Part shown: piece by piece, positions 1 to 64,000 of the stretch
Layout: the number at the start of each line of letters is the position of its first letter
Position numbering within the stretch: position 1 is the stretch's first letter
Assembly (NCBI GenBank): GCA_030550585.1
Contig: JAUQPB010000003.1
Location: forward strand, 98,333-162,332
Direction of reading: 5' to 3'
Origin: Thermoproteota archaeon
Lineage (GTDB): Archaea > Thermoproteota > Thermoprotei_A > Sulfolobales > Ignisphaeraceae
DNA length: 64,000 bases
Translations under genes and position numbers: made by a program
Notes under the pieces: generated by a model
What the model was told of the DNA's origin: nothing
The model's database searches: none
The model's input: the letters and a program-made list of their open reading frames with translations, nothing else

Positions 1-240
<240 letters not shown>

Positions 241-302
241 CCACGGCATTGAAATTAATATACCGAGTAAAATAGTTATTTTAAGTTTAGAAGGCGACTA
301 GA

Positions 303-1112
303 ATGCCAATAGGACCTGCTGAAATTTTTGGAATATTCCTTCTAATCATGATAATAGCTATAATACTCTCGAAATCCATTAGGATTGTTAGAGAATGGGA
401 GAGAATGATTGTTCTAAGACTAGGGAAATATGTTGGGATTAGAGGACCTGGTCTAGTTTTCTTAGTGCCATTCATAGATAGAGGGATAATTGTTGATACA
501 AGGATAAACACTGTTGATGTTCCTAAACAGGATGTTATAACAAGAGATAATGTAACCGTTAGAATAGATGCTGTGGTCTATTACAGAGTTCTAGACCCTG
601 AAAAAGCTGTAATGAAAGTGAGGGACTATAACTATGCCATTGCAATGCTTGCACAAACAACTATAAGAGATGTGGTGGGGCAACTAGAATTAGATGATAT
701 ACTGGCTCGCCGTGAGGAGATCAATAAGAGGGTTCAAAGCATAATTGATGAGATTACCGAGCCTTGGGGAGTCAAAGTTTCTATGGTCACCTTGAGAGCA
801 GTTGAATTGCCGGAGGGTATGATAAGGGCTATGGCCTATCAGGCAGAAGCTGAGAGGATTAGGAGGGCGAGGATCATCGAAGCCGAGGCTGAAAGGTCTG
901 CAGCAAAGATATTGCTAGAGGCTGCTTTGACCTATGAGCAGCATCCTGTGGCGCTTAGGCTTAGAGAGCTTCAGACATATGTTGATATTGCAAAAGAGAA
1001 GAACGTGATAATAATCACTGAGAGCGGTATCTCTAAAACAGTTGCAGAAGCTGTTGCATCGTCGCTGGCCATAGGAAAGATGAAACCTAGTGAAACAACA
1101 GGTAAAGAGTAG
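303..1112 (+). CDS. SPFH/Band-7 (stomatin/prohibitin-like) membrane protein
   Basis: N-terminal TM helix followed by 'SIRIVREWERMIVLRLGKYVGIRGPGLVFLVPFIDR' and 'TRINTVDVPKQDVITRDNVTVRIDAVVYYRV', the stomatin signature. Confidence 0.95.
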   Translation: MPIGPAEIFGIFLLIMIIAIILSKSIRIVREWERMIVLRLGKYVGIRGPGLVFLVPFIDRGIIVDTRINTVDVPKQDVITRDNVTVRIDAVVYYRVLDPEKAVMKVRDYNYAIAMLAQTTIRDVVGQLELDDILARREEINKRVQSIIDEITEPWGVKVSMVTLRAVELPEGMIRAMAYQAEAERIRRARIIEAEAERSAAKILLEAALTYEQHPVALRLRELQTYVDIAKEKNVIIITESGISKTVAEAVASSLAIGKMKPSETTGKE

Positions 1113-1118
1113 AACGCC

Positions 1119-2459
1119 ATGAAATTTGCAGACATATCTAAAGCAACTGTTTTTGTGCTTTTGGCGTTCTCATTCACAATAACACTTGTACAAAGCAGCA
1201 TAGCGAACTCTCAGACGGGATCAAATGCTGTTCTAATAAGAATACAAGGGTCGATGGAAACAATAGATGTTCCAACAGAGCTTTACATCAAAGAGGCTTT
1301 GTCGCTTGCCGAGCAACGAAACGTGCCACTAGTAGTTGTGGTAGACAGTTATGGTGGCTACATGGACTCTATGATCAACATCGCTAATGCCTTTCTGAAT
1401 GCGAGAATCCCCGTACTGGGTTATATAGCCGACAAGGCGATGAGCGCTGCAAGCATAATTGTACAGCCAATGCACATCGTGGGTATATCGCCATATGGTG
1501 TTATAGGTGCTGCTCAACCAATATCAGTAAACCCTGTTACAGGCCAGTATGAGTTTATCAATGAGAGTAAGATAATAAATAGTGTTGTGGCTATGGCCAC
1601 AAGATATGCGGAGGCTAGGGGCAGAAACTCGACAGCTGTTGTAATGTTTATTACAAAGAACCTAGTTTTAAAGGGTGAAGAAGCTGTTAGAGAAAAGGTT
1701 GTTGATGTTGTTGCAAACGATTTAAACGATTTCATAGCAAAGGTTAATGGTAGGATAGTGACGGTCGAGCATGATGGGACTAAAGTAAATTATACAATAG
1801 ATATAGCAGGATTGGACGAGTTTTCCCCACCTATATACATACAGATATATGGCTATCTAAGAGACCCTACAGTAAATTCGATTCTATGGTTTATAGGGTT
1901 CTTCGGAACGTTCATAGCTCTTCTCTCTGGCAGAATAGATATTTTGCCAATCACAATAGTGTTTCTATTACTAGCATTGCTCGGAGGCTCAATAAACATA
2001 AACATTGTTGCAGTAATGCTTATAGCTCTTGGCTCTCTGCTCATTGCACTAGAGTTTATGTTTCCAACCCATGGTCTGCTAGGAGTTGGAGGAATAATAT
2101 CACTTCTATTTGGGGTCTTACTCATGCCCATCTCTCCAGCTACACAAATAGCACCTAGTTTTATAGAGAGCGTCAGAACATTTGCAATAATACTTGGCGG
2201 TGGTCTCACAGGCTTCTTCTCCTTCATATTATACAAGGCTATAGAGGCAAATAGGAAAAGAAGAAGAGCTGTGTCTAAGATATCGAATAACGTAGCCAAG
2301 GTTGTTGAGCGTATAGAGCCAGGTAAAAGAGGTAGGGTGGTGTTTGAGGGTGAGTACTGGTTTGCTGAAAGTGATGATGTTCTAGAGCCAGGCGAAGAGG
2401 TTGTTGTAGTTGATAGGAAGGGCTTTGTTTTGATAGTTAAGAAAAAGAAGCAGGTTTAG
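1119..2459 (+). CDS. NfeD-family membrane-bound ClpP-class serine protease (stomatin operon partner)
   Basis: ClpP-like 'VVVVDSYGGYMDSMINIANAFLNARIPVLGYI..SAAS', multiple TM helices, C-terminal OB-like NfeD domain 'GRVVFEGEYWFAESDDVLEPGEEVVVVDRKGFVLIVKK'; adjacent to the stomatin gene. Confidence 0.92.
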   Translation: MKFADISKATVFVLLAFSFTITLVQSSIANSQTGSNAVLIRIQGSMETIDVPTELYIKEALSLAEQRNVPLVVVVDSYGGYMDSMINIANAFLNARIPVLGYIADKAMSAASIIVQPMHIVGISPYGVIGAAQPISVNPVTGQYEFINESKIINSVVAMATRYAEARGRNSTAVVMFITKNLVLKGEEAVREKVVDVVANDLNDFIAKVNGRIVTVEHDGTKVNYTIDIAGLDEFSPPIYIQIYGYLRDPTVNSILWFIGFFGTFIALLSGRIDILPITIVFLLLALLGGSININIVAVMLIALGSLLIALEFMFPTHGLLGVGGIISLLFGVLLMPISPATQIAPSFIESVRTFAIILGGGLTGFFSFILYKAIEANRKRRRAVSKISNNVAKVVERIEPGKRGRVVFEGEYWFAESDDVLEPGEEVVVVDRKGFVLIVKKKKQV

Positions 2460-2479
2460 TTGAAGAGAGTTATACTGCT

Positions 2480-3190
2480 TCACTCCTCCTCTTCTTCCTC
2501 AACCTTGGGCATTGGTACAGCAGCAACCCTTTCTCTAATCGCATTCATTATTTTTAGCGCTTCATCATAGCTTACATGCTTAGCTGTCTGCATGACTGCC
2601 GACAATGTCGTTTTTAGGGATTCCTCAACTGTTTTGCCGGGCTGTATCTCAAGCCTTATCTTCTCAAATATTGCGGGGGTCGGCTCTATCACAGCCCCTC
2701 TCTTCAAAATCGCAAGAGTGTCGTTAACCGGTGTTAGAATTGCTGCGCCCACCTCCCTCTCGCCAAGCTTTATTGCGAAAACCACATCGCCATCAAATGT
2801 CTCGCCAAGTTTCGTTACATCGTATGCCACAGCAGCTAAAGCAACTTCAGATGCCTTTGACACCAGCTGTTTTACAATAGAGTCTACCTGTTCTTGGGGA
2901 ACCCTTCTGAAAACCTCTACAGATAGGGTATCCCACTTCCACACAATATTCTTATTCGCCTCATCCACTTCATATTCAATTCTAATTCTGACAACATCGC
3001 CTTTATCGATCTTGAGTTGCTCAACAAACACAGAATATAGTAATCTGTTTAGCTGGGCCACTGCAAACGCTATCTTCTGCCCCCACTCCTTGTCCCTTCT
3101 TATATAGTCCCTAAGCTGAGCAAACATTGTCCTCCTGATCTTATCAGCATATGCACCAGCTATTACAAACCCAGAGCTTAGCCTAGCCAC
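2480..3190 (-). CDS. Conserved archaeal protein, DUF2258-like
   Basis: 236-aa ORF resembling the crenarchaeal DUF2258 family ('MARLSSGFVIAGAYADKIRRTMFAQLRD...'); family name from memory. Confidence 0.6.
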   Translation of the reverse strand: MARLSSGFVIAGAYADKIRRTMFAQLRDYIRRDKEWGQKIAFAVAQLNRLLYSVFVEQLKIDKGDVVRIRIEYEVDEANKNIVWKWDTLSVEVFRRVPQEQVDSIVKQLVSKASEVALAAVAYDVTKLGETFDGDVVFAIKLGEREVGAAILTPVNDTLAILKRGAVIEPTPAIFEKIRLEIQPGKTVEESLKTTLSAVMQTAKHVSYDEALKIMNAIRERVAAVPMPKVEEEEEE

Positions 3191-3269
3191 AGTCTCACCC
3201 GATAATACGTTTTCTGGTAAAAACTCAAAAACTTATCTGATTTATGAACATAGAGAGTGACCTAAATAA

Positions 3270-4828
<1,559 letters not shown>

Positions 4829-4848
<20 letters not shown>

Positions 4849-5083
4849 ATGTATGGTATGTGGAAGGCTATTTCATGATGGACAAGGAGTAAAAATTGTT
4901 GCAGGTGGGAAAGAGCTTTATTTCCATTCAAAAACATGTGCACTAAAATTCTTTAAAAGTATGGTTCTATATATAGATCGAGAAGAGCTCGAGAAATCCG
5001 TTTCAGCAACACTAAAAGAGTTTGAGAATAGACTTAAAGAAGTTGAAGAGAGGAGTAGAAAAAGGATAGAGGACATGCTATAA
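4829..5083 (+). CDS. TRASH-like metal-binding small protein with coiled-coil tail
   Basis: 'CMVCGRLFHDGQGVKIVAGGKELYFHSKTCALKFF' Cys pattern resembles TRASH/YHS domains. Confidence 0.65.
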
Positions 5084-5086
5084 AAT

Positions 5087-5449
5087 CTATGTTCTCGGCG
5101 AATAAATGGGGCACAATGCACAGACATAAAATGCAGAATTAACGTTGAATCTTGTTATCCCATCTCTATCAATTACCGCACTATCACCAAGATTCTTCTT
5201 AACCTCATCAGCAACTTCTTTTGGCATTTTCCAACCCATACAAACACCATTTGAATTCATCTTACATGTCAACATCTTCCAACGACCAATCAAATTACTA
5301 ATATATGCAAAATTCTTTGCTTGTTGCACTACACTACTTAGACTATCTATGTTACGTATTAATTCCTCGATCTTCTGCCTAAGTTCAACAACATTTTGAT
5401 GCGGCATAAACTCTGCCAAGAGATTTGCCTCCGAAACATTTTGTGACAT
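5087..5449 (-). CDS. Hypothetical protein with four conserved-looking Cys (C-x7-C ... C-x2-C)
   Basis: 120-aa ORF; 'LTCKMNSNGVCMGW...FYVCALCPIYS' putative metal site. Confidence 0.6.
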   Translation of the reverse strand: MSQNVSEANLLAEFMPHQNVVELRQKIEELIRNIDSLSSVVQQAKNFAYISNLIGRWKMLTCKMNSNGVCMGWKMPKEVADEVKKNLGDSAVIDRDGITRFNVNSAFYVCALCPIYSPRT

Positions 5450-5585
5450 CTAACACACCATCATAAAATTAACCAGTGAATAGATTAAAAATCGAGAGAC
5501 TCATTAATACAAAAATTTTAGAATACACCTATAGGCCAGGATGTGGAGACAATTCTATATTATTTAAATCCAACTGCTACAAAAT

Positions 5586-5645
5586 GAAGATCTGCCGATG
5601 GAAACATTGAAATCTTCGAGAGGTAAAGGCCACCTCTAATTTCAA
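5586..5645. other. Intergenic region with nested and alternative hairpins
   Basis: TTGAAAT(5607-5613)/ATTTCAA(5639-5645) enclosing AGAGGT(5619-5624)/ACCTCT(5632-5637); alternative stem GAAGAT(5586-5591)/ATCTTC(5612-5617). Confidence 0.4.
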
Positions 5646-5724
5646 ATCAAGCCTACCTAAAACCACACTAAAGGTGTTATCATTATAGTTAGAGATGGAA
5701 AAACAAAAACTTTTCTACACCAAG

Positions 5725-6213
5725 CTACTTTCTCTGTGCCAGCATATTGTCTAGCGCAAGTAGCGCTGCAGGAGAATCTTTAACTAGCTTTACTTTTGCT
5801 AGTAAATCAGCTGCGTTTTTCTCCTCCTCAACTTGTTCGTCTATAAACCACTTCAGAAATGACTCTGTTGCTTTATCTCCCTTGCTCCTTGCTAGCTCCA
5901 CCAAGTTCCATATCTTCTTGGTGTTCTCTGTTTCTGCTCTATAGAACTCCTCAATAGCTTCTAAAATGCTGCCCCAACCAGATTTTGGTTTTGGCACCTC
6001 AAATAGTTCTACTCTGCCACCCCTATCAATGATATAGCTGTAGATCTTCATAGCATGTTCAAGCTCTTCTCGAGCCTGAACCTTAAAGTAGTGAGCAAAA
6101 CCACTAAGACTTAGTTCATCAAAGTAGCTGGCTATAGAGAGATAGAGATACGCATTCTGAAGCTCCTGATTGAGTTGCCTATTAAGTGCTTCTAAAACCT
6201 CTCCACTAAGCAT
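5725..6213 (-). CDS. ftn: Ferritin
   Basis: 'LNRQLNQELQNAYLYLSIASYFDELSLSGFAHYFKVQAREELEHAMKIYSYIIDRGGRV' with ferroxidase Glu/His residues. Confidence 0.96.
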   Translation of the reverse strand: MLSGEVLEALNRQLNQELQNAYLYLSIASYFDELSLSGFAHYFKVQAREELEHAMKIYSYIIDRGGRVELFEVPKPKSGWGSILEAIEEFYRAETENTKKIWNLVELARSKGDKATESFLKWFIDEQVEEEKNAADLLAKVKLVKDSPAALLALDNMLAQRK

Positions 6214-6497
6214 ATCATTTCACCAGCTGTAACCATTATGTCATAAATTATATTTAAATATAACTTTCTTGACCAAACTAAAGTCAAAAGGTATTGAACA
6301 TTGCATTTTTTCTAACTAGCTTATCCTTCAATCTTCTGTTTACCAGTCTTCGCAACTCTTATGAAAGGTCTTGAAGTAGAGACTAATGTTCTTTAGGAAC
6401 GTATTCAATGTTATCAAGACAACAAAAATTCATTAGTTATCAATTCATTGGTGTTAAAAAAGCGAAGGCTTTAGTTGTTATATAGAGCATTCTTTGG

Positions 6498-6585
6498 TGG
6501 TGCGGGGGGTGGGATTTGAACCCACGCAGGCCTACGCCATCGGGTCCTGAGCCCGACCCCTTTGACCTGGCTCGGGCACCCCCGC
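6498..6585 (-). tRNA. tRNA-Leu (anticodon CAG)
   Basis: Reverse complement GCGGGGGTGCCCGAGCCAGG...TCGGG-CTCAGGA-CCCGA...GTGGG-TTCAAAT-CCCAC-CCCCCGC-A-CCA; long variable arm, 3' CCA encoded. Confidence 0.96.
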
Positions 6586-6673
6586 ACTATTTCCATGTCT
6601 AGCATTCATACCGTGTTGTAAACTTTAATTTTGTGGTTTGATAAACTTATCTGTTGTTGCATTTATTATTTGA

Positions 6674-6874
6674 TTAAGCAATACCGTTTTTCGAATTTTG
6701 GAGTAGTTTCTCTAACTTGTTTTTATCATCGACTTGTTTAAGAATGCTAATGTATAACTTTATTGCATCTCTAATGAAATCAGATCTGCTTTTATAATGA
6801 TGTTTCCTGCACAAGTCTTCTATTTCGCTTAGTGTTTCAATATCGATTTTTACAGAAACGACCTTGGTTGCCAT
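6674..6874 (-). CDS. Ribbon-helix-helix (CopG-like) transcriptional regulator
   Basis: 'MATKVVSVKIDIETLSEIEDLCRKHHYKSRSDFIRDAIKLYI' RHH fold; start placed at the internal Met of ORF 6674..6910. Confidence 0.85.
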   Translation of the reverse strand: MATKVVSVKIDIETLSEIEDLCRKHHYKSRSDFIRDAIKLYISILKQVDDKNKLEKLLQNSKNGIA

Positions 6875-7212
6875 AATATCTAGTTCAATTTCAGCATTTC
6901 TATATCTCATTTATATCTACCTCCACTTTGCTACAGACAATAATTTTATGTGGCGAGCTATTTATCTATATCTATCAATGATGCCACATACCAGAAATCT
7001 ATGTAGCTTCATAGTATTGCTGCAACAGCTGTGCAAAGTTTGTACCATAATAAAATTGTATAATAATGCCAGGTATTACTTTAGAAATGCTTAAAATATA
7101 TTTATAAACTGCTTAAGTTAGCCTCTTATTAAGGCTCTGTTATTAAGCTTGATGCTAATTGGGTAGCCAGCTTATATATTTTTATGAAAATTAGTTATTC
7201 TTATGGGAATTT

Positions 7213-7638
7213 TTGATGAGATCCTCAGCTGAAGATGTTTTAGAATATCTGATCATAAAGGTGCTTGCAGGCAAGGATAATGTTGTCAATGCGCTATCTG
7301 ATTACTTTATTGTTGGTGAGAGCCCTAGTGTTGTGGCATTAAAATATGGTTTGAGCAAGCATCAGGTAAGGGGATATGCGCAAAGAATCATCGAAAAAAT
7401 GGGTTCTGCCACAAAGGCGAGGGTGCTTTTAAAATATGCTGTACCAGTTGTAATTAAGATTAAGCCCATTGTGAAGAAGCTCAATGGCGCATTTGTTAAG
7501 TGTATGGTCTGTGGTGAGGAGCTTCCAATACAGATTATAGAAGACCATATAAGGAAAAAGCATGCTGCTATCGTTGAAGAATACATGTATTCTACAATAG
7601 AGTTGATCAGAAGAAACATCGCTGTTGAAAGTCGTTGA
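7213..7638 (+). CDS. HTH protein with C2H2-type zinc finger
   Basis: 'SPSVVALKYGLSKHQVRGYAQRIIEKMG' HTH, then 'CMVCGEELPIQIIEDHIRKKH' (C-x2-C-x12-H-x4-H). Confidence 0.75.
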   Translation: MMRSSAEDVLEYLIIKVLAGKDNVVNALSDYFIVGESPSVVALKYGLSKHQVRGYAQRIIEKMGSATKARVLLKYAVPVVIKIKPIVKKLNGAFVKCMVCGEELPIQIIEDHIRKKHAAIVEEYMYSTIELIRRNIAVESR

Positions 7639-7688
7639 GGATACAAAAGGGTTTTAAGTTCTAAGCCTGATAATACTCAGTCAAAATT

Positions 7689-8132
7689 ATGATCAGGATT
7701 TGGACAAAGAATGAATTTCTAACTCACATCCCTAGAGGAAAGCATATTGCCATAGCTATTATGTTGATATATAGAGACTTGGCATGTGGTGGAAAGCCCT
7801 GTTTATTTGCTTCGCTTCCTTATGGTAAACATGACGATGTTGAATTCATTCAAAATATTGTCGACTCTCTTGCAAAATTGAATGAGATCTCATGTATAAT
7901 AAGTTTCTGTAGCAATATCCCAATAGTTAGTAAGAGTGTCGTTGGCTTATGTAACGGCAATCACTCTGTGGCTAAGCATAGATATGATGAAGCTTTGAAA
8001 TGTTTAACATTTTCAGACTTGCTGCTTGTAATATCAAATAGTGCCTTCATTCCAAGGATGCTTGCAAATCTTCTCTGCATAGCTCAGATGGAAAGCGTTG
8101 AAATCAATATTATAAATCTTAACAATACCTAG
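7689..8132 (+). CDS. Hypothetical protein (Cys-rich)
   Basis: 147-aa ORF with no recognised domain. Confidence 0.5.
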   Translation: MIRIWTKNEFLTHIPRGKHIAIAIMLIYRDLACGGKPCLFASLPYGKHDDVEFIQNIVDSLAKLNEISCIISFCSNIPIVSKSVVGLCNGNHSVAKHRYDEALKCLTFSDLLLVISNSAFIPRMLANLLCIAQMESVEINIINLNNT

Positions 8133-8136
8133 ACAC

Positions 8137-8661
8137 TTACTTTAGTTTTTTGGCCATCAGATACGCGTCTTCGCCATCGAGATAATATTCCTCAAGCCTT
8201 TTTATTATTACGAATCCCAGCTTCTCATAAAGCTTTATTGCAGGTGCATTACTAACCCTAACCTCGAGATATGCTTCTGATGCGTCATATGAATATCCTA
8301 GAGCCCCTAGAACAGCTGATAAGAGATATGTTGCTATGCCCCTCCTTCTAAAGCCTTCTCTAACAGCAATGCTTACAATGTGACCCTTCTTAACCTTTTT
8401 ATTTGGATCGAAAAACGATTCTCCTTCCTCAATACGGGTTAGCACATAGCCAACAATACTATCATCAACTTCAGCAACGTAGAAAACATCGCCATACTTA
8501 TTCAGATGCTCCAACCAAAATGAAAGGGGGTAGTGCTCAGGTAAACACTCAATGTTTATAGCAATAACATAGTCTATATCCTTCTCAGAGGCCGGCCTTA
8601 TCCTGATATGCATAGCGCTATTCATTTCATTTACCCTTAACAACAAGATTGCATTCCACAA
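8137..8661 (-). CDS. GNAT-family N-acetyltransferase (RimI/archaeal N-terminal acetyltransferase-like)
   Basis: 'IVGYVLTRIEEG...HIVSIAVREGFRRRGIATYLL...LEVRVSNAPAIKLYEKLGFVIIKRLEEYYLDGEDAYLMAKKL'. Confidence 0.93.
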   Translation of the reverse strand: MWNAILLLRVNEMNSAMHIRIRPASEKDIDYVIAINIECLPEHYPLSFWLEHLNKYGDVFYVAEVDDSIVGYVLTRIEEGESFFDPNKKVKKGHIVSIAVREGFRRRGIATYLLSAVLGALGYSYDASEAYLEVRVSNAPAIKLYEKLGFVIIKRLEEYYLDGEDAYLMAKKLK

Positions 8662-8698
8662 TATTCAAAGGGATTCAGAAAAATTAAAATACTTTGTT

Positions 8699-9055
8699 TC
8701 AGCCTATTTTCTCATCGATTTTTATCAAATTCAATGCCTCGGCTATTTCTAAAGTCCATGCAGAAAACTCTTTTGCCAATAAATACGTTGCTGTTGCTTC
8801 ATCCACATCTTCATTTAACACCTCTTTAAACACCTCTCTAGCTATACCTGGATCTATTCTCTTCATAAACCTTTGTATCAGATCCTCCATTATTTTAAGC
8901 ATATCAAGAGCGTGCATCGAAACATTTCTAACTAAATCAATATCTTCTTCGTTTGGCAATACCTTTGACAAATCTATACCTCTCTTCCTGGCCTCATCAA
9001 CGTATCTCCTGATTAGCTGGGGATTTTTAACAAGCTTTCCACTACTAAGAAACAT
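8699..9055 (-). CDS. Conserved hypothetical alpha-helical protein
   Basis: 118-aa ORF immediately downstream of the aminotransferase gene. Confidence 0.6.
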   Translation of the reverse strand: MFLSSGKLVKNPQLIRRYVDEARKRGIDLSKVLPNEEDIDLVRNVSMHALDMLKIMEDLIQRFMKRIDPGIAREVFKEVLNEDVDEATATYLLAKEFSAWTLEIAEALNLIKIDEKIG

Positions 9056-9061
9056 ATGGGT

Positions 9062-10264
9062 CTATAGCACCTCGCGTAATACATCAGCTAGTATGTGTAT
9101 ACCAATTCTTATGTCATTTTCAGATGGGTTAGAGTAGCTCAATCTCATAGCATCTAGACACTTGTCTTCATTTATGCAAAATCTTTTTCCTGGGGTGAAT
9201 ATTACACCTCTTTTTCTACTCAACTCCAAAATTTTTTCGGTATCAACATCTCTATTGAGTTTTAACCATGTGTAGAAGCCGCCCTTTGGGCTGGTTCTCG
9301 ATACTCCATCTGAAAGCTCTTCATCTATAAGCTCTATCATTATGTCTCTTTTGAGTCTGTACAAACTCTTCGCATATTCGATTGCCTTATCAACAACACC
9401 CTTCTTAAGAGCTGTCTCAACTATTAGTTGGCTTAGAGTAGATGTTCCTAGATCCATGAATTGTTTCATTATATGCATTTTCTTTGCTGTTTCATCATCA
9501 CCGACTATGATATATCCCATGCGCAGACCCGGCGCCAAAATTTTGCTAAAGGAGGATAGATAGACAACACTACCCGATTTATCTATGGATGCTATGGGTT
9601 TTGGTGCTTCCTCTTCAAAAGTTAAGAGGCCGTAGGCATCATCTTCAACTATGACAAAGTTATATCTTTCTGCAAGCTCTAAGAGATATTTTCGCCTCTC
9701 TTCACACATTGTTGTTCCTGTAGGGTTCTGAGCTATTGGCATTGTATAAACAAGTTTAATTCTCTTACCTTCTCTACCATATCTCTTGATAGCATCCTCC
9801 AACATCTCCACTTTCATTCCCTTATCATCAACCGGTATAGCAACAAATCTAACCCTCCTTAACCTAAACACGTTCAAGGCAAGCACATACGAGGGCTCTT
9901 CAACAACAACAATATCGCCAGGATCTATGAAAATCCTTGATATGAGGTCTAAGCCTTGTTGGGAGCCTGAAACAACTATTGTGTTATCTGAATTAGTTTT
10001 TAGACCTCTAGTTCTGTAGACGAACCTCGAAATCTCGTCTATGAGCGATGCAAACCCTGTTGATGGTGCATATTGCAAAGAGTTGTAGCCGTATCTCTTG
10101 AAAACCTCTATAGTAACAGCCTCAATATCTTTTACAGGAATTGTGCGTGGGTCTGGCACCCCACTTGCAAAATTGATTATCTTATCACTTGCTGCCGGTA
10201 TTTCAAGAGAGACAAAGTTCTCTTCTAATACCTTTGCTTCCTGTGAATACAGATCTTTGAACAT
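9062..10264 (-). CDS. Class I/II PLP aminotransferase (2-aminoadipate/aromatic, MocR/LysN-type)
   Basis: 'YAPSTGFASLIDEIS', 'VVSGSQQGLDLISRIFIDPGD', 'YTMPIAQNPTGTTM', 'VEDDAYGLL', 'YLSSFSKILAPGLRMGY'. Confidence 0.93.
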   Translation of the reverse strand: MFKDLYSQEAKVLEENFVSLEIPAASDKIINFASGVPDPRTIPVKDIEAVTIEVFKRYGYNSLQYAPSTGFASLIDEISRFVYRTRGLKTNSDNTIVVSGSQQGLDLISRIFIDPGDIVVVEEPSYVLALNVFRLRRVRFVAIPVDDKGMKVEMLEDAIKRYGREGKRIKLVYTMPIAQNPTGTTMCEERRKYLLELAERYNFVIVEDDAYGLLTFEEEAPKPIASIDKSGSVVYLSSFSKILAPGLRMGYIIVGDDETAKKMHIMKQFMDLGTSTLSQLIVETALKKGVVDKAIEYAKSLYRLKRDIMIELIDEELSDGVSRTSPKGGFYTWLKLNRDVDTEKILELSRKRGVIFTPGKRFCINEDKCLDAMRLSYSNPSENDIRIGIHILADVLREVL

Positions 10265-10376
10265 GTTTTTATGTGTTATGCCAAAAACTATTCACCTAAT
10301 GCATTAAAAATAGCGCTAGGATCCAAAAATATAAGTTTTTATGTTACATCAAATTATTTGAATGGTGTTTTAGACT

Positions 10377-11234
10377 TTGTATCAAAGGGTAGTTGTACCC
10401 TATTGTGGAAAGCCTGCTACAAAAAAATATAGTGGGTTTATCATTGGAAGAAACGAAGTGGCTGTTGATATAAGCTATGTATATATGTCAGTAGCTGACG
10501 AGGCTCTCATAAACTGTATGCTTGTTGCGCAAACTAGCGAATCTGTCTTGGGTTTTGCTGGTGTTGGGAAGGTTATTGGTGTTGGTCTAAATGTTTCTGA
10601 TGTTAGAGAAGGTGATAGGGTGATTGTTTATGCTGACAATAGCGGTGTAGCACAATCTATTCATATAGCAGATAGAAGAGTTCTTATACCATTCAATGCC
10701 AAGGGTTTCAACGATTTAGAGGCGCTGATCATAGCAGTTTTTTCGGTATCTAAAGATCTAGTTGAAAGTGTGAAAGGCACTAATGTATTGATTGTGGGCA
10801 AGGACCTATCTATAATGCCGTTTGCCCTAGAATCCCAGTTAAATTCATCTAAGATGTATACTGTGCCCAGCCATACACTATGGCCTGATATCGTAAAAGG
10901 CGAACATATCTCAGTATATGATACAAGCCCTTTGTATGATGTAGCTGTTGTAGCCACATACGACCCTCTGGTACTGTCGCTAATACTTAGAATGGCTAAA
11001 GAAGGGGCAACCATAATATTACATCCACTGCTAATGCCACTAGCAAAATTTATGGAATTCAAACCGTCTAGCAACATATCGTTAAAGTCTATGAAATTTG
11101 GAGATATAAGCAATGGCATTCAAGTCTATGAGAAGCTCAAAGAGATTGCAAACTCTAGAATAAAACCCTTAGATATATCAACTTATCTTGAAAAGCTCAC
11201 ACACCCCGCAGCAGTAGCTTTACAAAGCTCTTAG
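10377..11234 (+). CDS. Divergent MDR (medium-chain dehydrogenase/quinone reductase) superfamily protein, probably lacking zinc and cofactor motifs
   Basis: GroES-like region 'VLGFAGVGKVIGVGLNVSDVREGDRVIVY' aligns with MDR 'VLGHEFAGEVVEVGSGVTGLKPGDRV', without GHE or GxGxxG. Confidence 0.65.
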   Translation: MYQRVVVPYCGKPATKKYSGFIIGRNEVAVDISYVYMSVADEALINCMLVAQTSESVLGFAGVGKVIGVGLNVSDVREGDRVIVYADNSGVAQSIHIADRRVLIPFNAKGFNDLEALIIAVFSVSKDLVESVKGTNVLIVGKDLSIMPFALESQLNSSKMYTVPSHTLWPDIVKGEHISVYDTSPLYDVAVVATYDPLVLSLILRMAKEGATIILHPLLMPLAKFMEFKPSSNISLKSMKFGDISNGIQVYEKLKEIANSRIKPLDISTYLEKLTHPAAVALQSS

Positions 11235-12779
11235 AAATCTCGCTCTCAGTTCCAGATATTTCACCGGTATACCCATATCAACTGCATCATACCAGGGAGG
11301 TGCTTCCCAGCCATGTCTTATATACCTCTTGCATTCTTGATTCAAAGATGAGAGAGCTTTTTTAAATCCTCCCAGCCCCAATCCATGCAATGCCCATTCG
11401 ATTATAAGCTTCGATGTTTCCCTACTACCCAGCGCAATAACAGCTTGTGCAAAAGCCCAATTAGGATCTAGAATTGAAATGTCTGCAACGCTACTTTTAA
11501 AAGACTTGTAAATGCTGATGTTTTTGCTTGTCTTTAGAACATGCTCTGGTGGGAGATATTGGTATGGAGTCCACGGTTTTGGAACTAGAGGGTTCATGGA
11601 TATTTCAATAAACTTTCTTTTCTTTATAAAGCTTAGTCTATGCATAAAATCCTTAAATGCCTGTATCTCGTCGTCTATGTTTAAATCTGGAAAGCCAGTT
11701 ATTAGATATAGCTTTACGTGATCGAACCCCAATCTATAGGAGGTCTCTAAAACTTCGATGAGATGATCGATGCTATAGCATTTTCCTATTCGACAACTAT
11801 GGCTAGTTACAAGCGATTCTGGCGCCAATGTAATGGTCTTCTGACCTAGAAGTTTTATGAGTTCCAACCTATTCGAATTTGCATGCTCCACTCTTATCGA
11901 TGGAATTGAAGCTTTTATGCCATTGCTGATAAGTTTGCCTAGCAAATGGTCTATACCAGGTACACTAAATAAGGATAGGGAATAGAAAATCGCTCTTGGA
12001 ATCTTAAGAAACTCAATTCCTCTCAATACAATTTTTTCTATCATTGAGACATCTCTATATCTAAATGGGTATAGAACATGAGATTCCATGCAAAATGCAC
12101 ATAAATACGGACATCCTCTAGAAACCTCAACCCTAATTCCATAGCCATAGATCGGCTCTTCATCAGGCGAGTAAAATTGTTGCAGAGGGTGATAGCTGTT
12201 GTCTAAGTCTTCGACAAAACATCTTCTTTTAACATCGGAAAAAGGTGTTGCACTAACACATGGCATATCTTCAAGCATTTTTACAGGATTTTGCTCTGCT
12301 AGAGAATAAACAATTTTGTCTATAATATTCTCCGCTTCGCCAATCACAACAAAATCAACTATTTCCGCTAATGGTAGTGGATTCGATGTAGGTGCTAGCC
12401 CCCCAGCTATAATCAAAGGTTTTGACCACCCCTTATCTTTATGTATTATACCAAGTCTATGAAGAATGAAAGCAGCTGTAACATAGTCTAGTTCAAAGGG
12501 TAATGAAATTAGAATGGCATCAAGCTTTTTAATGCTCATCTCAGTATCTAAAGCCTCGATCCTTTTGCTATCAATATCAAATACATATCTGTAGGCATGA
12601 ACACCCTCTAAGCTATTCAAATATGTATAAGCCATTTGAAAGAATAGCGATGATACAGCTGCTCTGTATGGTATAGTCATCATTATGCCTATCTTAATAT
12701 CGCTAGGCCTACCCCTTTTCGCTATAGTATAGTTTTCTTTTCTTGGTTTAAACACTAAAAAATCACTATTTATAGCCAT
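11220..12779 (-). CDS. B12-binding-type radical SAM protein
   Basis: 'VEVSRGCPYLCAFCMESH' CxxxCxxC, preceded by 'LILISLPFELDYVTAAFILHRLGI...KPLIIAGGLAPTSNPLPLAEIVDFVVIGEAE' typical of B12/radical SAM proteins. Confidence 0.88.
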   Translation of the reverse strand: MAINSDFLVFKPRKENYTIAKRGRPSDIKIGIMMTIPYRAAVSSLFFQMAYTYLNSLEGVHAYRYVFDIDSKRIEALDTEMSIKKLDAILISLPFELDYVTAAFILHRLGIIHKDKGWSKPLIIAGGLAPTSNPLPLAEIVDFVVIGEAENIIDKIVYSLAEQNPVKMLEDMPCVSATPFSDVKRRCFVEDLDNSYHPLQQFYSPDEEPIYGYGIRVEVSRGCPYLCAFCMESHVLYPFRYRDVSMIEKIVLRGIEFLKIPRAIFYSLSLFSVPGIDHLLGKLISNGIKASIPSIRVEHANSNRLELIKLLGQKTITLAPESLVTSHSCRIGKCYSIDHLIEVLETSYRLGFDHVKLYLITGFPDLNIDDEIQAFKDFMHRLSFIKKRKFIEISMNPLVPKPWTPYQYLPPEHVLKTSKNISIYKSFKSSVADISILDPNWAFAQAVIALGSRETSKLIIEWALHGLGLGGFKKALSSLNQECKRYIRHGWEAPPWYDAVDMGIPVKYLELRARFLRAL

Positions 12780-12782
12780 AAG

Positions 12783-13388
12783 CTATTCTCCTAACACTGA
12801 TATATTAAGATCTTGCACATCGACTAGCAATGAAGTGAACTGTTTATTGGTAGAGACTAAGACGTTACTAGGGTCTAGGACATCTATACATAAATCGCTT
12901 TGAAAACTCTTGTTACATGATATGAATAAAAGCTTTGTAGGTTTATTCACATCCCCAAATACATTCTTTATTCCAATATTCAAATCCTTTCCAACTAACT
13001 TGACTTTAGAACATGAGGATGTTTTTAGAGGGTAGCGAGAGAGTATTATTGTGAGAAAACAGTTAGACAATATTTTTTCTCTAAGCCTTTCAATGTTTTG
13101 AATAGGGTTCTTTGCATCAATTCCGCTGATGCATATCCCATCATCTATGAAGTGCAAAGAGCCTGCTATGTATGCCCCCACATTTTTCATAGTCTTCACA
13201 ATATGTATATCGTCATCTACATCCACTATACCATAGATGCTCTTACCAACTCTTAAAACATCTAGACATTGTCCCAGACCACCGCATAGCATTACCAAGT
13301 CGAAATGCTCTGCCTTCAGTTTATCTACAACCTCTCTACATTTCCTATAATCGATTGCTTGTATAATTGCTATTCTCAATCTCTTCAT
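12783..13388 (-). CDS. Degenerate calcineurin-like metallophosphoesterase homolog (putative)
   Basis: Positional similarity 'FDLVMLCGGLG...IYGIVDVDDDIHIVKTMKNVGAYIAGSLHFIDDGICISGIDAKNP' to MPE 'DLVLxxGDLT...VYAVxGNHD...'. Confidence 0.5.
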   Translation of the reverse strand: MKRLRIAIIQAIDYRKCREVVDKLKAEHFDLVMLCGGLGQCLDVLRVGKSIYGIVDVDDDIHIVKTMKNVGAYIAGSLHFIDDGICISGIDAKNPIQNIERLREKILSNCFLTIILSRYPLKTSSCSKVKLVGKDLNIGIKNVFGDVNKPTKLLFISCNKSFQSDLCIDVLDPSNVLVSTNKQFTSLLVDVQDLNISVLGE

Positions 13389-14122
13389 AGTAGATCTCTA
13401 TTCTTGTCCATGTACACATGGAAAAGCACTCTATAGTTATTCCCAACATATCTCTCTATAACTGGTCTCCACTGATCCCCTATAGCCACAAGAGCATAGA
13501 AACCCGCTGGCCTGGCACCAGCTTTCTTTATCAACTCAAACACAGCTGCGCTAGTCCTTCCACTTCTCACAAGATCATCGACCACAAGAACCTTGTCGCC
13601 ATATTCTAAAACAGCTTCAGGAAGATACAAAGAGATTACCTCCGGTGGTGCTCTTGTAACATAGCTTACCTCAATGAACTTGCTATAGCCAACCTCCTTT
13701 CTCTTTTTAATTACAACTATTTTTGCATTCAATCTTTTAGATATTAATGTAGCCAGAGCTATTCCATCGGTTTCAACAGTTGTAACAACATTAAATCCCA
13801 TGTTCTGGGCCCACAACAACGCATCTATCGAGGCATAGTTAAGCAAATCTATATTGTAAACGATGTCATATGTCCTTATAACACCTTCATCATCCAGTTG
13901 AATTATCCTCTCCTTCAATTTATTCACTATATCCTGATCCAATAGCTTTGATAGCATCTGCCGCGCTCTCTCAACCGAAGGCCTTATATCGCCATGTACA
14001 TAACGCCAAAGGGTTGGCACTGTAACATTCAATATTTCTTCCAGCTCCTTAAACTTGAAAAATCTCTTAAGACTTGAAAGTACCTCGACGATAAGCTCCC
14101 TCTCGTCTATCTCCATTACCAC
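13385..14122 (-). CDS. HTH-phosphoribosyltransferase regulator (GfcR-like)
   Basis: N-terminal HTH 'ELEEILNVTVPTLWRYVHGDIRPS', C-terminal PRPP motif 'VLVVDDLVRSGRTSAAVFELIKKAGA'. Confidence 0.85.
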   Translation of the reverse strand: MVMEIDERELIVEVLSSLKRFFKFKELEEILNVTVPTLWRYVHGDIRPSVERARQMLSKLLDQDIVNKLKERIIQLDDEGVIRTYDIVYNIDLLNYASIDALLWAQNMGFNVVTTVETDGIALATLISKRLNAKIVVIKKRKEVGYSKFIEVSYVTRAPPEVISLYLPEAVLEYGDKVLVVDDLVRSGRTSAAVFELIKKAGARPAGFYALVAIGDQWRPVIERYVGNNYRVLFHVYMDKNRDLL

Positions 14123-14342
14123 ACCCTACACTATCTCTAATCCTTAATAAACATTTTAAAAGAGAATATAAGCTGTATAGTTACGGATCTTCATATCTAA
14201 TATTTAATCAGCTATCAGATAAAGAATTGTCGCTGAGGCAGTTGACCTTCTTATTACCTACTTTAAACCATTGTAATACACCTATACACGATTGTTTTAA
14301 AACCATTGTAGATAGAGCATTTACATACAGTCAAAATTTCTT

Positions 14343-14627
14343 TTACTCAAACACTGCTGCTGCCATTACAATACCTCTGATAGACATGTTATTATTACTA
14401 GATAGTGCGATTTTAGATATTATGTACTCAATTGTCTCGTCTTCTTCGTCACATGAAACAACTTCCTCACCATTTAACAATATGCCTGGGGGAAGAGAGA
14501 CATTTGCAAAAAGAACCTCAACATTTGTGTACCTCGCCAAGGTTTTTTTCACCATTGTTGCCACCCTACCGCATTTTTCCATATCCTCTATTTTCGATCC
14601 CATTACAATTAATTTAACCTTATTCAT
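14343..14627 (-). CDS. Small hypothetical protein
   Basis: 94-aa ORF with alpha/beta pattern. Confidence 0.55.
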   Translation of the reverse strand: MNKVKLIVMGSKIEDMEKCGRVATMVKKTLARYTNVEVLFANVSLPPGILLNGEEVVSCDEEDETIEYIISKIALSSNNNMSIRGIVMAAAVFE

Positions 14628-14721
14628 ACTAGATCAAGATAAATATGTGTTTGGTGTTACCATATAAAATTGGAGTTAAGGATCGCTATTCAAGATAGAA
14701 AAGCTTAAAAACTTTAATGAT

Positions 14722-14754
14722 CCTATACTCTTACTGGAGTAAAAAGTATATAGG
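14722..14754. promoter_or_regulatory. Imperfect palindrome upstream of a winged-helix-like gene
   Basis: CC-TATACT-C-TTACT-GG-AGTAA-AA-AGTATA-TA-GG, directly in front of the gene starting near 14755/14764. Confidence 0.45.
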
Positions 14755-15216
14755 GTGAGAAGCATGATAAGACTTAAAAAGCTTTATGAGGATATCGATA
14801 TTGAGGTCTTCAAAGCGCCTACAGAAGAAGAGCTAGAGAATCTCATCAAAGAGACCATCAAAAACAACGGAAGGCCAATGACATGGAAAGAGCTTAGAGA
14901 ACTGTTTGCAGGTGTTGCTGGAGAGGATAGGTTAAGAAAGGTTCTAGTCAAACTCATTGAAAGAGATGAGCTTATAGAGCTACCTGATGGAGCGCTAGCA
15001 TTGCCCGGTATGGAGCAGAACTACATACCTAGAAAGAATACTAAGAGAGTAAGACCATTGGTTCCAACAAAATTTAGAGAAAGATGGGGCAATCTAGCTG
15101 CAAAACTAAGGAAAACTGGGTTACCATTAGGAGAGGCCATAAAACAGTTTGGAACTTCTGCTCCATTTGAAGAAGAGTTTGAAGAAGAGTCTGAGGAAGA
15201 ATACATAGAGGAGTAG
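14755..15216 (+). CDS. Conserved archaeal protein with predicted winged-helix domain and acidic C-terminal tail
   Basis: 'RPMTWKELRELFAGVAGEDRLRKVLVKLIERDELIELPDGALALPG'; SD-like GGGTGAG favours ATG at 14764. Confidence 0.7.
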   Translation: MRSMIRLKKLYEDIDIEVFKAPTEEELENLIKETIKNNGRPMTWKELRELFAGVAGEDRLRKVLVKLIERDELIELPDGALALPGMEQNYIPRKNTKRVRPLVPTKFRERWGNLAAKLRKTGLPLGEAIKQFGTSAPFEEEFEEESEEEYIEE

Positions 15217-15263
15217 AGCAAAACAATTTCTTGAGTGGAGCACAATCATTTACTTATGGTTAA

Positions 15264-15452
15264 TTGTTAAATATTACAATATGTGTAGAAGGTATGAGTT
15301 CTCGAAGATGTGAAAAAGCAAGTGTTAAAATAATGGGTAAGGTAGCTATAATAAGAACTGAGAGAGGGTCAAAGGCGTTAGTTGGAGCCGATGATCTATG
15401 CGATTTAGCTAAAAAACTTGGTTTATGTCTCGAGAACTATAACTGCTTTTAA
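15264..15452 (+). CDS. Small hypothetical protein (TTG start, or ATG at 15294)
   Basis: 62-aa ORF in a gap; two C-terminal beta/alpha-like segments; weak. Confidence 0.35.
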   Translation: MLNITICVEGMSSRRCEKASVKIMGKVAIIRTERGSKALVGADDLCDLAKKLGLCLENYNCF

Positions 15453-16540
15453 AGCTTGTATCTTTTTATCAGTCCTCGCATTTTTGCGTACATCCCATAG
15501 TCAACATATTCCTTTCTATTAATGAATTGATCTACTGTTGGCGCCTTATTGACTACATCTAATAGTTTGTCGGTAACAATTATACTAAACGCATCGCTTC
15601 CCGCACCACTACCAAACGACACTGCCAAAATTCGTTGGCCTGGCTTTGAGTTTTCTAAAATTCTTGCCAATCCTATTAATAGCGAGCCGTTGTAGGTATT
15701 GCCGATATAGGGGGTTACAATACCTGGAATAACTTTTTCCTTTGGTATTCCAAGCATGGAAGCAACTCTTAGTGGAAATTTACCGTTTGGTTGATGGAAA
15801 ACAGCGTAATCGAAATCTGATGGTCTTAGACCCAATTCCTCCATTAAAAGTTTTGCTGCTGAAACCACATGACTAAAATATGCTGGTTCACCTGTAAACC
15901 CCTCACCATGTAGAGGGTATGGGGCTCCCTCTCTACGCCAGAAATCGGGTGTATCGGTAGAGTATGATGCAAATCCCTCAAAATATGCTATGGACTCATT
16001 CTTAGACCCTATAATATATGCTGCACCACCACTGCTTGCAGTGAACTCTAGAACATCGCCTGGGCTACTTTGAGATGTGTCTGCACCTATTGCAAGAACA
16101 TATCTCGCCAATCCACTTTCTATGTGAACTATCCCCAACCTTATACCCTCTGCACCAACCCTGCAAGCAAATTCCAAATCAGCAACGGCTTTTTTGGATT
16201 TGATGCCAAGAGCTTCAGCAATAATGGTTGCACCTGGTTTAACAGCATAAGGCTTACTCTCAGTACCGAGATACACTACATCTATTTCGTTAGGGTCTAT
16301 GCCCGCCCTTTTCAAAGCGTACATCGATGCCATATAGCCTATTGTAACTGAATCCTCATCTACATTACCTATAGCCTTCTCCTCAATCCAAATTCCTTTT
16401 GCAGACTCGTCATCAAATCCCCACATGTCAACAATATTACCCGCTTTTATTCTGTATTTGGGTATGTAAACCCCCCAGCCAACTATCCCACTCCTCAAGC
16501 ATCTTGGCAAATATAACACCATCTCAACAAATATTTGCAA
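15449..16540 (-). CDS. Hydroxymethylglutaryl-CoA synthase (archaeal type)
   Basis: 'GIVGWGVYIPKYRI', 'VYLGTESKPYAVKPGA', nucleophile context 'VADLEFACRVGAEGIRLGI', 'FHQPNGKFPLRVASMLG', 'GSGAGSDAFSI'. Confidence 0.95.
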   Translation of the reverse strand: MQIFVEMVLYLPRCLRSGIVGWGVYIPKYRIKAGNIVDMWGFDDESAKGIWIEEKAIGNVDEDSVTIGYMASMYALKRAGIDPNEIDVVYLGTESKPYAVKPGATIIAEALGIKSKKAVADLEFACRVGAEGIRLGIVHIESGLARYVLAIGADTSQSSPGDVLEFTASSGGAAYIIGSKNESIAYFEGFASYSTDTPDFWRREGAPYPLHGEGFTGEPAYFSHVVSAAKLLMEELGLRPSDFDYAVFHQPNGKFPLRVASMLGIPKEKVIPGIVTPYIGNTYNGSLLIGLARILENSKPGQRILAVSFGSGAGSDAFSIIVTDKLLDVVNKAPTVDQFINRKEYVDYGMYAKMRGLIKRYKL

Positions 16541-16741
16541 TGATATAAGGGCTATTTAAGAGTTCGCCTACAATTACAACCATAAAAATTTGAATATGTC
16601 CATGTTTCTCAATACTCTATTAGAGCTTCTGAACTCTAATGACTATCTCAAGAATTTATCAGAGCCCTTAGAATAGATAATAGGAATTATTTTCATAACC
16701 ATAGACAGACCAAGAACATCAACAAATGCTTAAAATATCCT

Positions 16742-17245
16742 CTATCGCTCATTTTCAAGAATTTCCCTAACCTTTTTAAACACAAATCTAATAAGCTTCA
16801 AGAAGACGCTTGCAAACTCTTCTACCTGAGACAAAATTTTTTGTTCTCCATCATCAGATATGTAAAGCCATGCTTTTGAGACGTTTGGCACAGTTTGAGC
16901 AGACCTTGTGCTTGCATACCCATATCTTATCCACCCACTGCTGCATCTAGTCATCAACATTATTACATTGTCCATGAGATTTGATCCAACATTGCCAATA
17001 TTTGTAACTGAATCTATTGTAGTCACCAACTCCAAGAAAATATCTCCAACAAGCTCTTCTAGAGCTGGTGGCATGCTATCGCATGGCACTATATAACCAT
17101 ATATGGAAAGCACTGGATAACGAATTTCATTGTAATCTAGGTATAGGGCTATGCACCCACAGTCTTTTTCAATACATTCCAGGACAGCGTTTATCACACT
17201 GTCATTTGTAGGGATGCACATCGATTTCTCCTTACTTTTTGGCAT
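16742..17245 (-). CDS. Hypothetical protein
   Basis: 167-aa ORF divergent from nep1. Confidence 0.6.
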   Translation of the reverse strand: MPKSKEKSMCIPTNDSVINAVLECIEKDCGCIALYLDYNEIRYPVLSIYGYIVPCDSMPPALEELVGDIFLELVTTIDSVTNIGNVGSNLMDNVIMLMTRCSSGWIRYGYASTRSAQTVPNVSKAWLYISDDGEQKILSQVEEFASVFLKLIRFVFKKVREILENER

Positions 17246-17321
17246 AACCTAATAAAACCTCTAAAAACTACTAGCATAGTACTGATAATCAGTGTAAGTA
17301 AAAATATTTTGTAGATAAACG

Positions 17322-18044
17322 ATGATGAAGGCAACCCCCTTAACAATAGTTATTGCAGAGGCGGGGCTAGAGCTTATCCCTAAGGAGATAGAGAATCATC
17401 CTCTAATAAAAGCTCATGCAAGAAAGCGTGGAAAGAAACCCAATGAGATTATACTGGATATCTCATTGCACTATAAAGCTATGAAGAGCCTCAGCAATTG
17501 GTTCAAGAGAGGAAGACCAGATATTGTACACACCTCACTGTTAATAGCATTATCGAGCGTTCTTAACAGAGCTGGATTGCTGAGGATATATATTCACACA
17601 ATTAACAATCTAATAGTGTATGTAGATCCTAGGGTTAGGATACCTAGAAACTACAACAGGTTTGTGGGACTGATGGAACAGCTTCTCATAGAAAAGAAGG
17701 TTCCTCCAAATACCCAAAAGCCTCTATTATTGGCTGAGGAGAAGAAGCTGGACGAATTTATTAAGGAAAACCACTTTGACCATATTGTTTTGCTGTACGA
17801 AAAAGGAGAATTCATTAAGCCAAATACCTTTGGCGAGATGATTAGCAGTAAAATGGTTAGAGGGGAGAGGGTATGTGTGATTATTGGCGGTTTTCAACAT
17901 GGAGATTTTGAGCCAAGCACACTTAGTCTTTCTGAAAATAGGATTGCTATATACAAACAACCTTTGGAAACCTGGACAGTGCTATCCATGGTTATTCACA
18001 GCATCGAAAATTCAAAAGAATTTGACGAAGTACTTTGGCGCTAG
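17322..18044 (+). CDS. nep1: rRNA small subunit pseudouridine methyltransferase Nep1/Emg1
   Basis: 'LIVIAEAGLELIP...HARKRGKKPNEIILDISLHYKAMK', 'KRGRPDIVHTSLLIAL', 'VDPRVRIPRNYNRFVGLMEQLL'. Confidence 0.95.
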   Translation: MMKATPLTIVIAEAGLELIPKEIENHPLIKAHARKRGKKPNEIILDISLHYKAMKSLSNWFKRGRPDIVHTSLLIALSSVLNRAGLLRIYIHTINNLIVYVDPRVRIPRNYNRFVGLMEQLLIEKKVPPNTQKPLLLAEEKKLDEFIKENHFDHIVLLYEKGEFIKPNTFGEMISSKMVRGERVCVIIGGFQHGDFEPSTLSLSENRIAIYKQPLETWTVLSMVIHSIENSKEFDEVLWR

Positions 18045-19045
18045 TAGTACTGGAGATATCTAAGCATTTTAACTAGGTTTGGTGGAGGCTTCATAGCCAA
18101 TGCTATGGCTCCCATGAGAACAACGTCATCCCCAAATTTCGTTGGTGTTATCATAGGCTGGGCTGTCACTATACCTGGAGCCCTCTTCAAACCCTCTACA
18201 ATTCTATCTATAACTAGTTCTTTGTTCTTTAATGCAACAGAGCCTCCTACAGTTATTATTTCGGGATCGTACAAGTTAATTATATTTATAAATCCTACAA
18301 TATTATATTTGTTCACCTCTTCTACTATCCTAAGAGCCAGCTTATCGCCTTCTTTTGCCTTTGAATATATGAGTTCGGATGTTAGGAAGCCGTCTTTGTA
18401 TGCTTTGTATATCTGGGACTCTTTTTCTTCTTGACTTAAACTCAATTCTTCGATAAGCCTAGAAGCAAATTTTGGTATGTTAGCACCACTTGCATAAGCT
18501 TCCCAATGTCCATATCCTCCACAACCGCACTTCATTTTGCCATTAACATCGACAACTATATGCCCTATTTCATGAGCGTTACCCATTTTGCCTAGTAGAA
18601 GCGTGTCATTAACTATCATACCCCCTCCAATACCAGTGCTGATTGTTACATAGACAACATTTTCATATCCTCTGCCAAATCCTAGTACCTTCTCCCCCCA
18701 GACACCAGCAATACAGTCATTTGCCATGATAACAGGTTTTCCAAACCTTTCCTGCAATGGTCGTGCAAGTTCAAATGTGTGAATAGATATGTTAGGGGCG
18801 TTTAGTACAACACCTGTAGCAAGATCCATTGGCCCTGCGCTTCCAATCCCTATTGCTCTTACATCCATTAAAACATCTCTAAAACTTTCCTCGATTTTAT
18901 CAGATATGACATTGGCTATTGTATATCTATCCCCCTCCTGAGGCGTCCTCATAACAATCTTCTTAACTATTTCTCCATCTTGCGATGCGAGAGCTATTCT
19001 TGTCCAAGTTGCACCAACGTCAATTCCTATATAATACACAACCAT
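18041..19045 (-). CDS. ROK-family sugar kinase (glucokinase/hexokinase)
   Basis: 'YIGIDVGATWTRIALAS', 'NDCIAGVWGE', 'ISTGIGGGMIVN', 'GHIVVDVNGKMKCGCGGYGHWEAYASG'. Confidence 0.95.
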   Translation of the reverse strand: MVVYYIGIDVGATWTRIALASQDGEIVKKIVMRTPQEGDRYTIANVISDKIEESFRDVLMDVRAIGIGSAGPMDLATGVVLNAPNISIHTFELARPLQERFGKPVIMANDCIAGVWGEKVLGFGRGYENVVYVTISTGIGGGMIVNDTLLLGKMGNAHEIGHIVVDVNGKMKCGCGGYGHWEAYASGANIPKFASRLIEELSLSQEEKESQIYKAYKDGFLTSELIYSKAKEGDKLALRIVEEVNKYNIVGFINIINLYDPEIITVGGSVALKNKELVIDRIVEGLKRAPGIVTAQPMITPTKFGDDVVLMGAIALAMKPPPNLVKMLRYLQYY

Positions 19046-19132
19046 ATACCCCCTCCCACAAGTTTGTTTTGTCAGCCTTCTTACCGCACATCATTTATCA
19101 GGTAGGAGGTGCATACATCATCAAAAAATGTT

Positions 19133-20422
19133 TTATTGATTCAACAGCTCAAAAACTTTTTTGAGAACTAGATAGCCATGTGGTATTATTCCAAGAGAAC
19201 CTTTCGTACAGCACTCATATTCTGTAAACCTTTCGAGGCCATCAAATCTCTTGAGGTTCTTCGATGCTACCATTAGTGGAACTGGATCACTTGTATGTGC
19301 TTTAAGCTCTGGTGGTGTTGCATGGTCAGCTGTCACAACGATCGCCACATCGCTTAGATCTACAGACTTTAGAAGAGGTGATATGTAGAACTTGTCTATG
19401 TTTTCTATTGAAAGCACCTTTCTCTTCTTATCCCCATCATGACCGGGTTCGTCAGGTCCTTTTAGATGTACATAAACAACATCTACCTCATTTAGTAGCT
19501 TGAGTGTTGCCTCAAGTCTTTCTTTCAGATCCTTCTCAGCTACTCCAGAGGGCGGCGATACCTCTACCGCTTTCATTCCTAGTAACCTCCCTATACCTTT
19601 CTCAACAGGCATCTCCGCAACAATGCCAAAGGTCTTTCCATAGAGCTTGTTAATCGGTCTAATATTTGGATATCTGTCTTCGGCATCTCGAAGGAGAATT
19701 GCATTAGCTTTTGGAAGCCCCCTCTCAGCCCTCTTGATATTCACTTGATGAGAGTCCAATATCTCGATGGCTCTACGTGTAAACTCATCTACAAGTTCAC
19801 ATGTTATCTTAGCCTCTTCGCTATCATCAAGAGGTTTGCATTTAGCTACAAAAGGCTCGAATTTATCAAGAGCTATAGACACTCTGCCCACTCTACCATA
19901 AGCTGGATCAGTATTTGAAACATTTGCCGACAACCTCTTTTCCCTACTGCCTATAATTACCACAGCACGATGACCCACAGTAGAGTAGACTTTTGCATAA
20001 CCGCCATACTTACCTAAATCAATATTTAGAGATTTTGCCAGCTCTCTTGCCTCATCTGATCCCAGACTTCGCCCCACCCTCCTATCAACTATCTTCATAT
20101 TTCTAATATCAATTGTAGCAAAGTTAGCTCTGAACGCAACCTCAAAACCCTCTGATATGTTAACACCAATGCCGAGAGCCTCTAACAGACCCCTCCCAAT
20201 ATTGATCTCCTTGGGGTTGTAACCCAAAATCGAAAAAACAGCTGCATCGCTTTCAGGTGCTGTCTCGCTGTCTATAGGATGGAAGCAACCAGCAATTGAG
20301 ACCTTGGCCAATTCTTCAAGGCCTTGTGTCTTTGCAAGCTCTAATGATGTTGGTCTGTATTTAATTGTGTCAGCTACACCATCTAATACTATTATAACGG
20401 TTTTCTTCATAAACAACCACAC
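19133..20422 (-). CDS. apgM: 2,3-bisphosphoglycerate-independent phosphoglycerate mutase (archaeal type)
   Basis: 'VIIVLDGVADTIKYRPTSLELAKTQGLEELA', 'PESDAAVFSILGYNPKE', 'HLKGPDEPGHDGD', 'VVTADHATP'. Met at 20407 is an alternative start. Confidence 0.96.
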   Translation of the reverse strand: MWLFMKKTVIIVLDGVADTIKYRPTSLELAKTQGLEELAKVSIAGCFHPIDSETAPESDAAVFSILGYNPKEINIGRGLLEALGIGVNISEGFEVAFRANFATIDIRNMKIVDRRVGRSLGSDEARELAKSLNIDLGKYGGYAKVYSTVGHRAVVIIGSREKRLSANVSNTDPAYGRVGRVSIALDKFEPFVAKCKPLDDSEEAKITCELVDEFTRRAIEILDSHQVNIKRAERGLPKANAILLRDAEDRYPNIRPINKLYGKTFGIVAEMPVEKGIGRLLGMKAVEVSPPSGVAEKDLKERLEATLKLLNEVDVVYVHLKGPDEPGHDGDKKRKVLSIENIDKFYISPLLKSVDLSDVAIVVTADHATPPELKAHTSDPVPLMVASKNLKRFDGLERFTEYECCTKGSLGIIPHGYLVLKKVFELLNQ

Positions 20423-20556
20423 ACCTCTTAGATGCTGCTAAGTGCAATTACACGCATTAAATAATTAAGTCTAACCTATATAAAAGTTTATAAAGTAAGT
20501 AAGGATATAAGTTGGGATGATATAACATTAAGTCTGATAAAAATAGGTGTTATAAT

Positions 20557-21570
20557 ATGGAAGCGGTATTAACAAGCGTTAGAAAGGTAATTAGAATTGG
20601 AGAAAGAAGTATTGGTGTTACAATACCAAAGGAGTGGCTATCTGTATTGGGAATATCTGTTGGAGCAAGTGTTGAGGTGACTCTAGGCCCTGGATATCTC
20701 TTGGTAAAACCTCTTTCAACAATACATCCAAAGATAACACAAAGTATAAGGATTAAGCATGAGGATGAGGAAACTTTATCAAGGCTCATTATAGCAAGTT
20801 ATATTGAGGGATTCGATGTAATATCGGTCGATGAGTCGAAAGATCTTGCAAGAAAAGCCTTCCAAAAAATCTCTATGAGGTTGCCAGGAGCTATTGCAAT
20901 GGAGGGGCCAACATTCAAATTGAAGATTTCTGTAGATGAGTTTAACACAGATCTCGATGAAGTGATAGGGGCTATGAAGACCACTTTATCGATGATGTTT
21001 GATCTTATAACAGATTACTTTATGACTGGAGATAAGTCGAAGCTTCAAGAAATTATTAGACTAGATGATGATCTTGATAGACTGCACTTCCTTGGAATGA
21101 GAACAATAAAGAGAACAGCGTTTAGAGACCCCTCGCAAGCAATAAACAACTCTATTATAATTAAGAGCCTGGAACATATTGGCGATACATTAGACAGAGC
21201 ATCAAACACTATACTGAATCTTGGATTCGATGAATTCCATAAGAATGGTAAATGTAAGGATGTGTTTAGAGATATCTTCTCAAAGGTATCATCATATGTT
21301 TCAAAAGCTGTAAATGCTTTGACATCGTCTAACCTATCGCTAGCAATGAAGGTTTTAATTGGCAGAGAAGAGTTGACAAGAGAAATTTTAAATAATGTTG
21401 CAGAGTGTTCTGATATTCCAGGAGTCTTGGCGATAGCACATGAGGCTATTGTTGGTGTTTATGAGGCTGCTGAGATAGCTGAGGTTGCAACGATTAGGGC
21501 GCTTATGACTGTTGGAAAGCCAGAAACTGTTTTACCAAAGATTGAGATGCCTCAAGAGCCTTCTGAATAG
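20557..21570 (+). CDS. AbrB/SpoVT-domain PhoU-like protein
   Basis: N-term 'TSVRKVIRIGERSIGVTIPKEWLSVLGISVGASVEVTLGPGYLLVKP' plus C-terminal PhoU-like helical repeats ('IIKSLEHIGDTLDRASNTI'). Confidence 0.9.
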   Translation: MEAVLTSVRKVIRIGERSIGVTIPKEWLSVLGISVGASVEVTLGPGYLLVKPLSTIHPKITQSIRIKHEDEETLSRLIIASYIEGFDVISVDESKDLARKAFQKISMRLPGAIAMEGPTFKLKISVDEFNTDLDEVIGAMKTTLSMMFDLITDYFMTGDKSKLQEIIRLDDDLDRLHFLGMRTIKRTAFRDPSQAINNSIIIKSLEHIGDTLDRASNTILNLGFDEFHKNGKCKDVFRDIFSKVSSYVSKAVNALTSSNLSLAMKVLIGREELTREILNNVAECSDIPGVLAIAHEAIVGVYEAAEIAEVATIRALMTVGKPETVLPKIEMPQEPSE

Positions 21571-22999
21571 CTTCTATCAATCCAATAACCTTTTTTACGG
21601 TCTCATTAGCCATATAGACAAGGTCCTCACTTAACAAGCCACTTTTTTCAGCGTTTTCAAGCTCTTCAACATCTATTACCCTCAGATTATTTTTAACTAT
21701 GCCAATATCTATTATTAGATCAAGGTACTTAACCACATTATCCAATGGACAGTATTCTGGCGGTGTATTAATATTTATGTAGATTCCTTTTTCATTTCCA
21801 TATTGATCCATGTACTTGTGTACAACAAACCATTCATCAAATGGTATCAGAGTTAGCGCAATGTCTCCTGCCTTTCTTTCCACACCTATGCCGTCATAGG
21901 TACCACTTTTCTGAATAATTCTTATACCCACCATCGCTAATCCAATATCTGTGTTGATAACATTCATGATTTTTATGGGCCCTATCTCTATATGTCCATT
22001 GCCTGGCTTCTCATGTATGATCGTTACCTCCCTACCTATGCTTCTACTAAGCAAAAACTCTTTTATTGCGCCATCCAAGACCTTTTCACCCACATTATTC
22101 GCCACATAATCTAGCATGTCAACACAGACGTCAATGGGTTTTCTACATGTTCTTAGCATGTGATGGTTTGGAGTAGTTGGTGCAACGGTTCTCCTCACAA
22201 TATCCAAAAATTCCTTGGAAGCTCTATTCAGTTTTATAAATGCTATTGTTTCCCCTTGGTATAAGATCGTTGGAACATCCTTTAAACTGATATTCCGAAG
22301 CTTTATGGCTTCATTTACCGCAGACTCAAGGTCTTTTCCAATTGCCTCTAGGGAAGCGTTTTTAGCTGAGCTTCTCCATCTTATGCTGAAACCTTGTCTA
22401 GTTATTTGCATTGCAAGGCTGTTTAATGTTGCTCTTCTATCGAAGTCTCTAATATGCTCGCTAAAGTATACTCTGCCACCTCTGTCATCCAATAACACTA
22501 GAGTATCTTTCAATATTGCTACACCTGGTAAAGCAACGGCTCTTCCAATCTTCGGATTTTGACTTGGTTTGACAATGTGAGCAACTGTTATAGCCCCCTC
22601 TACACACTCCTTTATATTTTGAAGTACAACCTCTTTACCGTTAACAGTTTCGCCAATACATCTGCCCATTCTATCAATACCCTTTATCTTAACAGATATG
22701 GTTGTGTATGGTCCAAGCTCTTCGTAAACATATGTTGCAAAAGGAATCCTTGCAATCATCTCATACAGCAACGTCTCAACAGCATCAGGATACCCAACTA
22801 TTATCAAGGTGTTGGGATCCTCATCGCTCTCCTTCAAAGTTGCGTGTGGCGCCACATTGCTTTTTTCATCCATTCCCAACCTAGATGACAAACTCTTTGA
22901 CAGATCAACAAGTTCAAATCCGGCGTCAATTATAATCTTTGCTAAAGCGGTTGCATATGGGCCTCTAACTCTATATCGATACATCTTAAACCTCTCCAC
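21503..22999 (-). CDS. FAU-1-like RNA-binding ribonuclease (RNase E/G-like N-term, DUF402-like C-term)
   Basis: 'YRYRVRGPYATALAKIIIDAGFELVDLS' and C-terminal 'KAGDIALTLIPFDEWFVVHKYMDQYGNEKGIYININTPPE' DUF402 signature. Confidence 0.85.
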   Translation of the reverse strand: MERFKMYRYRVRGPYATALAKIIIDAGFELVDLSKSLSSRLGMDEKSNVAPHATLKESDEDPNTLIIVGYPDAVETLLYEMIARIPFATYVYEELGPYTTISVKIKGIDRMGRCIGETVNGKEVVLQNIKECVEGAITVAHIVKPSQNPKIGRAVALPGVAILKDTLVLLDDRGGRVYFSEHIRDFDRRATLNSLAMQITRQGFSIRWRSSAKNASLEAIGKDLESAVNEAIKLRNISLKDVPTILYQGETIAFIKLNRASKEFLDIVRRTVAPTTPNHHMLRTCRKPIDVCVDMLDYVANNVGEKVLDGAIKEFLLSRSIGREVTIIHEKPGNGHIEIGPIKIMNVINTDIGLAMVGIRIIQKSGTYDGIGVERKAGDIALTLIPFDEWFVVHKYMDQYGNEKGIYININTPPEYCPLDNVVKYLDLIIDIGIVKNNLRVIDVEELENAEKSGLLSEDLVYMANETVKKVIGLIEAIQKALEASQSLVKQFLAFQQS

Positions 23000-23015
23000 A
23001 AGTTCTTATACTTGG

Positions 23016-23366
23016 CTAATCCTTGACCGTCTCAAGAATTGATATTGCTTGCCATAGAAGGGTTCTTGCATGTAGAGGCATGTTAGGGTCTTGACTAACC
23101 TCATCAAGTACACCAACAGCGTTTGCAGCTCTCACACCTGCTGTGAGGTTTTTCTCATTTAGAGCTCTTATTGCATACATAGCTGCTCTTCTAATATTCC
23201 TAGGTATCGATGGATCATTCATCACTCTATTCAATATCATTAGGGCTTGTCTAATCTTTGCTTCATTGTCATATTGTGGTATTCTTGATTCGAATCTTTT
23301 TTGAATATCTGAACCGCTACTACCACCCCCTTTTTGCTGACTACCTTCAGCAACCATTGTTTTCAC
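23016..23366 (-). CDS. UPF0147 family protein
   Basis: '[77 protein letters not shown]'. Confidence 0.93.
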
Positions 23367-23467
23367 CCCAATCTCCGTTATACCATTTAGCGAGCTTATA
23401 GGTTTTTAAAGCAAGAAACTTTAAAACTAGAGAAACTCACATAATTTCTCTTTAAGGGTTTATAAAA

Positions 23468-24127
23468 ATGGTTGTAGTTAGATGGCATGGTCATGCATGC
23501 TTCGAAATAGTCACCTCTAAGGGCACTGTTATAGTGTTGGATCCTCATGATGGCTATAGCATTGGTTTAAAGCCTCCAAGGGTGCAAGCAGACATAGTAT
23601 TGATAACCCATGAGCACTTTGATCACAATGCTTATGCAGTTGTAGCTAAGCCAAGCGCAACTGTTTTGTCTATGTTTGTGGGAGAGAAGGCTGTCAACGA
23701 TGTGATGATTAAAGGCTTTGAGGCATATCACGATAGAGAAAAAGGGAAAAGAAGAGGAAGGGTATCGATATACAAAGTATATGCAGACAACATATCGTTT
23801 GTTCATTTAGGCGATCTTGGACATGAGCTTGACAACACATATAAAAATGTTCTTGGAGACATAGATGTTCTTATGATCCCCGTTGGGGGAACCTATACAA
23901 TAGACCCCAAATCAGCTTGGAATGTAATAGAGCTACTAACACCAAAGGTTGTCATACCAATGCATTACTGGGTAAAGGGCTTAAATCTCCCATTAAAGGC
24001 CGTAGATGAATTCCTGTCTCTAAAGCCAGATGACTGGAGTGTTAATATGATAGAGTCTAACCAGATAGTTATAGAGAGGAGTAGCATACCAAATAAGGTC
24101 ATATATGTAATGTCCCCGCCGACATAA
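23468..24127 (+). CDS. Metal-dependent hydrolase, MBL fold
   Basis: 'VRWHGHACFEI...LDPHDG', 'LITHEHFDHNA', 'HLGDLGHEL', 'VVIPMHYWVKG'. Confidence 0.95.
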   Translation: MVVVRWHGHACFEIVTSKGTVIVLDPHDGYSIGLKPPRVQADIVLITHEHFDHNAYAVVAKPSATVLSMFVGEKAVNDVMIKGFEAYHDREKGKRRGRVSIYKVYADNISFVHLGDLGHELDNTYKNVLGDIDVLMIPVGGTYTIDPKSAWNVIELLTPKVVIPMHYWVKGLNLPLKAVDEFLSLKPDDWSVNMIESNQIVIERSSIPNKVIYVMSPPT

Positions 24128-24191
24128 TTAAACGCAATATTTTTCTAAGCAATACAACAACCTAGCACATTATCAAAGAGGTTTAGAAAAA

Positions 24192-24794
24192 TTGGTAATA
24201 TTTAGATGTCTTCTCAAAGGCCACTGCTGCAAAAAGTATTGGATTCCAGTAACACATCTAGATCTGCTAAGGCTTCACATATACGCTGGGATAGAAATAA
24301 AACCAAGTATAATAAATCTATATGAGTCATCACTTTACGAGGATCTGACATATCCACGTGTGATTTTCAAGAATGAAAGCTATTTCCTAGCATTGAATTC
24401 AAAAGATGATAGTTCATGTATATTCCTCTCAAAAGAGGGTAAATGCAACATTCATCCATATAAACCACTTGTGTGCAGATTTTACCCATTTGTTTATATA
24501 GAGAAAGAGAGTGAAATTGATATAGAAATCAATGAGAATGCTCTAGGAGAGTGCCCAGGTCTAATCATAGATAAAAAGCCTATACCAGATTCTATAAAAA
24601 GAGATCTTATTAGACTAGCCCAAGTAAGAATATTAGAGCTTAAAATGTGGGGTAGAGTAGCTGAAGAATGGAACAGTAGCGAATATAGCAAAAAGGAGTT
24701 TGATGAAGTAGCCGAAAAGTTTTTGGGGTTTATAATGAGTCGTGCGGAGGAAGATAGAAAGAAGCTTGTAGAAAGTGGCTTGTGGATACCTTAA
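24192..24794 (+). CDS. YkgJ-family cysteine cluster protein
   Basis: 'CLLKGHCCKKYWIPVTHLDLLRL...CIFLSKEGKCNIHPYKPLVCRFYPF'. Confidence 0.9.
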   Translation: MVIFRCLLKGHCCKKYWIPVTHLDLLRLHIYAGIEIKPSIINLYESSLYEDLTYPRVIFKNESYFLALNSKDDSSCIFLSKEGKCNIHPYKPLVCRFYPFVYIEKESEIDIEINENALGECPGLIIDKKPIPDSIKRDLIRLAQVRILELKMWGRVAEEWNSSEYSKKEFDEVAEKFLGFIMSRAEEDRKKLVESGLWIP

Positions 24795-24813
24795 ATATTT
24801 ACCTTAAATATTG
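24788..24813. repeat. 13-bp tandem direct repeat (ACCTTAAATATTT / ACCTTAAATATTG)
   Basis: Read directly; spans the stop codon of the YkgJ gene and the TATA-like region before the methyltransferase. Confidence 0.85.
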
Positions 24814-24840
24814 AAACTTTATAAGTCTTGAAAACTATGG

Positions 24841-25374
24841 TTGTACAAAATGTGGAGTTTCGAAGAGGTGATGGGTCTGGTATCCGCATACTACGAAGGC
24901 GCAAGAGTGCCGTGGGTTCCAACAAGAGAAGAGTTGCTAGACATGGTGATGAGGCTAGCAAATGTAAGTCCTAACGATATCTTCTATGATCTTGGCTGTG
25001 GGGATGGCAGAGTAGTATTAAGGGCTGTGAAAGAGGGTGTAAAAAAAGCTGTATGCGTTGAGATAAACCCAACACTTATTGAAAGAGCTAAGGAAAATGC
25101 CAAAGCAATTAATGCATTGGACAAGATAGAATTTGTAAATGAGGATTTTTTCAAAGCTAATCTAAGCGAAGCAAGTGTTGTGTACATGTATTTGCTGACG
25201 TCGGTAAACAAGGCGCTGAGACCAAAGCTTGAGGCAGAGCTTAAAGATGGGACAAGAGTCGTTACACTTGATTTTGAGATCCCTGGGTGGAGACCTGTTC
25301 AAGTAGTTGAAGTGGCATTGCCTATGAGAACAGCTAGACTTTATCTCTATGTTAAGGGTGTAAGTGATAAATAG
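24841..25374 (+). CDS. Class I SAM-dependent methyltransferase
   Basis: 'NDIFYDLGCGDGRVVLRAVKEGVKKAVCVEINPTLIERAKENAKA'. Confidence 0.92.
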   Translation: MYKMWSFEEVMGLVSAYYEGARVPWVPTREELLDMVMRLANVSPNDIFYDLGCGDGRVVLRAVKEGVKKAVCVEINPTLIERAKENAKAINALDKIEFVNEDFFKANLSEASVVYMYLLTSVNKALRPKLEAELKDGTRVVTLDFEIPGWRPVQVVEVALPMRTARLYLYVKGVSDK

Positions 25375-25395
25375 ACTTATTTACCACGTTTTTCA

Positions 25396-25881
25396 CTAAG
25401 TCATTCCAGCAACTTTTTTCGCTTCTTCAATTATTTTTTTAGCCTCTTGATTGGCGTACAAGGATGTTTTCGGATCTGACTTCATATCAATGCTTGCAAT
25501 ACTCATAAGCTCATTAGACAGTCTATTGAGCCTATCAAGATAGACTTCTATTATTGGTATAGAAACCCCCATCATCTTTTTCAACTCCTTTACAGTTTCT
25601 CTGACAACAATAATCGATGAAATAGCTTGGTTTAAAGCCGTAAGGGTTTCAAGTCTCAGAATAACTGTTTCTAGGAACAGATCAACACTATTCAACCTCT
25701 TTTTCAATGACTCCAAATTTTGCTTCTCTTTTTCAACACTCTTTCCATTTATATTGGTATGCTTTGAAAATTCTTCAATCCTTTTAATATTGTTGTCGAC
25801 AACACTTTTGTAATATTCAATCTTGTTGTGAAGCTCTCTCAAAAGCGCTACACTTAATAATAGCTTTGGCTTGGCACTCAT
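25396..25881 (-). CDS. ESCRT-III / CdvB-like protein
   Basis: Helical 'LESLKKRLNSVDLFLETVILRLETLTALNQAISSIIVVRETVKELKKMMGVSIPIIEVYLDRLNRLSNELMSIASID' matches the CdvB pattern (LExVILRLE...A...I...LK.....IP......L..L...L). Confidence 0.7.
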   Translation of the reverse strand: MSAKPKLLLSVALLRELHNKIEYYKSVVDNNIKRIEEFSKHTNINGKSVEKEKQNLESLKKRLNSVDLFLETVILRLETLTALNQAISSIIVVRETVKELKKMMGVSIPIIEVYLDRLNRLSNELMSIASIDMKSDPKTSLYANQEAKKIIEEAKKVAGMT

Positions 25882-25938
25882 AAAATCTCAAAATATATTT
25901 TTGTTATCAATTATGTTATAAGAAGTAAAGCACATTGC

Positions 25939-27528
25939 TTAGTCATAACATTTGGCTTTTCTAATAATATCCTCAACATTTTGTTTAGAGGCTTTTAGTG
26001 AGAGCTCCTTACCTGTAAACGATGGCAAGATTCTCTCCTCTATATCCTTCATTTTTCTCTTTGCGAACCATAGGAACGCTTTTATAATCAGCTTTAGCGG
26101 TTCATATTTAACTCCCTTCATGTAGAAGTTTGTTACTATATCCTCTGCCCAGTAGACAGTATGCCAAAATGCTACCCTCATAGCTTCAGCATGCTCTGGT
26201 GTTATATTCATACCTGTTACACCCCCCTCCTCAGTCTTTAGTGCGCCCATGGGCACAAAAAGCATTGGCACAATCAAACTTCTGTACTTCTTTAATCTCT
26301 CAATTAGCTCAATTGTTTTAACAACATCGTCAGGTTCTTCACCAGGAAAGCCCAGTATAAATGTTGCCGCAGGTATTATTCTATGGTCGTGCATTATAGC
26401 GAATGCCTCCTCAACCACATCAGGCCACTCCTCTGCTTTAAAAGGCATTGCTTTTGCTGGCATAATTATCTTTGCCAATCGCGGCGACCCCGTTTCTATA
26501 CCTACCTCAACACCCAGATAGTTTTGCTCAAGTCTCGAATATATTATGTCTGTTAGCTTTGATATTAATCTGTACTTTCTTTGTGCATATACCACTGCTG
26601 CTAGCGATGCGTGTGCCCATGCCAAACTCTCAGCAATTTTTGTAACACTATCATGAAGCTTTATCAAGGCCTCTTCATTTATCTCCAAACCCTTGGCTCC
26701 ATACAGCAGAACGTCTTCGCTATGCAAAACAGCGCCTTTAACACCATGCTTCTTATTAACCTCTATTTCTGCAATTATTTTCTCAATAGGAATATGTCTA
26801 AGAGGTCTCAAAGTCACACTACAGAATTTGCAACCCCTTGGACAGCCCCTCATAATTTCCACCAAACCATTGACACTTGCCCCCTTAATCAAAGGTATTT
26901 TGTCTATCGAAGGCGATTCATGGGCGCCAACAGATATGTACCTCGGTATTTTCTCTCCATTCAAAATCTTCTTAGCAATGTCGACAATGATCTCATCAGC
27001 CTCTCCCTCAACAATAACATCTATCCCCCATTTATCTACATACTCTGGCACCCAAAGCCATTGCCAAGCAGCAGGCCCCCCAACTACAATCTTCACATTC
27101 CTGCTTTTCATCTTCCGCACAGCCTCACTATTCATGAGTTTGAAAAAGCTTTTTCTATTGACAGGCTCCTTACCCGTTATAAGCCACCACTCAGAACTTG
27201 GAGGGCCAAAAGCGAAAAAGTCGTGGTGTCCTACCATCAGAATCTTGGCTGTATCCACGTATCTGTCTAGATAATCTGGGTCTATTATGTAGGCTTCTAA
27301 CCCAGCATCTTGTAGAGCAGCCTCTATTTTTCGCAGTCCGTAGGGAGCTTCATGTGGTCTACCAAATTCGTCTACCTTTGGTTTGGGACAGCAGAGATAC
27401 ATCCATATTGATTCTGGAATGCCGATGGCAGGACCTGTGGCTAGGAAACCTATGAACTCTCTCCCATGATGATTCGTCATCATGCTTCTATCTGTGGTTA
27501 TAACTATCTCAGCGTTGAGTTTACGCAT
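25939..27528 (-). CDS. B12-binding-type radical SAM protein (possible lipid-modifying enzyme; subfamily not determined)
   Basis: 'IMRGCPRGCKFCSVTLRPLRH', N-terminal B12-binding-like region 'IVVGGPAAWQW...IDVIVEGEADEII'. Confidence 0.85.
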   Translation of the reverse strand: MRKLNAEIVITTDRSMMTNHHGREFIGFLATGPAIGIPESIWMYLCCPKPKVDEFGRPHEAPYGLRKIEAALQDAGLEAYIIDPDYLDRYVDTAKILMVGHHDFFAFGPPSSEWWLITGKEPVNRKSFFKLMNSEAVRKMKSRNVKIVVGGPAAWQWLWVPEYVDKWGIDVIVEGEADEIIVDIAKKILNGEKIPRYISVGAHESPSIDKIPLIKGASVNGLVEIMRGCPRGCKFCSVTLRPLRHIPIEKIIAEIEVNKKHGVKGAVLHSEDVLLYGAKGLEINEEALIKLHDSVTKIAESLAWAHASLAAVVYAQRKYRLISKLTDIIYSRLEQNYLGVEVGIETGSPRLAKIIMPAKAMPFKAEEWPDVVEEAFAIMHDHRIIPAATFILGFPGEEPDDVVKTIELIERLKKYRSLIVPMLFVPMGALKTEEGGVTGMNITPEHAEAMRVAFWHTVYWAEDIVTNFYMKGVKYEPLKLIIKAFLWFAKRKMKDIEERILPSFTGKELSLKASKQNVEDIIRKAKCYD

Positions 27529-27581
27529 ATTGTCAAAACCTTGTAGCTAGGATAACCTATACCATATGTATCAACATAGGA

Positions 27582-27595
27582 AGGTATATATACCT
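27582..27595. promoter_or_regulatory. Perfect 14-bp palindrome AGGTATATATACCT between divergent genes
   Basis: Read directly; self-complementary and TATA-like. Confidence 0.5.
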
Positions 27596-27653
27596 AGTCA
27601 CCATTAGAAAATTTGAGTGCTTTTAGAAATTCCATGGATCATCCATTGCTAGG

Positions 27654-28400
27654 GTGCTGAGATTGAATTTGAGAAGAAAGAGGATAGAGGCCATAACAAC
27701 CACATGGAGCATCATAGTGTCTAAGCCTGTTAAAAAAAGGGAAGAGGCGATAGATATACTAAAGAGTGTTTATAGCAATATGGGTGTGGAGCCTATAAGA
27801 GGCTCTAGCAGCCCTCCTGATCTATATGATAAGGAAATGGCATCGCTCTACATAATTGGCAAATGGGGTCTTGGGATAGATAAAGAATTGGATGAAGAGA
27901 CCTTGAAATCTCTGTTCTCAACGGAGATAACGTTTGAGACAATGATGAAGGCTCTTGCATCATCAACATCTAAAGAAGATTTTTGTAAAGCCATTGGAGA
28001 TCTGTGTTCGAGGTTAAGCGATTCGTTTATCGCAAGGTTTCTTAGATTTGTCTTCACACTATATTATTTCGGTTTTGCAAAATTCGAAGATCTAGCGATG
28101 ATCATGAGAAAGCTATACAACTTTTTCGAGCCATTACAGGAAACTGTAAGAAGATTTGCCAAATTTGTTATAGCATATGAGGTTGGCTCTCGAATAGCCT
28201 CTGGACAGGTAAAAAACCAGTTGGATATCAATATGGCAAAGAATGTTGTAGCACTTGAAATTGGCATACCAAAGGCAGTGCCATCGACAGGTTACATAAT
28301 TGAGGTGAGCAAACACTTTTTTACCCTACCAGAAAACATAGTTAAGAACATCTCTGTGTCAAATAATAAAAAAGAACAGAGAAGTGATGATAATGTATAG
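27654..28400 (+). CDS. Conserved crenarchaeal protein (possibly DUF2192)
   Basis: 248-aa ORF, all-helical; DUF assignment from memory only. Confidence 0.5.
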   Translation: MLRLNLRRKRIEAITTTWSIIVSKPVKKREEAIDILKSVYSNMGVEPIRGSSSPPDLYDKEMASLYIIGKWGLGIDKELDEETLKSLFSTEITFETMMKALASSTSKEDFCKAIGDLCSRLSDSFIARFLRFVFTLYYFGFAKFEDLAMIMRKLYNFFEPLQETVRRFAKFVIAYEVGSRIASGQVKNQLDINMAKNVVALEIGIPKAVPSTGYIIEVSKHFFTLPENIVKNISVSNNKKEQRSDDNV

Positions 28401-28638
28401 AGTAAGTGTTGAAAAGAGATATATCGTGAAAAAAGGTGATAAAAGAATAGTTGTAGAGCTTTGCAGATCCCAAGACGGTAAACTATTTGCTGTTCCAATA
28501 CTCATCACAAAACATGTTTATACCACACCTGATGGAACTGAGAAAGAGTGGGAGTATCCGGAAAGAGAGGCCGAAGAAATAGATTATATGTCTTTGCCTA
28601 AAAACGTGAGAGAAGCCCTGTCAAAGATAAACATATAG
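28384..28638 (+). CDS. Small hypothetical protein
   Basis: 84-aa ORF overlapping the upstream gene by 17 nt (operon). Confidence 0.6.
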   Translation: MMIMYRVSVEKRYIVKKGDKRIVVELCRSQDGKLFAVPILITKHVYTTPDGTEKEWEYPEREAEEIDYMSLPKNVREALSKINI

Positions 28639-28721
28639 CATTTTCACGAAGCTGATGCTTAATAAAGCTTCTAGGTATTGAAATTTCCTATCAGAAAAGC
28701 TAGTTTTAAGGTGTAGGGTAT

Positions 28722-31439
28722 TTGAATTTGGACATAGTTTTTTCAGGTGATGGCTTTGCATATGCTCGCGAATTTGATGAAGAAGCTGTATATAGTCTTC
28801 TCATTTCTCCTATTGTGAATTGGTTTAAGAGTAGATATGGTTCTCTTACACCCCCACAGAAAATGGCTATTCCATATATTAAAAGTGGGTATAACATACT
28901 TGTGTCGAGCCCCACAGGTACAGGTAAGACTCTTGCTGTTTTTCTTCCAATAATAGACGATTTGTATAGACTGGCTCTAAATAATGAATTGAAGGATCAG
29001 ATATATGTGATATATGTTTCGCCTCTCAGGGCTCTCAACAACGATATGCAGAAAAATCTTATACAGCCTCTAGCAGAGATCAGAGAGTATGTAAGAAACG
29101 AGCTTGGGGTAGAGGTAGATATAAGAGTTGCCGTCAGAACCAGTGATACATTGCCAAGCGAGAAATCAAGAATGCTTAGAAGCCCCCCACACATACTTAT
29201 CACAACCCCTGAGAGCTTGGCATTAGCTCTAAATGCTCCGAAGTTTAGAGAAAAACTTGCTACAGTTAGATGGGTTGTTGTTGATGAAGTCCACGAAATG
29301 GCTTCAAGCAAGAGAGGGTCACACCTAGTTCTATCACTTGAAAGATTAGTTGATCTCGTTGGCAAAGATTTTCAGAGAATTGGGTTAAGCGCTACTATAT
29401 CACCTCTAGAGGATGTGGCAAGATTCTTAGCGGGATTCAGTAGCGATGGTTCTCCAAGACCTATTGTGATAGCCGACGCCCGATTTTCCAAGCCTATCGA
29501 TATAAGGGTTGTGACACCCCGTCTCGATCTTGTTTACACACCTGCCAGCGTATTGAATGAAGCAATATACGAAGAGCTTACAAAGTTGGTTCTACAGCAC
29601 AGAACAACACTTGTTTTCACGAACACCCGTAGCGCCACAGAAAGTGTGGTCTATAAGTTGAAGAAGAGCCTCAGCTCCAATGGCGTTGTTGACGCTGATG
29701 AGATTGAAGCCCACCACAGTAGTTTGAGCAGAGATGTTAGACTCGAGGTAGAGGATAAACTTAAGAAGGGGTTGCTAAGAGTTGTTGTATCTTCCACCAG
29801 TCTCGAGCTCGGCATAGACATTGGCTATATAGACCTCGTTGCTCTGCTTAGCAGCCCAAAAAGTGTTACAAGACTTTTGCAAAGAGTTGGAAGAGCGGGT
29901 CATAATGCATACGAGGTTAGCAAAGGTGTTATCATAGTTGTTGATAGAGATGATCTAATTGAATGCGCTGTTCTTTCAAAACTTGCTCTAGAGAGAAAGA
30001 TAGACAGGGTTAAGATACCTAGAAAACCGCTTGACATTCTAGCGCAACACATAGTTGGGATGGCTATTGAGAAACCTCGAACAGTTGACGAGATTCTAGC
30101 CATAGTTAGAAGGAGCTACACATACCACGATTTATCAGAAGATGAGTTAATGACTGTGATAAACTATTTGGCTGGTAGATACCCTAGCTTAGAGGACTAC
30201 AATGTTTATGCCAAGATAAGATACGATGAAGAGACGAAGACTGTTAGTAGAAGAAAAGGAGCGAGAATGATATACCAGCTCAATGTGGGTGCAATTCCCG
30301 ACGAGGTTAAGGTCGCTGTTTTTGCTGTTATCGATAACAAGAAGAAGTATATTGGCGATTTAGAAGAAGGTTTTGTTGAAATACTCACACCGGGCGACAT
30401 ATTTGTACTAGGTGGTAAAACATACAAGGTTTTAGCCATACACCCAACGCATGTAGTCGTAGAGCCGGCCAAAGGCGAGAGGCCCACTGTCCCCTCCTGG
30501 TTCTCTGAAATGCTTCCACTAGCCTACGACTCAGCTATAGAGGTTGGCAAATTTAGAAGGGTTATAGCTGAAATGATCAAAACCATGCCGAAGAATTATG
30601 TTATTGAATGGCTGATTAGAGAATATAGGATTGAACCTCATGCAGCGGAGTACATCTATGACTATATATATCAACAGCTGTTGTTCACAAAAGGCAAAAT
30701 CCCGTCGGATAAACTTATATTGGTTGAGATATGGCCTGATAGAGAGAAGATGGCTACAAATATCATATTCCATAGCTTATTCGGTAGAAGAGTCAATGAT
30801 GTGCTTTCAAGAGCGTACGCCTACGTGCTTGCAGATATCATGAGAGAAAACGTTAAAATATCTGTGACTGACAACGGGTTCATGCTAACAATACCCGGGC
30901 ATGTATCTGTTCATCAAATCAGGAAAGCTATTAATAGTGTATCTAGCCAAAATGTTGAGGATATTGCTAGAAGAGCTGTTAGAAAAACAGAGCTATTTAA
31001 GAAGAGGTTCAGACATTGTGCTGAAAGAGCATTTATGTTGCTAAGGCGCTACAAAGGTGTTGATGTATCGATTGCTAGGAGGCAGGTCAATGCAGAGAAG
31101 ATTATTCAAGTTGTTGAGAAATACGAAAAGTTTCCAATAATTGAAGAAACATATAGAGAGATTTTGGAAGATTTTATGGATTTGACACATGCGAAAGAAG
31201 TTTTGAGAAAAATTGAAAGTGGCGAGATAAAGATAGAAATTATTGAGAGCTTCTATGCTCCAAGCCCATTTGCGCACAACATTGTTGCTTATGGATACAG
31301 CGACGTTGTTTTGATGGAGGACAAGAGAAAACTCATTGCAAGACTCCAAGATATGGTTAAAAAAGTTTTAGAAGGTGAGATAGGACAAAGTTTAAGGAGT
31401 TCAGCAAAACAGGAAATGGGTGTGTCCATAAACTCATGA
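28722..31439 (+). CDS. Lhr-type superfamily 2 ATP-dependent helicase
   Basis: 'VSSPTGTGKTLAVFLP', 'VVVDEVHEMASSKRGSHLVLSLERL', 'GLSATISP', 'LVFTNTRSATE', 'EAHHSSLSRDVR', 'LLQRVGRAGH'; TTG start. Confidence 0.95.
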   Translation: MNLDIVFSGDGFAYAREFDEEAVYSLLISPIVNWFKSRYGSLTPPQKMAIPYIKSGYNILVSSPTGTGKTLAVFLPIIDDLYRLALNNELKDQIYVIYVSPLRALNNDMQKNLIQPLAEIREYVRNELGVEVDIRVAVRTSDTLPSEKSRMLRSPPHILITTPESLALALNAPKFREKLATVRWVVVDEVHEMASSKRGSHLVLSLERLVDLVGKDFQRIGLSATISPLEDVARFLAGFSSDGSPRPIVIADARFSKPIDIRVVTPRLDLVYTPASVLNEAIYEELTKLVLQHRTTLVFTNTRSATESVVYKLKKSLSSNGVVDADEIEAHHSSLSRDVRLEVEDKLKKGLLRVVVSSTSLELGIDIGYIDLVALLSSPKSVTRLLQRVGRAGHNAYEVSKGVIIVVDRDDLIECAVLSKLALERKIDRVKIPRKPLDILAQHIVGMAIEKPRTVDEILAIVRRSYTYHDLSEDELMTVINYLAGRYPSLEDYNVYAKIRYDEETKTVSRRKGARMIYQLNVGAIPDEVKVAVFAVIDNKKKYIGDLEEGFVEILTPGDIFVLGGKTYKVLAIHPTHVVVEPAKGERPTVPSWFSEMLPLAYDSAIEVGKFRRVIAEMIKTMPKNYVIEWLIREYRIEPHAAEYIYDYIYQQLLFTKGKIPSDKLILVEIWPDREKMATNIIFHSLFGRRVNDVLSRAYAYVLADIMRENVKISVTDNGFMLTIPGHVSVHQIRKAINSVSSQNVEDIARRAVRKTELFKKRFRHCAERAFMLLRRYKGVDVSIARRQVNAEKIIQVVEKYEKFPIIEETYREILEDFMDLTHAKEVLRKIESGEIKIEIIESFYAPSPFAHNIVAYGYSDVVLMEDKRKLIARLQDMVKKVLEGEIGQSLRSSAKQEMGVSINS

Positions 31440-31670
31440 TGACTGTTTTAGTCCGCTCTGAGGGTGTGATGATGTCGGCACCCACTGACAGTCTATAGCA
31501 CCATATGGACACACTGTTGTACAGACTCCACAACCCTTGCACTTGGCATAGTCTATCTTTACGAAGTTGTCAGGGCCAACATAGAACACATTATAAGGGC
31601 ACTTAGAAATGCATGATAAGCACTGATTGCATATCGCATTGTCTATAACGGGTTTGCAATGCCATCCCAT
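31434..31670 (-). CDS. 2x[4Fe-4S] ferredoxin domain protein
   Basis: 'CNQCLSCISKCPYNVF...CKGCGVCTTVCPYGAIDC'; start placed at 'MGWHCKPVIDN' within ORF 31434..31700. Confidence 0.9.
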   Translation of the reverse strand: MGWHCKPVIDNAICNQCLSCISKCPYNVFYVGPDNFVKIDYAKCKGCGVCTTVCPYGAIDCQWVPTSSHPQSGLKQSS

Positions 31671-31800
31671 TCGAAGATTGTATAAAACATATGATAACAA
31701 GACTCTTACACCTTATCCACATGGAATATGCATAGCATGATACATATACAGCTCATAAAGGTTTATATTATTTTAATTATTACCTATGGTAGGAGGCTTT

Positions 31801-33177
31801 ATGAAGATTAATGAAAATGATGTAGATAAAGCCATATCTTCTTTAACATCGGCATACATGGCTAAGACAAAAAGAAGTAGAGAGCTGTTCGAATATGCGC
31901 AAAGGGTGTTGCCTGGAGGTGCAACATATCATATCAGATACTTTTCTCCTTACCCCCTTTATATGTCGAAGGCTAAGGGCTCGAAGATCTGGGATGTTGA
32001 TGGCAATGAATATGATGATTATTGGATGGGACATGGAGCACATATACTGGGTCACGCCCCCGATTTTGTTGTTGAAGCTGTTAATGAGGTCTCAAGAAGT
32101 GGCACTCACCTGGGTTTTGAAAATGAGTATGCCGTTAGATATGCAGAGCTTCTGACGAGGGTTATACCCAATGCTGAGATGGTGCGTTTTTGCAATAGTG
32201 GCACCGAGGCCAACATGTATGCTGTTAGACTTGCTCGTGCATATACCAAGAGGAGATACATTGTCAAGATAGAAGGTGGATGGCACGGATCTCTTGACCA
32301 GTTACACGTGGCCCTTACACCTCCATTCCATGGTGCAGAGTCTCTAGGTATTCTTGAAGAGTTTATCAAATACACCATTGCCGTTCCATACAATGACTTG
32401 GACAAGCTTGAAAATACACTTAGAAATTTTGATGTGGCTGCAATTCTAATTGAGCCAGTTCCAGGCTCTGGCGGATGCATAGAGCCCGAGCCAAACTATT
32501 TGAAGGAGGTTAGAAGACTTGCAGATGCCTATGGAGCGTTACTAATATTTGATGAAGTTATAACCGGTTTTAGACTTGCTTTGGGAGGAGCCCAAGAGTA
32601 TTTCAATGTAAAAGCTGATTTAGTTGTTTTGGGAAAGATCGTCGGCGGTGGATACCCTGGGGCAGGCGCTTTTGCAGGGCCTAGCGAATATATGGAGCTA
32701 TTGAATCATCTGAAATATCCAAATCCCCGTCAGAGGGTTTTCCATGGAGGTACATTCACAGGTAATACAATCTCTATGGTCGCAGGCTATACAACCATTA
32801 AATACCTATACGAGAACAGGCACCTATATGATGAATTCAATTATAGATGGAGTTCAACAGCCAAAAAACTCGACGAAGTTTGTCAAGAGTTCAACAGAAT
32901 TTGTTGGATAACTTCCGTAGGAAGCATGATTGGCATACACTTCACATCGAGTAAACCACGAAACATTGCTGAGGCATATATGAATAGATTAAGTGAAAAA
33001 ATATACAAAGCGCTGCATATGTACATGATAGTCAATGGCATTGTGTATATGACTGCTAACATGCCTCATTTAATGCCATCAATTGTCCACACAGAAGAAC
33101 AGGCTAAAAGACTTGTAGCAACATTTACACAATTTCTATCATATATAACGAATTATGTAAAGATGTCAACTTCATAA
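31801..33177 (+). CDS. Glutamate-1-semialdehyde aminomutase-like class III aminotransferase
   Basis: 'SRELFEYAQRVLPGGATYHIRYFSPYP', '[21 protein letters not shown]', 'LIFDEVITGFRLALGGAQ', 'VVLGKIVGGGYP', 'FHGGTFTGNTISM'; SD-like GGAGG supports ATG at 31801 over 31786. Confidence 0.88.
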   Translation: MKINENDVDKAISSLTSAYMAKTKRSRELFEYAQRVLPGGATYHIRYFSPYPLYMSKAKGSKIWDVDGNEYDDYWMGHGAHILGHAPDFVVEAVNEVSRSGTHLGFENEYAVRYAELLTRVIPNAEMVRFCNSGTEANMYAVRLARAYTKRRYIVKIEGGWHGSLDQLHVALTPPFHGAESLGILEEFIKYTIAVPYNDLDKLENTLRNFDVAAILIEPVPGSGGCIEPEPNYLKEVRRLADAYGALLIFDEVITGFRLALGGAQEYFNVKADLVVLGKIVGGGYPGAGAFAGPSEYMELLNHLKYPNPRQRVFHGGTFTGNTISMVAGYTTIKYLYENRHLYDEFNYRWSSTAKKLDEVCQEFNRICWITSVGSMIGIHFTSSKPRNIAEAYMNRLSEKIYKALHMYMIVNGIVYMTANMPHLMPSIVHTEEQAKRLVATFTQFLSYITNYVKMSTS

Positions 33178-33219
33178 ACATATTTGATCATTTGCTATAA
33201 TATTGCCACAACATTTAGG

Positions 33220-33307
33220 TGGTGCGGGGGGTGGGATTTGAACCCACGCAGGCCTACGCCATCGGGGCCTAAGCCCGACCCCTTTGACCTGGCTCGGGCA
33301 CCCCCGC
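33220..33307 (-). tRNA. tRNA-Leu (anticodon TAG)
   Basis: Reverse complement GCGGGGGTGCCCGAGCCAGG...TCGGG-CTTAGGC-CCCGA...GTGGG-TTCAAAT-CCCAC-CCCCCGC-A-CCA; two-base difference from the 6498-6585 tRNA. Confidence 0.96.
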
Positions 33308-33374
33308 ACAAATCTCAGTATACTTTCTAAACAGTGTTTGAGGTTAATAATTTTTGTTGTGTATCACACAAATG

Positions 33375-33692
33375 CTATGATTCCATCAATTGAAATTCTA
33401 TGATATATACTACCGGATCTGAATAAACTCTTTTACTGCCATATATTTTTGCAAGAGCCTTCAACAGCTCTTCTCTGGTGTTGAATCCATCAGCCTTTAT
33501 TTCGTCATCTGAAAGCTCGCTCAATTTTTTCTTCTGAACCTTCTTAACAATAGCCTTTCCTATTCTCACATGACCAACATAAACCTCTACAATTTCATTT
33601 TCTCTCAAATCGGTTGACAATCTTATTGTTGTTCTCTTTTCACCTGAAAGTATCTTTCCAGCATAATCAAGTTTGAATACAAGTTTCTTCAT
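33375..33692 (-). CDS. ASCH-domain (PUA-like) protein
   Basis: 'LVFKLDYAGKILSGEKRTTIRLS...GKAIVKKVQKKKLSELSDDEIKADGF'. Confidence 0.85.
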   Translation of the reverse strand: MKKLVFKLDYAGKILSGEKRTTIRLSTDLRENEIVEVYVGHVRIGKAIVKKVQKKKLSELSDDEIKADGFNTREELLKALAKIYGSKRVYSDPVVYIIEFQLMES

Positions 33693-33720
33693 CTCTATTC
33701 ACATTGCTGCACTTCAAAAA

Positions 33721-34209
33721 CTATTCTTCAGAAACCTCTTCACCTATTTCCTCAGGCAATTTGACTATCAAAAAGCCTTCTCGAAGTATTTTAACAAGAT
33801 CTCTCCTTGTTATTTCCTCAACCACTTCTCTAAACCCATCGAGTGGATTCTCAGATCTTATCTTCACATCAAGCTTCTTAGCAAGGTTCTTAACAGCCGT
33901 TAAACATCTTTCTCTTGCAATGCATACATCACATCTGCAGTACTCTCCTTTGACAAATGCAAACCCTATGGTTTCATCAACAAATCCCCCCTTATTAGGA
34001 AATATTATCATTCTAATAGACCCTCTCTCATCGATGTCAACATCATAAACTAGAAATAATCGTGCAGCGACATAGAAACGCCCATCTCTATACATGATTA
34101 GACCATTTCTTTTGAGATTATTCAAATGCCTGTATATCGCTGTTCTTGAGATGCCAAGTGAAGATGCTATTTCAGCTGCCGTGGTAATGCCTCGTGCCAT
34201 TAGAGACAT
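33721..34209 (-). CDS. Winged-HTH transcriptional regulator with C-terminal Cys cluster; true N-terminus probably upstream (open frame to 34398)
   Basis: 'TTAAEIASSLGISRTAIYRHLNNLKRNGLIMYRDGRFYV' HTH; 'YCRCDVCIARERC' Cys cluster. Confidence 0.75.
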   Translation of the reverse strand: MSLMARGITTAAEIASSLGISRTAIYRHLNNLKRNGLIMYRDGRFYVAARLFLVYDVDIDERGSIRMIIFPNKGGFVDETIGFAFVKGEYCRCDVCIARERCLTAVKNLAKKLDVKIRSENPLDGFREVVEEITRRDLVKILREGFLIVKLPEEIGEEVSEE

Positions 34210-34464
34210 TATTGCACATCTAATCTCATTTTTTATACAGTTCTCAAAGGTTCTATAGTTTACTAATCTAACAATATCTATCTCAGGATAATTTGATGGT
34301 AGCGATAGAGATAGTATCCTTTGTGTATAATCGTGAAGAGCTTTTATATTTAGCCACCCACAGTATGTTATGTTTAGAGGCCATAAATTTAAATATCTTT
34401 ATACCAATCAGCAACAGGCAGATCTTGAACTAATTCCAAATTCTCGCCAAACCTTAGAAAAAAG

Positions 34465-35232
34465 TCATATTGGAATTCCCACATCTTTCAAAATCCTACG
34501 AAAATTTTTCCATATAACCTCTCTAACAATCTCCACATCAACATTCTTGATGCTGGCAATAGTGGAAACAAGCTCGGGTATCATGCTGGGCCCCAGCAAC
34601 AATCCCCTGTATCTGTAAGGCCCATCAGATTCCGTCACAATATTCTCCAATGGCGCATTTCTAATCACATCCAGATGCTTTCTCTGTATTTTTGCAGCCA
34701 CATTAATTCCTATGTAGTAGCCATTATCGATAATTTCTTTTAGAAGCTCTATTGGCCCTGTGTACCAGTGAAATATGGCCACCTTTATATCGTTTTTCCT
34801 TACAACCTCTAGTGCCTCCTTCCATGCATCTGGTGCATGGATAGATAAGCCCATATTATTTCTCTGAGCAATTTCAACAAATCTTGCAAATAGCTGGTAC
34901 TGCACATCAAATGTGTTGGAAACGAATCTTTTATCTAACCCTATTTCGCCAAAGAATCTAACATTGCTCTTCTTTATCACATTTTCAAAGAACTCCATAT
35001 CGATACCTTCTAAGCTCTTTATATTCCATGGATGGTAACCCACAGCTGGAACAACATTTTGGCACCTCCCTGCAATCTCCACAGTTTTCACACTACTTTC
35101 AACATCATCTGAAACAGCTAGAAACACATAGTTGCCGGCGCAAAGATTTTCTATATCTTTATCATATTCATATAAATGTATATGAGAATCTACAAAAGGT
35201 ATGGACAGATCTCCTTGACCAACCATATACAT
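34465..35232 (-). CDS. TatD-family metal-dependent hydrolase
   Basis: 'PFVDSHIHLYEYD', 'VPAVGYHPWNI', 'RFFGEIGLDKRF', 'LSIHAPDAWKEAL', 'TESDGPYRYRG'. Confidence 0.92.
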   Translation of the reverse strand: MYMVGQGDLSIPFVDSHIHLYEYDKDIENLCAGNYVFLAVSDDVESSVKTVEIAGRCQNVVPAVGYHPWNIKSLEGIDMEFFENVIKKSNVRFFGEIGLDKRFVSNTFDVQYQLFARFVEIAQRNNMGLSIHAPDAWKEALEVVRKNDIKVAIFHWYTGPIELLKEIIDNGYYIGINVAAKIQRKHLDVIRNAPLENIVTESDGPYRYRGLLLGPSMIPELVSTIASIKNVDVEIVREVIWKNFRRILKDVGIPI

Positions 35233-35253
35233 TATCCCCTTTGATCATGCAAA

Positions 35254-36390
35254 CTATTTCAATGCATTCTCTAAAACAAACTTTCTAATCTGATCTTGCC
35301 TGACATGTATAAACTCTGTAAAGTTTTCAAGTGGTATATAAACAAATCTATCCAGCTTATATGTTGGATGAACCCTTCCAGCTATATTGATTTTATATCC
35401 GCAAAACGGACATCTCATATCCTGCGTCAGATTGACCTCTAAAATATCAAATCCAAATCTTCTTATCAATACCCTTCCACAGCTTGGGCAATAGGTGCTC
35501 TCTAGTTTGTGTCCCGGCACATTACCTAGATAAACATATTTCAGACCCTCATCTTTTGCCGCCTGAGCATGTTTTTCAAGAATTGTAAGAGGTGTGGATG
35601 GCACATCCAAAAGTTTGTAATCTGGATGGAACTTGAGGAAATGTACAGGGGTTTCAGGACCAAGGTTCTCTACAATCCATCTAGACAGCTTTCTAGCCTT
35701 TTCAATATCATCTCCATATTTTGGCACAACAAGATCTGTTACCTCTATGAATACCCCCTTTCTCTTTAGCTCTGCCATAGCATTGAACACTGGTTCAATA
35801 TCTGGAACGAGGCTGAACTTTCTTGCAAATTCTTTATCGCCATTACCCTTTAAATCAACTGTAGCCGCATCAATAAATTTTGAGACTAAGTCTATGGTAT
35901 CATCTGTCATATAACCGTTTGTCACCATAGTGTTGAACAACCCCTGTTTCTTGGCCAAAACCCCTATGTCATAGGCATATTCTATGAAGACTACAGGCTC
36001 GTTATATGTATATGTAATCCCTTGGGCACCGTAGCTAAGCGCAAGCTCAACCGCAAGCTCTGGCTGTAGTCTCCAGCCGGCTATGACCCTTCTCTGGCTA
36101 ATATCCCAGTTCTGACAAAAGCTACAGGCCCAGCTACACCCAGTTGTGGACAGAGAGAACACCATTGAGCCAGGGTTAAAATGATAAAGAGGCTTTTTCT
36201 CTATGGGATCAACAGCAACAGCTATGGCAAGTCCGTGGGACACTAGATAGAGCTTTCCATCGAAGTTCCATCTAATTCCGCAGAATCCATATTGACCATC
36301 CCCTAATTTGCATCTTCTCGGACAAGCTGTGCATTCCACAATCTTTTTCTGGGCGTCGATAACTCTGTAAAGCATAGCTTCCTTGGGCAT
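35254..36390 (-). CDS. amrS: AmmeMemoRadiSam-type radical SAM enzyme
   Basis: 'VECTACPRRCKLGDGQYGFCGIRWN', 'FSLSTTGCSWACSFCQNWDISQRR', C-terminal 'CPSCGRVLIRR...CPFCGYKI'. Confidence 0.93.
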   Translation of the reverse strand: MPKEAMLYRVIDAQKKIVECTACPRRCKLGDGQYGFCGIRWNFDGKLYLVSHGLAIAVAVDPIEKKPLYHFNPGSMVFSLSTTGCSWACSFCQNWDISQRRVIAGWRLQPELAVELALSYGAQGITYTYNEPVVFIEYAYDIGVLAKKQGLFNTMVTNGYMTDDTIDLVSKFIDAATVDLKGNGDKEFARKFSLVPDIEPVFNAMAELKRKGVFIEVTDLVVPKYGDDIEKARKLSRWIVENLGPETPVHFLKFHPDYKLLDVPSTPLTILEKHAQAAKDEGLKYVYLGNVPGHKLESTYCPSCGRVLIRRFGFDILEVNLTQDMRCPFCGYKINIAGRVHPTYKLDRFVYIPLENFTEFIHVRQDQIRKFVLENALK

Positions 36391-36495
36391 ATATCAACAC
36401 ATCTATTGATCCAACTCCTATAAAAATTTAGATAGACTAATATGCTTAGCTGATTTTTCTGAGAAGATAAAACATATTATTTTGGTTTAAAGTAG

Positions 36496-37653
36496 CTATA
36501 GAGCAGATTTCACTATATCTCTTACTATATCGGCTGTTAATGGGAATGGGGAGTTGCTATGCAGGTAGCCGAGTCTTGTTAATGTGTATTCAATTATCTT
36601 TTCTATATCCCTTTCTGTAAAACCGTAGTCGCTCAGCCTCTCACTGAATCCTACTTCTTGTTGGAACCTCTCAACAGCTTTCTGAGCTTTTTCAGCGTCT
36701 TCAGCTATGGGCTTTATTGTTGGATCTAGGATTTTCAGTATGGTGGCGGAGTACTCTGGAACAGCTTTATGTGTGTAAAAAGCTGATCTGGGTCCAAGCA
36801 ATGCAAGACCGCAGGCATGTGCTAACTTTGGCTGTAGGCCGCTGAGGGCGTGCTCTATCGCATGTATTATGTGTGTTGACCCAGAGTCTATCGCTATTCC
36901 AGCAATCATTGAGGCGTATAACAGCTTTTCTCTTAGCTCAATATTTCTTAAATCGTTAACAAGCTTTGGAAGATTTTCTGCTATTAGCGCTGTAGCCTCT
37001 TTTGCAAGAGTTTCTATGAGCAAGCTTCTAACTTTTGAGGTTGCAGATTCGTAAACATGGTAGAACGCGTCTAGCGATGTGTATATTGTCTGTCTCCTAT
37101 CGAGTGTGAGTGTATATCGAGGGTCATCTATGGAAACCTCTGGATACTTGGGGCTCAGCCCATGCTTTTCCCTAGTATCGTCAAGCGTCACCACAGCATA
37201 TCTATCAATTTCTGTTCCAGTGCCATGGGTAAGGTTTATAGCAAGAAGTGGAACACTCCTCTTAGGCTTTCTAACACCTTCCACATACTCCTTAACACTT
37301 CCACCACTTAACGCTATTACAGATGCCACCTTCGCTGTATCGATGGGGCTACCCCCGCCAATTGCTATGACAAGATCTGCTCCTTCGCTCCATATTACCT
37401 TTGCCAGCTCCTCTGCCTGGCTTGCCCACGGATTTGCAGATATATTATCGTAGATTACATAGCTTATTCCGAATTCCTTCAAAATCTTTTCAACGTCTCC
37501 CAGAGCTCCGCTGATTCTTGCTGACGTTTTTCCAGTTGCTATAACAACTTTCTCGTGTTTGGATATGAAATCCTTTGCGTTTTCTAGTGCATTAACCCCG
37601 AAATATAGTGTTGTTGAGGCATATCTTAATGTGAAGACCATAAGTATCGCCAC
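36496..37653 (-). CDS. Iron-containing alcohol dehydrogenase family protein
   Basis: 'VIAIGGGSPIDTAKVASVIA', 'LLAINLTHGTGTEIDRYAVV', 'HIIHAIEHALSGLQPKLAHACGLAL'. Confidence 0.94.
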   Translation of the reverse strand: MAILMVFTLRYASTTLYFGVNALENAKDFISKHEKVVIATGKTSARISGALGDVEKILKEFGISYVIYDNISANPWASQAEELAKVIWSEGADLVIAIGGGSPIDTAKVASVIALSGGSVKEYVEGVRKPKRSVPLLAINLTHGTGTEIDRYAVVTLDDTREKHGLSPKYPEVSIDDPRYTLTLDRRQTIYTSLDAFYHVYESATSKVRSLLIETLAKEATALIAENLPKLVNDLRNIELREKLLYASMIAGIAIDSGSTHIIHAIEHALSGLQPKLAHACGLALLGPRSAFYTHKAVPEYSATILKILDPTIKPIAEDAEKAQKAVERFQQEVGFSERLSDYGFTERDIEKIIEYTLTRLGYLHSNSPFPLTADIVRDIVKSAL

Positions 37654-37740
37654 AGTCTAAGAATTGTTGAATAATATATTTAAATTTTGTGTAGATGACT
37701 ATAGGCTTTTGAAGATGGTTTTGCTATAATATTTGTCTTT

Positions 37741-38196
37741 CTAGCAAGAGTTTTTTATCATTAGATAGCCATCCTCGCCATCAAGATAGTACTTCTTCAA
37801 AATTGCTTCTATTCTATATCCAAGAGATTTATAAAGATTTATCGCATTTGTATTGCTAACTCTAACCTCTAGCCGATACTTGCATATATTGAATAGAGTG
37901 CGCATAGCATTCTCTATTGTTTCCATCAATCTCTTTCCAATACCTCTCCCTCTATATCTTTGGCCAACACATATCGAGACTATGTGACCAAAACCATCAA
38001 TTCTTATCATACCTGACACATATCCTACTATGGTTTTAGTATCGCTATCCTCAGCCACAAAAAACAACTCTGGATAAAGTTCATAGAGCATTCTTAGAAC
38101 AATCTCTGGGTATGGATCTCTAAAACATTCTTTCTCTAATTCGTAAACACTTCCTATATCATTCCTCTCAGCCCTTCTAATCAATATCATTATCAA
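37741..38196 (-). CDS. GNAT-family N-acetyltransferase (RimI-like), second copy
   Basis: 'HIVSICVGQRYRGRGIGKRLMETIENAM...LEVRVSNTNAINLYKSLGYRIEAILKKYYLDGEDGYLMIKN'. Confidence 0.94.
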   Translation of the reverse strand: MIMILIRRAERNDIGSVYELEKECFRDPYPEIVLRMLYELYPELFFVAEDSDTKTIVGYVSGMIRIDGFGHIVSICVGQRYRGRGIGKRLMETIENAMRTLFNICKYRLEVRVSNTNAINLYKSLGYRIEAILKKYYLDGEDGYLMIKNSC

Positions 38197-39407
38197 CCAC
38201 TTAACAGAATGTATGTCGATATTCCAGTTGCAATAGCAATCACAATAACGTTTGCAATATCCAAAAGCCTCTTGTCTACAACAAGCCTTAGCCTATTCGT
38301 ATTCGGTATGATGGATGATAGAAGCACAGAGCCATCTGTAATGAAGAGTGGTATTGCATTGAACACATAGAGGCTTAGATTAACCATTACCACGAAATTA
38401 ATGTAATTCAGAATATCAACTAGCATTGGGTTGTTATAGGGAGCCCCACCTTTCAATACCACCAAGCTATTCTCCATTGACACACCTATACATGGTGTAT
38501 TATTGCCAAGCTTCTTGTTATATGCGTCCATAACCACTGAAACATTTTTGCAGATGCCATTTCTACATATAGTAAATGTTACATTATCTCCGACCTTAAG
38601 CCTCTTCAGTATATTGCTAACTTCATCGACACTTCTTATTAATGTGCCATTAATAGAGTAGAGTATATCACCTCCTCTAAGACCAATTTTTTCTGCTGGA
38701 CACACAGCATTGCTGCATATACTACAATCGACTGATGTAACAGTAACAGCTTGAGAAAATGAGATGCCGGTAAATGGCAATAATGCTATTAATGCTATGC
38801 CTATCAAAGCTATTATGGCATTTGCTAATGGGCCTGCCGAGGCTATCAACGCTTTTGTCGATGGCGATGCGCTCTTAAAGGAATCGTCGTCTAGTTCAAC
38901 AAAAGCCAATGGTATTAAAAAGGCTATTCCAATCCCCCAGCTCCTAATATCGACACCTTCTCTCAGAGCGGCAAATGCATGGGCAAGCTCGTGGAATACA
39001 GCTCCAATTGCTATGGATATCACTAGATACTTTAATATTGATGTGAATGTGAATAATATTGGAACAGGGACTGCAACAGGTTGTGGGGGATTGTTTGAGG
39101 CTCCTGCTGAGAACATGATAAAGTCCCTGATCATTCTAATAAATATTGGGACGAAAAATATGTAGAATAGAGCCATACCCACAAACATTGATAAGATCAC
39201 TGCAATTCTTATCGGTTTTATAACTGGCGACTTTCTACTGGACTTAACTTCTTTTCCGATGTAAAGCAAAAAACCTCCGAGAACGAGCTTGGCTCTTGCC
39301 GATCCTAGTCTAGCCTCTTTATCTCCAAAGAAAATGGGTAAGACAGTGAATATTATTATCCATGCTAACATTATATATAGCATTGCCTCCAATTGGAGCC
39401 CCCTCAA
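38193..39407 (-). CDS. Site-2 protease family (M50) intramembrane metalloprotease with PDZ domain
   Basis: 'GAVFHELAHAFAALREGV' HExxH in TM context, PDZ 'GLRGGDILYSINGTLIRSVDEVSNILKRLKVGD', multiple TM helices. Confidence 0.92.
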   Translation of the reverse strand: MRGLQLEAMLYIMLAWIIIFTVLPIFFGDKEARLGSARAKLVLGGFLLYIGKEVKSSRKSPVIKPIRIAVILSMFVGMALFYIFFVPIFIRMIRDFIMFSAGASNNPPQPVAVPVPILFTFTSILKYLVISIAIGAVFHELAHAFAALREGVDIRSWGIGIAFLIPLAFVELDDDSFKSASPSTKALIASAGPLANAIIALIGIALIALLPFTGISFSQAVTVTSVDCSICSNAVCPAEKIGLRGGDILYSINGTLIRSVDEVSNILKRLKVGDNVTFTICRNGICKNVSVVMDAYNKKLGNNTPCIGVSMENSLVVLKGGAPYNNPMLVDILNYINFVVMVNLSLYVFNAIPLFITDGSVLLSSIIPNTNRLRLVVDKRLLDIANVIVIAIATGISTYILLSG

Positions 39408-39503
39408 ACAGCTTCAACAATGGTTAGGTATAAATTCTCCCTAGTTTTAAACACTAATTAGCTTGTTACACACATTAAATATTGTGTCAAATACGATTAA
39501 ACA

Positions 39504-40235
39504 TTGCTGTGGTCTAATGAAATGTCCTATGGTTACAGGAGAAGGGTTGTATATGATGAGAGTAGGTGGAATATTCTTAGGAAAAAGAGGTTTTCAGCAA
39601 TAAAAATATTGAAGGCCCTTTCCTCTTGTGGGATAATAAACCCTATTGTTCATGGCAGCGTTGCTAGAGGGGATGTTAATGAACACAGCGATGTTGACGT
39701 TGCTTTGCTTAGACCATATCCACCTAGTCTGCTAGAACTGTGTATTGAGAGACAGGGCTACAGCATATACAGCAAGAAAATTGTTATGCCAACGCCCATC
39801 CACACACCCAAGCTATACATCTATCTTGATCCATTCGAAGAGCTCGTCATTTCAGATCCACTTGCAGAATTGCTTCCAATTGAGGTAGAGTTTTACAAAT
39901 TTAGCGGAATGGTCGAATACAATGATCTTTTGAGAGATGTTAGAGTGGCAGGTGTTGATAAGAGACTCATGCTTATAGAGCCTGTTGAAGATGGCCATGT
40001 AGAGACCCCTGTTGTAGGTAACGAGGGCTATGTTGCAAAGAGGTTGGGGGTGTCTATGGAGGTTGTTCTTGATAGAGTAGAGGCGTTGACAAAGAGGGTT
40101 AGAGAGGGTCACACAGGTCTTTTCATCGAGTATGAGGTGCCGATCAACACAGAGACGGAGGCTTATGTAGAGGCTCTCTGCAAGGAAAATAGTCTATTTA
40201 GAGATAGGGTGAGAGACTATGGACTCTGTATATAG
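39504..40235 (+). CDS. Archaeal minimal-type nucleotidyltransferase (MJ0435-like)
   Basis: 'PIVHGSVARGDVNEHSDVDVALL' (GSxARGD..xxSDxD). Confidence 0.85.
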   Translation: MLWSNEMSYGYRRRVVYDESRWNILRKKRFSAIKILKALSSCGIINPIVHGSVARGDVNEHSDVDVALLRPYPPSLLELCIERQGYSIYSKKIVMPTPIHTPKLYIYLDPFEELVISDPLAELLPIEVEFYKFSGMVEYNDLLRDVRVAGVDKRLMLIEPVEDGHVETPVVGNEGYVAKRLGVSMEVVLDRVEALTKRVREGHTGLFIEYEVPINTETEAYVEALCKENSLFRDRVRDYGLCI

Positions 40236-41130
40236 AGTAGAGGGAAATGATGTTATTGGCTATTGGTACAGGGGGCTCTCGAGGGGCTGTAGACTTTGTA
40301 TGAAAGGATCTAAAATAGTTATATTTGTAACAGGTATTTGTGGTGTGGACTGTTACTACTGTCCAATTAGCAGAGAGCGAAGATCTTCAGAAGCTTTTTA
40401 TGTAGATGAAGAGAAAATCCATGAAATAACCACGATCATAGATGAGGCATCTTTTGTGAGAGCTGAGGGCGCATCTATAACAGGTGGCGAGCCTATGCAG
40501 AGATACGACCTCACAATCAAGATTATCCAGCTACTTAAAGACACATTTGGTCAAAGCTTCCACATGCATCTCTACACATCGGGTCTCGGTGCAACAAAAA
40601 ACGCTATAAAGTACCTCGATGTGGTGGGCCTTGATGAGATAAGGTTTCACATAGTTAACGATTCCATATGGAAACTCATCGAATATGCTGTAAAGAATAC
40701 TGCAATGGATGTTGGGATAGAGATTCCAGCTATACCCGGAAATGATGAGGAGATCTGGAGAATTGTGCTAAGAGCTGATAGAATTGGTGTTAAATTCATC
40801 AACTTGAATGAGATGGAGGTTAGCGAGACTAACCTAGATAGAATTCTGTTTAGAGGGTATAGGATAGCAGAAAATGGGAAAACGGTTGTTGGAAGTATGG
40901 AGACAGCTAAGAGAATCTTAGCTAAGGCAATACAAAACGGCATATCCATCCCAATCCATTTATGTCCAGCACAATTCAAGGACTCAATTCAGCAAAGAGC
41001 TAGAATGCTTAGAAAAGCTAGAATGTGTGCCAACATAGATGATAAGGTTACAGAGGATGGTATGATAATTAGAGGCGATGAAGAGATGGAGCCACGGTTA
41101 GATGTTTGTGCACCTCTACTTAGACATTAG
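40219..41130 (+). CDS. Radical SAM protein
   Basis: 'FVTGICGVDCYYCPISRERR' (C-x3-C-x2-C), 'ASITGGEPMQRYDLTIKII'; overlaps the upstream nucleotidyltransferase by 17 nt. Confidence 0.9.
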   Translation: MDSVYRVEGNDVIGYWYRGLSRGCRLCMKGSKIVIFVTGICGVDCYYCPISRERRSSEAFYVDEEKIHEITTIIDEASFVRAEGASITGGEPMQRYDLTIKIIQLLKDTFGQSFHMHLYTSGLGATKNAIKYLDVVGLDEIRFHIVNDSIWKLIEYAVKNTAMDVGIEIPAIPGNDEEIWRIVLRADRIGVKFINLNEMEVSETNLDRILFRGYRIAENGKTVVGSMETAKRILAKAIQNGISIPIHLCPAQFKDSIQQRARMLRKARMCANIDDKVTEDGMIIRGDEEMEPRLDVCAPLLRH

Positions 41131-41146
41131 ACCGAAGCCCATAACC

Positions 41147-41896
41147 CTACTCACATAGAAACTGTTTTATAGCATCATAATTTATCTTAACATATCTCTC
41201 CAGACTTCCAACATCATACCAAACACCTCTGTAAATATAGGCCTTTACCTTATGCCCCCTCTTAATAATCCATGGTACTAGATCGCCCATTATATCAAAT
41301 GACTTCCCCAAAGAATTTTCAACATTCTTCAGTATCTGGGACTCCAACACCATCACACCTATTGAAACATACAGGTTTAGCCACGGCTTTTCAACCAACT
41401 CTACAACATTGTCTTCATCGCCGACCCTGGCAACGCCAACAGGCACTTGATATCTGTCAGCAAGAACTACTGTAGCATCCGATTCTCTATTTCTATGAAA
41501 GGATAGTAGATCATAGATGTTAATAGGCGCTATTATATCTCCATACCAAACAAGGATCGTGTTATCCTTAAACAAACCATTTTTGAATGCTTTTAAGAGT
41601 GCACCTCCAGTCCCATGATACTCTTCATCATCTAGACTATATCTAATTGAAACTCCATGTCTAGACCCATCACCAAAATAGTTTCTTATCTGCTTCCACT
41701 TGTATCCAACAAGAAGAACAAACTCTTTTATGCCAAACCTCTTAAGCCAGCAAATTATGTGCTCCAGAAGAGGTTTTTCTTCGCAGCCAATGGGAAACAT
41801 CGGCTTGGGGACAATTTCTGTGTATGGCCTAAGCCTTGTTCCCTCACCACCAGCCAAAATGACAGCAACGACATTCTCCTGACCTATCGGATGCAT
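41147..41896 (-). CDS. Sugar-1-phosphate nucleotidyltransferase
   Basis: 'VVAVILAGGEGTRLRPYTEIVPKPMFPIG...PLLEHII'; start chosen near 'MHPIGQENVVAVILAGG' within ORF 41147..41929. Confidence 0.93.
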   Translation of the reverse strand: MHPIGQENVVAVILAGGEGTRLRPYTEIVPKPMFPIGCEEKPLLEHIICWLKRFGIKEFVLLVGYKWKQIRNYFGDGSRHGVSIRYSLDDEEYHGTGGALLKAFKNGLFKDNTILVWYGDIIAPINIYDLLSFHRNRESDATVVLADRYQVPVGVARVGDEDNVVELVEKPWLNLYVSIGVMVLESQILKNVENSLGKSFDIMGDLVPWIIKRGHKVKAYIYRGVWYDVGSLERYVKINYDAIKQFLCE

Positions 41897-41940
41897 AAAA
41901 ACCACTAAATAACATTGTCTACAACACAACTATTCTTATA

Positions 41941-42043
41941 GTTAACGTTAACATAACTATATAAAGCTTTTGGTTATCCCAAAACATTATATTGAAGCTT
42001 TTATTCAAAGTTTTTATATCCACTCTTGAATTACTGTTAACAG
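41941..42043. promoter_or_regulatory. Intergenic control region dense in palindromes upstream of the ATP synthase operon
   Basis: GTTAACGTTAAC (41941-41952), TTTTGG-TTATC-CCAAAA (41968-41984), CTGTTAACAG (42034-42043), two AAGCTTTT copies (41964-41971 and 41995-42002). Confidence 0.45.
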
Positions 42044-42049
42044 CCTAGA

Positions 42050-42376
42050 ATGGTGTTTTCTTTGGGTAGCGCAAGCAGTATTATGAAGGAGATAGAGTCT
42101 GAGGCTGAGAGAATTATTGGAGAAGCTGAAGAAAGAGCTTCGAAGATAGTTGAAGAAGCTAAGAAAAAGGCTAGTGAGATTTTAGATGATACAAGCTATA
42201 TTGATGATTTGAATAAGTTTGCAAGGGAATTAGAGGAGAATGTGAATAGGGAGTATCATAATATAATTGAAGAGGCTAAGAAAAAAGCAGAAGAAATAGC
42301 TAGAGCATATAAGAAGAACATTGATGAGATTGTTAAAAATATTGTATCAAATGTCATAGGAGTTGAAATCGACTAG
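42050..42376 (+). CDS. A-type ATP synthase subunit H-like coiled-coil protein
   Basis: 'IMKEIESEAERIIGEAEERASKIVEEAKKKASEIL' first in the ATP synthase operon. Confidence 0.85.
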   Translation: MVFSLGSASSIMKEIESEAERIIGEAEERASKIVEEAKKKASEILDDTSYIDDLNKFARELEENVNREYHNIIEEAKKKAEEIARAYKKNIDEIVKNIVSNVIGVEID

Positions 42377-42385
42377 GTATCATTC

Positions 42386-44401
42386 ATGAATATAAGATAT
42401 GTTATTCTTAGCGATCCTGATATAGCATTAAAAGCCTATGTGATTGTCCCCCGCGACTATGCTGATACGGCATTGGAAAAGATAGTGAAGCTAGGTGCTT
42501 TTGAGCCTATATCATTGGAGGAGAAGGAAAAAGCTAGAGAAATTGAAGAGTACATTGCCTTAGTTGAGAACTGCAAAAAGCTATTTGATTCAATTAACTC
42601 ATTCATAGAAAAGCCATTAACTGTAAAAATTGAGGAGATGCCAACAAGTACCAAACAAGCTCTTCAGAGTCTATATAAAAAACTCGGTAATGCGTTAGAA
42701 TTACTTAGAGAACTCGATAAGAAGAGACTTGAGAATATTAAAAAATTAAGAGAACTTGAGATGATAAGGAAATATCTCGACCAAATATCAATTATGTATA
42801 GCAACGCTGATATAAGTGTTCTAGACTATGATGGTGATCTAATTGCTGTAAAAACGTTTCTAGGCCCTAAAAACGAGATTGAGTTGTTGAAGAAGAGAGC
42901 AAGATATGTACTGGGAGAGACCGTTTTCGACGAACAAAACGCTTTGGCTACAATTGTTTTTGATTCAAACCTGTTGGAAATCATCCTAAAGGAAGTTGAG
43001 CAAAGGAATGTTAAAATTATAGAGTTTTCAAAAGTATATGGATATACCACTCTTCTAAAAGCTATTGAGGCTATTGACAAAGAGAAGTTAGATATAGAGG
43101 CGGAATTAAGAAACATTGAGAATAGAATTGACGAGATTATAAAAAGTAATGTACATGATATCGCCTTGTTGAAGACTCTTGTAGACATCGAATATGGCAA
43201 GATTGAGTTATTGAAAACAGCTTTAGAGTCAAAGTATTTGGTGTTGCTTAGTGGCTGGGTTTTAAGGTCTAGAAAGGAAGAGTTTCTAAAGGAGTTGAGC
43301 AAAGTACCATCTCAGATAATATTTGAGGACTCTCCCGAGCCTCCTGTAGAATTCAACAACTTAAAGCCGTTCAAACCTTTTGAAATGTTTACAGAGTTGA
43401 ATGGCTATCCATCGCCTAGAGAATGGGATCCGACACCCCTACTTACGTATTTTTACGGAATTTACTTCGCTCTAATGTTCCCTGACATAGGCTATGCAAT
43501 AGGGTTGCTAATAGGTTCTAAGTACATCCTACCCTACTTTGTTCAAAATCCTGAGACCCTCCAAAAGCTCAGAAGAATAGTATATGTAACAGCTTCTAGT
43601 GCCATTATCACCGGACTCCTCTCTGGAAGCTTCCTAGGCTCGCTTATAGGCCAGTACATATCTCTTGTACTGCCCCCTATCCTCCCATCTCCACCACCAA
43701 GACTTTTAGATGTCGAAGCTACAGTAAAGTATATGCTATCATCAATTAAATTGGCTTTGCTAATAGGATATATAAGCATATTAATAGCACATATAGTTGC
43801 ATTAGCAAAGGCAGCTACAAAAACACGTGATCTATGGACAGCATTATTAGAGGCTTGCATGGTTTTATTCATAATATTTGGGCCACCACTTATAACATAC
43901 AAACTTTCCTTTCTGGAAATGGATGTTGATATATTCAAATTAGGTAGGATAATACCTGTTAACATAATAGAGTATACGGTTTATGCAACATTAGCTATAT
44001 TCATACTGTCCAAGGTTAAAACATCGGGTCTTATGGGAATGTTCTTCTGGATATTTGATGTTATCGGCATCTTGGCTGATGACATGTCATTTATTAGAAT
44101 TGCTGGAATAGGTGCTGGCTCAGCTTTGCTAGCAGAAATTTTCAATTCATTTATATACTCAGCAATACAAAGTGCATTAACTATAAATATAGCTGTAGGG
44201 ATTGTAGTGGGACTTATAATGACTTTCATATTACATACATTCATACTTGGTGCCTCTGTCTTAGGTCCCTACATACATTCACTTCGATTGATAACATATG
44301 AAATGGCTACGAAATTCTATGAAGGAAGTGGAAAAAGAATTGTACCCCTAAAAATTGTGCTAAGCCCGGTAAAACTTGGGTCAACAAAAGAATTGGTTTA
44401 A
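42386..44401 (+). CDS. atpI: A-type ATP synthase subunit I (membrane subunit a)
   Basis: Long coiled-coil N-terminus, C-terminal TM bundle 'DPTPLLTYFYGIYFALMFPDIGYAIGLLI', 'LGPYIHSLRLITYEMATKFYEGSGKRIVPL'. Confidence 0.95.
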   Translation: MNIRYVILSDPDIALKAYVIVPRDYADTALEKIVKLGAFEPISLEEKEKAREIEEYIALVENCKKLFDSINSFIEKPLTVKIEEMPTSTKQALQSLYKKLGNALELLRELDKKRLENIKKLRELEMIRKYLDQISIMYSNADISVLDYDGDLIAVKTFLGPKNEIELLKKRARYVLGETVFDEQNALATIVFDSNLLEIILKEVEQRNVKIIEFSKVYGYTTLLKAIEAIDKEKLDIEAELRNIENRIDEIIKSNVHDIALLKTLVDIEYGKIELLKTALESKYLVLLSGWVLRSRKEEFLKELSKVPSQIIFEDSPEPPVEFNNLKPFKPFEMFTELNGYPSPREWDPTPLLTYFYGIYFALMFPDIGYAIGLLIGSKYILPYFVQNPETLQKLRRIVYVTASSAIITGLLSGSFLGSLIGQYISLVLPPILPSPPPRLLDVEATVKYMLSSIKLALLIGYISILIAHIVALAKAATKTRDLWTALLEACMVLFIIFGPPLITYKLSFLEMDVDIFKLGRIIPVNIIEYTVYATLAIFILSKVKTSGLMGMFFWIFDVIGILADDMSFIRIAGIGAGSALLAEIFNSFIYSAIQSALTINIAVGIVVGLIMTFILHTFILGASVLGPYIHSLRLITYEMATKFYEGSGKRIVPLKIVLSPVKLGSTKELV

Positions 44402-44450
44402 ACCAAAAAACAATAGAGTAGTGATAAAGAATGATTAGATCCAAAAAACT

Positions 44451-44487
44451 TTTAATCCGCACCTTTCTTCTAGACCGAGGGATTAAA
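44451..44487. promoter_or_regulatory. 8-bp inverted repeat (TTTAATCC / GGATTAAA, 21-nt spacer) upstream of atpK
   Basis: Read directly, lies in the atpI-atpK gap with a TATA-like sequence. Confidence 0.45.
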
Positions 44488-44492
44488 GAAAG

Positions 44493-44975
44493 ATGAGTAG
44501 TGATATACTTGCATTCATAGGCCCTGGGCTAGCAGAGGGGCTCGCAGCAGTAGGCTCTACACTAGGAATTTACATAGCGATTTCAGCAGGAATCCCAGTA
44601 ATAAGTGAGGATCCTGCTCAAAGAGGTAGGGTATTTGCACTAGCCTTCCTCCCCGCCACCCAAACACTGGTATACGGTTTCCTCTACATGCTAATGAGCT
44701 ACAGTGCCTTCCTACCATCTCTACTCAAGAAATACTCTTCAGTACCACCCCATATTGCAGCAGCCGTATTTGGTATAAGCATATTCGTCGGCTTAGTAGA
44801 GCTCTATTCAGCATATGGACAAGGAAAAGTTTGTGCAGATGGGGCAGCACAATTAATAAAAACACGTGGAGCAATATTTGGTCCCACGGTAATTTTAGCT
44901 GCATATGAGGAGTTGTTCGGCATTCTTGGCATGGTTTTCGGCATAATGTTTATGTCTATTATCACCAGTTGGTAA
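44493..44975 (+). CDS. atpK: A-type ATP synthase subunit K (duplicated proteolipid c, four TM)
   Basis: 'FIGPGLAEGLAAVGSTLGIYIAISAG', 'FLPATQTLVYGFLY', 'AYGQGKVCADGA', 'ILAAYEELFGILGMV'. Confidence 0.94.
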   Translation: MSSDILAFIGPGLAEGLAAVGSTLGIYIAISAGIPVISEDPAQRGRVFALAFLPATQTLVYGFLYMLMSYSAFLPSLLKKYSSVPPHIAAAVFGISIFVGLVELYSAYGQGKVCADGAAQLIKTRGAIFGPTVILAAYEELFGILGMVFGIMFMSIITSW

Positions 44976-44981
44976 GCCTAT

Positions 44982-45578
44982 ATGAGTATTGAGGAGCTTA
45001 AAAGAGCTGTTTTAGAGAAAGCCAAGATAGAGGCAGAACATATTTTAAAGAAAGCTGAAGAAGAAGCGAAAAACATTATAGAAGAAGCTCGAAAGAAGAA
45101 GCTGATGCTCATTGAGGAAAAGAAGAGAGAGATGGTAGCTAAGCTAAATCCTGATGCTAGAATAGCAGAAGCTAGATATAAAGCAAGACTCATTCTTGCT
45201 GAAGCAAAAGATTCTATAATTAGAGAAATCATAACTCGTGTCAACAGTATTTTGGATTCTCTACCACAAAATATAAGATTCGAGTCGATAAAAAGACTTG
45301 TTGATGAGTCTCTACAAGAGATCTTCAATTCCGTTGGTAAAGTTGATAGCATTGTAATCAAAATTTCGTCTAAAGATGCAAATCTTGTTGATGCTATTAA
45401 GGAATATGTTGAGCAATCCTATAATATAAGGGTTAAAGATGTGCATACAATAAATATTTCTGGTGGTATAATAGTAGAGCATTCCAGTGGGGAAATAATT
45501 ATCGATAATAGTTATGAAGAGAGGCTAAAAAAGATACTTAGAAGTATAATGCCTCAATTGTCAAAAACTGCTTCGTGA
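44982..45578 (+). CDS. atpE: A-type ATP synthase subunit E
   Basis: 'LKRAVLEKAKIEAEHILKKAEEEAKNIIEEARKKK' plus C-terminal E-domain; operon position. Confidence 0.92.
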   Translation: MSIEELKRAVLEKAKIEAEHILKKAEEEAKNIIEEARKKKLMLIEEKKREMVAKLNPDARIAEARYKARLILAEAKDSIIREIITRVNSILDSLPQNIRFESIKRLVDESLQEIFNSVGKVDSIVIKISSKDANLVDAIKEYVEQSYNIRVKDVHTINISGGIIVEHSSGEIIIDNSYEERLKKILRSIMPQLSKTAS

Positions 45579-45583
45579 GATAA

Positions 45584-46453
45584 ATGACATACAAAATGAG
45601 TGTATATGGACTAAAAACAATTTTGATAACACACCTAAACAAAAATCCAAAACTCGAAGAGGTTATTCAAACGGCATTAGAAAATAGGTTCATAGATCTC
45701 CCATCAATGGTGACCAAATATAATTCGAGAACAGATTATCTCAAATTGGCGTCTGCAAAAACAATTCATGAATTGGAAGAGAATTTGATTGGATTAATAA
45801 AAAATGAGTTAGACTATGTCTACAACCTTCTTCCTGAGTTCTATTCGAAATTCTTTAGGACGTTTCTAACGATATACGAACTTGATTTGATCTATAATTC
45901 CATTGTATCATCTAAACGTTTTACTGAAATGAAGCCAAGATTTTTAGAGTCTAAAGACATGGATACTTACATGTACTGCACGAAAGAGAATGCTTATGGG
46001 TGTCTTTTACTAACATTTCTAAAAAATCTCAAAGCAGATTTGGAGATAGCGGAACAGCGAAGAACACTTAGAGAGAATTATTCTAGGGCTCTTGGATGTG
46101 TGAGTCTCCTAGTTGCTTCGAAGTATTTGAAATACGTATCTAATTTAGAGAAGCTTAATCTTACAGTATCAGACTCTATAGAGATTTTCGTTAAGCAGAT
46201 TACTTCAACTACTAATATAGATGGCTTAGCTCAATATCAATTGGAGAATTCCACAAAGCAACTATACAGTATCATTAGATCTTATCCCAGCAAAGCAACT
46301 ATATACGAAGCACAGCATGTGTATGGAAAATGCAGAGAGTTGCTAGCATTATCTCCGCAGGTCATAGATTTGCTGACGCTTTATCTAGTTAATAGATACT
46401 ATGAAATGTATATACTGAAATATGTACTTCCGGTTTCTTGGGTATTCAAATGA
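45584..46453 (+). CDS. atpC: A-type ATP synthase subunit C
   Basis: Operon position and helical repeat pattern of the d/AC39-like family. Confidence 0.8.
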   Translation: MTYKMSVYGLKTILITHLNKNPKLEEVIQTALENRFIDLPSMVTKYNSRTDYLKLASAKTIHELEENLIGLIKNELDYVYNLLPEFYSKFFRTFLTIYELDLIYNSIVSSKRFTEMKPRFLESKDMDTYMYCTKENAYGCLLLTFLKNLKADLEIAEQRRTLRENYSRALGCVSLLVASKYLKYVSNLEKLNLTVSDSIEIFVKQITSTTNIDGLAQYQLENSTKQLYSIIRSYPSKATIYEAQHVYGKCRELLALSPQVIDLLTLYLVNRYYEMYILKYVLPVSWVFK

Positions 46454-46794
46454 GTTTGCCAAGAGATTTCACCAAAAAGATTTGTGCCATTGTTAGAAAA
46501 GAGTTTGAGCCACTTGTGAAAATACTTGGCATCAAAGATGTTTACACAGCGGAGAATTGGGATGAAGCTAAGGTTGTGTTGGATAAACTTGTGACGCAGA
46601 GTGATATAGCCATTATCATTATACAGAAAAGTTTGGTGCCCAATGAGAAGAGCTTCATTGATTTGAATCTAGATAGGCTTTATCCGATAGTTACAGTTAT
46701 ACCTGACGATAAAATAAGTTTATCTGTATCACTACAAACTTTTTATGGAGAGCTTATCCGAAGATATATAGGCTATGAAATCTACTTAGGGTAA
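46450..46794 (+). CDS. atpF: A-type ATP synthase subunit F
   Basis: 'DIAIIIIQKSLVPNEKSFIDLNLDRLYPIVTVIPDDK', operon position; start at 46450 preferred over 46438. Confidence 0.88.
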   Translation: MSLPRDFTKKICAIVRKEFEPLVKILGIKDVYTAENWDEAKVVLDKLVTQSDIAIIIIQKSLVPNEKSFIDLNLDRLYPIVTVIPDDKISLSVSLQTFYGELIRRYIGYEIYLG

Positions 46795-46799
46795 TTACA

Positions 46800-48575
46800 T
46801 TGAGCATTAGAACAGGTAAGATATATAGGATTGCCGGCCCCCTTGTTGTCGCTACTGACATACCTAATCCAATGATATACGAAGTTGTTTATGTTGGTGA
46901 AGAGGGGCTTATTGGAGAGATTATAGCTATCAGAGGAGAGAAGATATATATACAAGTTTATGAAGAGACAACAGGTTTGACTGTTGGGGAAAAGGTAGAG
47001 GCTACAGGCAAGCCCTTGTCAGCAGAGCTTGGACCTGGGCTGGTAGGATCTATATACGATGGTCTTCAAAGACCTGAAAAAGAAATTGCAAAGCTATTTA
47101 ATGATATATTCATTAGAAGAGGTGCCAAAGTTGCTTCACTTGATAGAAACAAGAAGTGGCATTTTGTGAGGGAGAAGAGTATTAGTGTTGGTGATAAGGT
47201 TTATCCTGGTGACTTCATAGGATATGTTATTGAAACCCCTCTTGTAAAGCATTATATCATGATTCCGCCAAATGTTAAAGGCGAGCTCAAGTGGATTGCT
47301 GATGAAGGCGACTACACAGTTGAGGATACTATAGCTACTGTCTCATCTGGTCAACAAGAATACGATGTTAAGCTATATCATATTTGGCCAATTAGAGTTC
47401 CAAGACCATACACCGAGAAGCTACCTCCAACAGAACCTTTGATTACGGGTATCAGGGTTATAGACCATGTTTTTCCAATTGCAAAAGGTGGAAAAGCTGC
47501 TGTTCCAGGCGGTTTTGGAACAGGGAAGACTGTACTGCTTCAAGCATTGACAAAGTGGAGCCACGCCGATATAGCAATATATGTTGGATGTGGTGAGAGA
47601 GGTAATGAAATGTCGGATGCTTTAACAAGTTTTCTAAAGCTTATGGATGTCAGGAGGGGGAGGCCAATGATGGAAAGATCGGTCTTCATAGCAAATACGA
47701 GTAACATGCCTGTAGCGGCTAGAGAAACCAGTGTTTTTCTTGGCGTTACAATAGCCGAGTACTTCAGGGACATGGGCTACGATGTGATAATGGTGGCTGA
47801 TTCCACCAGTAGGTGGGCTGAGGCCATGAGAGAGATAAGTGGTAGAATGGAGGAGATGCCAGGTGAAGAAGGTTTCCCAGCCTATTTGGCAAGCAGACTT
47901 TCAGAATTCTATGAGAGGGCTGGCAAAGTTAAAACACTTGGAAGGCCGGAAAGGTTTGGAAGCGTAACTGTGTTTGGCGCGGTTTCGCCACCTGGTGGAG
48001 ACTTCAGCGAGCCTGTGGTCAGAAATACTGTAAGGTATGTTCAAAGCTTTTACGCATTGGACTATGGACTTGCGACAAGAAGGCACTTTCCAGCTATAAA
48101 CTGGCTTACAAGCTATAGCATGTATGTTGATTTTGTTAAAGAGTATTGGGATAAGGTAACAGATGGAAAATGGAGTAAGTATAGAGCAGAATTGCTGAGA
48201 ATACTCCAAAGAGAGTCTGAGCTAAGCGATATTGTTAGGCTTGTAGGGCCTGAGGCTCTCCCCGAAGAAGATAAGTTCATACTTGAGGTGGCCAGGATTA
48301 TTAGAGAGGGTTTCCTACAGCAAGACTCCTTTGATCCTGTTGATGCCTATTCGCCTCCCGAGAAGGGAGTAATAATTATGGAGGCTATAATGGAGTTTTA
48401 TAGAAGGGCTTCAGAGTCCTTGTCGAAAGGTTTGTCAGTAGCTAAGATAAAAGGATTTAAGAGTAGATCTATGCTCTATCGAATGAGGTTCTACCCACTT
48501 GATGAACTTAAGAAGCTTGTAGCACAATTTCTCGAAACCCTAAACCAAGAGCTTGGTTCTGCGGTGGGAAGCTGA
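46800..48575 (+). CDS. atpA: A-type ATP synthase catalytic subunit A
   Basis: P-loop '[19 protein letters not shown]', '[13 protein letters not shown]', '[37 protein letters not shown]'; TTG start. Confidence 0.98.
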
Positions 48576-49993
48576 TGACTAGAGGTGCTCCAGTAACTAA
48601 GCTATATTCAAAAGCAAGTAAGCAGATATTTGGTGTAAGAGGTGCTCTGATATTTGTAAAAGCATTGAGCGGTATAAGCTATGGAGAACTTGTAGAAATA
48701 GATGTTGATGGCGATACCAGGCTGGGACAAGTAATAGACGTCAGCAAAGATGTTGTGATAGTCCAAGTTTTTGGATCGTCTCTTGGTGTAGCCACTGGCA
48801 AAACTGTTGTAAAGTTCCTCGGAGAAACGCTGAAAATTCCTGTATCAGCTGACATGCTTGGGAGGATCTTCGATGGTCTTGCAAGACCAATTGATGGAGG
48901 ACCTCAAATCATTCCAGAAGATTACCTGGATATACATGGAGAGCCCTTGAACCCTGCTGTGAGAATCCCACCTTCAGAATTTATAGAAACAGGAATATCT
49001 GTAATAGACGGTATGCTAACCCTTGTAAGAGGGCAGAAACTGCCCATATTCTCTGGCTCTGGTCTCCCCCACAACAAGCTAGCAATGCAAATAGTTAGAC
49101 AGGCTGCAGTGAGGGGAAGTGGTGAAAAATTTGCTGTTGTGTTTGGGGCTATTGGTGTTACACATGAAGAGGCCATGTATTTCCTAAGTGAGTTAAAGGC
49201 TATGGGTGCACTAGACAGAACAATAGCTTTTATAGCACCTGCCTCAGCATCAACAGTTGAGAAGTTGGCACTACCTAGAACAGCCTTAACAGCTGCAGAG
49301 TTTCTTGCATGGAAATACGATATGCATGTTCTGACAATATTAACTGACATGACAAACTATTGCGAGGCACTAAAAGAGGTTTCAGCAGCTAGAGAGGAAG
49401 TTCCTGGGAGAAGAGGTTATCCAGGATACATGTACACAGACTTGGCAACAATGTATGAAAGAGCTGGTAGGGTTGCAAATAAGAAGGGAAGCATGACAAT
49501 AATGCCTATACTGACCATGCCAGACGATGATATTACACATCCAATACCAGATCTAACTGGGTATATAACCGAGGGTCAAATAGTACTTTCTAGAGATTTG
49601 TGGAGAAAGGGTATATATCCACCTGTAGATGTGTTCCTCTCTTTATCTAGACTAATGAAAGAAGGTATAGGCCCTGGAAAGACACGAGATGATCATAGAG
49701 AGGTCTTTGCACAGCTGATGTCAGCATATTCAGAGGGTACATACTTGAGAGAGCTCATCACAATTGTTGGAGTAGAGTCTCTGACACAGAGAGATAGAAA
49801 ATATCTGGAGTTTGCTGATGAATTTGAAAAGAGGTTTATAAATCAAGGAGAATATGAGAGGAGGTCGATAGAGGAGACACTTGATATTGCATGGGAGCTT
49901 CTAGCAATACTTCCAGAAGATGAGCTTAGACAGGTCAAACCAGAGACTATTAGGAAATACCATCCAAAGTATAGAGGGGGCAAAGCTGAGTAG
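48575..49993 (+). CDS. atpB: A-type ATP synthase subunit B
   Basis: '[22 protein letters not shown]', '[27 protein letters not shown]'; abuts/overlaps the atpA stop. Confidence 0.98.
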
Positions 49994-50618
49994 CGAAATA
50001 ATTAAATTATCGAGACCAACAAAAATAGAGCTCATAAGACTCAGAAGAAGACTTGCACTAAGTAGAAGAATACATAGGATTTTGAGAGATAGACTAACTT
50101 TTCTGATGCAGGAGTTCTACACAGTTTACAGAAAGGCATTTGAATCTAGACGCAGACTCCATGAAATGCTCAATGAAATCTACAAAAGCTACTCACACGC
50201 TGTTGCTATACATGGCCTTGAGATCCTCGATACCGGGGCAAACACCATCAACGGAACAGTAGAGGTTGTGGCAGGCACAAGAAATGTCATGGGTGTTGTG
50301 GCACCGTCTATGGAAATATCCTCTATACCTATGCACACACCTGCATTGCCGATCGAGGTTGCAGATATCCAGGTAAAACGCAATGAGTTCTTAGAGACGC
50401 TTGTTTCCGTAGCCGAATACGAGAAAGAGCTGATTGAGCTAGCCATGGAGATTTCAAGAGTGAGAAGAGTTGTCATGATGCTAGAAAAGGTTTTGATACC
50501 AAGGCTCATCACAACCATAAGATATCTTATGATGAAATTTGATGAAATGGAGAGAGAGGAGAAGGTTAGAAGCATGAAGATAAAATCTTTATTGCTTCAA
50601 AGATCTGAGGGAGTGTAG
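49920..50618 (+). CDS. atpD: A-type ATP synthase subunit D (start uncertain)
   Basis: '[35 protein letters not shown]' canonical D N-terminus beginning well after the only ATG (49920). Confidence 0.92.
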
Positions 50619-52427
50619 CACAAAATCTACAATATTTTTTGTAGGGGCTGCTGGAATTCCCAACCTATAAATTCTAGCAATTCTATATACATTATCTGAT
50701 GCCAGCATCGATGCAAAACCCTTTCTATAAGCTTCAACAATATACTCGATATTGTCGTCTATAACAACAGCTTTTGCATCATCGAATCCCTCTAAACAAT
50801 TGAAATACATAGCTATTTTTATTGGCCCTGCATTACCGTCTCTACCAATCACCTTATAGACAAATTCGCTAACCCCAAGTTTATTGAGAACAGCTTTAGC
50901 CACTTTCATGCTCTGCTTAGTAGCAATACATATGGTAGCCTCTTCACTAAGTTGTTTCAGAGCCTGTCTAGAGGCATAGAGGTCATTCTTGCTTAATTTA
51001 TTTAAGGAGCTGAGCTCCGCCTCTTCTATAATGCTAGATAAAGTTTCAAACCCCTTTTTGTCACTGCTCCAAAGCCTAACCATAGCCCTATTTATTGTCT
51101 CCCACTCTTTGACTAGCCCAAGTTCCACAAGTTTTTGTCTAACCCTTCTCCAATCTACTGGAAGCTGGGTTAATGTGGCATCCAAATCAAAGATTACAAC
51201 TCTTCTTCTACTCTCTAAAAATTGTGTAAACCTCTTAAGCCAGTAAACCAACTCAATTCTAGAACCCTCCAGATATGCCCTCCAACTATCGCGTTCTCTA
51301 GAAAACCTTTCCAAAGCCTTCAAAATCTGCATCAAGTTTTTTGCAGGCTCCAATAGATCAACGTCGCTTCGCAAAGGATTTGCAACCATTTTTCTAGCCA
51401 TGTATATCCAAACCGATGGTATCTTGGCCAAGTATCTTAGCCCATCCAAAACCCATACAAATTCTCCCCCATGTACCTTCAACCTCTTTGCAAGTTCCCT
51501 TGCACTTTCCTCGCCGTATATATAAGCAGCTACGAGAATTCCTGGGAAATGATATCCTAGCGACACAGCCAGATCTATGCTTCCCCAAAACTTGGGATTT
51601 ACCTCAATTACATAGTATACCCCCAGCTCATCAACATATCTTGTTTCGACCATTAGAACCCCATTCCATCTCAATAGCTCTACAACTTTTCTCCCAATGG
51701 CATAGAGCTGAGGATCCTCCACAGGGCCTTTCGCACATAGGCTTGCACCACCAACCGGTTGATATTCGACTATCCTCTGATGAGTGAACTCTACAATGGG
51801 TTTGCCCTCAAATGCCAATGCATAATATCCTCTTCCGATTCCTTCAACATATTCTTGAACAACACACGGAATTCTTCTAACAGCTTCTGAAACAGCTGAC
51901 TCAGAATCTAGATGAAAAGACGGGTTAGATGCATCACCAAGATTTTTTACCACAAGAGGTGGGGAAAGCCCGTATATACTCTCAGCATCGTGACTGCTAC
52001 CTACAAACACCTGCTTTGGAAACGCAACAGCTTTGCCCAATTTGTCAACAATTCTAACCCTATCCGATGCCAATACAATATCTTCGTAGCGTGGTGCTGC
52101 AACTGTTATCCCAAGCTCATAGAATATTTTCGCATATTTAGAAAAACCTACGAAATCAATATAATCCACGGGAACAACAACGTCGCATCCGTGTTTATGT
52201 GCAACCATAGCTACTATGTAAGGCCAGTCAACACCTTCTCTTCTAACCTTATACAAATATCTATAATCAAATATTCCAGAAAAAAGGTGGGGGTGAATGC
52301 TGTGAGCAACGCCAACAATCTTGATATTCAATAAACCTTTTATAGATTTTGCTATTGCCATAGATTTTCTAGAAGATATAGAGGCTACAACAGCACATTT
52401 GTCCAACGGCCATCGCCACAAAGACAT
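50589..52427 (-). CDS. ATP-grasp carboxylate-amine ligase fused to HAD-family phosphatase domain
   Basis: ATP-grasp 'PLVVKNLGDASNPSFHL...VVQEYVEGIGRGYYALAFEGKPIVEFTHQRIVEYQPVGGASL...YYVIEVNPKFWGSIDLAVSLG'; HAD 'VVIFDLDATLTQLPVDW', 'ICIATKQS', 'AVVIDDNIEYI'. Confidence 0.9.
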   Translation of the reverse strand: MSLWRWPLDKCAVVASISSRKSMAIAKSIKGLLNIKIVGVAHSIHPHLFSGIFDYRYLYKVRREGVDWPYIVAMVAHKHGCDVVVPVDYIDFVGFSKYAKIFYELGITVAAPRYEDIVLASDRVRIVDKLGKAVAFPKQVFVGSSHDAESIYGLSPPLVVKNLGDASNPSFHLDSESAVSEAVRRIPCVVQEYVEGIGRGYYALAFEGKPIVEFTHQRIVEYQPVGGASLCAKGPVEDPQLYAIGRKVVELLRWNGVLMVETRYVDELGVYYVIEVNPKFWGSIDLAVSLGYHFPGILVAAYIYGEESARELAKRLKVHGGEFVWVLDGLRYLAKIPSVWIYMARKMVANPLRSDVDLLEPAKNLMQILKALERFSRERDSWRAYLEGSRIELVYWLKRFTQFLESRRRVVIFDLDATLTQLPVDWRRVRQKLVELGLVKEWETINRAMVRLWSSDKKGFETLSSIIEEAELSSLNKLSKNDLYASRQALKQLSEEATICIATKQSMKVAKAVLNKLGVSEFVYKVIGRDGNAGPIKIAMYFNCLEGFDDAKAVVIDDNIEYIVEAYRKGFASMLASDNVYRIARIYRLGIPAAPTKNIVDFVLHSLRSLKQ

Positions 52428-52446
52428 TGTCTAGAGGTGAATAAAA

Positions 52447-53229
52447 GTGTTGTTAGTTTTGACACACGATGTTGATTGGAGTAGAAAAGGGCCTGCAACA
52501 GAGCATGTACTAGCCCGTCTAAACAGATTCTCTATTGAGGATAGATATAGATTCTTTACTTTGAGGGAGAACATTTATGATGGGATAGCAACTATAATGG
52601 ATTACGAGCAGCGTCAAGGAATTAAATCAACATTTTTCTTTAGAACCTTCTACGATGATTATACAACTGTTGAACTTTATAGCGATATCATATCCGAGCT
52701 GAGAAGAGGCGGCTGGGAAATAGGTTTGCATTCAAACAGCGGAGAAAACCTTGAGAGCATTAGACAAGAAAAGATCTTGTTGGAGAAGATATATTCCCAA
52801 GAGGTCAAGAGCCTAAGGGTTCACTACCTCAAAATAGATGCCAACTTAATACCAAAGTTAAGCGCAATAGGTATAAAATATGATAGTAGCATATGCAAAG
52901 CAAAAACGGGTCCATCACATGAAAGCACAGGATGCCACATATTAGACGGTGTAATGGAGCTACCCATAACAATAATGGATGCATATATGTTTACATATTG
53001 GGGGGTTAAACCAAGTGAGGTATATCAGAAAATTATAGAAATTCTAGACAACTTCAACAGACAAGGTATTAAAATAGCCACTTTGCTTTGGCATACAAAT
53101 AGCGTTAGAATGCATGACGGTAAAGAATACTTGAGATTAGTTGAAGAGATTTGGAAAATTGAGTGGCTAACCCCTATAAGGGTAATCGACACGCCTATCT
53201 CGTTATGCAAAAAAGAAAAGCTGATATAA
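52447..53229 (+). CDS. Polysaccharide deacetylase-family (NodB-like) protein
   Basis: 'LVLTHDVDW', 'KSTFFFRTFYDD', 'GGWEIGLHSNSGEN', 'LRVHYLKID', 'ATLLWHTNS'; GTG start with GAGGTG SD-like sequence. Confidence 0.85.
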   Translation: MLLVLTHDVDWSRKGPATEHVLARLNRFSIEDRYRFFTLRENIYDGIATIMDYEQRQGIKSTFFFRTFYDDYTTVELYSDIISELRRGGWEIGLHSNSGENLESIRQEKILLEKIYSQEVKSLRVHYLKIDANLIPKLSAIGIKYDSSICKAKTGPSHESTGCHILDGVMELPITIMDAYMFTYWGVKPSEVYQKIIEILDNFNRQGIKIATLLWHTNSVRMHDGKEYLRLVEEIWKIEWLTPIRVIDTPISLCKKEKLI

Positions 53230-53344
53230 TCAGGAAAAATTTTATCAGACTAGGTGTTTCACATCATCTTTTCAGTGTGCCACAGGCTCATCAACATACA
53301 CTATAAAAATTCACTACCGCGCTTAATTAAACACTGTTGAAATC

Positions 53345-54283
53345 TTGAAGGTGATGCATATGAACGTCTATGAGCCTTTAATCATGGTAGTTTTAACAAT
53401 AGCTGGATTCATGCTATCTAGATGGGGATCTAAATATGGTGATATATTTATCAATGCCTCCAACAGTTATCTATTCTACGTAGCTGTTCCAGCCATCTTG
53501 GTAATAAAAATTGGGTTCACCCAAATTAGTTATATTTTCGCTATTTTAATGCTTATATCGTCACTTCACATAATTTTGATGTTGGTAACCTCCTTCTTAT
53601 TGTTTAGACCCCTTGCCGAGCCTATTACCGCATTATCAGCCTCTCTATCACTTTCAATGCCAAATTCAGCCTATTTGGCAATACCATTAGCCTTAATACT
53701 GTGGGGTGATAGCATATATGTTTTGCCATATATGATTGCCTTCAACATTATATTACCGTTCTTGACCATGTTCTTGGCATACATTACTGCAAGAAGGATG
53801 CACGAAAAATCTGTCTACTTTAAATCTTTACCAGTGCTAATAGGATTCGCCTTAGCATTGATAGCAAGAATATTGTATGATGCTGAATATGGAGACAGCA
53901 CTACTATAGTAAACTGCATAGATAATTTAATTTCATATTCGTTCTATTTGTCGTTTATTGTTATTGGAGGTTCCATAGGAAAACTAAGCATGAAAGTATT
54001 GAAAAATGATATCAAAATTGTCGCAACATCATGCATAATCAAGTACATACTATCACCTCTACTTATGTTACTCCTCTCCTTTCTGCTACTAAACAATTTT
54101 AACACAAGCAACAATCTATACATCCATGGGCTTATTCTCCAAAGCATTATGCCACCTGCTGTAATAAATATAGTTCTAGGCAAGGTGTTTCATCTGAATG
54201 AGGAGCTGATAACGATACTTTTAATATTATTGACACCCATTTCAATAGCTTTATCGTTAGCAGTATGGAATATATTAATATAA
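53345..54283 (+). CDS. Auxin efflux carrier (AEC)-family transporter
   Basis: About 10 TM helices; 'SMPNSAYLAIPLALILWGDSIYVLPYMIAFNIILPF' AEC-like. Confidence 0.75.
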   Translation: MKVMHMNVYEPLIMVVLTIAGFMLSRWGSKYGDIFINASNSYLFYVAVPAILVIKIGFTQISYIFAILMLISSLHIILMLVTSFLLFRPLAEPITALSASLSLSMPNSAYLAIPLALILWGDSIYVLPYMIAFNIILPFLTMFLAYITARRMHEKSVYFKSLPVLIGFALALIARILYDAEYGDSTTIVNCIDNLISYSFYLSFIVIGGSIGKLSMKVLKNDIKIVATSCIIKYILSPLLMLLLSFLLLNNFNTSNNLYIHGLILQSIMPPAVINIVLGKVFHLNEELITILLILLTPISIALSLAVWNILI

Positions 54284-54342
54284 TGTGGTCTATATCCAGC
54301 CATGGTCTGTTTTTATAACTGGGATTTGCCATAAGAGAAGGG

Positions 54343-55458
54343 CTATGTAATAGTCTCTTCCGATTTCAAATAAATCTTTATGTGTATTCCAAAATAATCA
54401 TTTTCGGGTATGATGCTATCAAATTGAAGAAGTCCTGTGATAGCATATGGCTCCATATACTCTATAAAGTCTTTGTATGGTATTGATAGATCCTTTATTT
54501 TGACTTCACAATCTCTTCTATCTATTCTAGCAAACGTCTCTACATAGATGTACTCAGCTCTAACATACCTCTTCTCAGCACTTCTATACAATGAGCTATA
54601 TAGGCTTTGAATATCTTTTACTCTCAATTCTGTAGAGACTCTCCGTGCCGTTTTAATCATGTTTCTCACAAATTTCTTCCTTTCATCAACAACATTAATA
54701 AATCTCCTTATAGCATATGGCTGTTGCTCAAAAAGTCTATATATGTTGTCAACCAGAAACAACACCTTTTCTCCCGTGCTATTCTTCTCATGACCAATAA
54801 TCGTTGTTTCATCACATAACCGTATTTTTCTATACCTTATACCAAATCTCGACAAAAATTCTAAGTCCAAACCCGTAAAGTATTTTTTAAATAGATCATA
54901 GTCTATGTTTCTCGTTATTAACAGAAAATATGTGAATTCATTATGTAGAGGCAGGAGTGCTAGAAGTGATGTGTACAAACCCTTCAATATTCTGATTATG
55001 TGAAGAGGGTTGCCTGTTAAGGTGTTGTAATCTGTATCAAGAATGTTGGAGGCTGTTGTCGAGGGTCTTGCAATAATGGAACTTTTATAGATGTCAGATA
55101 GTATAACAATCATCGATTCGATTTCTTTAATAGTTCTAGATTCTCCAAAAAGGAGTGAAATCTTCTGCAATGCTGTTTCATATGGCATCCCACGTGCAAC
55201 ATCCTTTATGGCTTCAGAACATTTGATGCACTTTATGCCAAAAAACTCTTCGAAAATTTTCTGTATGTCTCTCCAATGACCTATAGTGTTTTTGCCTATA
55301 ATGCCTGCAACAATCTTTTTTGTTTTTATATCAGAGGATGTCATTGAAAACTTGTTATATAATCCAACAACCCTTTCACAATATCCTAAAGCTCTTCCAA
55401 TATCCCTTTTAAAAAACTGTTTCCATTTCTCATTGCTTGCTACAGATGGTATGAGCAT
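54343..55458 (-). CDS. Hypothetical protein (371 aa)
   Basis: Long ORF, no recognised motif. Confidence 0.65.
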   Translation of the reverse strand: MLIPSVASNEKWKQFFKRDIGRALGYCERVVGLYNKFSMTSSDIKTKKIVAGIIGKNTIGHWRDIQKIFEEFFGIKCIKCSEAIKDVARGMPYETALQKISLLFGESRTIKEIESMIVILSDIYKSSIIARPSTTASNILDTDYNTLTGNPLHIIRILKGLYTSLLALLPLHNEFTYFLLITRNIDYDLFKKYFTGLDLEFLSRFGIRYRKIRLCDETTIIGHEKNSTGEKVLFLVDNIYRLFEQQPYAIRRFINVVDERKKFVRNMIKTARRVSTELRVKDIQSLYSSLYRSAEKRYVRAEYIYVETFARIDRRDCEVKIKDLSIPYKDFIEYMEPYAITGLLQFDSIIPENDYFGIHIKIYLKSEETIT

Positions 55459-55526
55459 TACTAACTACCTTTCCTAAATAAAGATTTTGTGTTTATTTTA
55501 TGTTATGGCAAAGCATTATTTTTTGT

Positions 55527-56876
55527 TTAGAAACGACCGTGTGATAGCGTTCTTGCCGCGACTATTAGAGGGTGCCAAACTGGGGCAACTGCGGGGTGAT
55601 AGCCTATATCTGCAAAGAATAGATCTTCTATTGTCATTTCCTTTTCAATAGCTATCGCAACGGAATTGATGTATTCAGCAACAGACTCTTCCCACCCAAC
55701 TATTTGCGCTCCAAGTATTCTTCCAGTAGATGCGTCTACAACCATCTTTATGTATACATATGTACCTTTTGGATAGTAATGGGCTTTGGTTCTAACTTTT
55801 ATCAACTTACTTTCTATTTTGAATCCCTGCTCCTTCGCTTCTTCTTCGCCTAGCCCTGTTCTTGCAATGTACATATCAAAGAACTTTGTTATGGCTGTCC
55901 CAACAATGCCAGGAAATCTTAGGCTTCTTCCGAGAGCTGCATTTGCACCTGCTACCTGCCCCTCTTTATTAGCTGATGGTGCTAGCGGTATCCAGACCTT
56001 CTTACCTGTTATTATATGTCTTTTTTCAGCCACGTCGCCAGCAGCATACACACCCTCAATGTTTGTCTCCATGTATTCATTCACTTCTACAGCTCCGGTG
56101 ATCCCTATTTTGATACCACTTTTTGTAGCTAATTCTATATTCGGCTTAACACCTGTTGCTAAAATAACTAGATCAGTTTTGTAGATATTTTTGCTTGTTG
56201 CAACTGCTTCGACAAATTCTTTCCCAATGATTTCTTTTAGTGGCTCAGAAAGATGTAGCTCGAGACCTCTTGTCACAACCTCTTTTGCAACAATGTCAGC
56301 CACATCCCTGTCTAAGGATCTTGGAAGTAGCTGACCTTCTTTCTCAATGAGTATTGTCTTCTTGCCTAGAGAAAGAGCGGCCTCAGCCATTTCCAACCCT
56401 AGATAGCTTCCGCCAACAATTACTATATTATTTGCTTTTCTAATTGCATCAGACAGCTCATCTGCTTGTGCTGGATGTCTGATCGTATAAACATTTTTTA
56501 GATCAACACCGTTTACCCTCGGTTTTGCAGGTGTGGCACCAGTCGCGATGACCAGCTTGTCCCATTCCATTACCAATTCTTTACCGTCTCTCTCTAGGAC
56601 AACAACCTTTTTATCAACATCAATGTTCTTTGCAACAGTATTTGTTAAAACCCTTATACCTCTATCACGTTCAAAATCTTCTGGAGTATATGTTACTAGC
56701 ATTTTCCTGTCTTTTACTATTCCCTCAACATAGTAGGGGATGGCACATGGTCCATGTGTAATCATATCAGTTGCCTCAATGAGTATGACCTCAGCCGAAG
56801 GATCGAGTTTCTTGGCTCTTGAAGCTGCTGATGCCCCCGCAGCACCACCTCCTATTACCACAATCTTTTTTGACAT
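55527..56876 (-). CDS. FAD-dependent CoA-disulfide reductase / NADH oxidase family
   Basis: 'KIVVIGGGAAGASAASRAKKLDPSAEVILIEATDMITHGPCAIPYYVEG', 'IVIVGGSYLGLEMAEAALSLGKKTILIEK', 'GVYAAGDVAE'; start placed at 'MSKKIVVIGGG' within ORF 55527..56927. Confidence 0.94.
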   Translation of the reverse strand: MSKKIVVIGGGAAGASAASRAKKLDPSAEVILIEATDMITHGPCAIPYYVEGIVKDRKMLVTYTPEDFERDRGIRVLTNTVAKNIDVDKKVVVLERDGKELVMEWDKLVIATGATPAKPRVNGVDLKNVYTIRHPAQADELSDAIRKANNIVIVGGSYLGLEMAEAALSLGKKTILIEKEGQLLPRSLDRDVADIVAKEVVTRGLELHLSEPLKEIIGKEFVEAVATSKNIYKTDLVILATGVKPNIELATKSGIKIGITGAVEVNEYMETNIEGVYAAGDVAEKRHIITGKKVWIPLAPSANKEGQVAGANAALGRSLRFPGIVGTAITKFFDMYIARTGLGEEEAKEQGFKIESKLIKVRTKAHYYPKGTYVYIKMVVDASTGRILGAQIVGWEESVAEYINSVAIAIEKEMTIEDLFFADIGYHPAVAPVWHPLIVAARTLSHGRF

Positions 56877-56934
56877 TCTAATCACAAATATATACGACTT
56901 TATTTGGAAATAAAAGCTGCAGCACAATGAAAAA

Positions 56935-59151
56935 CTATATCTTTAGCTCCATCCTTTTACCAGAGTACTCTACTTCTATGTCAGGTTTTGATTCTTCGAT
57001 TCCAACCCCTCTACCCTTATCTACCAACACAATTTTAAATTTCATAGATCCTATGCTCATAGCCCCCTTCTTCTCGTCGATAATTATCTTATTCTCTTTC
57101 TCAACCCATCTAATTGGTATGACTGCATAGAAGCCCTTTTCATAGTCATATGTTTCGCCATCATCTAGATAGATCATAAATTCACCATCTCTACCTCTAT
57201 ATATTCTCAGCTCTATCTCGCTTCCATAGTCATCCGCTTTTTCAATAGTTGCAGGTGCTAGGGGTAGTATCGCACCACCCCTAACATGTAGGGGTATTCT
57301 ATCTAGAGGTGCCTCAACTCTTATCCACCTACCTCCTAACACCCTATCGCCAGTCCAAAAGTCGTACCACATACCATGTGGTAAATAAACATCTCTCTCA
57401 AATGTTGAGGGCAATGTGATGGGCGATACCATTATAAATGGTCCAAACATGTATTGGTCATCAATTATGGCGGCTGTTTTATCGTTTCTAAAGTCCATGA
57501 CAAGCGGTCTCATAATAGTGTAGTCATGTTCGTATACCATCCAGGCCAATGTGTATATGTACGGTAGAAGCCTATATCTAAGCCTAATGAATTTAACCAG
57601 TATTTCCTCAGCCTCTTTTCCAAATCTCCAAGGCTCCTTTGGATAGTATGTCCCGTGAACTCTGAATATAGGGCAGAAGACACCCCATTGGAACCATCTA
57701 ATAAACAGTTCCTTGTATCCATCGGTCTCTGGGTTTCCGCTAAAGAACCCTCCAATATCTGTTGTCCAGTATGGTAGTCCAGATAAGCTGTAGTTTAGAC
57801 CTGCCCATATCTGTGCTCTGAAGGTTGTCCAGTCACCTGTTATATCACCACTCCAATTAACAACGCCATATCTTTGAATTCCTGCAAAGCCTGATCTTGT
57901 TAATATAAGAACCCTTTTGTTAGAAACTGCTCTCTGTCCTCTGTAAACAGCTTCTGATTCGAATAATGGGTAGACATTCAACAATTTAATCATCTTTTTC
58001 CCATTTCCAATATCTAGAGACTTCTGCCATGTTGAGTATATCAAGAGGGGTCTAACCTCCGGCTCTGAGGCGTCTAGCCACCAGCCATCTATGCCTATGC
58101 TATAGAAAACCTCGCTTATCTTCCTCCAGAACCATTCCCTACACTCTTCCTTAAAGACATTTAGAAGACCAAAATCATCTGCACCCGAGCCCATTAGACA
58201 ATTGTTTTTCTCTGCTTCTCTATATACATCAGTTTTCTTTTCGAATATAGGCCAAATAGATATGGCTAATCTGATGCCAAGCTTATGTATGTCTTCGACC
58301 ATCTTCTTTGGATCTGGATAATACTTCTCATCAAATTTGAATGCATTCCATCCATAATCTCCCCAGTATCTCCAATCCTGAACAATTATGTCAATAGGTA
58401 TTCTCCTCTCTCTAAACATTTTTGCAACAGAAACAATCTCTTCTTGTGAAGCATACCTCTCTTTAGATTGCCAGTAGCCAAAGGCATATCTTGGTAGCAT
58501 TACAGCCTTTCCAGTTAACCACCTATACCCCGCTATAACCCTGTCAAGTTCGGGCCCATAGATAATGTAGTAGCTAAGATAGTCGCCAGCCTCAAACCAT
58601 ACCCTGAGAATATCTCTCCTAGACTCTACAACACCCATTGAATACATGTCCCATAGAATACCATAGCCCGAGCTAGAAACTAAGAACGGAACAGCAATAT
58701 CAGTATTTCTCTGCACTAGGTAAACAGTTCTATTCCTATAATCAAATGCATTGTGAGCAGAATAGCCAGCGTGCTGACCAAGACCTAGAAGCAGCGAGTC
58801 TGGCTCTATTCTAAATATCTGCTCGAAGGTATAGAAATCCTCACCATAGAGTCTCTGCTTAGTGGCTTTCCTGTCTATCTCTTCAATTGGAATATCCCCA
58901 AATCTAAAATCTATTTTGTTTTTACCCATATCAACATAAACAGTGATTTCATTCGATGAAACAGCAACTATATCGCCAGATCTATACACATCAACATTGA
59001 CATGCCTAGGCTTTGCAATAACAACTATACTATTATCTTTGAATTGAGATGTTGACGGAACGTGTACAACACGCACAATGTTACTGTCAAAGAACTCTAT
59101 TACGACTTTGCCAACACCAAAAGATAGTTCAACTCCTTGTGATTCATACAT
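56935..59151 (-). CDS. Glycoside hydrolase family 31 (alpha-glucosidase/alpha-xylosidase)
   Basis: 'YAFGYWQSKERYASQEEIVSVAKMFRERRIPIDIIVQDWRYWG', nucleophile region 'IDGWWLDASEPE', 'WTTDIGGFFSG'. Confidence 0.95.
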   Translation of the reverse strand: MYESQGVELSFGVGKVVIEFFDSNIVRVVHVPSTSQFKDNSIVVIAKPRHVNVDVYRSGDIVAVSSNEITVYVDMGKNKIDFRFGDIPIEEIDRKATKQRLYGEDFYTFEQIFRIEPDSLLLGLGQHAGYSAHNAFDYRNRTVYLVQRNTDIAVPFLVSSSGYGILWDMYSMGVVESRRDILRVWFEAGDYLSYYIIYGPELDRVIAGYRWLTGKAVMLPRYAFGYWQSKERYASQEEIVSVAKMFRERRIPIDIIVQDWRYWGDYGWNAFKFDEKYYPDPKKMVEDIHKLGIRLAISIWPIFEKKTDVYREAEKNNCLMGSGADDFGLLNVFKEECREWFWRKISEVFYSIGIDGWWLDASEPEVRPLLIYSTWQKSLDIGNGKKMIKLLNVYPLFESEAVYRGQRAVSNKRVLILTRSGFAGIQRYGVVNWSGDITGDWTTFRAQIWAGLNYSLSGLPYWTTDIGGFFSGNPETDGYKELFIRWFQWGVFCPIFRVHGTYYPKEPWRFGKEAEEILVKFIRLRYRLLPYIYTLAWMVYEHDYTIMRPLVMDFRNDKTAAIIDDQYMFGPFIMVSPITLPSTFERDVYLPHGMWYDFWTGDRVLGGRWIRVEAPLDRIPLHVRGGAILPLAPATIEKADDYGSEIELRIYRGRDGEFMIYLDDGETYDYEKGFYAVIPIRWVEKENKIIIDEKKGAMSIGSMKFKIVLVDKGRGVGIEESKPDIEVEYSGKRMELKI

Positions 59152-59204
59152 AAATTTGTGCCACCATGAATTTTGTAGCCCCTACCTTTAAAAATGTTTG
59201 TAAA

Positions 59205-59483
59205 CTAATCGCATTTGCATGTACACATATTGATTACCTCTACAAATGTATCTAAACCCCTCTCAGATAGCTCTCCTATTACCTTGGGCATTTTCTCTAG
59301 TGGAAATGCATATAGGGAGCCGTTTATCTTTATTCCATCCATTAGCTCTACCAGCCCCTTGGATCTATATCTCTTCCCTTTTATGGTGACCACAGTTCCA
59401 TTCATTGTCTTGTAGATCTTTATCTTAACATTCCTTGGCACATTTTGAGCTACCTTCAGCAACACATATCCAGATGGCTTCAC
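59205..59483 (-). CDS. Small hypothetical protein (C-terminal CTCKCD)
   Basis: 92-aa ORF overlapping the upstream gene by 4 nt (ATGA-type coupling). Confidence 0.65.
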   Translation of the reverse strand: MKPSGYVLLKVAQNVPRNVKIKIYKTMNGTVVTIKGKRYRSKGLVELMDGIKINGSLYAFPLEKMPKVIGELSERGLDTFVEVINMCTCKCD

Positions 59484-60034
59484 TGTTTTTCAACCTCTTC
59501 TAAACATAGATCCTCTCTACACCTTGTACTAGCCTTGGTTAGAATATTGGCAACCGATTTGCTCCTTTCAAACATTTTAATTATTCCTCTAAGTACATTT
59601 TCTCGAACAGTCAACAACGTCTTTACACATTCGATTAAATCACTGTTTCCAGTTTCTCTTAACCTCTTCAACAGCTTCTCTATGCATTCGTCTATATGGA
59701 TGAGCGCTGTGGTAGAGTGCTTTAATGCACACCAAATGCTTTCCCACGATGATCTAACATCCGTGCTACCGCCCTTCGCACTCTCAAGCTTTTCAACCAG
59801 GAACAGCGCTTGACCGACAAGCTTTCTCTGCTCCCTAAAAGAATCGATAATATCAGAAAAGATTGGTGCTCCAACATAAGAATCCGATTCTATTAGATGT
59901 TGTTCAACATGATTAAGATGGCCAATGGCATATATAAACTCTTGTATTAAAGCCTCCTCCCAAACAGCAGACCTACCAGCCTCGCCTTTATCCCCAACTA
60001 ACTGCTTAGCCGATTCCAACTGGGCTTGTGACAT
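59480..60034 (-). CDS. Hypothetical alpha-helical protein
   Basis: 184-aa ORF; first gene of the two-gene unit. Confidence 0.7.
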   Translation of the reverse strand: MSQAQLESAKQLVGDKGEAGRSAVWEEALIQEFIYAIGHLNHVEQHLIESDSYVGAPIFSDIIDSFREQRKLVGQALFLVEKLESAKGGSTDVRSSWESIWCALKHSTTALIHIDECIEKLLKRLRETGNSDLIECVKTLLTVRENVLRGIIKMFERSKSVANILTKASTRCREDLCLEEVEKQ

Positions 60035-60043
60035 ATAAGATAC

Positions 60044-60075
60044 CCATTTTTATGCAAATTCTTGCATAAAAATGG
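60044..60075. promoter_or_regulatory. Perfect 14-bp inverted repeat, 4-nt spacer
   Basis: CCATTTTTATGCAA-ATTC-TTGCATAAAAATGG, about 10 bp upstream of the ATG of the 59480..60034 gene. Confidence 0.85.
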
Positions 60076-60211
60076 CTAACTTGGCTAATAAATTTTACCC
60101 CTAGTTCTAATTTCATCATAAGTAATGCTAAGTTTTGTAGCAAACTTCTATCTGTTTTTGCAATGAAAATAATAACCAGCTAAATGTAACAATATTTGAG
60201 GTTGAGTTCGA

Positions 60212-60577
60212 TTGGATATAAATACTATTTTGAATTCAAGAAAAGGTATAGAAAAAGTTATGGGAGATGTTCTAAGGGTTTTAAGGCTATATAGAAGGCT
60301 GTGGTTATCTGAAATCCACATGGAGATAGAGGGCATGAACTCAACGTTAAAAGAAGAGGTGCCTAGTTATAACGATGTAAAGAGGGCTGTTAAAGAGTTG
60401 AGCAACCTAGGGTATGTACATGTAGAGAAAGGGATTAGAGGTTCTTTGCAGCATGTACATGGAATAGAGGATTATCTTGTAACAATAGTCGATGATGTAA
60501 AAATAGTCAATGCTTTGACTAATGACAAAAAGCTCTCTGAGTATATGAGAATAAAATATGGCTTTATGGAAATGTAG
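60212..60577 (+). CDS. Predicted winged-helix DNA-binding protein
   Basis: 'VLRLYRRLWLSEIHMEIEGM...SYNDVKRAVKELSNLGYVHVEKGIRG'. Confidence 0.7.
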   Translation: MDINTILNSRKGIEKVMGDVLRVLRLYRRLWLSEIHMEIEGMNSTLKEEVPSYNDVKRAVKELSNLGYVHVEKGIRGSLQHVHGIEDYLVTIVDDVKIVNALTNDKKLSEYMRIKYGFMEM

Positions 60578-60621
60578 GATACAACAATTCGATGTTTTTG
60601 CTAAAATGAGTCTAGAATGCA

Positions 60622-63378
60622 CTATGACTTTACTAGATCTTTTATTATATTCTTTACAGCAGTTTCGACGTCGTTTATCGATGCTTCTGCCATTCCAGTA
60701 ACATGATCGCTTTTCCCACCTGCTCTAAGTATGATTTTTCTAGCCAGTGCTTTGGTAATTTCCCTAGCGTCAATGTGTCTGCTTGATTCTCTACCCAATG
60801 ATATTTCAACAAATGTTTTTCCATTTCTTGGTTGCAAGACTATGAGTAGTAGCCTTGGCTCTTTTTCTATAGCTTTAATGATAACGTCTTTCACAAGTTC
60901 TTCGTCTTGTATCTCGGGCTTCAGTATATACATCTTGAGATTTCCTATGGGCTCGCCACCCTTAATGATTTGCTCTATCAGCATGTTCTCATATATTGTT
61001 CTATATGATTTTAGTGTGTTTTCTAAGGTTCTAATGTATTTGACTATGCCTTCAACTCTTTTATCAAGATCTTCGATGCTCGAACCTAGTAAGGCTCCGA
61101 TTTTTCCGAGTTTGCCTTCAATTTGCTTAGCATAATCCGTTAATGCTGTTCCTGCTACAAATTCGAATCTTATTATTCCATCTGCTATTTTCTCAACATT
61201 TATTATCTTTATTGCCCCCACCTCCTTGGTGTTCTTAACATGTGTGCCAAAGCATGCTTCGGCATCCCAGCCCGGTATCTCTACAACCCTGATGATCGGT
61301 GTCATTGGAACTCCTCCTTGGTATAGGACAAAACCATAGGTTTTTTCAGCTTCATTTCTATCCATATACTTTATGTTGACATCCAAACCACTGTCGATGA
61401 GGCTGTTAGCTAGGTTTTCTATTTTCTCTATCTCCTCCTTTGAAGGCATTTTGTAGTGTGTTACATCAAGTCTAGCTTTATACTCTGTCTTCTCAGCACC
61501 TGCCTGCCATATGTGATCCCCTAGAACTTTTCTCAAGGCTCCGAGGACTATGTGAGTTGCTGTATGGTGTCTCATTCTCCTATATCTTATCCCCCAATCA
61601 ATTTCTCCTACAACTTCCACACCCTTTTCCAAGCCTTCGGCATTTTCAAGAATGTGCACAACAACATCCCCAACCTTCTTAGTATCAATAACCTTGTAAA
61701 CATTTCCGGATGTTCTTATATACCCAGAGTCCCCTAACTGGCCGCCACCCTCGGGATAGAAGGCTGAGGCATCTAATACCACATAATTCTTATAAACATC
61801 TATGACCTGGGCCTTGAACGCCTTCTGGTATGGATCCTCATGGAATATTCTCCTAGTTGGCGGTAATTTCTTGGCCCACTCAATAACATCTTTTGGAAGC
61901 TTCACATCTTCCAGTTCTCTAACAGTTTTTGGCTTGCTGTGTCGTGAGGCTACAAGAGAGTAGAAATTGGCTGGAATCTCAATTCTTGAGCCACGTTTTT
62001 TCTCTATCTCTTGCGACACAATGTCTGGTGGAATTCCATGAGAGTCGTACAGCTCTACCAGATCCTCTGTTGAAAGTGATTTCCTCAGATACTTTTCTAT
62101 TACTGTAGAAGCTTTTGATATTATTTCTTTGAACCTTTCTTCCTCTATCAGGATGATTTCAAGGATTCTATCTCTGTATTTTATCATTTGCGGGTATATA
62201 TCGCCCCAGAAGTTGAGTTGTTTTGCAACAAGCTCGGCAAGAGGTGTTTCTGACCCTAGTTTACTTAGCCTTCTCAGTGTTCTTCTAATGACCAGTCTGG
62301 CAAGATAGCCCTCACCACTATTGGAGGGTACAATACCATCTGCTAACATCAATGCTATAGTCTTTGTATGATCTAAAACAGCATAGACATCAAACACATT
62401 TCTTAGCTGATCTTGTATCTCCTTTTCACCTAAGCCAAAATCTCTTGAGATGACTCTAATTAGATTAGCCAGCTCCTCTGCTTTTGTTAGATCGAAACGC
62501 CCAGCTTTTCTAGCTAGAGAATATAGAATCTCTTTATCCGGTTCTAAAACATTTAGTGCCTTGTGAAACTCTCTAACAAGATCCCCATATACTGCATGAA
62601 AAGCCGTAGGCGTTTTTCGAGAAAACCAGGCTATCCTTTCTATGCCATATCCTGTATCCACTATCTTTAGCGGCAACTCTATATAGTTATCGCCATCAAC
62701 CTTATACATCATAAAGACTAGTGTAGCAAGCTCCAAACCTCCGACAGCAACCTCGAAGCTTGGCCCGGCGTTTCCTCCTCCCTCCCACCACGACTCTTTA
62801 AACGTTATCTCCTCTTCCGGTACCCCAAGCTCTTCTACAAAGAAGTCTTTGGCTAATTCAACTGTTTCATTGACCCAGTATACAGTTTTATCTGGATAGT
62901 TAAATGCATGATGACCTCCCATCGTAAAGTTCGTTAGATGCCTCCCTAGGGTATATCCAACAGAATCTATATCCTCTAGCCTTATACAAGGCTGTGCGAT
63001 CACAAGCGGATTAGCTGGCGGCGGCACCAAGCCTGATGTAACATGGGGTTGGAAAACCACAATACTTGCAATAGTTAGGTAGAGATCCTCTCTCCACCTT
63101 GCAACAACAGGTCTTGGTTCTATTATTTCGTGTCCTCTCCTTTTGAAAAATTCTAGAAATATATTTCTGGCTTCTCTATATCCCAAAGACCTTTTTGTTG
63201 GTATATCAAAAAACGTGTAATCAGCGCAGGGTGCATCTCCACAGTTATCCCTATCTATTACACTCCAAAAATATGTTTTACAGTAACGACATTGAGCTCT
63301 TTTGTACCCTTTATTTTTAAACATTTGAACTGCATAAAAATTCGGGTCTATTACTCTCTGCATAAGCAGCTCCATCAA
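60622..63378 (-). CDS. alaS: Alanyl-tRNA synthetase
   Basis: 'KRRGHEIIEPRPVVARWREDLYLTIASIVVFQPHVTSG', editing motif 'RRMRHHTATHIVLGALRKVLG', 'CFGTHVKNTKEVG'. Confidence 0.98.
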   Translation of the reverse strand: MMELLMQRVIDPNFYAVQMFKNKGYKRAQCRYCKTYFWSVIDRDNCGDAPCADYTFFDIPTKRSLGYREARNIFLEFFKRRGHEIIEPRPVVARWREDLYLTIASIVVFQPHVTSGLVPPPANPLVIAQPCIRLEDIDSVGYTLGRHLTNFTMGGHHAFNYPDKTVYWVNETVELAKDFFVEELGVPEEEITFKESWWEGGGNAGPSFEVAVGGLELATLVFMMYKVDGDNYIELPLKIVDTGYGIERIAWFSRKTPTAFHAVYGDLVREFHKALNVLEPDKEILYSLARKAGRFDLTKAEELANLIRVISRDFGLGEKEIQDQLRNVFDVYAVLDHTKTIALMLADGIVPSNSGEGYLARLVIRRTLRRLSKLGSETPLAELVAKQLNFWGDIYPQMIKYRDRILEIILIEEERFKEIISKASTVIEKYLRKSLSTEDLVELYDSHGIPPDIVSQEIEKKRGSRIEIPANFYSLVASRHSKPKTVRELEDVKLPKDVIEWAKKLPPTRRIFHEDPYQKAFKAQVIDVYKNYVVLDASAFYPEGGGQLGDSGYIRTSGNVYKVIDTKKVGDVVVHILENAEGLEKGVEVVGEIDWGIRYRRMRHHTATHIVLGALRKVLGDHIWQAGAEKTEYKARLDVTHYKMPSKEEIEKIENLANSLIDSGLDVNIKYMDRNEAEKTYGFVLYQGGVPMTPIIRVVEIPGWDAEACFGTHVKNTKEVGAIKIINVEKIADGIIRFEFVAGTALTDYAKQIEGKLGKIGALLGSSIEDLDKRVEGIVKYIRTLENTLKSYRTIYENMLIEQIIKGGEPIGNLKMYILKPEIQDEELVKDVIIKAIEKEPRLLLIVLQPRNGKTFVEISLGRESSRHIDAREITKALARKIILRAGGKSDHVTGMAEASINDVETAVKNIIKDLVKS

Positions 63379-63452
63379 ACAATTTCATAATATTAGATAT
63401 CAATAAAATACTGTTTTGGCATATCTATAGTTTTACTATAGTTACAGTAGAT

Positions 63453-63788
63453 TCAGCCGAAGAGCGCTGATAGACCCTCTGCCAACTGTTCTTCTGAAAC
63501 GCCCTCCTTCTTCTCCTCCTCTTTCTTCTCCTCAGCCTTAGGAGCTTGCTGAGCAGCTGCTTGCTGGCTTGCTACGGCTCCAGCAGGCATGGCCATGGGC
63601 GCTACAGGCATGGCGAAAGAGGATTTTAGAACATCATCTATGTTTATTTCCTTCACAGCAGCTACAAGAGCCTTTACCCTTACATCGTCTATAGCTATTC
63701 CTGCTGCTTCTAAGACCTTTTTAATGTTGTCTTCTGAAATGTCTTTTTTTGCTGCATGGAGTAGGAGTACAGCATATATATACTCCAT
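63453..63788 (-). CDS. rpl12: 50S ribosomal protein L12 (P1 stalk protein)
   Basis: 'MEYIYAVLLLHAAKKDISEDNIKKVLEAAGIAIDDVRVKALVAAVKEINIDDVL', Ala-rich hinge, C-term 'EEQLAEGLSALFG'. Confidence 0.96.
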   Translation of the reverse strand: MEYIYAVLLLHAAKKDISEDNIKKVLEAAGIAIDDVRVKALVAAVKEINIDDVLKSSFAMPVAPMAMPAGAVASQQAAAQQAPKAEEKKEEEKKEGVSEEQLAEGLSALFG

Positions 63789-63868
63789 TTTATGCACCCC
63801 ATAGCTACGCTTTTGACTTATACAGAGAGCCACTCTTATAAATTTAAATAATCTTTAGATTGTATACC

Positions 63869-64000
63869 TCAAAACTGTTTTGGCATCACCTTAGCCTCTA
63901 TACCCAACTGTGTTCTAACTAATGATGCGAATTTCTCGGCATAGGCGCTTCTCGAACCATCTACTACTAGTAGTTCTGGTCTTGATTCATCAACGTAGTA
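63869..64000 (-). CDS. C-terminal end of an unidentified protein, truncated by window end
   Basis: Reverse-strand open frame 'YYVDESRPELLVVDGSRSAYAEKFASLVRTQLGIEAKVMPKQF*'. Confidence 0.55.
   Translation of the reverse strand, partial: YYVDESRPELLVVDGSRSAYAEKFASLVRTQLGIEAKVMPKQF

Follow-up and report, generated by a model that had tools for sequence, protein, structure and literature searches.

A conserved palindrome ahead of orf92 operons in heat-loving archaea, a candidate autoregulatory operator

A perfect inverted repeat stands ahead of a two-gene operon, orf184-orf92, in the 64,000-nucleotide stretch of Thermoproteota DNA that was analyzed (the window). Judged by its sequence record, the palindrome is a genuine regulatory element, retained across several families of heat-loving archaea and having essentially a single target. 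By the same comparisons it tracks orf92, and neither orf184 nor the nearby winged-helix gene, the orf92 protein being its probable reader. We propose, giving this reading an even chance, that the palindrome is an operator lying over the core promoter of the orf184-orf92 operon, with orf92 as its binder and autorepressor.

The palindrome and its conservation

The original prediction had described fully complementary 14-bp arms with a 4-nt spacer in front of the two-gene module, and these are indeed present at positions 60044-60075 (no strand assigned): CCATTTTTATGCAA at 60044-60057, ATTC at 60058-60061 and TTGCATAAAAATGG at 60062-60075. The palindrome lies upstream of orf184, 9 bp from its ATG (60034, minus strand). 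No other inverted repeat in the whole window has arms of 12 or more and a spacer of 3-10, and none arose when the window was simulated 15 times with a first-order Markov model. A search of the 1.76-Mb genome for the 32-mer, with an N4 spacer and up to 3 mismatches allowed, gave this one match, against 0 for the control; the palindrome is thus far beyond chance. A direct repeat TGGCTAA mentioned in the same prediction does exist, although its two copies lie at 60073-60079 and 60082-60088 and not within 60072-60086; it is not conserved, although one close relative has it in part.

The module itself comprises orf184 (59480-60034, minus strand), encoding a 184-aa helical protein, and orf92 (59205-59483, minus strand), encoding 92 aa from a GTG start. 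The two reading frames overlap by 4 nt (59480-59483), which makes the translational coupling proposed for them plausible. Their description as orphans stands in part: neither protein has a Pfam or NCBIfam family, but homologues of both are found in many genomes of the phylum.

Of the loci that carry the operator core TTATGC-N8-GCATAA (60050-60069, no strand assigned; dyad at 60059/60060), 23 are intact and one is decayed, and the spacer measures 8 bp at every one of them. Its inner letters vary in paired fashion, the outer T/A letters lengthen the arms variably, and at the divergent G156 locus the half-sites vary symmetrically (TTATGT-N8-ACATAA). Homologues of orf184 occur in all 10 other genomes of the genus, and ahead of 9 of these 10 genes stands the core or a one-letter variant of it (one letter off in G001 and G006), not an identical 32-mer. 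Among the 11 same-genus genomes the exact core has one site in seven and two sites in one, the reversed control giving 0.

A survey of 231 genomes of the class returned the exact core 28 times in 26 genomes, the reversed control matching in 6 genomes. Eighteen of the 28 sites directly precede an operon of this type (17 intact, one decayed); surroundings were read for nine of the other ten (all but G085), most of which fall inside long reading frames, and judged by these surroundings the sites away from the operon look like chance occurrences. Since the exact core is nearly single-copy, a genome-wide repeat or regulon was rejected. With two mismatches allowed there were 7-14 sites per genome versus 2-7 in the reversed control, and a small regulon of such weak sites may exist. 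Genomic surroundings vary among species, the palindrome and the operon remaining together. The element is thus kept with its two-gene operon in relatives and is not a scattered repeat, the two outcomes that the original prediction had taken as speaking against it being loss among close relatives and genome-wide scatter; the regulatory, operator-like character it had suggested is supported on both counts. A partial literature search, at the level of titles and abstracts, found no description of this element.

Genes that accompany the palindrome

The palindrome is present at all 23 short-form orf92 loci (18 exact, 5 near-exact), just upstream of the operon and in several families, which is the arrangement of an autoregulated operator-regulator module, with the operator conserved adjoining the regulator gene. 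In contrast, it occurs in only 1 of 10 genomes that have orf184 without orf92, a co-occurrence for which a naive Fisher test, kinship ignored, gives p = 2.6e-7. The nine genomes with orf184 and neither orf92 nor palindrome are G009, G163, G171, G174, G202, G293, G361, G371 and G386. The sole exception, G035 (L013, L058, L095), carries an intact palindrome before an orf184 interrupted by stops, and orf92 was not found there; by its sequence this locus is a decayed copy of the operon. G136, the other genome of that genus, has an intact version.

The distribution of orf92 is wider than that of orf184. In genomes of family f9 that lack orf184, the palindrome immediately precedes orf92 at 10 loci (L071-L080), with exact cores in eight and cores one letter off in G153 and G154; no gene but orf92 is therefore shared by every intact site, and autoregulation by orf92 becomes the economical model. 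Outside the class but in the same phylum, G326 has palindrome, orf184 and orf92 together, and its genus includes four genomes (G293, G361, G371 and G386, listed above) that have orf184 with neither of the other two. The count of orf92 loci leaves out proteins of ~205 aa with an orf92-like domain (L081, L083) and the interrupted L082, none of which has the palindrome upstream. In such proteins, found in other families, the orf92-like domain forms the C-terminal part, and one of them was without a Pfam family.

An unlinked transcription factor might instead read the palindrome, orf92 being merely its regular target. Such a factor would suit the lack of a recognised DNA-binding domain in orf92, most known archaeal regulators being helix-turn-helix (HTH), winged-helix or ribbon-helix-helix proteins. 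However, a genome usually has a single strong site, which lies at an orf92 operon, and autoregulation is a more economical account than a factor maintained across several families to serve a single small operon; we regard the unlinked factor as unlikely.

Promoter position and the remaining readings

A candidate TATA box, TTTATTAG (60085-60092, minus strand), would lie ~29 bp upstream of the dyad; it is weak in this genome and clearer in relatives. The promoter-distal arm of the palindrome itself, TTTTTATG, is an alternative candidate. A TATA motif model, which is noisy, located strong TATA-like boxes in G003, G004, G008 and G010, 19-33 bp ahead of the dyad; similar boxes were seen by eye at about -19/-20 from the dyad in G007, G136 and G326, the last having a second candidate further upstream, at -37. 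No separate TATA box was evident at the f9 loci, where the left arm (TTTTATG) may, from its sequence, serve as one. Transcription initiates ~25 bp downstream of the centre of the TATA box, so boxes 19-33 bp before the dyad predict a start within the palindrome, and transcripts would then lack part of the hairpin.

These predicted starts bear on the alternative already raised in the original prediction, a hairpin in the 5' leader, and make it less likely. In its fuller form, the palindrome would be an RNA hairpin beside a Shine-Dalgarno-like sequence, bound by orf92 or folded according to temperature, and would serve post-transcriptional autoregulation. Inner positions at offsets 2-4 do covary as Watson-Crick pairs (35 of 57, where shuffling gives 20.0 and none of 20000 shuffles reached the observed value), several T-G combinations would be G-U wobbles in RNA, many loci have GGTG- or GGGG-type sequences after the right arm, and the predicted fold of orf92 would be compatible with RNA binding as well. 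Yet covariation of the inner pairs is expected of both an RNA stem and a symmetric DNA site, in the latter case one whose reader drifts; the invariant 8-bp spacer fits a DNA-bound dimer better than a tolerant loop; and with the TATA box that is evident ~19-20 bp ahead of the dyad in G007, G008 and G136, the start would fall into the right half, so that no hairpin would be made. A search of Rfam gave no match at the palindrome, only a sub-threshold one elsewhere. On this sequence evidence we prefer the DNA operator, the RNA hairpin being improbable though still to be weighed.

That the winged-helix protein, which as predicted is encoded divergently to the two-gene module (60212-60577), is a dimeric regulator binding the palindrome can be dismissed as extremely improbable, because its distribution does not follow that of palindrome plus orf92, a pair present in 23 genomes: among these it is adjacent to the palindrome operon in only three (G000, G005 and G006, where it is near and divergent), unlinked in six (G001, G003, G008, G127, G136 and G326, distant in the last three) and undetected in 14, some of whose assemblies are incomplete (G002, G004, G007, G010, G121-G125, G129, G130, G153, G154 and G156), and conversely it is present in many palindrome-free genomes, such as G013, G018, G019 and G029. 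Homologues of this ORF, which has a TTG start, occur in several families of the order and align from the first residues.

Under the operator reading, the palindrome would overlap the core promoter of orf184-orf92 from the TATA box to the transcription start, and an orf92 dimer would sit on it with one subunit per TTATGC half-site. Bound orf92 would then keep TBP, TFB and RNA polymerase from assembling and so repress the operon that encodes it, and its C-terminal CxCxC might shift occupancy with metal or thiol-redox state.

The orf92 protein, its partner genes and known systems

The AlphaFold2 model of orf92 is alpha/beta (pLDDT 89.5). In topology it resembles a ferredoxin-like fold supplemented by a beta-hairpin, whose region, GTTVTIKGKRYRSKGL, is basic. 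Invariant in the 12 first-aligned members are G29, Y39, G43, G50, Y58, P61, L72, L77, C87, C89 and C91. Some f9 members have fewer cysteines, the CxCxC being incomplete in L072-L075, and therefore the signal may not be universal. In G002 (L009:867-1140) the orf92 start is frameshifted relative to an upstream GTG, which may be a genuine lesion or stem from the assembly.

Some evidence speaks against orf92 as the reader of the palindrome: it has no HTH, belongs to no recognised DNA-binding family and, as modelled, has only insignificant fold matches. Neither its alpha/beta model nor Pfam places it among HTH or winged-helix proteins, Pfam giving no match for the orf92 of the window and no significant one for its family; the best hit of a fold comparison with the PDB, at E 0.025, is not significant. 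Cas2, HMA and PII-like ferredoxin-fold proteins resemble it in the predicted beta-alpha-beta topology, but without a significant fold match (Cas2 ~0.1) or a sequence match; the resemblance to Cas2 was rejected as sub-threshold.

The predicted model of orf184 is a helical bundle (pLDDT 77.7), and the protein ends in RCREDLC. Its invariant residues E27, E32, H39, H42, E44, H46, E49, C102, H106, H113, D115, E116, E119, C172 and C177 suggest metal binding, and the gene would be a passenger or an effector. No known family or significant fold match was obtained for orf184. A CsoR/RicR metal repressor was rejected (the match covered only 27-35 residues, with E 0.005-0.013 and 16-17 bits versus a cut-off of 175), as was a ferritin-like or rubrerythrin diiron protein (best Foldseek E 0.53, to sulerythrin); PADLOC returned no defence match for the three proteins of the locus, and an anti-phage defence or toxin-antitoxin module was rejected on that ground. 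Resemblances to LplB and HAS-barrel seen in the searches were likewise sub-threshold and were rejected.

At the f9 loci, in 9 of 9 cases with downstream sequence, orf92 is followed by the gene of a thioredoxin-like protein that carries a CPAC motif (Pfam Thioredoxin E 0.0028, sub-cut-off). In the g43 genomes orf92 and the thioredoxin-like CPAC gene are followed by a UPF0047 protein and further small genes (L116:3884-5604; L076-L080). Thioredoxin-like homologues also occur elsewhere in the genome of the window (G000:C4:307974), where the palindrome is absent.

Together with the CxCxC tail, these partner genes, His/Cys-rich helical or thioredoxin-like, point to a metal or thiol signal. More tentatively than the operator itself, we suggest that orf92 could represent a new HTH-less family of archaeal regulators, a ferredoxin-like dimer whose basic beta-hairpin would read TTATGC-N8-GCATAA, which would sense metal or thiol state through CxCxC, and whose effector genes, the His/Cys-rich helical protein or the thioredoxin-like protein, would be swapped between lineages. 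An unannotated archaeal protein family thereby gains a function open to testing and a defined site of 20 bp. If true, hyperthermophilic archaea would have a regulator lacking any domain of the HTH type; the set of DNA- (or RNA-) binding folds used by archaea would grow by one, and the orf92 family would be tied to thiol and metal proteins.

Among autoregulated archaeal operons, some with repressors of the Lrp, TrmB and DtxR types have operators over the TATA box or the start site. The arrangement described here is similar, in that the palindrome would overlap the core promoter of the operon encoding its likely regulator; however, those repressors use HTH or winged-helix domains, neither of which orf92 has. 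In Haloferax volcanii a thiol-based regulator of the TrmB family is described as a single winged-helix domain (PMC9426492). Like orf92 it is a small archaeal protein with a thiol or redox link, represented here by the thioredoxin-like partner in one lineage, but its winged helix differs from the predicted ferredoxin-like fold with CxCxC of orf92.
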